Assembly: GCA_903858755.1 (NCBI GenBank)
Contig: CAIOKC010000008.1
Location: 1 to 39,354, forward strand
Reading direction: 5' to 3'
Length of the DNA stretch: 39,354 nucleotides
DNA from: an uncultured bacterium
GTDB taxonomy: Bacteria > Patescibacteriota > Minisyncoccia > Phycocordibacterales > UBA2100
The position numbers were made by a program, and so were the translations under genes. Below the pieces are notes generated by a model. That model was not told the DNA's origin, did not search any database, and worked only from the letters and a program-made list of their open reading frames with translations. Positions 1 through 39,354 of this stretch are shown here, piece by piece (the stretch's first letter is position 1; each line of letters opens with the position of its first letter).

Positions 1-185
1 TAGAAAAAGCGGGTATGAAAGGCGCGCAGGTCGGCGGCGCGATCGCCTCGCCCCAGCACCCGAATTATCTGGTCAACAAAGATGGCGCAACGGCAAAAGA
101 TGTCCGAGCGCTCGCTGAGCGGATACGAGCGGCGGTGAAATCTGCATTCGGCGTCGAGCTTCGAGAAGAGGCGGCGGTCTTCTGA
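1..185 (+). CDS. murB: UDP-N-acetylmuramate dehydrogenase MurB, C-terminal fragment (5' end outside window)
   Basis: Open frame from base 3 to TGA 183-185: EKAGMKGAQVGGAIASPQHPNYLVNKDGATAKDVRALAERIRAAVKSAFGVELREEAAVF; matches the MurB C-terminal pattern (G.+GGA..S..H.N+++N..GATA.DV..L...+...V...FG+.LE.E). Confidence 0.85.
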   Translation, partial: EKAGMKGAQVGGAIASPQHPNYLVNKDGATAKDVRALAERIRAAVKSAFGVELREEAAVF

Positions 186-243
186 TCGTGCTATACTCGC
201 CTACTCCAACCCCTAGCGCTGTCGCGGGGGTCGGAATCGTTGT

Positions 244-2901
244 ATGTCTTCAGAGAAAAACAATTTCAAAGAAGGGAAGATCGTCGTAAAAGGCGCCCGC
301 ACCCACAACCTCAAGAACGTGAGCGTGGAGCTGCCGCGCGGGAAGATGATCGTTTTCACCGGTCTCTCGGGGTCGGGCAAGTCGTCGCTCGCATTTGATA
401 CTATTTTCGCGGAAGGTCAGCGCAAGTACGTGGAATCGCTCTCGGCATACGCGCGACAATTCTTGCGCCAGATGCAAAAGCCGGATGTCGATGAAATCAC
501 CGGTCTTTCTCCCGCGATCTCGATCGCCCAGAAAAGCCGCTCCAACAATCCGCGCTCGACAGTGGCGACCATCACCGAGATTTACGATTACCTCCGCGTA
601 CTCTATGCGCGCGTGGGGAAGCCGCACTGCCCCGTATGCGGTCGGGAAGTGCGCAAGCAAACCAATGAAGAGATCTTGGAATCGGTGCTCACGATAGTGG
701 AACAGGCACGCACACGCATCACGATCCCGACCAAAAAGCATAAATCTGGCAAGCTCACTGCGGGGGTCTCGAAGGCGAAGGTGCGCATAGCGAGCCCTGT
801 CGTCGTGGGGAGGAAGGGCGAGTACTACCAGCTGCTCTACGACATGCTCAACAAGGGGTTCGAGAAGGCGATCATCGACGGCGAAGAAAAATCGCTGCGC
901 GAGCGCATCGAGCTCAAGAAGCATTTCAAGCACGATATCGACATCGTCGTCGATGAGATATTTGTCTCTGAATTTGTCGACGATGCAAAGGCGGCGCACG
1001 AGCGCGCGAGCGAGGCGATCGAGCGGGCGCTTGCCGAATCCGATGGGCTCGTGCGCATCACCGATCCCGCCGGGCTTTCGAAGATCGTGTCTGCGAAATT
1101 CATGTGCGCGTACGACGGATTTTCTTTTCCTGAAATCGAACCGCGCCTCTTTTCTTTCAATTCGCCGTACGGCGCGTGCCCCGAGTGCAAAGGTCTTGGC
1201 ACCAAATACTTCTTCGGCGACGAAGCGTGCGATACATGCCACGGGGCGCGCCTCCGACCGGAATCGCTCAGTGTCTTTCTCGGGAAGGTGGAGGAGCCCG
1301 CGGGGCACGATGGTCCTGCGCGCGGGACGAACATCGTCAGCCTCTCGTCTTTTTCCATACAGGATGCGCAGCATTTCTTCGATACTCTCAAACTCACGAA
1401 GAAGGAGCAGGAGATTTCAAAAGTCATCATCAAGGAGATCACGAGCCGCCTCGCCTTTATGCTCGACGTGGGTATCGAATACCTCACCCTCGACCGCAAG
1501 GCGAATACGCTCTCGGGCGGGGAGGCGCAGCGCATCCGCCTCGCATCGCAGCTTGGAAGCGGGCTCGTGGGCGCGCTCTACGTCCTCGACGAACCGACGA
1601 TTGGTCTTCATCAGCGCGACAACGATAAGCTCATAGCGACGCTCAAACGCTTGCGCGATCTCGGCAATACGGTACTCGTGGTCGAACACGACGAGGATAC
1701 GATCTACGCCTCGGACTACATCGTCGATATCGGACCGGGCGCGGGCGTGCATGGCGGGGAAATCGTCGTCTCGGGCTGGCTCGAAGATTTGCTCACCGCG
1801 AAGACCGAAAAGAGCGGCTCGCGCACGCTTTCGTACTTGCGCGAGGAGGAAGCGATAGAAATGCCTGCACAGCGCCGAGAAGCGGATCGCGGCAAGCTGA
1901 AAATACGCGGCGGCAACAAATTCAACATCAAGAATCTCGATATCGATATACCACTTAGCAAGTTCGTCGTCGTTTCTGGCGTTTCGGGCTCGGGCAAGTC
2001 GACCTTCCTCTACGAAATACTGCACCGCAATCTGCAAGCCCGTTTCGACAAGAGGTATCGCTCCGCGAAAACCTACAATGTATCCGAATTTTCTGGCACC
2101 GAGTACCTCGGTCGCTCGATTCTTATCGACCAATCTCCCATCGGGCGCACGCCGCGCTCGAACCCGGCGACCTACACCGGCGCGTGGACGCATATCCGCG
2201 ATCTCTTTGCGATGAGCGAGGAATCAAAAGCGCGCGGCTGGGGTCCTGGTCGTTTCTCTTTCAATGTAAAAGGCGGTCGCTGCGAAGCGTGCCAAGGCAA
2301 CGGGCTCGTCGCGGTGGAAATGCACTTCCTACCGACGGTGTATGTGACCTGCGACATATGCACCGGGAAGCGTTTTATGAAAGAGACGCTCGAGGTGAAG
2401 TACAAGAAGAAAAATATCCACGACGTGCTCTCGATGACCGTCGAGGAGGGTCTCGCTTTTTTCGAAGACATACCAGCGATCGCCGATCGCTTGCAGACCT
2501 TGATAGATGTAGGGCTCGGCTACCTCGAGCTCGGACAGAGCGCGACGACACTCTCAGGCGGTGAGGCGCAGCGCGTGAAAATCGCTTCAGAGCTCTTCCG
2601 CCCCGGACTCACCAAGACGATGTACCTCCTCGACGAGCCGACGGTCGGGCTCCACTACGACGACGTGGCGAAGCTCATTCAGATACTCCAGAAGCTCGTC
2701 GAACACGGCAACACGGTAGTCGTCATCGAACACAATCTTGATATTCTCAAGTGCGCAGACTACCTCATCGACATGGGACCCGAAGGAGGACAGAGAGGCG
2801 GGAAGCTTGTCGCGAAGGGGACGCCAGAAGAGGTCGCAAAGACGGATGGTTCCCACACAGGTCAGTACCTGAAGCGAGTACTGAGGAAAAAGCGCTCGTG
2901 A
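244..2901 (+). CDS. uvrA: Excinuclease ABC subunit A
   Basis: 885 aa; two ABC ATPase modules (GLSGSGKSSLAFDTIFAEGQRKYVESLSAYARQFL; SGVSGSGKSTFLYEIL), LSGGEAQR twice, CxxC zinc-finger motifs. Extended -10 TGCTATACT at 189-197. Confidence 0.98.
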   Translation: MSSEKNNFKEGKIVVKGARTHNLKNVSVELPRGKMIVFTGLSGSGKSSLAFDTIFAEGQRKYVESLSAYARQFLRQMQKPDVDEITGLSPAISIAQKSRSNNPRSTVATITEIYDYLRVLYARVGKPHCPVCGREVRKQTNEEILESVLTIVEQARTRITIPTKKHKSGKLTAGVSKAKVRIASPVVVGRKGEYYQLLYDMLNKGFEKAIIDGEEKSLRERIELKKHFKHDIDIVVDEIFVSEFVDDAKAAHERASEAIERALAESDGLVRITDPAGLSKIVSAKFMCAYDGFSFPEIEPRLFSFNSPYGACPECKGLGTKYFFGDEACDTCHGARLRPESLSVFLGKVEEPAGHDGPARGTNIVSLSSFSIQDAQHFFDTLKLTKKEQEISKVIIKEITSRLAFMLDVGIEYLTLDRKANTLSGGEAQRIRLASQLGSGLVGALYVLDEPTIGLHQRDNDKLIATLKRLRDLGNTVLVVEHDEDTIYASDYIVDIGPGAGVHGGEIVVSGWLEDLLTAKTEKSGSRTLSYLREEEAIEMPAQRREADRGKLKIRGGNKFNIKNLDIDIPLSKFVVVSGVSGSGKSTFLYEILHRNLQARFDKRYRSAKTYNVSEFSGTEYLGRSILIDQSPIGRTPRSNPATYTGAWTHIRDLFAMSEESKARGWGPGRFSFNVKGGRCEACQGNGLVAVEMHFLPTVYVTCDICTGKRFMKETLEVKYKKKNIHDVLSMTVEEGLAFFEDIPAIADRLQTLIDVGLGYLELGQSATTLSGGEAQRVKIASELFRPGLTKTMYLLDEPTVGLHYDDVAKLIQILQKLVEHGNTVVVIEHNLDILKCADYLIDMGPEGGQRGGKLVAKGTPEEVAKTDGSHTGQYLKRVLRKKRS

Positions 2902-2990
2902 GTTGTCCCCACCTTGCGTTATTCGCGAAGAGAGAGTAGAGTGAGTTTTTAGAGCAGAGTGCTCATTTCTCACACCTGATAGGGGGTCGC

Positions 2991-3293
2991 ATGGGTAGTC
3001 CAGGCGCTGATGGTAACGCGGCGACTGCGCCGCAGTTAGCCTTCACCAAACTCACGGAGGATCAACTCCGAGAAATCGAGGAATATTTCGTCATGCCTTT
3101 TGTCGAATGGCGGCGTTCGTGGGAGGAGGTGTTCTTGTGGTTTTTCGGGAAAGAATACCCGGGCGATCACATGCACTGGTCTCGCATGCTCGCTGTCTGC
3201 ATGCAGCGAAAAGACGAGCTGAAGATCCCGATTCTCTTGCTGCGTCGGTACCACGCTGAATGCGCCTTCGATCAGAATGCGACGTGGAAATAA
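2991..3293 (+). CDS. Hypothetical protein (100 aa)
   Basis: ATG preceded by the purine-rich SD-like AGGGGG; fits between uvrA and uvrC; no recognised family. Confidence 0.55.
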   Translation: MGSPGADGNAATAPQLAFTKLTEDQLREIEEYFVMPFVEWRRSWEEVFLWFFGKEYPGDHMHWSRMLAVCMQRKDELKIPILLLRRYHAECAFDQNATWK

Positions 3294-3324
3294 GCACACT
3301 ACGGAGGTCAATAGTATCTCCACT

Positions 3325-3348
3325 TGCCGCAGTCTCCATACTGCGGCA
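3325..3348 (+). terminator. Hairpin TGCCGCAGT-CTCCAT-ACTGCGGCA just upstream of uvrC (terminator or leader structure)
   Basis: 9-bp perfect stem, 6-nt loop; no T tract. Confidence 0.45.
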
Positions 3349-3359
3349 GGATGTTTGGG

Positions 3360-4676
3360 ATGACCAAGCACGACCTTAGGAAATTCAAGCTCCCAGATTC
3401 GCCGGGGGTCTATACCTTCAGGAAAGGGAGGAAGATGTTGTATATCGGGAAAGCTGCGAGTCTGCGCGACCGCGTCCGCAGCTATTTCTCGCCAGATCTC
3501 GCAAAGGGTCGCGGAAGTCGCATTGTGGGCATGGTCGCCGAAGCGGATTCGCTTTCGCACAAAAAGACGCGATCAGTCCTTGAGGCGCTGATCCTCGAGG
3601 CGAATCTCATCAAGAGATATCAGCCGCCGTACAACGTCGACCAGAAGGACAACAAGAGCTTCAACTACGTCGTTATCACGAAAGAAGATTTCCCTCGCGT
3701 ACTTCTCGTGCGCGGGCGAGAGCTGTTCCAAAATTATGGGTTTCGTAAACCCCTATATAGGGGTTTACGAAACCCTTATATATTTGGTCCGTATCCGCAT
3801 GGCTTGCAGCTCCAGGAAGCTTTGAAAATCGTCCGGAAGATCTTCCCGTTTCGCGACACATGCACACCCAGCTCTGAAAAATCTCGTCAGTGGAAGGCTA
3901 AGCCTTCCAAGCCTTGTTTCAATAGGCAGATCGGGCTCTGCCCCGGAGTGTGCTCCGGCGATATTTCGAAAGCGGATTATGCGCGTACCATCCGCAATAT
4001 CAGAGAACTTTTTGAAGGCAATTTCCACGGGCTCAAGCGTAGGCTCGCGCGAGAGATGAGTGATGCTGCCAAGAAGGAAGATTTCGAGAAAGCGGCTACT
4101 CTGCGCGAGCAGATCAACGCGCTCGAACACATTCGCGATGTGTCGCTCATCAAGGGCGACATCCGGGTTGCGAGCGGAGGCGGCGCCCGCATCGAGGCGT
4201 ACGATATCGCGCACACTGCCGGCAGTGAGACCGTCGGCGTCATGACGGTGGTTTCGAATGGGGAAGCGGTAAAAGCCGCGTACCGGAAATTCAAAATACG
4301 CTCGGCGACCAATGACGACGTCGCGGCGCTCAGGGAGGTCCTCGCGCGGCGCCTCAATCACTCTGAGTGGCCGCTTCCGCGGATGTTCGTCGTCGATGGC
4401 GGGAAAGGGCAAGTGCGCGCGGCAGAGCGTGTCTTGAAAGATGCTGGCGTGGAGATTCCTATTGTCGGTGTCGTGAAGAATGAATTCCATAAGCCAGAGC
4501 GGCTTATCGGCAACGTGCGTGCGATACAAGCATACGAGCAAGATATCTTACTCGCCAACAGCGAGGCGCACCGCTTCGCCATCGCTTGGCACCGTACGCG
4601 AAGGCGCAAGGCGATGGTACAATGGAAAAATGGCGCGCACGATAGTCGGCGTTCTTCGCGGCGGGACTTCGAGTGA
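3360..4676 (+). CDS. uvrC: Excinuclease ABC subunit C, short form (start 3351 or 3360)
   Basis: GIY-YIG N-terminus (PDSPGVYTFRKGRKMLYIGKAASLRDRVRSYF), FGPYP, QIGLCPG, UVR motif, RNase H-like core (VDGGKGQVRAAERVLKDAG ... ANSEAHRFAIAWHR). Ends right after this core, with no room for a C-terminal HhH2 domain. Confidence 0.95.
   Translation: MTKHDLRKFKLPDSPGVYTFRKGRKMLYIGKAASLRDRVRSYFSPDLAKGRGSRIVGMVAEADSLSHKKTRSVLEALILEANLIKRYQPPYNVDQKDNKSFNYVVITKEDFPRVLLVRGRELFQNYGFRKPLYRGLRNPYIFGPYPHGLQLQEALKIVRKIFPFRDTCTPSSEKSRQWKAKPSKPCFNRQIGLCPGVCSGDISKADYARTIRNIRELFEGNFHGLKRRLAREMSDAAKKEDFEKAATLREQINALEHIRDVSLIKGDIRVASGGGARIEAYDIAHTAGSETVGVMTVVSNGEAVKAAYRKFKIRSATNDDVAALREVLARRLNHSEWPLPRMFVVDGGKGQVRAAERVLKDAGVEIPIVGVVKNEFHKPERLIGNVRAIQAYEQDILLANSEAHRFAIAWHRTRRRKAMVQWKNGAHDSRRSSRRDFE
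3738..3775. repeat. 38-bp perfect palindrome inside uvrC (two inverted 15-nt hairpin units around CTATATAG)
   Basis: GGGTTTCGTAAACCCCTATATAGGGGTTTACGAAACCC equals its own reverse complement; each arm is itself a mini-hairpin GGGTTT-NNN-AAACCC. Confidence 0.95.
3891..3909. repeat. 19-nt odd palindrome inside uvrC (9-bp arms, single central A)
   Basis: TGGAAGGCT-A-AGCCTTCCA. Confidence 0.85.
4618..4623 (+). promoter_or_regulatory. Extended -10 (TGG-TACAAT) of ddl, located inside uvrC
   Basis: TACAAT ends 6 nt before the ddl ATG at 4630. Confidence 0.6.
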
Positions 4677-5604
4677 GTACCCGCTCTCGCTCAAGACGGG
4701 CGCAGCAATGCTCGCTGCACTGCCTGAGGATGCGTACGATACGCGCGATATTTTCGTCGACAAAAGCGGCATATGGCACTTCCGCGGTCAGCCCGCGACT
4801 CCCGCGCGAGCACTCACGCAAATCGACGTTGTCTTGAACGCGCTTCACGGCGGGGTGGGAGAGGACGGCAGCGTCCAGCGCATTCTCGAGCGGGCTGGAG
4901 TACCGTATGCCGGCTCGCGCCCGGTCGCCGCAAGCCTCTCGCTCAACAAAATACGCGCACGCGAAGTGCTGCAGCGCGCCGGCATCGAGATGCCGCGGGC
5001 GATCGCTTTCTCTCTTGAGAATGATCTGACGACTGCGGAGATGGCGCGGGCTGTCTTCTCGCAATTCGGTCCGCCGTATGTGGTGAAGCCGCCGACCGAT
5101 GGCAGCTCGCGCGGGATCCGGCTTGCGAAAGCGATCCTGGATCTTTCCGACGCGATCGGCGATGTGATCGACGCGTACGGCGCGGTCCTCGTCGAAGAGC
5201 ACGTCCGCGGGCAAGAGGCGAATGTCGGGATTATCGAGGGCTTCCGCAACGAAGATTTGTATGCGCTTCCGCCTGCGCAGGTCATCCTTCCGCCGGAGAT
5301 GTCTTTCATGCAGCCGCATGTCCACGACGACGGGTTGCTCAGGCATATCGTACCCAGCACATTCTCACACGACGAGAAGTACGCGCTTGCGGAGATCGCC
5401 CGAGCAGCGCATAAGGCGCTTGGCATGGATCACTTCTCTCGCGCTGATATCATCCTCACTTCCCGCGGACCGGTGCTGCTCGAGGTCGATGCCACTCCGG
5501 CGCTCCACGCAGGATCTTCTTTTCCGCACATGCTCGAATCGGTCGGCTCTTCGATACTCGAATTTCTCGAACATGCAATCCGCCTTGCGCGAGGTCGCGC
5601 ATGA
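4630..5604 (+). CDS. ddl: D-alanine--D-alanine ligase
   Basis: MARTIVGVLRGGTSSEYPLSLKTGAAM..., ALHGGVGEDGSVQRILERAGVPYAGS, ATP-grasp core PPYVVKPPTDGSSRGI, EVDATPALHAGSSFPHM. Overlaps the uvrC 3' end by 47 nt in another frame. Confidence 0.93.
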   Translation: MARTIVGVLRGGTSSEYPLSLKTGAAMLAALPEDAYDTRDIFVDKSGIWHFRGQPATPARALTQIDVVLNALHGGVGEDGSVQRILERAGVPYAGSRPVAASLSLNKIRAREVLQRAGIEMPRAIAFSLENDLTTAEMARAVFSQFGPPYVVKPPTDGSSRGIRLAKAILDLSDAIGDVIDAYGAVLVEEHVRGQEANVGIIEGFRNEDLYALPPAQVILPPEMSFMQPHVHDDGLLRHIVPSTFSHDEKYALAEIARAAHKALGMDHFSRADIILTSRGPVLLEVDATPALHAGSSFPHMLESVGSSILEFLEHAIRLARGRA

Positions 5605-5624
5605 CGGTATCGTAGTGTTTCGGA

Positions 5625-5697
5625 GGGCCTTTAGCTCATTTGGTAGAGCACCTCATTTGCAATGAGGGGGTGACCGGTTCGAATCCGGTAAGGTCCA
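5625..5697 (+). tRNA. tRNA-Ala (anticodon TGC)
   Basis: Full cloverleaf: acceptor GGGCCTT/AAGGTCC with G3:U70 identity pair, D-arm AGCTCATTTGGTAGAGC, anticodon arm CCTCA-TTTGCAA-TGAGG, T-arm ACCGG-TTCGAAT-CCGGT, discriminator A; CCA not encoded. Confidence 0.97.
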
Positions 5698-5769
5698 AAC
5701 CAGCTTCAGTTCAGCGCTATCGCGTACGGCTCTTTGGATATCGCAGTAGGAAGGTTATCCTTTATTCCT

Positions 5770-6330
5770 ATGGTCTCACAGAGAGGCGCCACATCGGAGG
5801 CGTGGATCCTGAAGCGCGAGCGCGAATTCCTCGCGGCGCATGAAAAGTACGCCGATCAGATATTTCGGCACTGCTTGGTCCGCATCCGCGACAGGGAAGT
5901 CGCAAAAGATCTCGCGCAGGAGACCTTCTCGCGTGCGTGGCTCTACCTCTCGAAAGGAAAAGAAGTGGAGTACATGCGCGCATTTCTCTATCGCGTCGCC
6001 AACAATCTCATCGTCGACTACTCGCGCAAGAAAAAAACGTCATCTCTCGATTCGATGATGGAGGAAGACGGCTTCGAAGCGGAAGACGAAAGCGCCGCGA
6101 ATCCGGAGGATATTCCGGCAAGTAGGGAAGCGGTGAAGCTTCTCGAATCGCTCGACGATATCTATCGCGTCGTCATCACGATGCGTTTTCTCGATGAGAT
6201 GTCCCCGAAGGAGATAGCCGCTGCCCTCGATACATCGGAAAACGTGGTTTCGGTGCGCATTCACCGGGGTATGCAACGTTTGCGGGAGATGGCTGCTCGC
6301 ACACCGGAGTGCATTGACAATATTCCGTGA
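5770..6330 (+). CDS. RNA polymerase sigma factor, sigma-70/ECF family
   Basis: DREVAKDLAQETFSRAWLYL (region 2), FLYRVANNLIVDYSRKKK, SPKEIAAALDTSENVVSVRIHRGMQRLRE (region 4). Confidence 0.92.
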   Translation: MVSQRGATSEAWILKREREFLAAHEKYADQIFRHCLVRIRDREVAKDLAQETFSRAWLYLSKGKEVEYMRAFLYRVANNLIVDYSRKKKTSSLDSMMEEDGFEAEDESAANPEDIPASREAVKLLESLDDIYRVVITMRFLDEMSPKEIAAALDTSENVVSVRIHRGMQRLREMAARTPECIDNIP

Positions 6331-6374
6331 TGCCGGCATGATGCTGGTGAATGTAGCGTTTTCCGATTGCTATG

Positions 6375-6413
6375 CGTGTAAACCGCAAGGCAAGGGAAAG
6401 GTCGGTTTACATG
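6375..6413 (+). promoter_or_regulatory. 5' leader hairpin upstream of the RRM protein gene
   Basis: TGTAAACCG ... CGGTTTACA stem (9 bp, extendable by G-T and C-G) immediately before the SD AGAGGAAC. Confidence 0.5.
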
Positions 6414-6437
6414 TTTAGAGGAACAAGAACATAATGC

Positions 6438-6740
6438 ATGGCAAAGAAGCTGTATGTCGGTGGTCTTCCGTACGCGACGACCGACGCTGAGCTCAGAGAT
6501 GCGTTTTCGAAGGCAGGTGCCGTCGAGAGCGCGGTCATCATCATGGACAAGATGAGCGGTCGCTCGAAAGGTTTCGGTTTCGTCGAGATGTCTTCCGACG
6601 AGGAAGCGCAGAGCGCGATCGAGATGTTCAACGGAAAGGATTTCGGTGGACGCACCCTCACGGTCAATGAAGCTCGCCCCATGGAGGAGCGCCCTCGCCG
6701 CGATTTCCGCGGTGGCGGCAACGGAGGCGGTCGCTGGTAA
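6438..6740 (+). CDS. RNA-binding protein, single RRM domain with glycine/arginine-rich tail
   Basis: RNP2 KLYVGGLP, RNP1 SKGFGFVEM; tail RPRRDFRGGGNGGGRW. Confidence 0.95.
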   Translation: MAKKLYVGGLPYATTDAELRDAFSKAGAVESAVIIMDKMSGRSKGFGFVEMSSDEEAQSAIEMFNGKDFGGRTLTVNEARPMEERPRRDFRGGGNGGGRW

Positions 6741-6760
6741 AGCGCTCGGTTTCCGGATCA

Positions 6761-6790
6761 GCACGAGCCCCGCGTATGCGGGGCTCGTGC
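6761..6790 (+). terminator. Strong hairpin after the RRM gene
   Basis: GCACGAGCCCCGC-GTAT-GCGGGGCTCGTGC, 13-bp perfect stem; no clear T tract. Confidence 0.6.
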
Positions 6791-6897
6791 ATGTAAGAGC
6801 ACCCCTTGACGAGCGTCTTTAGGTGTGTGAGAGAAATTGTTGAACACGCTCCGGTATACGCTATGATACGGAGTGTCCCCGCGTCTCTCGTGCGCCT

Positions 6898-7851
6898 ATG
6901 AAAGACATACACAAACTATTTGCAGACGCCAAGAGAGAAACTCTCTCGGAGCATGAGCGCGCCGCTTCGCGCGAAAGCCTGAAGCTTTTCATGAAGGAGC
7001 ACCCTGCAGAAGCTCCCTTCGCCCTCCGTGCGTCCGACTACTTCGCTTCGCGATTTTCTTCCATCCATGCCGCGCATTTCATGCGGCTGCATCCTGTCGC
7101 GCTTTCCGTGATCCTTATCCTCGGCGTGGGTGTCGGCACTTCGTACGCCGCCGAGGGCACGGTGCCCGGGGATACGCTCTATCCAGTGAAGATCCACGTC
7201 AATGAATCCGTCCAGACGGCGCTTGCGGTCTCCGACGAAGCGAAGATCGATTGGAGCATCCGGCAAGTACATCGCCGCCTTGATGAAGCGGAGAAACTCG
7301 CGTATCGCGGAGCGCTAAGCGAAGAGAAGCGCTCCGAGATCGAGGCGCGCATAGAAAAAAGCGCCGCGCGATTCGACACGGCGGTCCTTTCGATTGCTGA
7401 TACTCCGGATCCTGCCGTCGTCGCGGATGCGGCTGCTGATTTCGAGGTGGCGCTTTCGGAAAAGGAGCGCGCTTTCGAGAGAATCGCCACGTCGCCTTCC
7501 GTGTCGAAAGACTCCGTCGCCCCCATCACCAAGCGCCTTCGCGCCAAGGTGGAAAAGGCGCAGCGGGTGCGCGCTGTCGCTGCACGGTTTGCCGAAAAAG
7601 AGGGCCACAAAAGAGGCGTCAAAGTACCTACCGGTGCAGGAGTCGTCGGGAGCGTCGCGGAGCAACTCCCCGCACAGGCTACGCTCATGGAGGCGGTGCC
7701 TACCGCTGGAGAAGCGACGACAGGCGCGATCGAGGTTGAAATTGCTTCCACCTCGATCGAGTTCGAAGCAGAGATCGAGGTAGAGAGGGCATTGGATTTT
7801 CGCGCCGCTATCCTCGAGGCGCAGGGAGAGCGTGAAGACGAAGATCGTTAG
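6898..7851 (+). CDS. DUF5667-like single-TM protein, candidate anti-sigma factor
   Basis: Short charged cytoplasmic N-terminus, TM HPVALSVILILGVGVGTSYAAEGTVPGDTLYPVKIHVNESVQTAL, then coiled/charged extracytoplasmic region; next to an ECF sigma gene. Confidence 0.7.
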   Translation: MKDIHKLFADAKRETLSEHERAASRESLKLFMKEHPAEAPFALRASDYFASRFSSIHAAHFMRLHPVALSVILILGVGVGTSYAAEGTVPGDTLYPVKIHVNESVQTALAVSDEAKIDWSIRQVHRRLDEAEKLAYRGALSEEKRSEIEARIEKSAARFDTAVLSIADTPDPAVVADAAADFEVALSEKERAFERIATSPSVSKDSVAPITKRLRAKVEKAQRVRAVAARFAEKEGHKRGVKVPTGAGVVGSVAEQLPAQATLMEAVPTAGEATTGAIEVEIASTSIEFEAEIEVERALDFRAAILEAQGEREDEDR

Positions 7852-7887
7852 GCGCACCCTGTCGGTGCATATCACTGCGTAGCAAGG

Positions 7888-7923
7888 CTTGTTTATACAT
7901 ACCTATAGGTATGTATAAACAAG
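7888..7923. repeat. 36-bp perfect palindrome, intergenic
   Basis: CTTGTTTATACATACCTATAGGTATGTATAAACAAG equals its own reverse complement. Confidence 0.95.
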
Positions 7924-8010
7924 TGCGACAAACTGGGTCATGTGTGGATATGTACCACTCTATCCACACTCGCATCTGTGCGAGCTTCCGACATCGTTCA
8001 TAATGTCGAA

Positions 8011-8379
8011 ATGAAATACGGCGCACTCCTTGGATGGGGTATCGTGATCTACGCGATTGCCGAACTCGTCTCTTCTGCGCTCATCACCTACGGTCTGGCT
8101 GCAACGCTGCTTGCACAATGCATCACTCTCGTCTCTTTGGTCGTCGTCTCCCTCATCGCAGGGCACGCGCTCACAATGCATTCGTGGAAAGACATTCTTC
8201 CGTATTCGCTCGGATGGATGTGCATCTTGGTTGCGCTCGATGCTCTCCTCTATGTGCCCCTCGCCGGATGGGGATTGTATGCGGATTCGGGCATGTGGTT
8301 TGGCTACGCACTCGTCGCGATCGCGCCGCTTTTTGCGTCGACTGCGCATACGCTCCCGGAGCCCCATCGCGTATTTTGA
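8011..8379 (+). CDS. Small multi-TM hypothetical membrane protein
   Basis: MKYGALLGWGIVIYAIAELVSSALITYGLAATLLAQCITLVSLVVVSLIAGHAL... about four hydrophobic helices; CATAAT 6 nt upstream of the ATG. Confidence 0.7.
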   Translation: MKYGALLGWGIVIYAIAELVSSALITYGLAATLLAQCITLVSLVVVSLIAGHALTMHSWKDILPYSLGWMCILVALDALLYVPLAGWGLYADSGMWFGYALVAIAPLFASTAHTLPEPHRVF

Positions 8380-8380
8380 T

Positions 8381-9571
8381 ATGGGTCTTGCCACCGTACG
8401 AACGCAGGATTCCGTTCGGGATTCCGCCCGCGCACTCCGTTTCCATAGGTTTCTCCTGCGCCTCGCGCTCGCGGGGATCAATGTCTATGCGTGGATATTT
8501 GCGTTCCAGTACTTTTTCCTCACGAGTCCGACGATTGAGCAGGCTTTCGCTCGCACGGTGCTTCTCTACGGCTTATCGCAGACAGTGACGTGCCTCGCTA
8601 CGCCCTATGCGGCTCGAGCGCTTCGGCACGGATCGAGGCGGTCGATCGTCTTTGCGCTCGTATGCGCGTCGGCGTCTTTCGTACTTCTTGGCGCCACCTT
8701 TGAGGGATTCTTTCCGCTTTCGGTGCCGCTCGGGATCATCGCTTTTTCTATCGGACTCGGCGCATACCGCTCGCTGTATTGGATACCGTATGAAGTCGAG
8801 GCGAGAGGTGTCTTGCAGACGACCCGTCGCGCGAGTCTTTTTCGTGAAATCGTCGTGGCGCTTGCTCCGCTTGGCGTCGGACTTCTTATCGCTTCGAGTG
8901 GAGAGGCGCCATTGTGGAGCCTCTTCGGTGCCGGAGCGCTCGTGCTTCTCTCCGCGCTGCCGCTTATCTGGGTCTCGGAAGTGCACGAGCGTTTCTCGTG
9001 GAAATATCGCGAGACGTTTGCGCACCTCATGGATCGAGCGCATCGCGTGCATGTCTCTCGATCCATACTGGAGGGGATGATAGGGGCGGCGATGCTTCTC
9101 CTGTGGCCGATAGCGATCTTCCTCATCGTCGGGTGGTCCTACGGGATGCTTGGTCTCGTGCTCTCGCTTACCTTCCTCTTCGCCATGTTTGGGCGGGGAG
9201 TCGTCCGCAGCGTCCTCCGCCGAGTGCAGGTGCATGAATCGCGGCTCGTGGGCGGTTTTCTCGCGGCATCTCCGTGGCTTCTGCGCCTTCTTGTCGCGAG
9301 TCCGATTTCGATCGTGCTTGTCGACTCGTATTTCTACACGACCGCCTCCCTCCGTCATGGGCTGGACCACGCAGCATTCGAACAGTCGTCGGACGGTGGC
9401 TCGTATATCGACGAGCACACCGCACTCAAGGAGATGGCGCTTTCAATAGGACGCATCGTGACCTGCGCGCTTGCGGTGGGTCTCGCTCTTCTCTTCTCCC
9501 TTCCGTTTGCGTGTATCGGCGCCTTCACTCTTGCCGCGCTCGCTTCGCTCGCGCTCCACTTTTGGTATTGA
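8381..9571 (+). CDS. MFS-type transporter
   Basis: About 396 aa with many TM helices; MFS-like loop AARALRHGSRRSIVFALVCASASFVLLG. The upstream part of ORF 8057 overlaps the 8011 gene, so ATG 8381 is preferred. Confidence 0.75.
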   Translation: MGLATVRTQDSVRDSARALRFHRFLLRLALAGINVYAWIFAFQYFFLTSPTIEQAFARTVLLYGLSQTVTCLATPYAARALRHGSRRSIVFALVCASASFVLLGATFEGFFPLSVPLGIIAFSIGLGAYRSLYWIPYEVEARGVLQTTRRASLFREIVVALAPLGVGLLIASSGEAPLWSLFGAGALVLLSALPLIWVSEVHERFSWKYRETFAHLMDRAHRVHVSRSILEGMIGAAMLLLWPIAIFLIVGWSYGMLGLVLSLTFLFAMFGRGVVRSVLRRVQVHESRLVGGFLAASPWLLRLLVASPISIVLVDSYFYTTASLRHGLDHAAFEQSSDGGSYIDEHTALKEMALSIGRIVTCALAVGLALLFSLPFACIGAFTLAALASLALHFWY

Positions 9572-9575
9572 AAAT

Positions 9576-9614
9576 CCGCCACAGTATCAAGGGGAACCCT
9601 TGATACTGTGGCGG
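9576..9614. terminator. 18-bp perfect stem hairpin after the MFS gene (convergent region)
   Basis: CCGCCACAGTATCAAGGG-GAA-CCCTTGATACTGTGGCGG. Confidence 0.75.
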
Positions 9615-9621
9615 GAAGAAT

Positions 9622-9652
9622 CGCCCCGGAACGCACACTGCGTTCCGGGGCG
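9622..9652. terminator. Second 14-bp perfect stem hairpin in tandem
   Basis: CGCCCCGGAACGCA-CAC-TGCGTTCCGGGGCG. Confidence 0.75.
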
Positions 9653-9682
9653 GTCTCATGTTTTGGCAAAGACAGAGCAAGG

Positions 9683-10012
9683 TCAGAGGAAGACCGGTTG
9701 TCGAATCCGGTCCTCGATATGTTCACGTTCCTTGGCTCGCGCCCTCTGCAGAGCGCAGAAGGCGAGCTGCTTCGCCGCTTGCCAGTCGCCTTTTTGAAGC
9801 GGCTGGAGAGGGCGCAGCGGCTCAAGAAGCGGACCACGCGGCGAAGGGCGATCATCAGTCGTCGCTCCGGTCAGGTCTCGCCACTGCATCTCGTAGTCCA
9901 AGGGGAGCGTGCACACGAACGAAATCTTCCGCCCCTTGTACCAAACGACACATTCCTGCGCGTCGTTCACGGCGATGATCGTGGGCGTGGCGCCCCAGGA
10001 TTTTTTGTTCAC
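9683..10012 (-). CDS. Hypothetical protein (GTG start)
   Basis: 109 aa; GTGA overlap with the upstream minus-strand CDS suggests translational coupling. Confidence 0.5.
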   Translation of the reverse strand: MNKKSWGATPTIIAVNDAQECVVWYKGRKISFVCTLPLDYEMQWRDLTGATTDDRPSPRGPLLEPLRPLQPLQKGDWQAAKQLAFCALQRARAKEREHIEDRIRQPVFL

Positions 10013-10362
10013 TGCAGAGCCTCCTTCCGTGCTTCGATCCTCCGAGAAGCCTCTTCCGCCGCTTTCGTGCCGAAGACGAACACGTGCAAAAGAAGATTGC
10101 GATACGCTTGCTGTGTTTTCTCACCCCGTGCGCTGATCGCGTGCGCGTCGAGCGCCTTGTCGATGGCGCCGTCGGTGAGTCCGTCTTTCGTCCGGAGATT
10201 GATTGCGGTCCGGACGACGGCAGGCGCATCGTGCCCGATCAGTGCGCGATCGGATGCCGAAAGCCCCTCGAGGGCTTTCGTGGTCTCGAAAACGATATGT
10301 TCAGGCACGCGATTCACCTCTCTTTCTTCTGAATGCGATGTACCTGGAAAGTACTCTACCAT
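10009..10362 (-). CDS. Hypothetical protein
   Basis: MVEYFPGTSHSEEREVNRVPEHIVFETTKALEGL...; 3' coupled to the next ORF and directly downstream of yqeY. Confidence 0.5.
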   Translation of the reverse strand: MVEYFPGTSHSEEREVNRVPEHIVFETTKALEGLSASDRALIGHDAPAVVRTAINLRTKDGLTDGAIDKALDAHAISARGEKTQQAYRNLLLHVFVFGTKAAEEASRRIEARKEALQ

Positions 10363-10376
10363 GAAAGCGGAGATAT

Positions 10377-10817
10377 TCAAGCTGCGAGCGCTTGTACGAC
10401 TGCTTTCACGTCCGCGCCGTCGGCACTTCCCGCGAATTCTTTCATGATGGCGCCAGTAAGCTTGCCGGCATCCGTGATTCCTTCTGCTATCTTTGCCCGC
10501 GCCACTTTCTCGATCTCTTCGCGGCTCGCGGTCTGCGGCAAGTAGGTCTCGATAATCTTGAGTTCGGCGGATTCTTTTTCCGCGAGCTCAGTGCGTCCGC
10601 CTTTGGTGAATTGCTCGATCGAATCTTTGCGCTGCTTTGCGAGGCGCTTGAGGACGACGATCGCATCAGCATCGGCTATTTCTTCGGTCGGCTTTTTGCC
10701 TTTGGCGACGAGCTCGTTGGTGAATGCGGTCATCGCTCCGCGAAGCGTATTGACCTTGATGGGGTCGCGCGTCTTCATCGCCGCGACCATATCTGTCTTT
10801 ATCTGCTGCAGAAGCAT
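10377..10817 (-). CDS. yqeY: GatB/YqeY domain protein
   Basis: MLLQQIKTDMVAAMKTRDPIKVNTLRGAMTAF...ELAEKESAELKIIETYLPQTASREEIEKVARAKIAEGITDAGKLTGAIMKEFAGSADG. Confidence 0.93.
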   Translation of the reverse strand: MLLQQIKTDMVAAMKTRDPIKVNTLRGAMTAFTNELVAKGKKPTEEIADADAIVVLKRLAKQRKDSIEQFTKGGRTELAEKESAELKIIETYLPQTASREEIEKVARAKIAEGITDAGKLTGAIMKEFAGSADGADVKAVVQALAA

Positions 10818-10850
10818 GAGTGGGAGTATAGCACGTGCTAGAATCCCGCT
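10818..10850. promoter_or_regulatory. Divergent yqeY/rmuC promoter with back-to-back -10 elements
   Basis: AGTATA-GCACGTGC-TAGAAT: minus-strand TGC-TATACT 7 nt from the yqeY ATG and plus-strand TGC-TAGAAT 6 nt from the rmuC ATG. Confidence 0.7.
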
Positions 10851-11891
10851 ATGGAATGGGTGATCATCGGTCTTCTCGCTTTGATCTTAATTGCCGTTTT
10901 GGTTGCTTTTTTCCGTAAACCCGTAGCACCGCAGGATACACAGGGAATGGTATTGCTCCAGAAGCAGATGGAAAATCTTGAGCGCTCTCTGGATTCTCGC
11001 ATGCACGAATCGAGTAAGCAGATGCACGATACGGTGCGCGGTCAGCTCGGAGAATCAGCGCGACTGATTAAAGAGATCACCCAAGAGATCACTTCAGTGA
11101 AGGAAATAGGTCGGCAGACGCAATCTTTTGCGGAACAACTTCAGTCCCTTCAAGACCTTCTGAAGAATCCAAAACAGCGCGGTATTTTGGGTGAGTACTA
11201 TTTGGAGACTGTCTTGAAAAACGTCATGAGCCCACAGGATTACCGTATTCAGTATGCATTTAAGAACGGAGAGGTGGTCGACGCTGTTGTCGTTATTGAT
11301 AAGAAACTTGTCCCTGTCGACTCTAAATTCTCTCTCGACAACTACAACAGGTTCGTCAGTGCCGCGGTGGGAAGTCCTGAGCGCGCAGCGCTCGAGAAAT
11401 TGTTTGTAAACGACCTGAAAATGCGGATCCAGGAAACTGCGAAGTACATACGCCCAGAAGAAGACACGATGGACTTCGCCTTCATGTTTATTCCGAGCGA
11501 AGGTATTTATTATGACCTCCTCACAAATCAAGTTGGGGGTGGGGAAGAGGAGAATTTGATTCAGCGCGCAGCTTCGAAATATAAAGTCATTATCGTTTCA
11601 CCGACATCGTTCCTCGCGTATCTGCAAACAGTTCTGCAGGGCTTGCGGGCGTTGGAGATCGAGAAACGCGCAGGCGAAATACAGAAGCGGGTCGGTGAAT
11701 TGGGCAAGCATCTGGGTTCGTATGAAGGGCTTTTCCAGAAACTTGGAGCGGCATTGGGAACGACTGTTTCTCATTACAATAATGCCTACAAGGAGCTTGG
11801 TAAGATAGATAAAGACGTCTTTCGCATTACCGAGTCCAAAATCGGCATAGAGCCCGAGCTGCTCGACAAGCCGACTCTGATCGAGGAGTAA
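10851..11891 (+). CDS. rmuC: DNA recombination protein RmuC
   Basis: N-terminal TM, coiled coil, core KNPKQRGILGEYYLETVLKNVM... VVVIDKKLVPVDSKFSLDNYNRF ... AFMFIPSEGIYYDLL ... IIVSPTSFLAYLQTV. Confidence 0.96.
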   Translation: MEWVIIGLLALILIAVLVAFFRKPVAPQDTQGMVLLQKQMENLERSLDSRMHESSKQMHDTVRGQLGESARLIKEITQEITSVKEIGRQTQSFAEQLQSLQDLLKNPKQRGILGEYYLETVLKNVMSPQDYRIQYAFKNGEVVDAVVVIDKKLVPVDSKFSLDNYNRFVSAAVGSPERAALEKLFVNDLKMRIQETAKYIRPEEDTMDFAFMFIPSEGIYYDLLTNQVGGGEEENLIQRAASKYKVIIVSPTSFLAYLQTVLQGLRALEIEKRAGEIQKRVGELGKHLGSYEGLFQKLGAALGTTVSHYNNAYKELGKIDKDVFRITESKIGIEPELLDKPTLIEE

Positions 11892-11899
11892 GATACGGA

Positions 11900-11930
11900 A
11901 AGGCGGGGCTCGCGACGCGAGCCCCGCCTT
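11900..11930. terminator. Bidirectional terminator hairpin
   Basis: AAGGCGGGGCTCGC-GAC-GCGAGCCCCGCCTT, 14-bp stem between convergent genes. Confidence 0.8.
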
Positions 11931-11938
11931 CTGCTTCA

Positions 11939-12118
11939 TCAGATTCCGAGTGCGATAGCGCACACGAAAGCTCCGAGAATGACCAGCGTGAAGATCGCGG
12001 GCACGCCGATCACGAGACCGAGCCACTGCCGTTTCATCTGCGCCGCTTCTTCGCGGTCTGCCTCGATGTCGTAGATAGCGCCGGTATCAAAAGAAGAAGT
12101 GTTTCTACTGATCCCCAT
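11939..12118 (-). CDS. Small single-TM hypothetical protein (start uncertain)
   Basis: C-terminal TM QWLGLVIGVPAIFTLVILGAFVCAIALGI; ORF open to 12151, start placed at MGISRN. Confidence 0.5.
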   Translation of the reverse strand: MGISRNTSSFDTGAIYDIEADREEAAQMKRQWLGLVIGVPAIFTLVILGAFVCAIALGI

Positions 12119-12228
12119 GGGGATGTCTCCTTCTCCCAGACCCGCCGCCATTCTGCTCCTCGTACGAGCAAAAGCAATCCTTTGTTGCGCGCCCTGTGGA
12201 TATGGGGTATATTGCGGCTTCTATAGCT

Positions 12229-12546
12229 ATGGCAAAAATCGCGATCATCGAGACGGGTGGGAAGCAGTACGTTGTCATGCAAGACAGCGTGCTTGATGTC
12301 GAGAAACTTCCTGGCTCTCACAAGGCGGGCGACAAAATCACGTTCGATAAGGTTCTTCTCACTGATGATGGGAAAGAGACGAAAGTCGGCGCGCCCTATG
12401 TCTCCGGCGCGAAAGTATCGGCAGAGCTTGTCGAGGAAGGTCGCGATGCGAAAGTCACGGTCATCCGCTACCGCCAGAAAAGCCGCTACTACAAAAAGCG
12501 AGGTCATCGCCAGCCGTACGCGAAAGTCCGCATAACCGCCCTCTAA
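12229..12546 (+). CDS. rplU: 50S ribosomal protein L21
   Basis: MAKIAIIETGGKQYVVMQDSVLDVEKLPG... KSRYYKKRGHRQPYAKVRI. TATATT 15 nt upstream. Confidence 0.97.
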   Translation: MAKIAIIETGGKQYVVMQDSVLDVEKLPGSHKAGDKITFDKVLLTDDGKETKVGAPYVSGAKVSAELVEEGRDAKVTVIRYRQKSRYYKKRGHRQPYAKVRITAL

Positions 12547-12554
12547 GGGCGGTT
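12534..12554. terminator. Bidirectional terminator overlapping the rplU stop codon
   Basis: AACCGCCC-TCTAA-GGGCGGTT followed by TTCATTTT; the rplU TAA lies in the loop. Confidence 0.75.
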
Positions 12555-12555
12555 T

Positions 12556-13155
12556 TCATTTTCGACTTTCGAGAGCGTTTTTTATCGTCTCAGGATCGGC
12601 GTACTCAAGCTCACTGCCGGTCGAAAGACCGCGCCCAAGCGTCGTTATCCGCAGCGATGAACGATTTACGAAGTCGCTCATCTCGTTTTTTAGGCGCGCG
12701 GCGGTCGCGTCGCCTTCGGGGTTCGCGGGGAAGGCGAGCACCACTTCCTCAAGTTCTTTGCGGGAGGAAATGAGGGCGAGGAGCTGCGGGATGCGTAGAT
12801 TCGCCGATTTCTCATTTGCGAGCGAGATCGTCCCGCCGAGTACAAAGTAAAGACCGTGGTAGGTTCCGCTCCGTTCAAGCGCTTGTAAATCAGCATCGGA
12901 TGCCACGATCATGAGGAATTCTTTGCCGCGTTCGTCGCTCACGCAGATCGAACAGATCTTCTCTTCCCCCGCGTGGAACCGCATGCACTCAGGGCACTGG
13001 TGTACCGCGCTACCGAGGCGCTGCACCGCTTCTATCAGTTCACGACGCATGCTTGGGGAGGAGCGCAGGAGAAATTGCACGAAGCGCCCCGCTTGGCGCG
13101 GTCCGATGCCGGGGAAGCGCTCAAACAAAGAGGTTAGCCGCTCTATCGTATCCAT
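12556..13155 (-). CDS. recR: Recombination protein RecR
   Basis: LFERFPGIGPRQAGRFVQFLL, C4 zinc finger CPECMRFHAGEEKICSIC, Toprim, GRGLSTGSELEYADPETIKNAL. Confidence 0.97.
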   Translation of the reverse strand: MDTIERLTSLFERFPGIGPRQAGRFVQFLLRSSPSMRRELIEAVQRLGSAVHQCPECMRFHAGEEKICSICVSDERGKEFLMIVASDADLQALERSGTYHGLYFVLGGTISLANEKSANLRIPQLLALISSRKELEEVVLAFPANPEGDATAARLKNEMSDFVNRSSLRITTLGRGLSTGSELEYADPETIKNALESRK

Positions 13156-13156
13156 A

Positions 13157-14548
13157 CTAGAACGGATTGTCGCCGCCCTCCACCGTCGCTTGCGGCGTGA
13201 AATCGCCGAAATCGCTCTTGTCTATCGAGAGGAAGGTGGTCTTCTGCTCGTCGAAACGCAGGTCGACTTTCCCGACGGGACCATTGCGGTGTTTTTCCAC
13301 GAGAATCTCCGCGATGCCGGGTCGGTCGGAATTATCGCTCATTTTGTCTTCACGATGTATGAACATCACGACATCCGCATCCTGCTCGATCGAGCCGGAA
13401 TCGCGGAGATCGGAGAGGCGGGGGCGACCGCGTCGCTGCTCGACCGCGCGCGAAAGCTGCGAGAGCGCGAGGACGGGCACTTCAAGCTCGCGCGCGAGTC
13501 CCTTGAGCGAGCGGGATATTTCGGTGACTTGCTGCACCATCGAATCTCCTGAGCGCGCGTGGGTCGGGGTGATGAGCTGCAGGTAGTCGACCACAATGAG
13601 TCCGAGACCCTTCTCCATTTTCAGGCGGCGCGCGACCGAGCGCATGGTAAGGACGGTCGTCGACGCCTTGTCGTCTATATAAATGGGCGCTTCGGAAAGG
13701 GTGCTGATCGCTTCTTGCAGGCGGTCGTAGTCGTCGTCGCCTTTGATTTTCCCGGTGCGGAGGCGCCACGAATCCACCCCCGCTTGCGCGGCGAGCATAC
13801 GGTCCACGAGCTGGTCGGTCGCCATTTCAAGAGAAAAAATGCCGACGGGCGTGCCGTGTTTGATCGCCGTCTGCCGCGCGATGTCCAAAGCGAGAGCCGT
13901 CTTACCCATGGACGGGCGGGCGGCGAGAATGACGAGGTCTGATTTCTGGAATCCGGCGAGCAGATTGTCGAGCGAGGGAAATCCTGTCGGGACTCCGCGC
14001 AAGGCGTCGCCCTGATGTTTTTGCAGATTCTCAAGCCGCTCCCACGCTTCGCCAAGCTCTTCTTTGATTGCGGTAAACGTCCGGAGCATCGGCGCTTGGG
14101 AGACTGAAAAGACGGCGCTCTGCGCTTCGTCGAGGACTTCCTCGATTTCGCGGTCCTCGGCGAAACCCAATTCTCCTATTTTCGACGCGGCATCGAGAAG
14201 GGAGCGGAGGACGAATTTGTTCTGCACGTTTTGCGCATAATGGCGCGCGCTTCCGGGAGAAGCTGCCGCTCCTGTGAGTTCGGAGAGATACGCTGCGCCC
14301 CCGATACCGGCAAGCTCTTTCCTCTCTTTCAGCTTTCCTGAGAGTGTGACCACGTCGATCGGCTCGCCCTTGGCGTAGAGCGCGAGCATTGCATCGAAAA
14401 TGACGCGGTGTTTCCCCGCATAAAACGAATCGACCGCAATCAGGTCGGCGACTTCGTACATCGCGTTCTGGCTCAGCATGAGCGCGCCGAGGAGCGCTTT
14501 CTCCATCTCGATATCTTGCGGCGGGACGCGGGGTGATTTCTCTGCCAT
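13157..14548 (-). CDS. dnaB: Replicative DNA helicase
   Basis: PPQDIEMEKALLGALMLS, Walker A AARPSMGKTALALDIA, GLIVVDYLQLI, LSQLSRAVEQRRGRPRLSDLRDSGSIEQDADVVMFIHR. Confidence 0.98.
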   Translation of the reverse strand: MAEKSPRVPPQDIEMEKALLGALMLSQNAMYEVADLIAVDSFYAGKHRVIFDAMLALYAKGEPIDVVTLSGKLKERKELAGIGGAAYLSELTGAAASPGSARHYAQNVQNKFVLRSLLDAASKIGELGFAEDREIEEVLDEAQSAVFSVSQAPMLRTFTAIKEELGEAWERLENLQKHQGDALRGVPTGFPSLDNLLAGFQKSDLVILAARPSMGKTALALDIARQTAIKHGTPVGIFSLEMATDQLVDRMLAAQAGVDSWRLRTGKIKGDDDYDRLQEAISTLSEAPIYIDDKASTTVLTMRSVARRLKMEKGLGLIVVDYLQLITPTHARSGDSMVQQVTEISRSLKGLARELEVPVLALSQLSRAVEQRRGRPRLSDLRDSGSIEQDADVVMFIHREDKMSDNSDRPGIAEILVEKHRNGPVGKVDLRFDEQKTTFLSIDKSDFGDFTPQATVEGGDNPF

Positions 14549-14642
14549 GGCGCCATACTACCATCGAGGTCTTCTTGAGGCGCGCGCGAGCGAGGTCGAA
14601 CATGTGTTTTGCGTGTGGAAAAGGCGAGAAGCGGGTCGCCGC

Positions 14643-14671
14643 TTGACGCGCAATCAAGTATTTGATACAAC
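14643..14671 (+). promoter_or_regulatory. Candidate -35/-10 promoter for the sigma4/HARE gene
   Basis: TTGACG - 17 nt - TACAAC upstream of ATG 14702. Confidence 0.45.
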
Positions 14672-14701
14672 GTATGCCACACCTAACACTATTGGTCAAT
14701 T

Positions 14702-15724
14702 ATGCTTTCATTTTCACCGAAATCAGCCACAAAAGACCTGCTCTCCGGGCTGCCGGAGCGCTCTCGCCACGTCCTTACGGACCGTTTCGGGCTCTCTTCC
14801 AAGGGGGAGCGCCGCACGCTCGATTCGATCGGGCAGGAGTATGGGATTACCCGCGAGCGCATCCGTCAGATAGAAAACCATGGCGTCGCGACCATCCGGG
14901 AGTCGGATTCATACGCGAAGCTTTCGCAGGCGTGGGAAGATCTCAAGCGCGCGATGAATACGCTCGGCGGCATCCTTGCGGAGCACACGCTTGTCTCCGA
15001 ACTTACGAAAAGCGAAGCGGAGCGCAACCACATCATTTTCCTCCTTACGGTGGGTCATCAATTCGACGATCGCCGCGAGGACGCGAATTTCCATCCGCGC
15101 TGGCATACCGATGAGCAGCTTGCGGAGGCTGTCGAACACGCGCTTACGAGCCTCTACGAATCGCTCGAACCGAGCAAGCTTACGCCCGAGGACGAATTTA
15201 TCGACCTCTTCGCGAAGCACTTGAAGCAAGAGGGGGTCAAGAATCGCACGCCGGAAATACTCGCGCGCTGGCTCGCGCTCTCGAAGCGCGTCGGTCGCAA
15301 CCCGCTTGGCGAATGGGGTCGGCAGGAAAGTCCGCACGTCCGCATCAAGAACACTCGGGATTTCGCATACCTTACGCTGAAACGCCACGGCTCCCCGATG
15401 CATTTCACCGAAGTCGCGAAAGGCATCGAGAAGCTTTTCGGTCGCGAGACGCATCCGGCGACCACGCACAACGAGCTCATCAAAGACGGTCGTTTCGTGC
15501 TCGTCGGGCGCGGTCTCTACGCGCTCAAGGAGTGGGGATACGAACCGGGCGTTGTGCGCGACGTCATCAGAGGTGTGCTCGAGCGCGAGGGACCTCTTAC
15601 GCGAGAAGAAATCGTGGATCGCGTGAAGCGCGAACGCTATGTGAAAGATGCGACCATCGCGGTCAATCTCCAGAATGGAATGTTTACACGTCTCTCCGAC
15701 GGTCGCTACTCTCTCTCGAAGTAA
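14702..15724 (+). CDS. Sigma-70 region 4-like HTH fused to C-terminal HARE-HTH (RNAP delta-like) region
   Basis: N-term LDSIGQEYGITRERIRQIENHGVATIR (sigma r4.2); C-term DFAYLTLKRHGSPMHFTEVAKGIEKLFGRETHPATTHNELIKDGRFVLVGRGLYALKEWGY (HARE-HTH), followed by a winged-helix-like repeat. Confidence 0.8.
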   Translation: MLSFSPKSATKDLLSGLPERSRHVLTDRFGLSSKGERRTLDSIGQEYGITRERIRQIENHGVATIRESDSYAKLSQAWEDLKRAMNTLGGILAEHTLVSELTKSEAERNHIIFLLTVGHQFDDRREDANFHPRWHTDEQLAEAVEHALTSLYESLEPSKLTPEDEFIDLFAKHLKQEGVKNRTPEILARWLALSKRVGRNPLGEWGRQESPHVRIKNTRDFAYLTLKRHGSPMHFTEVAKGIEKLFGRETHPATTHNELIKDGRFVLVGRGLYALKEWGYEPGVVRDVIRGVLEREGPLTREEIVDRVKRERYVKDATIAVNLQNGMFTRLSDGRYSLSK

Positions 15725-15742
15725 ATCACTCCACAGGGCTCT

Positions 15743-15773
15743 CGAAAACGCCGCCGCGAGGGCGGCGTTTTCG
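15743..15773. terminator. Terminator hairpin
   Basis: CGAAAACGCCGCC-GCGAG-GGCGGCGTTTTCG, 13-bp stem. Confidence 0.8.
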
Positions 15774-15787
15774 TGTAAAATGCGAGT

Positions 15788-17203
15788 ATGGCGCATGGAG
15801 AAAAAAACTGGCACAACAATTGGTTCAGCTTGGAGTGGTGGGTGGAAGAGTATTTCGGGGAGTGGAATATTTCTCGATGCCTTCAGCTTTCCATGCTATC
15901 GCTCGGTCTCCTCTTCGTTCTCTCGAAGCAGGTTCCGCATTTGCCGCTCTTTACTCTCGAGTGGATGATCGGTACCGCTCCCGTGTGGCTCCCGGTCGGG
16001 CTTGCGGTCGGCGCATGGAAGGTGTGGATATGGTACATTCAGTCACTCTACCTTTCGAAGCGCGAGCACACGGTCTTCGAGATGAAAGTGCCCCGCGATG
16101 TGATGAAATCACCGCGCGCGATGGAGCTCGCGATCACGAGCTTTAATCTCTCTTCGGGAGAGACCACCGTGTATCACCGCGCGTGGAAGGGGCAGGTGCG
16201 CCCGATATTCTCGCTCGAGATCGCGAGCTTCGGCGGCGAGATACATTTCTATATCTGGTGCTGGAAACAGTACAAAGATACGGTGGAAGGCGCGCTCTAC
16301 GCGAATTACCCCGAGATAGAATTGCACGAGGTGGAAGATTACGCTTCGAAATTCCGATTCGACCCCGAGATCCACAACGGCTGGGGGATGGAGTGGCCGC
16401 TCATGAGTTACATCGGTATCGACATGAATGACTTCCGGATCAATGCGTACCAGCCGCGGACGTACGTGGATTTCGAGCTCGAGAAAGATCCGAAAGAAGA
16501 ATTCAAGATAGATCCTCTCGCAAGCGTTATCGAATTCATGGGCAATATCAAGCCGACCGAGCAGATGTGGATACAGATCATTCTGCGAAAATCTGGTAAG
16601 ACGACAGTTTTCACCGGTAAACCCGACGAGGATACAGAGTGGAAAAAGATGGTGGAAAAGGAGGTCAACAAACTCCGTACACAAGCGGCGATCATCCCGA
16701 GCAGCGCGCTCAGGGAAGCGCTTGAAGAAGCAGGTGAAGAAGCCGAAAAGCACGTATCGCCTCGCCCGTCGTGGAAGCAGAACGAAATGATGAAGTCGAT
16801 GGAGCGGCACCTCGGGAAATATCCTTTTCAGGTGGGTATGCGCGGGATTTACTGGGCGGAAGGTGATCTCCGCGGACCGATGTACACGGGTATGCGCTGG
16901 ATATGGCGACCCTTCGGTAATCCCAACTACGGCACGCATTTGCGTCCTCGGCGCTGGCACTGCGATTTCGATTATCCGTGGGCGGATTTCAAGGGATGGC
17001 GCTGGACCAACAACCTGAGGCGCGTCCACGATGCGTACCGTCGCCGCGCATTCTTCCACTCGCCGTGGCAGGGGAATACCAATGTGCTCACGAATGAGAC
17101 GCTCGCTTCTCTGTGGCACCCGCCGAGTCGCGCCATCACGACGCCGGGTCTTGCTCGCATACCGGCGACCAAGGTGGGAGCGCCGGCGAATTTGCCCAAA
17201 TAA
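15788..17203 (+). CDS. Membrane protein resembling the N-terminal module of CPR VirD4/HerA-like conjugative ATPases (no ATPase domain)
   Basis: Two N-terminal TM segments, then a soluble domain; C-terminal NVLTNETLASLWHPPSRAITTPGLARIPATKVGAPANLPK resembles the linker that normally precedes the ATPase core, but the ORF stops there. Confidence 0.55.
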   Translation: MAHGEKNWHNNWFSLEWWVEEYFGEWNISRCLQLSMLSLGLLFVLSKQVPHLPLFTLEWMIGTAPVWLPVGLAVGAWKVWIWYIQSLYLSKREHTVFEMKVPRDVMKSPRAMELAITSFNLSSGETTVYHRAWKGQVRPIFSLEIASFGGEIHFYIWCWKQYKDTVEGALYANYPEIELHEVEDYASKFRFDPEIHNGWGMEWPLMSYIGIDMNDFRINAYQPRTYVDFELEKDPKEEFKIDPLASVIEFMGNIKPTEQMWIQIILRKSGKTTVFTGKPDEDTEWKKMVEKEVNKLRTQAAIIPSSALREALEEAGEEAEKHVSPRPSWKQNEMMKSMERHLGKYPFQVGMRGIYWAEGDLRGPMYTGMRWIWRPFGNPNYGTHLRPRRWHCDFDYPWADFKGWRWTNNLRRVHDAYRRRAFFHSPWQGNTNVLTNETLASLWHPPSRAITTPGLARIPATKVGAPANLPK

Positions 17204-17212
17204 TATTCGCGT

Positions 17213-18250
17213 ATGTCCACTTTCCCTCCCGTCGAAGTATTTCTTGAGCGCTGCTTCAGCGCGGGGAATCGTATTCTGGATCTATTCTCCGAGAGGTGGC
17301 ACCGAGGCGCGAATCGACGCACGATCATCATTCTTGTCGTCGGAGGATCGCTTTTTGCCTACCTCTACCTCTCATTCGTCCGACCGCCGGATGCCTTTCC
17401 CGTGGGCGAGCTTATCGCCGTCCCGTCTGGCGAATCTCTCTCCACAATAAGCGGCGAGCTTGAGGCAATGGGGGTGATCCGTGATGCGCGCGCACTGAGG
17501 TTCCTCGTCACCCTTACCGGGGATCAGCACAACGTGCGCGCGGGCGATTACCTTTTCAAAGAGCCGCGCGATGTATTCTTTGTCGCCCGCGCGCTCGTGC
17601 TCGGCGCATACGGTCTTGAGCCCGAGCGTTTTCGTGTCCCCGAAGGCGCGACCGTGGACGAGATCGGCGAAATATTCGATACGCGCCTTCAGCGGTTTGA
17701 TAAGGAGAGTTTCTTCGCGCAAGCGGAAGAGATGGAAGGATTTCTTTTTCCTGACACGTACTTTTTCCTTCCAAACGCGAGCGAGGCGACCGTCGTTGCC
17801 GCTATGCGGCAGAATTTCGATACGAAAATCGCGCCTCTTCAGCCGCAGATCGCAAGCTCGACCTTGAGCTTGAAGGAGGTCGTCGTTCTCGCCTCCATTC
17901 TTGAGCGAGAGGCATACAATACGCGCGACCGCCGGATGATAGCGGGAGTGCTCTACAACCGGCTCGAGAAAGACATGCCGCTGCAGGTCGATGCCACTTT
18001 CGCGTATACGATCGGGAAGGGGACTTTTCAGCTTACGAGGGCAGATCTCAAAAGCGATTCGCCCTACAACACATACGTGCACAAGGGTCTTCCGCCGGGC
18101 GCGATCGGGAATCCTTCGCTTGATTCTCTCGAAGCCGCCGTCGATCCGATAGACAATGACTACATCTTTTTCCTCGCCGACCACAGCGGAATAACGCACT
18201 ACTGCAAGACCTATGCGTGCCAGCTTGCGAACAAAGCAAGGTATTTTTAA
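17213..18250 (+). CDS. mltG: Endolytic murein transglycosylase MltG (YceG-like)
   Basis: N-terminal TM, VPEGATVDEIGEIF, LEGFLFPDTYFF-like MEGFLFPDTYFFLPN, VVVLASILEREA, VAGVLYNRL-like IAGVLYNRLEKDMPLQVDATFAY, SPYNTYVHKGLPPGAIGNPSLDSLEAAVDP. Confidence 0.97.
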   Translation: MSTFPPVEVFLERCFSAGNRILDLFSERWHRGANRRTIIILVVGGSLFAYLYLSFVRPPDAFPVGELIAVPSGESLSTISGELEAMGVIRDARALRFLVTLTGDQHNVRAGDYLFKEPRDVFFVARALVLGAYGLEPERFRVPEGATVDEIGEIFDTRLQRFDKESFFAQAEEMEGFLFPDTYFFLPNASEATVVAAMRQNFDTKIAPLQPQIASSTLSLKEVVVLASILEREAYNTRDRRMIAGVLYNRLEKDMPLQVDATFAYTIGKGTFQLTRADLKSDSPYNTYVHKGLPPGAIGNPSLDSLEAAVDPIDNDYIFFLADHSGITHYCKTYACQLANKARYF

Positions 18251-18265
18251 CCCCCGCGTGAAAAC

Positions 18266-18294
18266 TTGACATACGATAGTATGTGTCCTATTAT
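18266..18294 (+). promoter_or_regulatory. Canonical sigma-70 promoter of the SPFH-like gene
   Basis: TTGACA - 17 nt - TATTAT. Confidence 0.75.
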
Positions 18295-18374
18295 CCAGTC
18301 GGTTTAGTTCGGATAGGGGTATTTGCGGCAACCCTGACCTCCTTTGACACTCAGCGCCGCAAGGAGAAGAGAAA

Positions 18375-19706
18375 ATGACTAACCTCGGACGTGTTGTGGG
18401 CACGGTCGCTGCCTTCCTCGCCTATGGGTGGGGAATGGCTTTCTACACCCCGCAGGCAACGCTCGTCACCGGCAAGGTTGCCGGCGAGCAATTCAAGGCT
18501 TCTGATCAGGCCTACGTCGACGCGGTCTACACCTTCAACCTCTTCAGCATGGCGAGCGCCATCTTCACGCTCCTCTTGCTCCTCGTGCTCTATCTGATCT
18601 GGCGCAAGCCCGTGAAGAGCGGCGCGAACAAAGTCAAAAAAGGACTGAAGGCGGTAATCGCAATCTTCGCGATTACCTGCGCTCTCGCTTTCGGGATGAC
18701 CGAGGGCTTCGCGTTCTTCGAGAAGGCTGACCGCACGGAGATCCACACGATCCTCCCGAACGAATCGGCGTTCTGGATTCCCGATGTCGGCGACAACAAA
18801 TCGACGCAGACCCAGATGGACTCCGAAGCGTATCTCAACGAGCGCAAAATCTCGGCGAAGCGGTTCATCATCCCGCACCAGAAGCTCACCGGCTCCGCCG
18901 GCACGAGTCTCCTGTCGGGCTGGGACTACTATGTCCCGACCGGGCGCCTCATCATCGTCGATCGCACTCCGTTCTCGCGGGAATGGGTCGACGCCGAAGA
19001 TCGCGGCACGTCGAAGCTCAAAGAAGGCTTCCCGTGCCAGACCAAGGGGGACAAAACATACCCTGGTGGGCTCAACGTGACGGTCGGCATCTCGATCGGC
19101 ACCTCGGTGCTCGAGAAGGATGCTGCGAAATTCCTGTACCGCTTCGGGGTGAATCCCCCGACCGGGTCGGATGGAAAGCCGCTGCGCGTGAAGGGCGACG
19201 CCGCGAGCATCGAAACGGACGGCAAAATCATCTTCACGTCGGTCTACTACGGTCGGTCGCTGAAGGATGTTATGGACGACGTTGGTCGGAAGAGGGTCCA
19301 GACCCTCGTCTGCAACGAACTGGCGAAACGGACGCTCGATCAAGCGAACAACGAGATGGTCGCCATGATGGAGGAAATCGAGAAGAAGGCCTCGGCTTAC
19401 TTCGCTTCGGTCGGCATCGCACTCGATTTCATCGGGTGGGGCGATACGTTCGAATTCGACGACCCGATCCAGGATGCCATCAATCGAGCGTACATCGCGA
19501 AACAAGACGAGGCGATCGCGAAAATGCTGCAGCCGTATGCCGAGACCATCAAGATGCTGGCGGCGGCACAGGCTACTCGCGACTTCGGCTCGAAGACCGA
19601 CGGCAAACTGCCGACGACATTCTTCGGTCAAGCTCCGGAAATCACCAGTCCGATTCTCGGGTTGCCGGGTATGCCGCGGGTTCCGGTCCAGCCGACGGTT
19701 AAGTAA
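18375..19706 (+). CDS. Membrane protein with SPFH/Band-7-like region
   Basis: Two N-terminal TM helices; C-terminal VYYGRSLKDVMDDVGRKRVQTLVCNELAKRTLDQANNEMVAMMEEIEKKASAYFASVGIALDFIGWGDTFEFDDPIQDAINRAYIAKQDEAIA is prohibitin/stomatin-like. SD AAGGAG at 18361. Confidence 0.6.
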   Translation: MTNLGRVVGTVAAFLAYGWGMAFYTPQATLVTGKVAGEQFKASDQAYVDAVYTFNLFSMASAIFTLLLLLVLYLIWRKPVKSGANKVKKGLKAVIAIFAITCALAFGMTEGFAFFEKADRTEIHTILPNESAFWIPDVGDNKSTQTQMDSEAYLNERKISAKRFIIPHQKLTGSAGTSLLSGWDYYVPTGRLIIVDRTPFSREWVDAEDRGTSKLKEGFPCQTKGDKTYPGGLNVTVGISIGTSVLEKDAAKFLYRFGVNPPTGSDGKPLRVKGDAASIETDGKIIFTSVYYGRSLKDVMDDVGRKRVQTLVCNELAKRTLDQANNEMVAMMEEIEKKASAYFASVGIALDFIGWGDTFEFDDPIQDAINRAYIAKQDEAIAKMLQPYAETIKMLAAAQATRDFGSKTDGKLPTTFFGQAPEITSPILGLPGMPRVPVQPTVK

Positions 19707-19729
19707 AGGAAAAATCCGATCTTTCGGTG

Positions 19730-19763
19730 CCGCGCAGACGAACTGTCTGCGCGGTCTTTTTTT
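19730..19763 (+). terminator. Rho-independent terminator
   Basis: CCGCGCAGAC-GAACT-GTCTGCGCGG followed by TCTTTTTTT. Confidence 0.9.
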
Positions 19764-19778
19764 GCTAGACTACCCTGC

Positions 19779-20840
19779 ATGGCGCGCAGGATTTTTGTCG
19801 GGCTTTCGGGTGGAGTGGACAGCGCCGTTTCGGCAGCGCTTCTACAAGAGCAGGGAGAGCACGTGGTCGGCGTTTTCATCAAGATATGGCAGCCGGAATT
19901 TCTCGAGTGTACGTGGAAGGAAGATCGGATGGACGCGATGCGTGTCGCCGCCGCGCTCGAAATACCCTTTCTTGAGGTGGATCTTTCTGAGGAGTACAAA
20001 AAAACCGTCGTCGACCCAATGGTCGCTTCATACGCGCGAGGGGAGACCCCGAATCCCGATGTCCTCTGCAATCAGCACGTTAAGTTTGGCGTGTTTGCGG
20101 AGTGGGCGCGCGCGCACGGCGCCTCGATGATCGCGACCGGGCACTATGCGCGGACGATCGAACGAGGCGGGCATGTCGAGCTTCTGCGTGGTGTCGATGC
20201 CGCTAAAGATCAATCGTACTTTTTGCACCGTCTTGAGCAGCGCGAGCTCGCGCATACAATCTTCCCCATCGGCGTCTTTACCAAATCTCATGTGCGGAAT
20301 GAGGCTCGGCGCTTCAATCTCCCCGTCGCCGACCGACCCGACAGCCAGGGATTGTGCTTTGTCGGCGACATCTCGATGCCGGAGTTTCTCGGGCGGTACA
20401 TACCGCGCGTTTGCGGTCCTGTACTCAATGAAGAAGGCGAGCGCATCGGGGAGCACGACGGCGCCGCGCTCTACACGATCGGGCAGCGTCATGGATTCCG
20501 ACTCGCGAAAGCGTCGGCGGTGCCGCTCTTTGTCGTCCATGTCGATACGGAAAAAAACACGATACGAGTATCAGGCGATCGCTCGCGTGCCGCGAGTGCG
20601 AAGGTGAGCATTCGCGACGAGCACTGGATCCATCGCGCTCCTGCGCTGCCGCTTCGCATCCAGGCGCAAGCGCGATACCGCGAGCAGGCGATACCCGCCG
20701 CACTTCATCGCGAGGAAGGGGCGATAGTCGCGACATTCGAGACGCCGCATATCGTGGCTCCCGGGCAGTCGCTCGTGCTGTACGACGGCGATGTGTGCCT
20801 TGGCGGGGGAATCATAGAGAAGACAGATGCTCGCGTGTAG
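19779..20840 (+). CDS. mnmA: tRNA-specific 2-thiouridylase MnmA
   Basis: VGLSGGVDSAVSAALL, TPNPDVLCNQHVKF, ATGHYAR, DQSYFLHRL, DSQGLCFVGD, YTIGQRHGF. Confidence 0.97.
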   Translation: MARRIFVGLSGGVDSAVSAALLQEQGEHVVGVFIKIWQPEFLECTWKEDRMDAMRVAAALEIPFLEVDLSEEYKKTVVDPMVASYARGETPNPDVLCNQHVKFGVFAEWARAHGASMIATGHYARTIERGGHVELLRGVDAAKDQSYFLHRLEQRELAHTIFPIGVFTKSHVRNEARRFNLPVADRPDSQGLCFVGDISMPEFLGRYIPRVCGPVLNEEGERIGEHDGAALYTIGQRHGFRLAKASAVPLFVVHVDTEKNTIRVSGDRSRAASAKVSIRDEHWIHRAPALPLRIQAQARYREQAIPAALHREEGAIVATFETPHIVAPGQSLVLYDGDVCLGGGIIEKTDARV

Positions 20841-20917
20841 CGACCGGAGCGGCGCATTGCGGAGAATATGCACACGTTTCTCTAGTGGGTCGCGCTCATA
20901 CCTTATACACTGTCTCT

Positions 20918-21331
20918 ATGCCGGATCTGATCCGCCGTTTGGCGTGGTTTGCTGTTGTCGCTTCGATCTCGTCGTACGCAGTGCTTTTGGTCGCCGGGAG
21001 CTTCGTGCACGCGCGCGCGGCGCGTGCGTACGATCCTGTCGTGATACGAGACGAGCTCGGCGTCGGCGTCCACCATCTCTCAGGGATGGTCGTGGTCCCT
21101 TTCAACTGCGACCAGCTCTCGATGCACGTCGAGAAGAATTCGACTACGACGTACGCGCTTGAGTTTAAGACGTGGCGCGATCCTGCTGTCCCGTGCGATA
21201 TTCCCGACGTGCCGCGCGCTTTTCGCGAGGTGCTTTTTGCTCCATCCGCAGGTATCCACATCCAAGCGTCTATCGATGGTCGTTCATTTCCGGTGGCGCT
21301 TATACCTATCGTCGGGGATGCAACGCCATGA
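20918..21331 (+). CDS. Hypothetical protein with one N-terminal TM
   Basis: MPDLIRRLAWFAVVASISSYAVLLVAGSFVHARAARAY...; TACACT 6 nt upstream; stop overlaps the next start (ATGA). Confidence 0.6.
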   Translation: MPDLIRRLAWFAVVASISSYAVLLVAGSFVHARAARAYDPVVIRDELGVGVHHLSGMVVVPFNCDQLSMHVEKNSTTTYALEFKTWRDPAVPCDIPDVPRAFREVLFAPSAGIHIQASIDGRSFPVALIPIVGDATP

Positions 21332-22152
21332 GCCATCCTCTCATTACAAAAGCTGACGGAGAGAAGGAGTCATTCGACCCGGCGAAGCTTGAGCACTCCC
21401 TCGCGCTCGCCGGAGCCTCGACGACGATGCGAGCGCGCATCCTTGCGCATATCATGCACGAGCTACATCCCGGTATCACCACCGAGGAGATTTACACGCA
21501 CGCCTTCGAGGTCCTCCGCAAAGAAGAAAGACCTCCTGTCGCTGCACGCTATTCCATCAAGCGCGCGGTATTTGCCCTTGGACCTTCGGGGTTCCCTTTC
21601 GAGCAGTTCCTCGCGGCAGTCTTGCGCGCGCACGGCTGGACGACGAAGACGGGCGTCGCTCTCAACGGACGCTGCGCTCCGCACGAGGTCGACGTCCTTG
21701 CGGAAAAAGGCGGGAAGCGCGTCGGCATCGAAGCAAAATTCCACAACGACGCCGCAGGCAAGACAGACATCAAAGACGCGCTCTATGTGAAAGCCCGCTA
21801 CGACGACCTCCGCGCAACGCCGGAGAAATCCTCGCATGTGGATGAGGGGTGGCTCGTGACGAATACGCGCTTCACGAGGAATGCGATCCGCTATGCGCAG
21901 TGCTCGAACCTCACGCTTCTTGGGTGGGATTATCCGCGTACCCGCGGACTCCTCGCCCTCATCGAAGAGGGCAAGGTGCATCCGCTCACGTGCCTTACCA
22001 CGCTTTCGGAAAGCGAAAAGCGCCGACTTCTCGAAAGCAGGGTGGTCTTGTGCCGCGACGTGCAGACGCCGCACGTCTTGAAGCAGTACGGGGTGCGACC
22101 GGAAAACATTCCCCATATCCTTGGGGAAGCGAGCCAGCTTTGTGGGATATAA
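21328..22152 (+). CDS. ATP-cone domain fused to Mrr-like restriction endonuclease-fold domain
   Basis: ITKADGEKESFDPAKLEHSLALAGAS...EEIYTHAFEVLRKEERPPVAARYSIKRAVFALGPSGFPFEQFLA (ATP-cone); GRCAPHEVDVLAEKGGKRVGIEAKFHNDAAGKTDIKDAL (D..E.K nuclease core). Confidence 0.8.
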   Translation: MSHPLITKADGEKESFDPAKLEHSLALAGASTTMRARILAHIMHELHPGITTEEIYTHAFEVLRKEERPPVAARYSIKRAVFALGPSGFPFEQFLAAVLRAHGWTTKTGVALNGRCAPHEVDVLAEKGGKRVGIEAKFHNDAAGKTDIKDALYVKARYDDLRATPEKSSHVDEGWLVTNTRFTRNAIRYAQCSNLTLLGWDYPRTRGLLALIEEGKVHPLTCLTTLSESEKRRLLESRVVLCRDVQTPHVLKQYGVRPENIPHILGEASQLCGI

Positions 22153-22159
22153 TGCGCGC

Positions 22160-22666
22160 ATGCATACGCCCGCAGAATTTTTCGATCCGACCATCGTGCA
22201 ATGCGCCAAGCTCTTTCTTGCGATGCTCTTGGGCGGCATCATCGGCACGGAGCGCGCGCTTCTCGCAAAGCAGGTCGCGGGCACGCGCACCTTTGGGCTC
22301 GTCGCGCTCGGCGCATGCCTTTTTATACTCGTCGGCAATTACGCAAATGCCGCGTACCTCGGAGTCAGCAATATCAACCCCACGCAGATCGCCGCGGGTA
22401 TCGTGACGGGTATCGGATTTCTCGGCGGCGGACTCATTATTTTCCGCGGAGACGCTCTCCATGGCGTGACCACTGCGGCCGGGCTCTGGATCGTCGCTGC
22501 GATTGGTATGGCGGTCGGCTTCGGGCTGTACGTGGTCGCAGTATTCGTGACGATACTAGCGCTCGTCATGTTTAGCGGCATGTGGTACGTCGAGAATCGC
22601 TTCAAGCATTGGTTTGCGGAATATCGACAGGAGGAGCACGTAGACCCCATCCCCTCCGCGCAGTAA
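22160..22666 (+). CDS. MgtC/SapB family protein
   Basis: FLAMLLGGIIGTERALLAKQVAGTRTFGLVALGACLFIL...ITGIGFLGGG-like VTGIGFLGGGLIIF...GVTTAAGLWIVAAIGMAVGFGLY; TATAAT 6 nt upstream. Confidence 0.93.
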   Translation: MHTPAEFFDPTIVQCAKLFLAMLLGGIIGTERALLAKQVAGTRTFGLVALGACLFILVGNYANAAYLGVSNINPTQIAAGIVTGIGFLGGGLIIFRGDALHGVTTAAGLWIVAAIGMAVGFGLYVVAVFVTILALVMFSGMWYVENRFKHWFAEYRQEEHVDPIPSAQ

Positions 22667-22694
22667 AGCTGCGCGATAGGGTATACTGCGCGGG

Positions 22695-23489
22695 ATGAGT
22701 CAGTACTATAAGCCGGACAGAAAGCCCGATTGGAATTACGGCGGCAATAAGTGGCGCCTATCGCGCTCGAAAATCGGTCTTTTCAGAGAATGCGCGCGCT
22801 GTTTCTACCTCGACAACAAATTGGGGACGGCGCGTCCGCCGGGATTTCCCTTCAATCTCAACAGCGCGGTCGATGCGCTCCTCAAAAAAGAATTCGATAT
22901 TCATCGGAAAGGGAAGACCTCACACCCTCTGATGGAGCAGTACGGGGTCGATGCGGTGCCTTTTGAGCATCCGAAGATCGACATCTGGCGCGAGAATTTC
23001 AAAGGCATCGACTACGTGCATCCTGAGACAGGATTTACGGTCTCGGGCGCGGTCGACGACGTGTGGACGACCCCGGGCGGAGAGCTCATCATCGTGGATT
23101 ACAAGTCGACCAGCAAAGATGAGAAGATCGAGGCGCTCGATAAGGATTGGCACGATGGCTACAAGCAGCAGATGGAGATCTACCAGTGGCTTTTCCGCAG
23201 GAACGGTTTCAAGGTCTCCGATACCGGCTACTTCGTCTATGCGAATGCAGGCAAAGACAAAGAGGCATTCGACGGCGTTCTCGAATTCGAGGTCACGCTC
23301 GTCCCGCACAAAGGCGACGATTCGTGGGTCGAAGGCGCGCTGCGCGAGATACAGAAATGCCTCGACGGCGATGCTATTCCGTCGCCGTCGGAGGATTGCG
23401 ATTATTGCAGGTACCGCGAGTATGCGGGAAAGAAATTGCAGGCGCTCGCGAAAACGAGAAAAAATGGATCGGGCACGCTTGGTATATAG
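22695..23489 (+). CDS. PD-(D/E)XK nuclease family protein (RecB/Cas4-like, possible Fe-S cysteines)
   Basis: SGAVDDVWTTPGGELIIVDYKSTSKDE (D...VDYK core), YKQQMEIYQWLF, C-terminal DCDYCRYREYAGKK and N-terminal CARCFYLD. Confidence 0.85.
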   Translation: MSQYYKPDRKPDWNYGGNKWRLSRSKIGLFRECARCFYLDNKLGTARPPGFPFNLNSAVDALLKKEFDIHRKGKTSHPLMEQYGVDAVPFEHPKIDIWRENFKGIDYVHPETGFTVSGAVDDVWTTPGGELIIVDYKSTSKDEKIEALDKDWHDGYKQQMEIYQWLFRRNGFKVSDTGYFVYANAGKDKEAFDGVLEFEVTLVPHKGDDSWVEGALREIQKCLDGDAIPSPSEDCDYCRYREYAGKKLQALAKTRKNGSGTLGI

Positions 23490-23492
23490 GAT

Positions 23493-23750
23493 ATGAAGAC
23501 TTTCGCCGATACGGTGCGCGATATCGTGCGGAAGATCCCACAAGGGAAGACCATGACGTACCGGCAAGTCGCCGCGAAAGCGGGAAATCCGAAAGCGGCG
23601 CGCGCGGTCGGCACGATCATGCGTACGAATTATGACGATACAATTCCTTGTCATCGCGTCATTCGATCCGACGGGAGTCTGGGCAGCTACAATCGCGGCG
23701 GCGAGCAGCGTAAGCGCGAGATACTCACCGCAGAGAAAGCGTTTTGGTAG
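23493..23750 (+). CDS. MGMT/ATL-family DNA-binding protein (retains PCHRVI)
   Basis: IPQGKTMTYRQVAAKAGNPKAARAVGTIMRTNYDDTIPCHRVIRSDGSLGSYNRGGEQRKREIL. Confidence 0.92.
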   Translation: MKTFADTVRDIVRKIPQGKTMTYRQVAAKAGNPKAARAVGTIMRTNYDDTIPCHRVIRSDGSLGSYNRGGEQRKREILTAEKAFW

Positions 23751-23756
23751 AAAAGA

Positions 23757-23784
23757 TTGCGACGCGAGGAGGAATTTGTATACT
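23757..23784 (+). promoter_or_regulatory. Candidate promoter for the 23818 gene
   Basis: TTGCGA - 16 nt - TATACT. Confidence 0.5.
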
Positions 23785-23817
23785 GCCCACGGGAAATATT
23801 CTTGGAGGGTTGCTACA

Positions 23818-24053
23818 TGAAATCAGGCGAAGTATTTGACGCCTCGCATCGCGGCTATACCCAGACGGACACATTCATCTTTCGCGGCTGTCGCAACAAA
23901 AAGTCCTTCATGTCTCCTTCTACGAAGGAGGGCGTCGAGGAGCTGAAGCACGAGTTCGTCGCGAAATTGATCGAATCGGGCTTCGAGGTGACCGGCGAGA
24001 ACGGTCCGCACGGATTCGAATACGACGTCATGTGCCGCGGCTTCGGAGAATAG
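23818..24053 (+). CDS. Hypothetical protein (78 aa)
   Basis: SD GGAGGG upstream; MKSGEVFDASHRGYTQTDTFIFRGC... Confidence 0.55.
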
Positions 24054-24065
24054 TGTGCCGTCACC

Positions 24066-24302
24066 ATGGTGGCGATTCTCTCCGGATCCGATGCGACGAT
24101 CCATGGCTATGGCGAGGAAGAATTCGGCTCCACGGTGGAGCTCGAGCTCAACCTTTGCTACCTGCCGAATCGGCGCGACCATTCGCCCGGCGTCGAGAAA
24201 TCAGCGTCGGTTTTCAAGAAATGGCTCGGCGCGAGAAGCGCTGAGAGGATCCGGTCGAAACGCCGGTACCTGAGACCTCTGCGGCAACGTCGCAGTAAAT
24301 GA
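24066..24302 (+). CDS. Hypothetical protein (78 aa)
   Basis: ORF directly downstream of the previous gene; basic C-terminus. Confidence 0.4.
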   Translation: MVAILSGSDATIHGYGEEEFGSTVELELNLCYLPNRRDHSPGVEKSASVFKKWLGARSAERIRSKRRYLRPLRQRRSK

Positions 24303-24307
24303 AAAAG

Positions 24308-24330
24308 CGGCGCCTACGGGCGCCGTTTCG
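24308..24330. terminator. Bidirectional terminator
   Basis: AAAAAG-CGGCGCC-TACG-GGCGCCG-TTTCGTTT. Confidence 0.8.
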
Positions 24331-24331
24331 T

Positions 24332-25603
24332 TTATACGCGGAGAACTTTGAGGAGTTTTTCTTTGCTGGTGTGTGGACCGATGATCGCGAGATTGAGTCC
24401 GCTTGTCTTGAAGATATCGCGCGCGACGCGCTGCACGTCTACCGCACTCACCTTGTCGATACCTTCCACGATATCTTCAAGCAATCGGATGTTTCCCGTA
24501 TTGATAAGCGAAGACGCTGCATTTCCCGCGACCTCGTCGCTCGTCTCGAGTGAGAGCGTCTTGGTGCCTTTGATATACGATTTCGCCTTATTGAGCTCGG
24601 CGGCGGATATTTTTTTCGTCTTCACCTTTCCGAATTCCGCCAGGATGGTCGATACTGTCTTCTCTAGCTTGCCATGCTCCACGCCGGCTTGGACGACAAG
24701 AGCGCCCGTGTCGGGATACTTCTCTGTCCACGCGTGCACCGAGTAGGCGAGACCGCGCTTTTCGCGCACTTCGAGGAAGAGTCGGCTGCTCATGCCGCCT
24801 CCGAGGATGGTCGCGAGTACGGTCAGTGCGTACTCGTCGTGGTGTCCGTACGGGTACGCCGGTACGCCGAGCATCAGCTGCGTTTGATCCGTCTCCTTCT
24901 CTTTTATCGCGACACGTGGCGCAGTTTGCGAGGCGGTGAATGGAATCGGCTTCACGGGATTCCCGTGCTTGAGCTTCCCGAAATCGCGCGTGATTTTGGA
25001 GAGTATCTTGGGGGTATCGAATGAACCTGCGACGCAGACCACCGTGTTTGCCGGCGTGTATTGGCGTTTCAAATACGAGACAAAGTCTTTGCGCTTGAAG
25101 CGGCGGATATTTTCTTTCGGTCCAAGGATGGTGCGCCCGAGCGGATGCTCTTCTCCAAAGATGAGCGCATCGAATACGTTGTCCACCGTGCGCATCGGCA
25201 TGTCTTCGTACATGTCGATTTCCTGAATGATCGCGCCGCGCTCCTTCTCGATTTCTTTCTCGGGCAGTGTCGAATTGAGGAAAATATCGCTAATGACGTC
25301 GAGTGCGGTATCTATGTAGCCGCTCGATACTTTTGCATAGTATGCGGTGCGCTCTTTTGCGGTGAAAGCGTTGTAGATGCTTCCTGTCGCGTCAAGCTCT
25401 TGGCTGATCTTCTTCGCGCTTGGGCGCTTCTTTGTGCCTTTGAAGAACATGTGCTCAAGGAAATGGGCAAGGCCGTTTTCCCGCTTGGTCTCGTAGCGTG
25501 ATCCCGTGCCAGTCATGACGATGACCGTGGCAGTTTCCGTTCCCTCCATCGGTACGAGGATGACGCGGAGGCCGTTCTTCAGCGTGTGAATGTGATGCTG
25601 CAT
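24332..25603 (-). CDS. M16 family (insulinase-like) zinc peptidase
   Basis: HTLKNGLRVILVPMEGTETATVIVMTGTGSRYE..NGLAHFLEHMFFKGTKKR (HxxEH motif); 'LGPKENIRRF' and C-terminal M16 domain. TATGCT 7 nt upstream on the minus strand. Confidence 0.95.
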   Translation of the reverse strand: MQHHIHTLKNGLRVILVPMEGTETATVIVMTGTGSRYETKRENGLAHFLEHMFFKGTKKRPSAKKISQELDATGSIYNAFTAKERTAYYAKVSSGYIDTALDVISDIFLNSTLPEKEIEKERGAIIQEIDMYEDMPMRTVDNVFDALIFGEEHPLGRTILGPKENIRRFKRKDFVSYLKRQYTPANTVVCVAGSFDTPKILSKITRDFGKLKHGNPVKPIPFTASQTAPRVAIKEKETDQTQLMLGVPAYPYGHHDEYALTVLATILGGGMSSRLFLEVREKRGLAYSVHAWTEKYPDTGALVVQAGVEHGKLEKTVSTILAEFGKVKTKKISAAELNKAKSYIKGTKTLSLETSDEVAGNAASSLINTGNIRLLEDIVEGIDKVSAVDVQRVARDIFKTSGLNLAIIGPHTSKEKLLKVLRV

Positions 25604-25639
25604 AGGCGCCAGCATAGCAGGCTGTGTGCGCCGCCGTGC

Positions 25640-25668
25640 TTGACATGCGCGAGCTGGATACGTACTGT
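25640..25668 (+). promoter_or_regulatory. Canonical-spacing promoter
   Basis: TTGACA - 17 nt - TACTGT. Confidence 0.65.
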
Positions 25669-25756
25669 GGATTTAGCCGCCACTCGTGAGTCGCAGGGAT
25701 CCTCCGCGCTGCTCGAAGTGTGGCAATCGATCAATGACATTTTGGGAGAGGAAACA

Positions 25757-26890
25757 ATGAGTCAAGCTACCGCAGAACCTTCAACCTGCTCGATACCGAT
25801 CACTTTCCGGTACAACGGTCAGGAAACGATCATCAAGACGCTTGGAAGGAAATTCGAGACATCTCTCACGCAATTATTGCGTGAAGCAAACGTCGCCGGT
25901 TCGTTCGTGGTGACTTGTGCCACGAAGGTAAAGGGGAGACCTCATATGCAAGGTCTGACCATCGGCTCGCCGAATGGAAAGCATCGATCCGTCGAGGTGT
26001 GCTGGCAGGAAGGCGGCAACGACGGGCGCTACAGCATGCTTCTGAGCTGTCCCCATGGTATGGATCCGATGGAATTCCATAGCCGTCTCAAAGCGGCGGA
26101 AGCTGCATTGGATGCCGCCGAGACCGACAGCGACACCTCTCGCGATCTCCCCCCGATCCACGTGGAAGAAGATCACACCGGACGCGGGGTCGTGACGAGC
26201 ATCAACTTCGGGAAACCGGAGAAGACACCGGAATCCGGTCAGCCTGCCAACGTGGTCGGTCCGAAGGATGATTTTGCTCAAGCAGCCGAAAAGGCGCAGA
26301 AGAGCATCATTCGCTTCGCCGACAACGAAAGCGCAGTCGAGCTCTTTGTCGAGGAGTGTCTGAAGTATTCCGATGTCGATGGGCGCGTTCTGCGGGCTGT
26401 GTGCTGGAAAGTCTTGAAAGAGTCGTTTCAGTACACTCGGACAGGCTCTATCTGCGAGGCGCTTGTGACGAGGGGGCACTTGGTAGTGCTTGATGGAGAC
26501 AAAGATCGCTACCAGATACCCGAAGCTTGGCTCAAGCGCTTTCGTCCCAGCGCTGCTTCGGAGAGAATTCCGGCGGCGAGCACGACGAAGTCCGAGACGG
26601 CGCCGGGAATTTCAAAACCTGTCGTCGAGAAGACCTCTCCCTCCGGAGAGCCGACACCTCGGTCGAAAAGCCTTGCCGACGACATTGCTGAGCTTGCGAA
26701 AAAAGCTCAGACAGCGGCAAAGCTGCGCAAGAGCCTGGAGGAAATCAAGGTGGAACTTGTCCACGTCGACTCTTTGCGTCAGGGGATTCTCGCTCGGCAA
26801 GCGAAGATCGAAGCCATGCTTCAGCGCCCCGATCTCCTCGACGCTGAAGAGAAGCTGGCAGTGATCCAGAAAACACTTTCAGGCGCTTGA
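25757..26890 (+). CDS. Hypothetical protein (377 aa), C-terminal coiled coil
   Basis: SD GGGAGAGGA upstream of MSQATAEPSTCSIPITFRYNGQETI...; own promoter and terminator. Confidence 0.7.
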   Translation: MSQATAEPSTCSIPITFRYNGQETIIKTLGRKFETSLTQLLREANVAGSFVVTCATKVKGRPHMQGLTIGSPNGKHRSVEVCWQEGGNDGRYSMLLSCPHGMDPMEFHSRLKAAEAALDAAETDSDTSRDLPPIHVEEDHTGRGVVTSINFGKPEKTPESGQPANVVGPKDDFAQAAEKAQKSIIRFADNESAVELFVEECLKYSDVDGRVLRAVCWKVLKESFQYTRTGSICEALVTRGHLVVLDGDKDRYQIPEAWLKRFRPSAASERIPAASTTKSETAPGISKPVVEKTSPSGEPTPRSKSLADDIAELAKKAQTAAKLRKSLEEIKVELVHVDSLRQGILARQAKIEAMLQRPDLLDAEEKLAVIQKTLSGA

Positions 26891-26904
26891 TGCCTGGAAG
26901 ATCC

Positions 26905-26940
26905 GCGGACGGAGCACGCGCTCCGTCCGCTTTCTTTTTT
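26905..26940 (+). terminator. Rho-independent terminator
   Basis: GCGGACGGAGC-ACGC-GCTCCGTCCGC followed by TTTCTTTTTT. Confidence 0.92.
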
Positions 26941-26967
26941 ACAGAAAGCGCGCTACGTTTATATGCA

Positions 26968-28884
26968 ATGACCCTCAATCAGATACGGACAAAGTATGTT
27001 GAGTACCTGAAAGCGCGGGGGCATACCCTCATCCCCAGCGCGTCTCTCGTCCCGCAGAACGACCCGACGACGCTTTTCACCGGCAGCGGCATGCAGCCTT
27101 TGGTGCCGTACCTGCTCGGCGAGCCGCACCCGAAAGGGAGCCGCTTGGTCAATAGCCAAAAAAGTTTTCGCGCGGAAGATATCGAAGAGGTGGGCGACAA
27201 TCGCCACACGACGTTTTTCGAGATGCTCGGCAATTGGTCGCTTGGCGATTATTTCAAGAAAGAGCAGCTCCCCTGGTTCTTCGGATTTCTGACCGAAGAG
27301 ATCGGTCTTGATCCGAAGCGTTTGTACGTCACTGCATTCATTGGGGACGAGAAGAACAGCGTCCCGCGCGACGACGAATCCGCAGAAATCTGGCAAGAGC
27401 TGTTCGCGGGTAAGGGAATAGAGGCGAAGATCGTGCCGATCGGCTCTGAAGCAGACGGCTATCGCCTTGGCATGCAAGGCGGGCGTATTTTTTTCTACGA
27501 TGCGAAAAAGAATTGGTGGAGCCGTGCAGGGGTCCCTGAAAACATGCCGGCGGGAGAGCCGGGCGGACCTGATTCCGAAGTGTTTTACGATTTTGAGACA
27601 CCGCACGATCCGAAATTCGGCGCGGAGTGCCATCCAAACTGCGATTGCGGTCGATTCCTTGAAATAGGGAACTCCGTCTTTATGCAGTACATCAAAAAAG
27701 AAGATGGATCTTTCGGGCTGCTTCCCAAGCAGAATGTGGATTTCGGCGGAGGGTTGGAGCGCATCAGCGCGGCGTCGAGTGGAAATGCCGATGTCTTTCT
27801 CATCGACGTCTTCGTTGACATCATTGATCTTCTCGCGCACTTCTCGGGCAAGGAATATGCGGATAGCAGGTACCAGCGCTCCTTCCGTATTATCGCCGAT
27901 CACATGCGCGCGGCGACTTTTATGCTCGCGGACGGCGTGCGACCTTCGAATACCGAGCGCGGCTACATCCTGCGCCGCCTCATCCGCCGAGCCGCCCAGC
28001 ACATGATGAAGCTTGGAGCAAACGACGGAGAGAAGGAGGACAGCATGCTTATCCGCGCGGCGATTATCGTCGTCGAGAAATACAAGCAGGCATATCCGGA
28101 ATTGGATGGGGAAGAGGTGTATGAAGTGATTACAGAAGAGATCTGGAAAGAACAAGTGCAGTTTGCTCATGTTCTTGCAGAAGGCGTTCCCCGAGTTATC
28201 AAGATTGCGCAAACAGGTTATATCTCCGGCGCTCAGGCGTTTGGAGTTTCTTCAACCTTGGGAGTTCCGTTTGAAATGATTCAAGAAATTGCTGCTGAGC
28301 ATAAGGCGGATGTTGGAGAGCTTGATTTTGAAGCAGCGATGGAGAAGCACAGAGAAGTCTCTCGGGCAGGCATTGAACAAAAATTCAAAGGCGGACTTGC
28401 GGATACGTCGGAAAAGACGACGCGGCTTCACACGGCTCACCACTTGCTCCTCAAAGCGCTTCAGATAGTGCTCGGCGATCAGGTCAAGCAACGCGGGTCG
28501 AATATCACGCAAGAGCGTCTCCGTATTGACTTCTCGTACGGTCAGAAAATGACGCAGGAGCAGATCAGAGAGGTCGAGGATATCGTCAATGAGCAGATAC
28601 GAAACGCTCTGCCTGTCGTCCGCTCGACGCTTCCGAAAGAGGAGGCGGAGCAACTCGGCGCTCAGCACGAATTCGGAGCGAAGTATCCGGATGTCGTCTC
28701 CGTCTACTCGGTGGGACCGGCAGGTGCGAGCGAACGCGATCCGCAATTCGACGCGGCATTTTCTATAGAGTTCTGCGGCGGACCACATGTCTCCAATACT
28801 TCTGATCTCGCGGGCACATTCAAGATCCAAAAAGAAGAAGCGATCGCCTCCGGTATCCGACGTATTAAGGCAATTATCACCTAG
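26968..28884 (+). CDS. alaS: Alanyl-tRNA synthetase, short form (catalytic + editing, no C-Ala)
   Basis: FLKARGHT-like YLKARGHTLIPSASLVPQNDPTTLFTGSGMQPLVPYLLGEPHP, DNRHTTFFEMLGNWSLGDYFKKE, editing motif TRLHTAHHLLLKAL and C-term EFCGGPHVSNTSDLAGTFKIQKEEAIASGIRRIKAI. Confidence 0.97.
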   Translation: MTLNQIRTKYVEYLKARGHTLIPSASLVPQNDPTTLFTGSGMQPLVPYLLGEPHPKGSRLVNSQKSFRAEDIEEVGDNRHTTFFEMLGNWSLGDYFKKEQLPWFFGFLTEEIGLDPKRLYVTAFIGDEKNSVPRDDESAEIWQELFAGKGIEAKIVPIGSEADGYRLGMQGGRIFFYDAKKNWWSRAGVPENMPAGEPGGPDSEVFYDFETPHDPKFGAECHPNCDCGRFLEIGNSVFMQYIKKEDGSFGLLPKQNVDFGGGLERISAASSGNADVFLIDVFVDIIDLLAHFSGKEYADSRYQRSFRIIADHMRAATFMLADGVRPSNTERGYILRRLIRRAAQHMMKLGANDGEKEDSMLIRAAIIVVEKYKQAYPELDGEEVYEVITEEIWKEQVQFAHVLAEGVPRVIKIAQTGYISGAQAFGVSSTLGVPFEMIQEIAAEHKADVGELDFEAAMEKHREVSRAGIEQKFKGGLADTSEKTTRLHTAHHLLLKALQIVLGDQVKQRGSNITQERLRIDFSYGQKMTQEQIREVEDIVNEQIRNALPVVRSTLPKEEAEQLGAQHEFGAKYPDVVSVYSVGPAGASERDPQFDAAFSIEFCGGPHVSNTSDLAGTFKIQKEEAIASGIRRIKAIIT

Positions 28885-28915
28885 TCGTGCCTAAAGTGTT
28901 GGTATACTGAGAACG

Positions 28916-30073
28916 ATGAATCTCGGGTCTTTTCGTGGCGGGAGAGGGAAGATTGTCGCCGTCGCCGAAGTCGGAAGCGGCAGCGTCGCCTTTGCCGTCG
29001 TTGAAATACAAAAAGGGAAACCCGCCGTCGTGCTCGCCGCGGATCGAGCGACACTTGCTCCAGAAGTGCGCGGCGATGAAGCCACGGTTGCCGGTATCGG
29101 TGATCTTGCCGTGCAAGCGGGCACCAGTGCGCTTTCCGCATATGCGAAAGACTGGCAGAAGACCAAAGGACATGTCGAGGCGATGTATGCCGTCATACGG
29201 ACCCCTTGGACGCGCTCGCAGGCGGTGCGAGCGCACAAGGAATTCTCCGAGCCTGTCCGGATAACAGGGCGCGCTATTTCAGCGCTCGCTCGTGAGGCGC
29301 TCTCCAGCGTGAGAATAGACAGACAACGATTCCTCGAGGCGCGCGTCATGGGAATCGAGCTCAATGGGTATCCTACGGCTCGTCCGGAGGGTCAGTGGGC
29401 TCACACCGTATCTCTGACCGGTCTTGTAAGCGAGTGCGATCCTAGCCTTACAAAGGCGGTTGTGTCGGCTGTCGGTCGGTTGGTACCCCACGTGCGCCCG
29501 GTGCTCTACTCGGGCACGCGGGCGCTCATCGAAGCTCTCAAGAAGTATCTGCCGATCACCGAATACCTCGCCATCGACATCACCGCGGAGTCGACGACCA
29601 TCACCGTGGTGCATGGAGGTGTCATCGAAGGTCAGGGTGTCGTTCCCGAAGGCTCGTCAAGCATTCTCAATCGTCTTTCTCCGACGGCGCTTCCGGAAGA
29701 AACGCTCTCGCTTCTTCGCATGCTGGAGCGCGAGCACTGCGATACGGAGCCCTGCGATGCGCTGAAATCATCCATCGGGAAGATCGAGCCGGATTTGGTG
29801 CGCCTCTTCGGTGAGACGATGGGGAAATTGGCGGGAGTGCGCCGACTTCCGAATTACGCCGTGCTTTCGGTGCATGCCGACATGTCTCCGTGGCTTGTGA
29901 GATTCTTTTCTCGCATCGACTTCACGCAGTTCACGCAGACCGCACAGCCATTTATAATCCACGATCTTTCGCCGAAGAGCGTCGCGAGCACTCTTGCCGG
30001 AGCCGGGGTCGAGCTCGACACTGGGCTCGCGCTCGCGTGCGCACTTGTCAACAGCGAAGAAACCGAAGAATAA
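28916..30073 (+). CDS. Actin-like ATPase-fold protein (PilM/FtsA-like)
   Basis: IVAVAEVGSGSVAFAVVEI, EFSEPVRITGRAISALAREAL, ARVMGIELNGYPTARPEGQWAHTVSLTG, YLAIDITAESTTITVVHGGVIEGQGVVPEG. Confidence 0.7.
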   Translation: MNLGSFRGGRGKIVAVAEVGSGSVAFAVVEIQKGKPAVVLAADRATLAPEVRGDEATVAGIGDLAVQAGTSALSAYAKDWQKTKGHVEAMYAVIRTPWTRSQAVRAHKEFSEPVRITGRAISALAREALSSVRIDRQRFLEARVMGIELNGYPTARPEGQWAHTVSLTGLVSECDPSLTKAVVSAVGRLVPHVRPVLYSGTRALIEALKKYLPITEYLAIDITAESTTITVVHGGVIEGQGVVPEGSSSILNRLSPTALPEETLSLLRMLEREHCDTEPCDALKSSIGKIEPDLVRLFGETMGKLAGVRRLPNYAVLSVHADMSPWLVRFFSRIDFTQFTQTAQPFIIHDLSPKSVASTLAGAGVELDTGLALACALVNSEETEE

Positions 30074-30103
30074 ACTCGCGTGATACAATCACCGCATATT
30101 CGT

Positions 30104-31486
30104 ATGGCGAAAGATTATTTCGAAGACATCACTCCGCCGGAAAACGCATCGTCGGAGCGCACGCCGACACCGCCGCCATCCCTTGAGAGTCGAAGCGAGC
30201 AGGTACCGATACGCGTCGCCGACGCTCCTCCTGCGCGCGGCATACGCAATATTGCGGCGCCGCGCGCGGCGCGCGCGAAGGCAAGCGGCGATTTCCGCGA
30301 ACCGCCTCCTTTCCCAAGCGAGCCACCGCGCACGAAAGGATACTCTCGCTGGATTCTGTGGGGCGCGGCGCTTCTTGCCCTCGTCGCTCTCGCCACGCTC
30401 GCTCTCTTTTCATTCCGCGACACCGTGATCCGCGTCGTGCCGAAATCGCATACGGTCGTTTTTGATCCGGCGACCACATTTACCGCATTTCCAGAATCGA
30501 CGGCGGCTACGGGCACTCTTTCGTACACAGTGCAAACCTCGGAGCTCGAAGATTCGGAAGTCGTTCCTTCGCAAGGCACGACGCACGCCGAGACAAAAGC
30601 GAGCGGAAGCATCACCGTATACAATGAATATTCCGATGCGAGCGTGAAGCTCATCAAAAACACGCGCTTCCAGACTCCCGACGGGCTTGTATTCAGGACG
30701 CCGGCGGAGGTCGTCGTCCCGGGGAAGAAAGGTTCCGCGCCGGGGCAGGTGAACGTCATGGTCGTCGCCGATGCGGCGGGCGAGAAGTACAATATCGCTC
30801 CTGTATCGCGCTTCACCCTGCCAGGGCTCGCCTCAAGCCCCGGTATGTACGCCAAGGTATACGCAAAATCCACCGCGAGCTTTTCAGGCGGGTTCGTAGG
30901 CGATCAGCCCGCCGTCGCGCCGGGGGCCCTCGAGACCGCGCTCTCCGCTGTGCGCGCCCGCCTCGAAGAGAAGGCGCGCGCCGGGTCGACGGGCACCGGA
31001 AGTGAGACCATCATGTTCCCCGACATGATACAGATTACCTACCAGGACCTTCCAAATACTTCAGAGGCTGGAGGCGGGGTCCGTGTTCACCAAAGAGCGG
31101 TTATTGAAGTGCCCTCGTTCCCTTCCTCCGCATTCGCGAAGACCATCGCTCGTTCGGTATCTGCCGACGCCGAGGCTGCCGATGTCTTTCTCGTGCCGGG
31201 AGAGGGCTTCGGGGCACGTGTGAGCGAATCGCCGGCGCCGCTCGGCTCCAATCCGTTAGAATTCAGTCTTAGCGGCTCTGCGCAGTTGGTGTGGCGTGTC
31301 GATACCGCGGCGCTCGCAGATGCTCTCGCAGGCAGGAGCCAGGATTCGTTTACCACGATCGCCAACGAATTTCCCGGGATACAGGAGGCGCATGCCCGCA
31401 TCGAGCCGTTTTGGAAGACCGTCTTCCCCGCGGCGGCGGACATCACTATCCAGCTCGAGAGCCCAGCGCCAAGCGAAGCAATTTGA
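30104..31486 (+). CDS. Single-TM protein with baseplate J/gp47-like extracellular domain
   Basis: Proline-rich cytoplasmic N-term, TM SRWILWGAALLALVALATLALF, then GSITVYNEYSDASVKLIKNTRFQTPDGLVFRTPAEVVVPGKKGSAPGQVNVMVVADAAGEKYNIAPVSRFTLPG. Confidence 0.65.
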   Translation: MAKDYFEDITPPENASSERTPTPPPSLESRSEQVPIRVADAPPARGIRNIAAPRAARAKASGDFREPPPFPSEPPRTKGYSRWILWGAALLALVALATLALFSFRDTVIRVVPKSHTVVFDPATTFTAFPESTAATGTLSYTVQTSELEDSEVVPSQGTTHAETKASGSITVYNEYSDASVKLIKNTRFQTPDGLVFRTPAEVVVPGKKGSAPGQVNVMVVADAAGEKYNIAPVSRFTLPGLASSPGMYAKVYAKSTASFSGGFVGDQPAVAPGALETALSAVRARLEEKARAGSTGTGSETIMFPDMIQITYQDLPNTSEAGGGVRVHQRAVIEVPSFPSSAFAKTIARSVSADAEAADVFLVPGEGFGARVSESPAPLGSNPLEFSLSGSAQLVWRVDTAALADALAGRSQDSFTTIANEFPGIQEAHARIEPFWKTVFPAAADITIQLESPAPSEAI

Positions 31487-31529
31487 CGAATCGTCTCTTA
31501 GTTGCTATCCTTCGTCGCGCAGATTGATT

Positions 31530-31736
31530 ATGGCTGAACCCGAGGTTGTCGAAGGCGTCGTTGATGAGGCGCTTCCGAACACTCTTTTTCGCGTCAAGCT
31601 AGGAAGCGGAGAGAGTGTTCTTGCATATCTCGCCGGCAAAATGCGTCTGCATAGAATCAAAGTACTTGTCGGTGACCGTGTGGCGCTCCAGCTTGATCCG
31701 TATGGAGGGCGTGCCCGGATAATCCGGCGCAACTAA
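31530..31736 (+). CDS. infA: Translation initiation factor IF-1
   Basis: VEGVVDEALPNTLFRVKLGSGESVLAYLAGKMRLHRIKVLVGDRVALQLDPYGGRARIIRRN. Confidence 0.95.
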   Translation: MAEPEVVEGVVDEALPNTLFRVKLGSGESVLAYLAGKMRLHRIKVLVGDRVALQLDPYGGRARIIRRN

Positions 31737-31742
31737 CCCACC

Positions 31743-31856
31743 ATGAAGGTCAAAGCGTCTGTGAAGAAGATATGCCAGCATTGCCGCACCGTTAAACGGC
31801 GCGGGCGTGTCTGGGTCATCTGCACCAATCCTCGCCATAAGCAGCGACAAGGCTAA
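31743..31856 (+). CDS. rpmJ: 50S ribosomal protein L36 (below the ORF-track cutoff)
   Basis: Direct translation [37 protein letters not shown]; CxxC...C...H zinc ribbon. Confidence 0.97.
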
Positions 31857-31870
31857 GTACTCATTTTCAC

Positions 31871-32251
31871 ATGCGTATCGCAGGCATCACAGTACCGGAG
31901 GAAAAGCGCCTTGAGATAGCTCTCACGGCGATTTATGGCGTTGGTCGTCCTCGCGCTGAGGCGACCTTGCGCTCGCTCGGCATCGAGGCGGGCACGCGCG
32001 CAAAGGATCTTTCGGCGAAAGAGGAGAGCGCGCTCCGCGAGGCGATCGAGAAATTCATGCTCGAAGGGGAGCTTCGTCGCGAAATCTCGGGCAACATCCG
32101 CCGCCTCCGCGACATCAAAGCGCACCGAGGCAACCGCCACGCCAAGCACCTGCCGGTCCGCGGTCAGAGGACCAAGACGAATTCGCGCACTGTCCGCGGC
32201 AACGTCCGCAAAACTATGACGTCTGGTCGCCGTAAGCTGGAAAAGACATGA
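31871..32251 (+). CDS. rpsM: 30S ribosomal protein S13
   Basis: MRIAGITVPEEKRLEIALTAIYGVGRPRAEATL...RGQRTKTNSRTVRG. Confidence 0.97.
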   Translation: MRIAGITVPEEKRLEIALTAIYGVGRPRAEATLRSLGIEAGTRAKDLSAKEESALREAIEKFMLEGELRREISGNIRRLRDIKAHRGNRHAKHLPVRGQRTKTNSRTVRGNVRKTMTSGRRKLEKT

Positions 32252-32325
32252 TCGATCAGTACGGAGTACGGTATGTCGCGCGCATACCAGAGACCGAACA
32301 CAAGATGCCACACCGTTGAATCACT

Positions 32326-32760
32326 ATGGGAAAGAAACGAATCATTAGAAAATCAGGAGGAACCGTCGATCAGGGACTCAAATCCCGCTCTCTTGCGCGT
32401 GTCGCGAAGAAGAACATTCTCGCCGGTACGCTGCATGTCCACGCGACGTACAATAATACGAAAGTCCTTCTCACGGATAAGCAGGGCAATGCGATCGCGT
32501 GGTCCTCGTCTGGCGCACTCGGATTTGCCGGTGCCAAGAAGGGGACTCCCTTTGCCGCCGCCAAAGTGGGCGAGCTTGTCGGAGACAAGGCGGCGATTAT
32601 CGGCGTAAAAGAGGTCGACGTCGTCATCCGCGGAGTGGGGGCCGGTCGCGAATCAGCGCTTCGCGCCTTTGCCGGAAAAGGAATCGACGTCACCAGGATC
32701 GCGGATGATACTCCGGTGCCGCACAACGGACCGCGTGCGCCCAAAGCCCGTCGCGTCTAA
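32326..32760 (+). CDS. rpsK: 30S ribosomal protein S11
   Basis: AGTLHVHATYNNTKVLLTDKQGNAIAWSSSGALGFAGAKKGTPFAA...DDTPVPHNGPRAPKARRV. Confidence 0.98.
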   Translation: MGKKRIIRKSGGTVDQGLKSRSLARVAKKNILAGTLHVHATYNNTKVLLTDKQGNAIAWSSSGALGFAGAKKGTPFAAAKVGELVGDKAAIIGVKEVDVVIRGVGAGRESALRAFAGKGIDVTRIADDTPVPHNGPRAPKARRV

Positions 32761-32768
32761 ATCTATTT

Positions 32769-33374
32769 ATGCTTCTCATCAAATCAAAATTCAAGATAGC
32801 CAAGCGCCTTGGTGCGCAGATTTTCGAGAAAACCCAGAGTCAGAAATTCGCACTCTCGGAAGCCCGCATGAAGCGACCGAAGGGTCGCGGGGCATCCGAC
32901 TACGGCAAGCAGCTGTTGGAAAAACAGCGCGTGCGCTACACCTACGGTATTTCAGAAAAGCAGCTGAGCAAGTATGCGGAAGCCGCGTTCGAGGAGAAAG
33001 ATCCTCCGACGGCGCTTCATCAGGCGCTCGAAATGCGCGCTGATTCTGCGGTGTACCGCGCGGGGTTGTCGCCAACGCGCCGTGCGGCGCGCCAGGCGGT
33101 TTCTCACGGTCATATCACCGTCAACGGTCGCCGGATTACGACCCCTTCATACCGAGTCAAGGTCGGCGACGTCGTCGCCGTGCGCGAAGGAAGTGTGAAA
33201 AGTCCGCTCTTTGCCGGGCTTGTCGAAGCCAAGGAGGAAAATACGCGGGCAATACCGCAATGGCTCTCAGTGGACCTCACTATCCTCAAAGCTGAGGTGA
33301 CGGGGGTGCCATCGTATGATTCCGTAGGGGTCGGTCTCGATTACGCGACGGTGTTTGAATTTTACAGCAGATAG
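32769..33374 (+). CDS. rpsD: 30S ribosomal protein S4
   Basis: QKFALSEARMKRPKGRGASDYGKQLLEKQRVRYTYGISEKQLSKY...S4 domain RRAARQAVSHGHITVNGRRITTPSYRVKVGDVVAV. Confidence 0.97.
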   Translation: MLLIKSKFKIAKRLGAQIFEKTQSQKFALSEARMKRPKGRGASDYGKQLLEKQRVRYTYGISEKQLSKYAEAAFEEKDPPTALHQALEMRADSAVYRAGLSPTRRAARQAVSHGHITVNGRRITTPSYRVKVGDVVAVREGSVKSPLFAGLVEAKEENTRAIPQWLSVDLTILKAEVTGVPSYDSVGVGLDYATVFEFYSR

Positions 33375-33451
33375 TGGTATACTCCCGGGCACTTTGTGCA
33401 TCGGGGCTTATTTATTAACGCGGATATCTTCTAACAGGTCTTATATATCCT

Positions 33452-34429
33452 ATGTCTGATTATCATATCGCATTGCCATCGAAGCCTCGCGTTGTCTCAG
33501 AATCTGAGCGGAGCGGCGCGTACGAGATCGACGGGCTCTACCCTGGCTACGGGTACACGCTCGGCAATTCGCTTCGCCGGATTATTCTTTCGTCTCTTCA
33601 GGGAGCTGCCGTCACGCACGTGAAGATCCCCGGCGTCGCGCATGAGTTTTCCACCATTGAAGGCGTCAAAGAGGACGTCGTTACCATCCTCCTCAATATT
33701 CGCAAAATCCGTCTCAAGCTCCTTACCGACGAGCCTCAGACCATCACGCTTTCCGTGAAAGGTCCAAAGTCTGTCATCGCAGCGGATCTCAAGCTCCCTG
33801 GTCAGGTCGAAATCCTGAATCCTGAGCAGCACATCGCCGAAGTGAGCGGCAAGGTGAATTTTGAGATGGAGCTTCGCGCGGAGCGCGGTCTCGGCTACAT
33901 CCCGAAAGAAGCGCATCAAAAAGAGCGCGTCGATATCGGGACCATCGCGCTCGACGCGATTTTCTCCCCCATCCGCCGCGTCAACTACGAGGTTGAAAAC
34001 ATGCGCGTCGGCGATCGCACCGACTTCAATCGTCTCCGCATTGTGATCGAGACCGACGGCACGCTCGGCGCGCGCGAAGCGCTCGAACGCGCGATTGAGA
34101 CCATGATCCACCAGCTTAAGGCGATTGTCGGGTTCAAAGAAGAAGAGGCTCCAGAGATTGCGCCTGCAGCGGAGGGTACTCGCGGCAAGGAGCGCGAAGA
34201 TAAGGCGGCTCCGATGGACGCAGAGGTCCTCAAGACCCGCATCACCGAATTGAACATGCCGCAGCGCGTCGAGCAGGCGCTCGACAACGCCTCCATCCGC
34301 ACCGTCGGCGGTCTCGTCCGCAAGCGCGAAGACGATCTCCTCGCCATCGAAGGGCTGGGGCAAAAGGGTCTGCAGGACATCAAACGCGCGCTTTCCAATA
34401 TGGGACTCACGCTCCGCACCGATAAGTAA
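33452..34429 (+). CDS. rpoA: DNA-directed RNA polymerase subunit alpha
   Basis: LYPGYGYTLGNSLRRIILSSLQGAAVTHVKIPGVAHEFSTIEGVKEDV...C-terminal alpha-CTD. Confidence 0.98.
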   Translation: MSDYHIALPSKPRVVSESERSGAYEIDGLYPGYGYTLGNSLRRIILSSLQGAAVTHVKIPGVAHEFSTIEGVKEDVVTILLNIRKIRLKLLTDEPQTITLSVKGPKSVIAADLKLPGQVEILNPEQHIAEVSGKVNFEMELRAERGLGYIPKEAHQKERVDIGTIALDAIFSPIRRVNYEVENMRVGDRTDFNRLRIVIETDGTLGAREALERAIETMIHQLKAIVGFKEEEAPEIAPAAEGTRGKEREDKAAPMDAEVLKTRITELNMPQRVEQALDNASIRTVGGLVRKREDDLLAIEGLGQKGLQDIKRALSNMGLTLRTDK

Positions 34430-34432
34430 GGT

Positions 34433-34789
34433 ATGCAGCACCACCGGAAAAATAGAAAATTCGGTCGGAGAAAGAATCAGCGTGTCGCTCTTTTGCGCAG
34501 CCTCGCTCGCTCGCTGGTGCTCGAAGAGGGGATTACGACGACGATCGCGAAGGCGAAAGAGCTCCGCCCATATATGGAGAAGCTGGTCTCTGCGGGGAAA
34601 GAAGGCTCTCTCGCGGGTCGCCGCCGCGTTGCGGTGAGCCTCGGGGATCGCTCTGAGGCGACAAAGAAGCTTTGTTCCGAACTTGCCGAGCGTTTTGCGA
34701 AGCGCTCAGGCGGCTACACTCGCATCATCCGTCTCGGTCGCGTCGGGAAGCGCGCCCTCGAAAGTGCGCGCATAGAATTCCTCAAGTAA
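34433..34789 (+). CDS. rplQ: 50S ribosomal protein L17
   Basis: HHRKNRKFGRRKNQRVALLRSLARSLVLEEGITTTIAKAKELRPYMEKL. Confidence 0.97.
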   Translation: MQHHRKNRKFGRRKNQRVALLRSLARSLVLEEGITTTIAKAKELRPYMEKLVSAGKEGSLAGRRRVAVSLGDRSEATKKLCSELAERFAKRSGGYTRIIRLGRVGKRALESARIEFLK

Positions 34790-34792
34790 CGT

Positions 34793-35158
34793 ATGACGAA
34801 AGAAAAGAAGACAACCACCTATTCGATCGATGCGGCAGGGAAGACCCTTGGTCGCATTGCATCTGAAGCCGCAAAAGCTCTCATGGGGAAGACCTCCGCT
34901 GATTATACGCCGCATATCCGCAGCGACGTGAAGGTGAGTGTCTCGAACGCGGCGAAGATGTATCTTCGCGAGAAGAAGCGCGCACAAAAGACCTACGTCT
35001 CTTACTCGGGGCATCCAGGTGGTCTCAAGCGCGAGACCCTTTCCATGCTCAGTGCGCGACTCGGCAAGGGCGCGGCTATCCGCAAAGCGGTCGCGCGCAT
35101 GATTCCGCGCAACACTATGCATACCGCACGCATGAAGAATCTTACTATTACCGAATAA
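34793..35158 (+). CDS. rplM: 50S ribosomal protein L13
   Basis: TTYSIDAAGKTLGRIASEAAKALMGKTSADYTPHIRSDVKVSVSNAAKM...HPGGLKRETL. Confidence 0.95.
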   Translation: MTKEKKTTTYSIDAAGKTLGRIASEAAKALMGKTSADYTPHIRSDVKVSVSNAAKMYLREKKRAQKTYVSYSGHPGGLKRETLSMLSARLGKGAAIRKAVARMIPRNTMHTARMKNLTITE

Positions 35159-35160
35159 CT

Positions 35161-35556
35161 ATGGCGAAAGAAAGACAGTACGTTGAAGCAGTTGGTCGCA
35201 GGAAGACAGCAAGCGCGCGTGTGCGCATTTCGAGCGCAAAGACCTCTTCAATGGTCGTCAATGACCGTGCTGCGGACGAATATTTCCCGCTTGAGACAAT
35301 GGTCAAGACGGCGTTTGCTCCCCTCGCGCTGCTCGGCGTGTCGTACGCAGTGTCGGTGCGCGTCAGGGGCGGCGGACTTAAGGCACAGGCAGAAGCGGTG
35401 CGCCACGGTATTTCCCGAGCCATCTCCGAGCTCGTACCCGAGCAGCGCAAGGATTTGAAGATTCGCGGATTCCTTAAGCGCGATCCCCGCGCAAAGGAGC
35501 GCAAGAAATTCGGTCTTAAAGCCGCTCGCCGCTCGCCGCAGTGGAGCAAGCGCTAG
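35161..35556 (+). CDS. rpsI: 30S ribosomal protein S9
   Basis: VEAVGRRKTASARVRI...GGGLKAQAEAVRHGISRAI...FLKRDPRAKERKKFGLKAARRSPQWSKR. Confidence 0.98.
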   Translation: MAKERQYVEAVGRRKTASARVRISSAKTSSMVVNDRAADEYFPLETMVKTAFAPLALLGVSYAVSVRVRGGGLKAQAEAVRHGISRAISELVPEQRKDLKIRGFLKRDPRAKERKKFGLKAARRSPQWSKR

Positions 35557-35582
35557 AAAAAGGAGACCTGCGTCTCCTTTTT
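35557..35582 (+). terminator. Terminator of the ribosomal operon
   Basis: AAAAAGGAGAC-CTGC-GTCTCCTTTTT directly after rpsI. Confidence 0.85.
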
Positions 35583-35615
35583 GTCTTGGGTATCTGTTTT
35601 GTGTATACTCGCCTC

Positions 35616-36155
35616 ATGAATGACAAGATTGTCGAAGACATTGATTTCGAGCCGGAGGACGAGCTTGGTGATCTTGGTGCGGCGAACATGAAGATGCGCA
35701 AGCTTCGCGATGAGCTTGAGAAGACGAAGAAAGAGCGGCAAGAATATCTGGATGGCTGGCAGCGATGCAAGGCCGACAGCGTAAACGCAAAGAAGGAAGC
35801 GGAGACCCGCGGAGCGAGGAGCTCGGAGATTCTTCGGGAGGCGCTGGTGCACGACATCATCCCGGCACTCGATAGTTTCGACATGGCGATCGGAGGCGAA
35901 GCATGGGCGACCGTCTCCGACGGTTGGAAAAGCGGCATGGAAATGGTGCACGACCAGCTCTTGGATGCACTACGGCGCCACGGCGTCGAGCGCGTCGGCA
36001 AAGTCGGGGAGAAAATCGACCACACAGCGCACGAGGTGCTTGAGGAGCGTGATGATGTGGCGGGAGAATCCGGCACGATCGTCCGCGTACTGCGCGCAGG
36101 GTATCGCTCTGGCGAAAGGGTACTACGTCCCGCGCAGGTCATCGTCAAAACATAA
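35616..36155 (+). CDS. grpE: Nucleotide exchange factor GrpE
   Basis: Coiled-coil N-term; ILREALVHDIIPALDSFDMAIG...GMEMVHDQLLDALRRHGVERVGKVGEKIDHTAHEVLEE...VLRAGYRSGERVLRPAQVIV. TATACT 6 nt upstream. Confidence 0.95.
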   Translation: MNDKIVEDIDFEPEDELGDLGAANMKMRKLRDELEKTKKERQEYLDGWQRCKADSVNAKKEAETRGARSSEILREALVHDIIPALDSFDMAIGGEAWATVSDGWKSGMEMVHDQLLDALRRHGVERVGKVGEKIDHTAHEVLEERDDVAGESGTIVRVLRAGYRSGERVLRPAQVIVKT

Positions 36156-36167
36156 TCACCGTCAAAC

Positions 36168-36192
36168 CTTGTGCAAGTCAGACTTGCACAAG
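36168..36192 (+). repeat. Left REP-like palindrome
   Basis: CTTGTGCAAGTC-A-GACTTGCACAAG. Confidence 0.95.
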
Positions 36193-36218
36193 ATGGCAAC
36201 GAATGAGATGATCGGTCA

Positions 36219-36923
36219 ATGCGGAAAGAGCCATTTTCAGTTGGATCGTTCGTACACATCATAAAGCGCGGAACGAAGGGGACTCCTATCGTGCGCGACA
36301 ACAGCGACAGGTGGCGTTTTCTCAAGTTGTTGCGCTACCTGAACGATGCGAAAGCGCCTAGAAATTGGGAACGAGAAATTACGAACGAACATATTACAAA
36401 GGGCTTTATACGCCCCGAGCATTGGTCTTCGCAAAGACCGTATGTATCCATTCTGGCGTACTGTTTAATGGACAACCACTTCCACCTCCTCGTACAAGAA
36501 CGAGAAGAGGGGGGAGTGAGTAAATTCATGCAGCGTTTATGTACGAGCATGGCGGCGTATCACAACGCAAAATACAGAGACAGCGGGACACTATTTCAAA
36601 GCGCATACCGCTCTCGCACGGTGGATAATGATGAGTATTTACAATATCTTGCCGCCTACATTCTCGTCAAAAATACCTTCGAACTTTTTCCCACTGGTAG
36701 TAAGGAAGCGATGCGGAATTTTTCTGACGCGTTCGACTTTGCGGAGTCTTATCAATTCTCGAGTTTGCCCGTTTTCTCCCGTCGTGCAGAGTCAACACTG
36801 CTCGATATGGATACCATAGATCAGTTATTTACTCGAGGGTCCTCATTCCTCAAGTCTGCAAGAGAGGTTATGCATGGTAGATACGAGAATCCGCGCCTCT
36901 ACGAACTTGCAATGGATTTATAA
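36219..36923 (+). CDS. Y1/HUH transposase, REP-associated tyrosine transposase (RAYT)-like
   Basis: YVSILAYCLMDNHFHLLVQEREEGGVSKFMQRLCTSMAAYHNAKYRDSGTLFQSAYRSRTVDNDEYLQYLAAYILVKN: HUH motif (HFH) and downstream YHN...Y region typical of Y1 transposases. Confidence 0.93.
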   Translation: MRKEPFSVGSFVHIIKRGTKGTPIVRDNSDRWRFLKLLRYLNDAKAPRNWEREITNEHITKGFIRPEHWSSQRPYVSILAYCLMDNHFHLLVQEREEGGVSKFMQRLCTSMAAYHNAKYRDSGTLFQSAYRSRTVDNDEYLQYLAAYILVKNTFELFPTGSKEAMRNFSDAFDFAESYQFSSLPVFSRRAESTLLDMDTIDQLFTRGSSFLKSAREVMHGRYENPRLYELAMDL

Positions 36924-36930
36924 TCGTGTC

Positions 36931-36961
36931 CTGCTTGTGCAAGTCTGACTTGCACAAGCAG
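36931..36961 (-). repeat. Right REP-like palindrome (31 nt; inner 25 nt is the reverse complement of the left copy)
   Basis: CTGCTTGTGCAAGTC-T-GACTTGCACAAGCAG. Confidence 0.95.
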
Positions 36962-36971
36962 ACGGAGGGTA

Positions 36972-36977
36972 TATAAT
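36972..36977 (+). promoter_or_regulatory. -10 box (TATAAT) of dnaK, just outside the mobile element
   Basis: GGGTATATAATCTC 53 nt before the dnaK ATG. Confidence 0.55.
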
Positions 36978-37029
36978 CTCATCAACAAAATTCTATTTAT
37001 AAGAAATATCGATACTTTACTAAGTACTT

Positions 37030-38901
37030 ATGGCAAAAATCCTCGGCATAGATTTGGGTACTACGAATTCCGCGATGGCTGTCGTCGTCTCGGGTGAGCC
37101 GGAGATTGTGGAGAATGCCGAGGGCGCGCGCACCACGCCATCCGTCGTCGCGGTTTCAAAGACAGGGGAGCGGCTTGTGGGTCTTCTTGCGCGCCGCCAG
37201 GCAGTCACAAATCCGAAAAACACCGTCTATCAGATCAAACGCTTTATCGGGCATTCTTTCGATGAGGCGGCGGTCGCGAAAGATCGCGCCGTGGTCCCTT
37301 TTGAGACCCGAAAATCGCCAAACGGCGGCATCGAGGTGAAAATGAACGATGCGTGGTACCGACCGGAAGAGGTGTCGGCAATGATACTTCAGAAAATGAA
37401 ACAGGATGCCGAAGCACGGCTCGGGGAGGCTATCACCGAAGCCGTCATCACCGTCCCCGCGTATTTCAACGACTCTCAGCGCCAGGCGACGAAGGATGCC
37501 GGCAAAATCGCGGGACTCGACGTCAAGCGTATCATCAATGAGCCGACGGCGGCGGCACTCGCGTACGGATTCAATAAAAAGAAGAACGAAAAGATCGTTG
37601 TATTCGATTTTGGCGGCGGCACATTCGATATCTCCGTCCTTGAGGTCGGCGACGACGTGATCGAAGTACGCTCGACCGATGGCGATGCGCACCTTGGCGG
37701 CAAAGATATCGACCAGAAGATAATGGACTGGCTTGCGGAAGAGTACAAGAAAGAATCCGGTATCGACGTGCGCACTGATCCTCTCGCGCGGCAGCGCCTC
37801 GATGAGGCGGCGGAAAAGGCCAAGATAGAGCTTTCGAGCGCGGTCGAGACGGAGATCAATATACCCTTCATCACATCGGATGCTTCTGGTCCGCGGCACT
37901 TGCTTATCAAAATGACGCGGGCAAAGCTTGAGGAGCTCTCAAACGAATTTGTCGAGCGAGCAATCTCTATCACGAAGCGAGCGATGGAATCGTCGCCCTT
38001 CAAGACCGGCGACATCAATGAAGTCATCCTCGTCGGAGGTCAGACACGCATGCCGGCGCTCCAAAAAGCTGTCGAGGCATACTTCGGGAAGAAACCGCAC
38101 ATGGGCGTGAATCCCGACGAAGTCGTCGCAATCGGAGCCGCAATCCAGGGCGGAATCTTGCAAGGCGATGTCAAAGATGTCTTGCTCCTCGACGTCATTC
38201 CGCTCTCGCTGGGCATCGAAACACTGGGCGGGGTCGCGACCAAACTCATCGAACGCAATACCACGATCCCGACCTCGCGCTCGCAGACATTCTCGACAGC
38301 ATCCGATAACCAGCCGTCGGTGGAGATTCATGTGGTACAAGGCGAGCGACCTATGGCAGGAGACAATAAATCACTCGGGCGATTCAATCTCGACGGTATC
38401 CCGCCAGCTCCGCGCGGCACGCCGCAAGTGGAGGTCTCGTTCGACATCGATGCCAATGGCATACTCACCGTCAAGGCAAAAGACAAGACGAGCGGGAAGG
38501 AACAGTCCATCCGTATCGAAGGTAGCTCCGGTCTCTCGGAAGTGGACATCGAGAAGATGAGAAAAGACGCCGAAGTGAACGCGGAGGCGGACAAGAAGAA
38601 GCATGAGCTTATCGAGGCGCAAAATGGCGCAGACCAGGTCGTCTATGCCGCAGAGAAAGCGCTCAAAGAGCACGGAGACAAAGTCAGCGAGGATATCAAG
38701 AAAGGGGTGCAGGAAAAGATCGACGCTTTGAAAACGGCGCGAGGTGGAAGCGACGTCGCGATGATTAAATCGGCAGGCGAGGCGCTCTCCTCAGAAATGA
38801 GCAAAATCGGGCAGTCCATGAATCAATCTGCTGGTGAGCCTTCCTCCGGAGAGCAATCTTCTCCCAACGACCAAGGGTCGCCGGAGGGATCCGCAACATA
38901 A
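37030..38901 (+). CDS. dnaK: Molecular chaperone DnaK
   Basis: [61 protein letters not shown], substrate-binding domain and Ser/Pro-rich tail. Confidence 0.99.
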
Positions 38902-38967
38902 GACCTTTGCGCGGAGACCTCGAGTCATGGAAGGCTACCGGTGGCAAATCATCTTCGGAGGATCCCG

Positions 38968-39249
38968 ATGCTCTCGGTCATTTATGCGTTCGCGCTTACG
39001 TTCTGCTTCGCGCTGGTCGTCGCTTTTGTTGAGTGGCAGCTCGGCATGAGGCGCATGAGCGTCATCGCCGCGGTTGGGCTGCTCCTTGTCTGCGTGGCGG
39101 CAGGTCTCGATTTCGCTGATTATTATGCGAACACCGATCCCGCACTGTACTCCGCGGGTTTTTTCCTCGGTGTCGAGTTGTCGCTGGGAGTCGCCCTCTT
39201 CGGAATCGGTGTCTCCTGGTTCCTCTACAAGGCGCGCAAAGCAGGGTAA
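38968..39249 (+). CDS. Small multi-TM hypothetical membrane protein (93 aa)
   Basis: SD CGGAGGAT upstream; MLSVIYAFALTFCFALVVAFVEWQLGMRRMSVIAAVGLLLVCVAAGLDF... Confidence 0.65.
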   Translation: MLSVIYAFALTFCFALVVAFVEWQLGMRRMSVIAAVGLLLVCVAAGLDFADYYANTDPALYSAGFFLGVELSLGVALFGIGVSWFLYKARKAG

Positions 39250-39289
39250 CCGACTACTCTCAATCAAGGTAGCGTGGAAATGCGATTGG

Positions 39290-39316
39290 AAAAGGACGCG
39301 GCACTCGCGTCCTTTT
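39290..39316. terminator. Terminator hairpin
   Basis: AAAAGGACGCG-GCACT-CGCGTCCTTTT. Confidence 0.85.
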
Positions 39317-39336
39317 GCTTTTCTGTTGTGGCTTTA

Positions 39337-39342
39337 TATAAT
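39337..39342 (+). promoter_or_regulatory. -10 box (TATAAT) for a gene beginning at 39351 (continues outside the window)
   Basis: TATAAT-8 nt-ATG at the window edge. Confidence 0.5.
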
Positions 39343-39354
39343 CTCTCTGCATGA

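Follow-up and report, generated by a model that had tools for sequence, protein, structure and literature searches.

Rickettsia has been known since 2000 to contain protein-coding palindromes. The Rickettsia palindromic elements RPE-1, RPE-4 and RPE-6 lie in frame in conserved proteins including UvrB and DnaE, and the CGTC repeats, RPE-4 and RPE-6 among them, are apparently without a dedicated transposase; also on record are RAYTs bounded by terminal inverted repeats of other kinds and REPs located within uvr, dnaE and tRNA synthetase genes (PMC3733652). In RAYT/TnpAREP systems with REPs (REPtrons, including TIRYT), a resident single-copy gene with HUH and Tyr motifs is accompanied by inverted cognate palindromes, copies of which are dispersed and lineage-specific, and in-frame palindromes are known both within some RAYT genes and within other genes (PMC3733652, PMC6006769, PMC8266576). 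Vertical inheritance of RAYTs has been published (PMC8049555), subclasses without GTAG are known (PMC6006769), and TnpAREP enzymes cleave at CT or CA adjoining the hairpin (PMC8266576). Insertion sequences of the IS200/IS605 type (IS608, ISDra2) have a Y1 HUH nuclease, hairpin ends and a short cleavage tetranucleotide, which at the right end of IS608 is TCAA (PMC5934647).

The window analysed here is a stretch of 39,354 nt, contig C8 of the source genome (G000; 0.75 Mb, 32 contigs). The features at its grpE-dnaK junction were as follows:

35616-36155, plus strand: grpE, the upstream neighbour (Pfam GrpE, E 1.6e-32)
36168-36192, no strand: left palindrome, CTTGTGCAAGTC-A-GACTTGCACAAG, with a 23-nt core at 36169-36191 that has seven further genomic copies
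36216-36219, plus strand: TCAA, 36-39 nt from the left palindrome centre and overlapping the RAYT start codon; putative cleavage site
36219-36923, plus strand: RAYT-type Y1/HUH transposase of 234 aa (Pfam Y1_Tnp, alignments)
36907-36910, minus strand: GCAA as read on that strand, as far from the right palindrome as the TCAA, which it mirrors, is from the left
36934-36958, no strand: right palindrome, CTTGTGCAAGTC-T-GACTTGCACAAG, pairing over 36931-36961 (arm 15)
36950-36977, plus strand: putative dnaK promoter, with TTGCAC (36950-36955) within the right palindrome arm, a 16-nt spacer and TATAAT (36972-36977)
37030-38901, plus strand: dnaK, the downstream neighbour (Pfam HSP70, E 3.1e-244)

The sequence scan and Pfam agreed with the original prediction of a transposase gene bounded by two palindromes between grpE and dnaK. 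Both 25-nt palindromes, CTTGTGCAAGTCAGACTTGCACAAG at 36168-36192 and CTTGTGCAAGTCTGACTTGCACAAG at 36934-36958, were perfect, and with up to three mismatches allowed they were the only matches in the window (0 expected from shuffles). Their A and T centres made the two flanking copies reverse complements of each other, as had been proposed. The central base does not serve as an orientation mark, since the orthologous element of G029 has A at both ends on the same strand. The TATAAT box began 13 nt past the right 25-mer and not 11; the longer TATATAAT begins at 36970.

We consider it highly probable that the locus is a REPtron-like unit, in which a resident RAYT-type Y1 nuclease and its cognate palindrome spread short palindromes in a Candidatus Kaiserbacteria genome. 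It resembles REPtrons in its single-copy resident HUH/Tyr gene, in its inverted, dispersed and lineage-specific cognate palindromes and in the presence of in-frame copies within RAYT genes and other genes. We call it REPtron-like because it lacks a GTAG foot and the Y---NP context and scores below the NCBIfam cut-off, although it appears to work like a REPtron. GTAG (GT[AG]G) at the hairpin foot was absent from the flanks of all nine genomic copies. The CGTC foot of CGTC-tagged REPs was likewise lacking; CCGTC, earlier suggested as a guide or recognition flank, adjoined only two of the nine copies and is best read as chance. In contrast to REPtrons with tens to hundreds of palindromes, only 3-7 solo copies were present here, mostly in essential coding sequence, and a CAA stood 36-37 nt from the palindrome centre. 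The original prediction was right in kind as to a RAYT-like gene with inverted cognate palindromes and dispersed copies, but not as to the centre mark or CCGTC.

The RAYT product matched Pfam Y1_Tnp above the cut-off (E 4.5e-10). NCBIfam REP_Tyr_transpos (NF047646) matched at E 1.1e-8 with 35 bits, below its cut-off of 80. The HUH motif was His87-Phe-His89 and the putative catalytic Tyr147 stood in the context YILVKN, both conserved among orthologues in alignments. In the clade of this RAYT the Tyr context is YxxxKN, one residue longer than in the other RAYTs, in place of the Class 2 context Y---NP (PMC6006769); YIHLNP is the usual form in the remaining RAYTs of the genus. A PDB sequence search with the RAYT gave no match, the structure model had a mean pLDDT of 53.6 and no significant fold matches (the IS608 transposase appeared only at E 0.3), and PADLOC and PHROGs returned no hits. 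G000 carried 12 Y1 genes, all diverged, the nearest 44% identical to the RAYT at dnaK, and no second full copy of the latter. Two of the 12 (L015, L016) formed an outgroup with the context KYIERNP and had no palindrome pairs. Several RAYT genes (loci L023, L024, L026, L041, L042 and L254) also had their own palindrome in frame within the gene, for the most part in a variable loop that precedes HUH; in-frame REPs within tnpAREP genes have been published (PMC6006769), where the subclass 2.4 cases lie between HUH and Tyr.

Transposase relatives were present in 54 of 70 genomes of the family, with up to 15 apiece. A matching palindrome pair was found at 45 of 61 RAYT loci and at none of 68 non-RAYT ORFs, usually with one centre 25-45 nt 5' of the start codon and the other directly past the stop codon. 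Each lineage had its own version of the palindrome. Within the 14-row clade of the RAYT at dnaK (support 100) the hairpin tip was mostly GTCNGAC while the stems differed. Most of the 13 relatives sampled in the wider order also had palindromes on either side, as a rule with TCWGA at the tip; none of those with palindromes adjoined dnaK. The palindromes could form hairpins and one lies directly past the RAYT stop codon, as would ordinary terminators or chance palindromes beside an unrelated gene, but that explanation has almost no probability: a T-run is absent, identical copies lie within reading frames, and none were expected by chance. It is already contradicted by the dispersed copies, the in-frame sites, the control ORFs (0/68 flanked) and the loop enrichment described below. 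Close inverted pairs resembling REPINs, 2-5 nt apart, were seen in two species with a RAYT of the dnaK clade (G039 C6:35910/35936 and C29:2286/2314; G047 C25:28106/28131).

The 23-nt core occurred at nine places in G000, five with the exact sequence and four sharing one variant (TTGTGCAAGTTAAACCTGCACAA), two of the nine flanking the RAYT; the reversed control pattern was not found in G000. Among the seven other copies, five were translated in frame, in TrxB (VVQVRLAQGKDE), ValS (LVQVRLAQGDDE), LeuS (LCASQTCTNRQE), DnaE (VVQVKPAQQGHE) and UvrB (VVQVKPAQRGHA), one lay 3' of the dnaE stop codon and one upstream of a gene. The peptides predicted from the inserts were VVQVRLAQGKDER, LVQVRLAQGDDE and EKYSSQTAVF. 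The original prediction was to be abandoned if a lack of further copies went together with conservation of the transposase at this site in relatives; the site is conserved in relatives, but the prediction holds because the genome has these seven further copies. A second RAYT of G000 (C16, 44% identical) had the palindrome AATACAGCAGTCNGACTGCTGTATT, and all three of its solo copies were in frame, in MurC, RecO and PheT. MurC, PheT, ValS and UvrB were identified by PDB matches, whereas RecO, TrxB, LeuS and DnaE were recognised from the sequence itself, all but RecO being also aligned with relatives from the same query. Eight of the ten solo copies of both RAYTs lay in coding sequence, which is the share that a gene-dense genome predicts: with genes taking up almost the whole genome, a surviving copy will usually fall in a reading frame. 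That all eight were in frame points to selection. The five identical copies suggest that the palindrome may have spread fairly recently. The four variant copies matched the palindrome of the G016 RAYT more closely than that of G000's own. Elsewhere in G000, four copies of the C5 RAYT palindrome (ATCGACGTCNGACGTCGAT) bracketed about 1 kb (C3:3142-4318, L266-L271) in which no Y1 gene was found, possibly a lost or degraded unit, and a solo copy of the C29 RAYT palindrome (CCTAGGACACGCCGTGTCCTAGG) lay outside any long reading frame (C29:42291, L274).

Palindrome movement was deduced from orthologues, because no pair of strains turned up that was polymorphic or had a site empty in one and occupied in the other. 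Compared with genus orthologues, DnaE had 15 extra residues, UvrB about 17-18, LeuS at most 8, TrxB 3 and ValS about none, net insertion being evident in DnaE and UvrB and not in ValS or TrxB. UvrB showed a similar gap, of about 24 residues, against PDB 9gy7, and its insert would be consistent with a unit of 51 nt lying between CCAA and ...TCAA. The CAA-bearing tail in ValS, TrxB and LeuS looked native, and a simple 50-nt insertion fails to explain it. Either the choice of target may depend on a CAA at the distance seen here, 36-37 nt from the centre, or old sites may be continually updated.

A CAA stood, on either side, 37 nt from the palindrome centre in seven of the nine copies and 36 nt in the other two, against a background of about 0.15 per offset elsewhere. 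The shared asymmetric mark was [T/G]CAA, placed on the inner side at both ends of the RAYT element, and it may be the cleavage site. We had considered the CAA as universal to all RAYT families and rejected this, as it was found only in the clade of the RAYT at dnaK. In the mechanism that we propose, recognition most likely takes place on the single-stranded palindrome folded into a hairpin, via its conserved tip, and the enzyme would nick close to the CAA, which stands some 25 nt away from the foot of the hairpin. Short palindromic units mobilised in this way would then be copied or pasted elsewhere, and survivors would be restricted to in-frame copies in permissive protein loops.

The same proteins were used repeatedly across the genus. 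In orthologues of UvrB, LeuS, ValS, DnaE and TrxB, 17 strong palindromes lay in the five loops and one elsewhere, in twice the length; without G000's own five copies the counts were 12 and one. Many of the loop palindromes in congeners belonged to other families, and several had their cognate RAYT in the genome in which they lay. UvrB inserts of G057, G053, G018 and G021 matched 16-23 nt of the sequence flanking a RAYT in their own genome, with some of the UvrB-insert families common to related genomes. For G052 and G030 the match was partial, and for G013, G025, G033, G058 and the UvrB insert of G016 there was no match to the RAYTs sampled. G000 and G016 shared one ValS site, where each had the version of its own RAYT, decayed in G016, with equal CAA distance. 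These ValS versions and the near-zero net insertion in ValS and TrxB are the basis of a tentative and rather unlikely reading, that the sites in essential proteins track the resident RAYT, which would overwrite or home into existing sites and not only insert, the dnaK palindrome being a RAYT-controlled operator. A palindrome for which no cognate RAYT was seen, CCTGCCTGCGCAGGCAGG, was in frame both at the UvrB loop of G016 (L110) and in the DnaE region of G013 (L150).

The gap between grpE and dnaK was mostly 5-185 nt at the readable junctions of the genus. Four genomes (G000, G029, G016 and G047) had a RAYT there, with gaps of 874-923 nt, and a few others had unrelated longer gaps. The predicted insertion into a normally tight junction was borne out; it is not recent, as four species share the site. 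The RAYTs at dnaK were 53-59% identical, with one copy per genome at the site. The RAYT tree required a single origin at the site (1 change; 0/500 shuffles), with low support (56) for the four-RAYT clade and a close relative, G039 C27, elsewhere in its genome. In the DnaK tree, of which few deep branches were well supported, the four hosts were scattered and did not group. Old presence with repeated loss and transfer of the segment both fit these trees. The RAYT has the marks of a resident, apparently long-inherited single-copy gene, and transfer is possible given the scattered hosts.

G031 had a near-identical TrxB palindrome but lacked the RAYT at dnaK, as would be the case if the gene had been lost. 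This palindrome, the decayed ValS and LeuS palindromes of G016 and the low copy number would also suit a relic system that spread long ago, its enzyme now inactive and its inserts neutral fossils. We regard a relic as improbable, since an identical 23-mer stands in five copies in unrelated G000 genes and in each of the four dnaK-site lineages the RAYT has an uninterrupted frame with HUH and Tyr retained. Very improbable is an ordinary insertion sequence of the IS200/IS605 type, whose gene and both palindromes would jump together and leave solo copies as deletion remnants. The Y1_Tnp domain, the compact single-gene unit with hairpin ends and the TCAA, identical to the right cleavage site of IS608 (PMC5934647), speak for it. 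Against it, the element ends are inverted rather than direct, G000 has no second full copy among its diverged Y1 genes, tnpB is lacking, one origin at one site accounts for four species, and dispersed solo palindromes lie in frame in essential genes, which insertion of a whole element would have destroyed.

The REPtron-like reading makes the locus a REPtron variant with Rickettsia-like protein-coding palindromes, but with an identifiable transposase. As with RPEs, palindromes lie in frame in conserved genes and are absent from orthologues; the likeness is one of mode of occurrence, since the sequences are unrelated and shorter than RPE-1, and here a cognate transposase adjoins the palindrome. 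The apparent novelty lies in a combination: in Patescibacteria, a cognate RAYT goes with palindromes that are few in number and sit mainly within essential coding sequence, the copies have the CAA signature, and a site at dnaK is shared. No description of such a system in Patescibacteria was found in literature from which subscription papers were mostly out of reach, which is weak evidence of novelty. Protein-coding palindromes would here be tied to an enzyme that probably spreads them, and such a spreading agent, with repeated targeting of uvrB, dnaE and tRNA synthetase genes in an unrelated phylum, is testable with a 234-aa protein and a 60-nt oligonucleotide.

At the dnaK side, the -35-like TTGCAC of the right palindrome arm stood exactly 16 nt before TATAAT or TAAAAT in G000, G029, G016 and G047. 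The spacers had diverged among the four lineages while the 16-nt spacing was fixed, and many element-free congeners had a TTGACA box at the same place. A -10 box lay 14-33 nt from the 5' palindrome centre in 21 of 45 RAYTs (6.9 expected). The palindrome may act as promoter or operator, and binding of the RAYT at the dnaK and RAYT promoters is plausible. In our reading the gene is an old resident of the grpE-dnaK junction, and its right palindrome probably became part of the dnaK promoter. In G016, a solo palindrome with a CAA at the usual distance (L064, C11:23683) lay directly 5' of the start of a ATGGCAAA gene, which differs from the dnaK copy on C1 of that genome.
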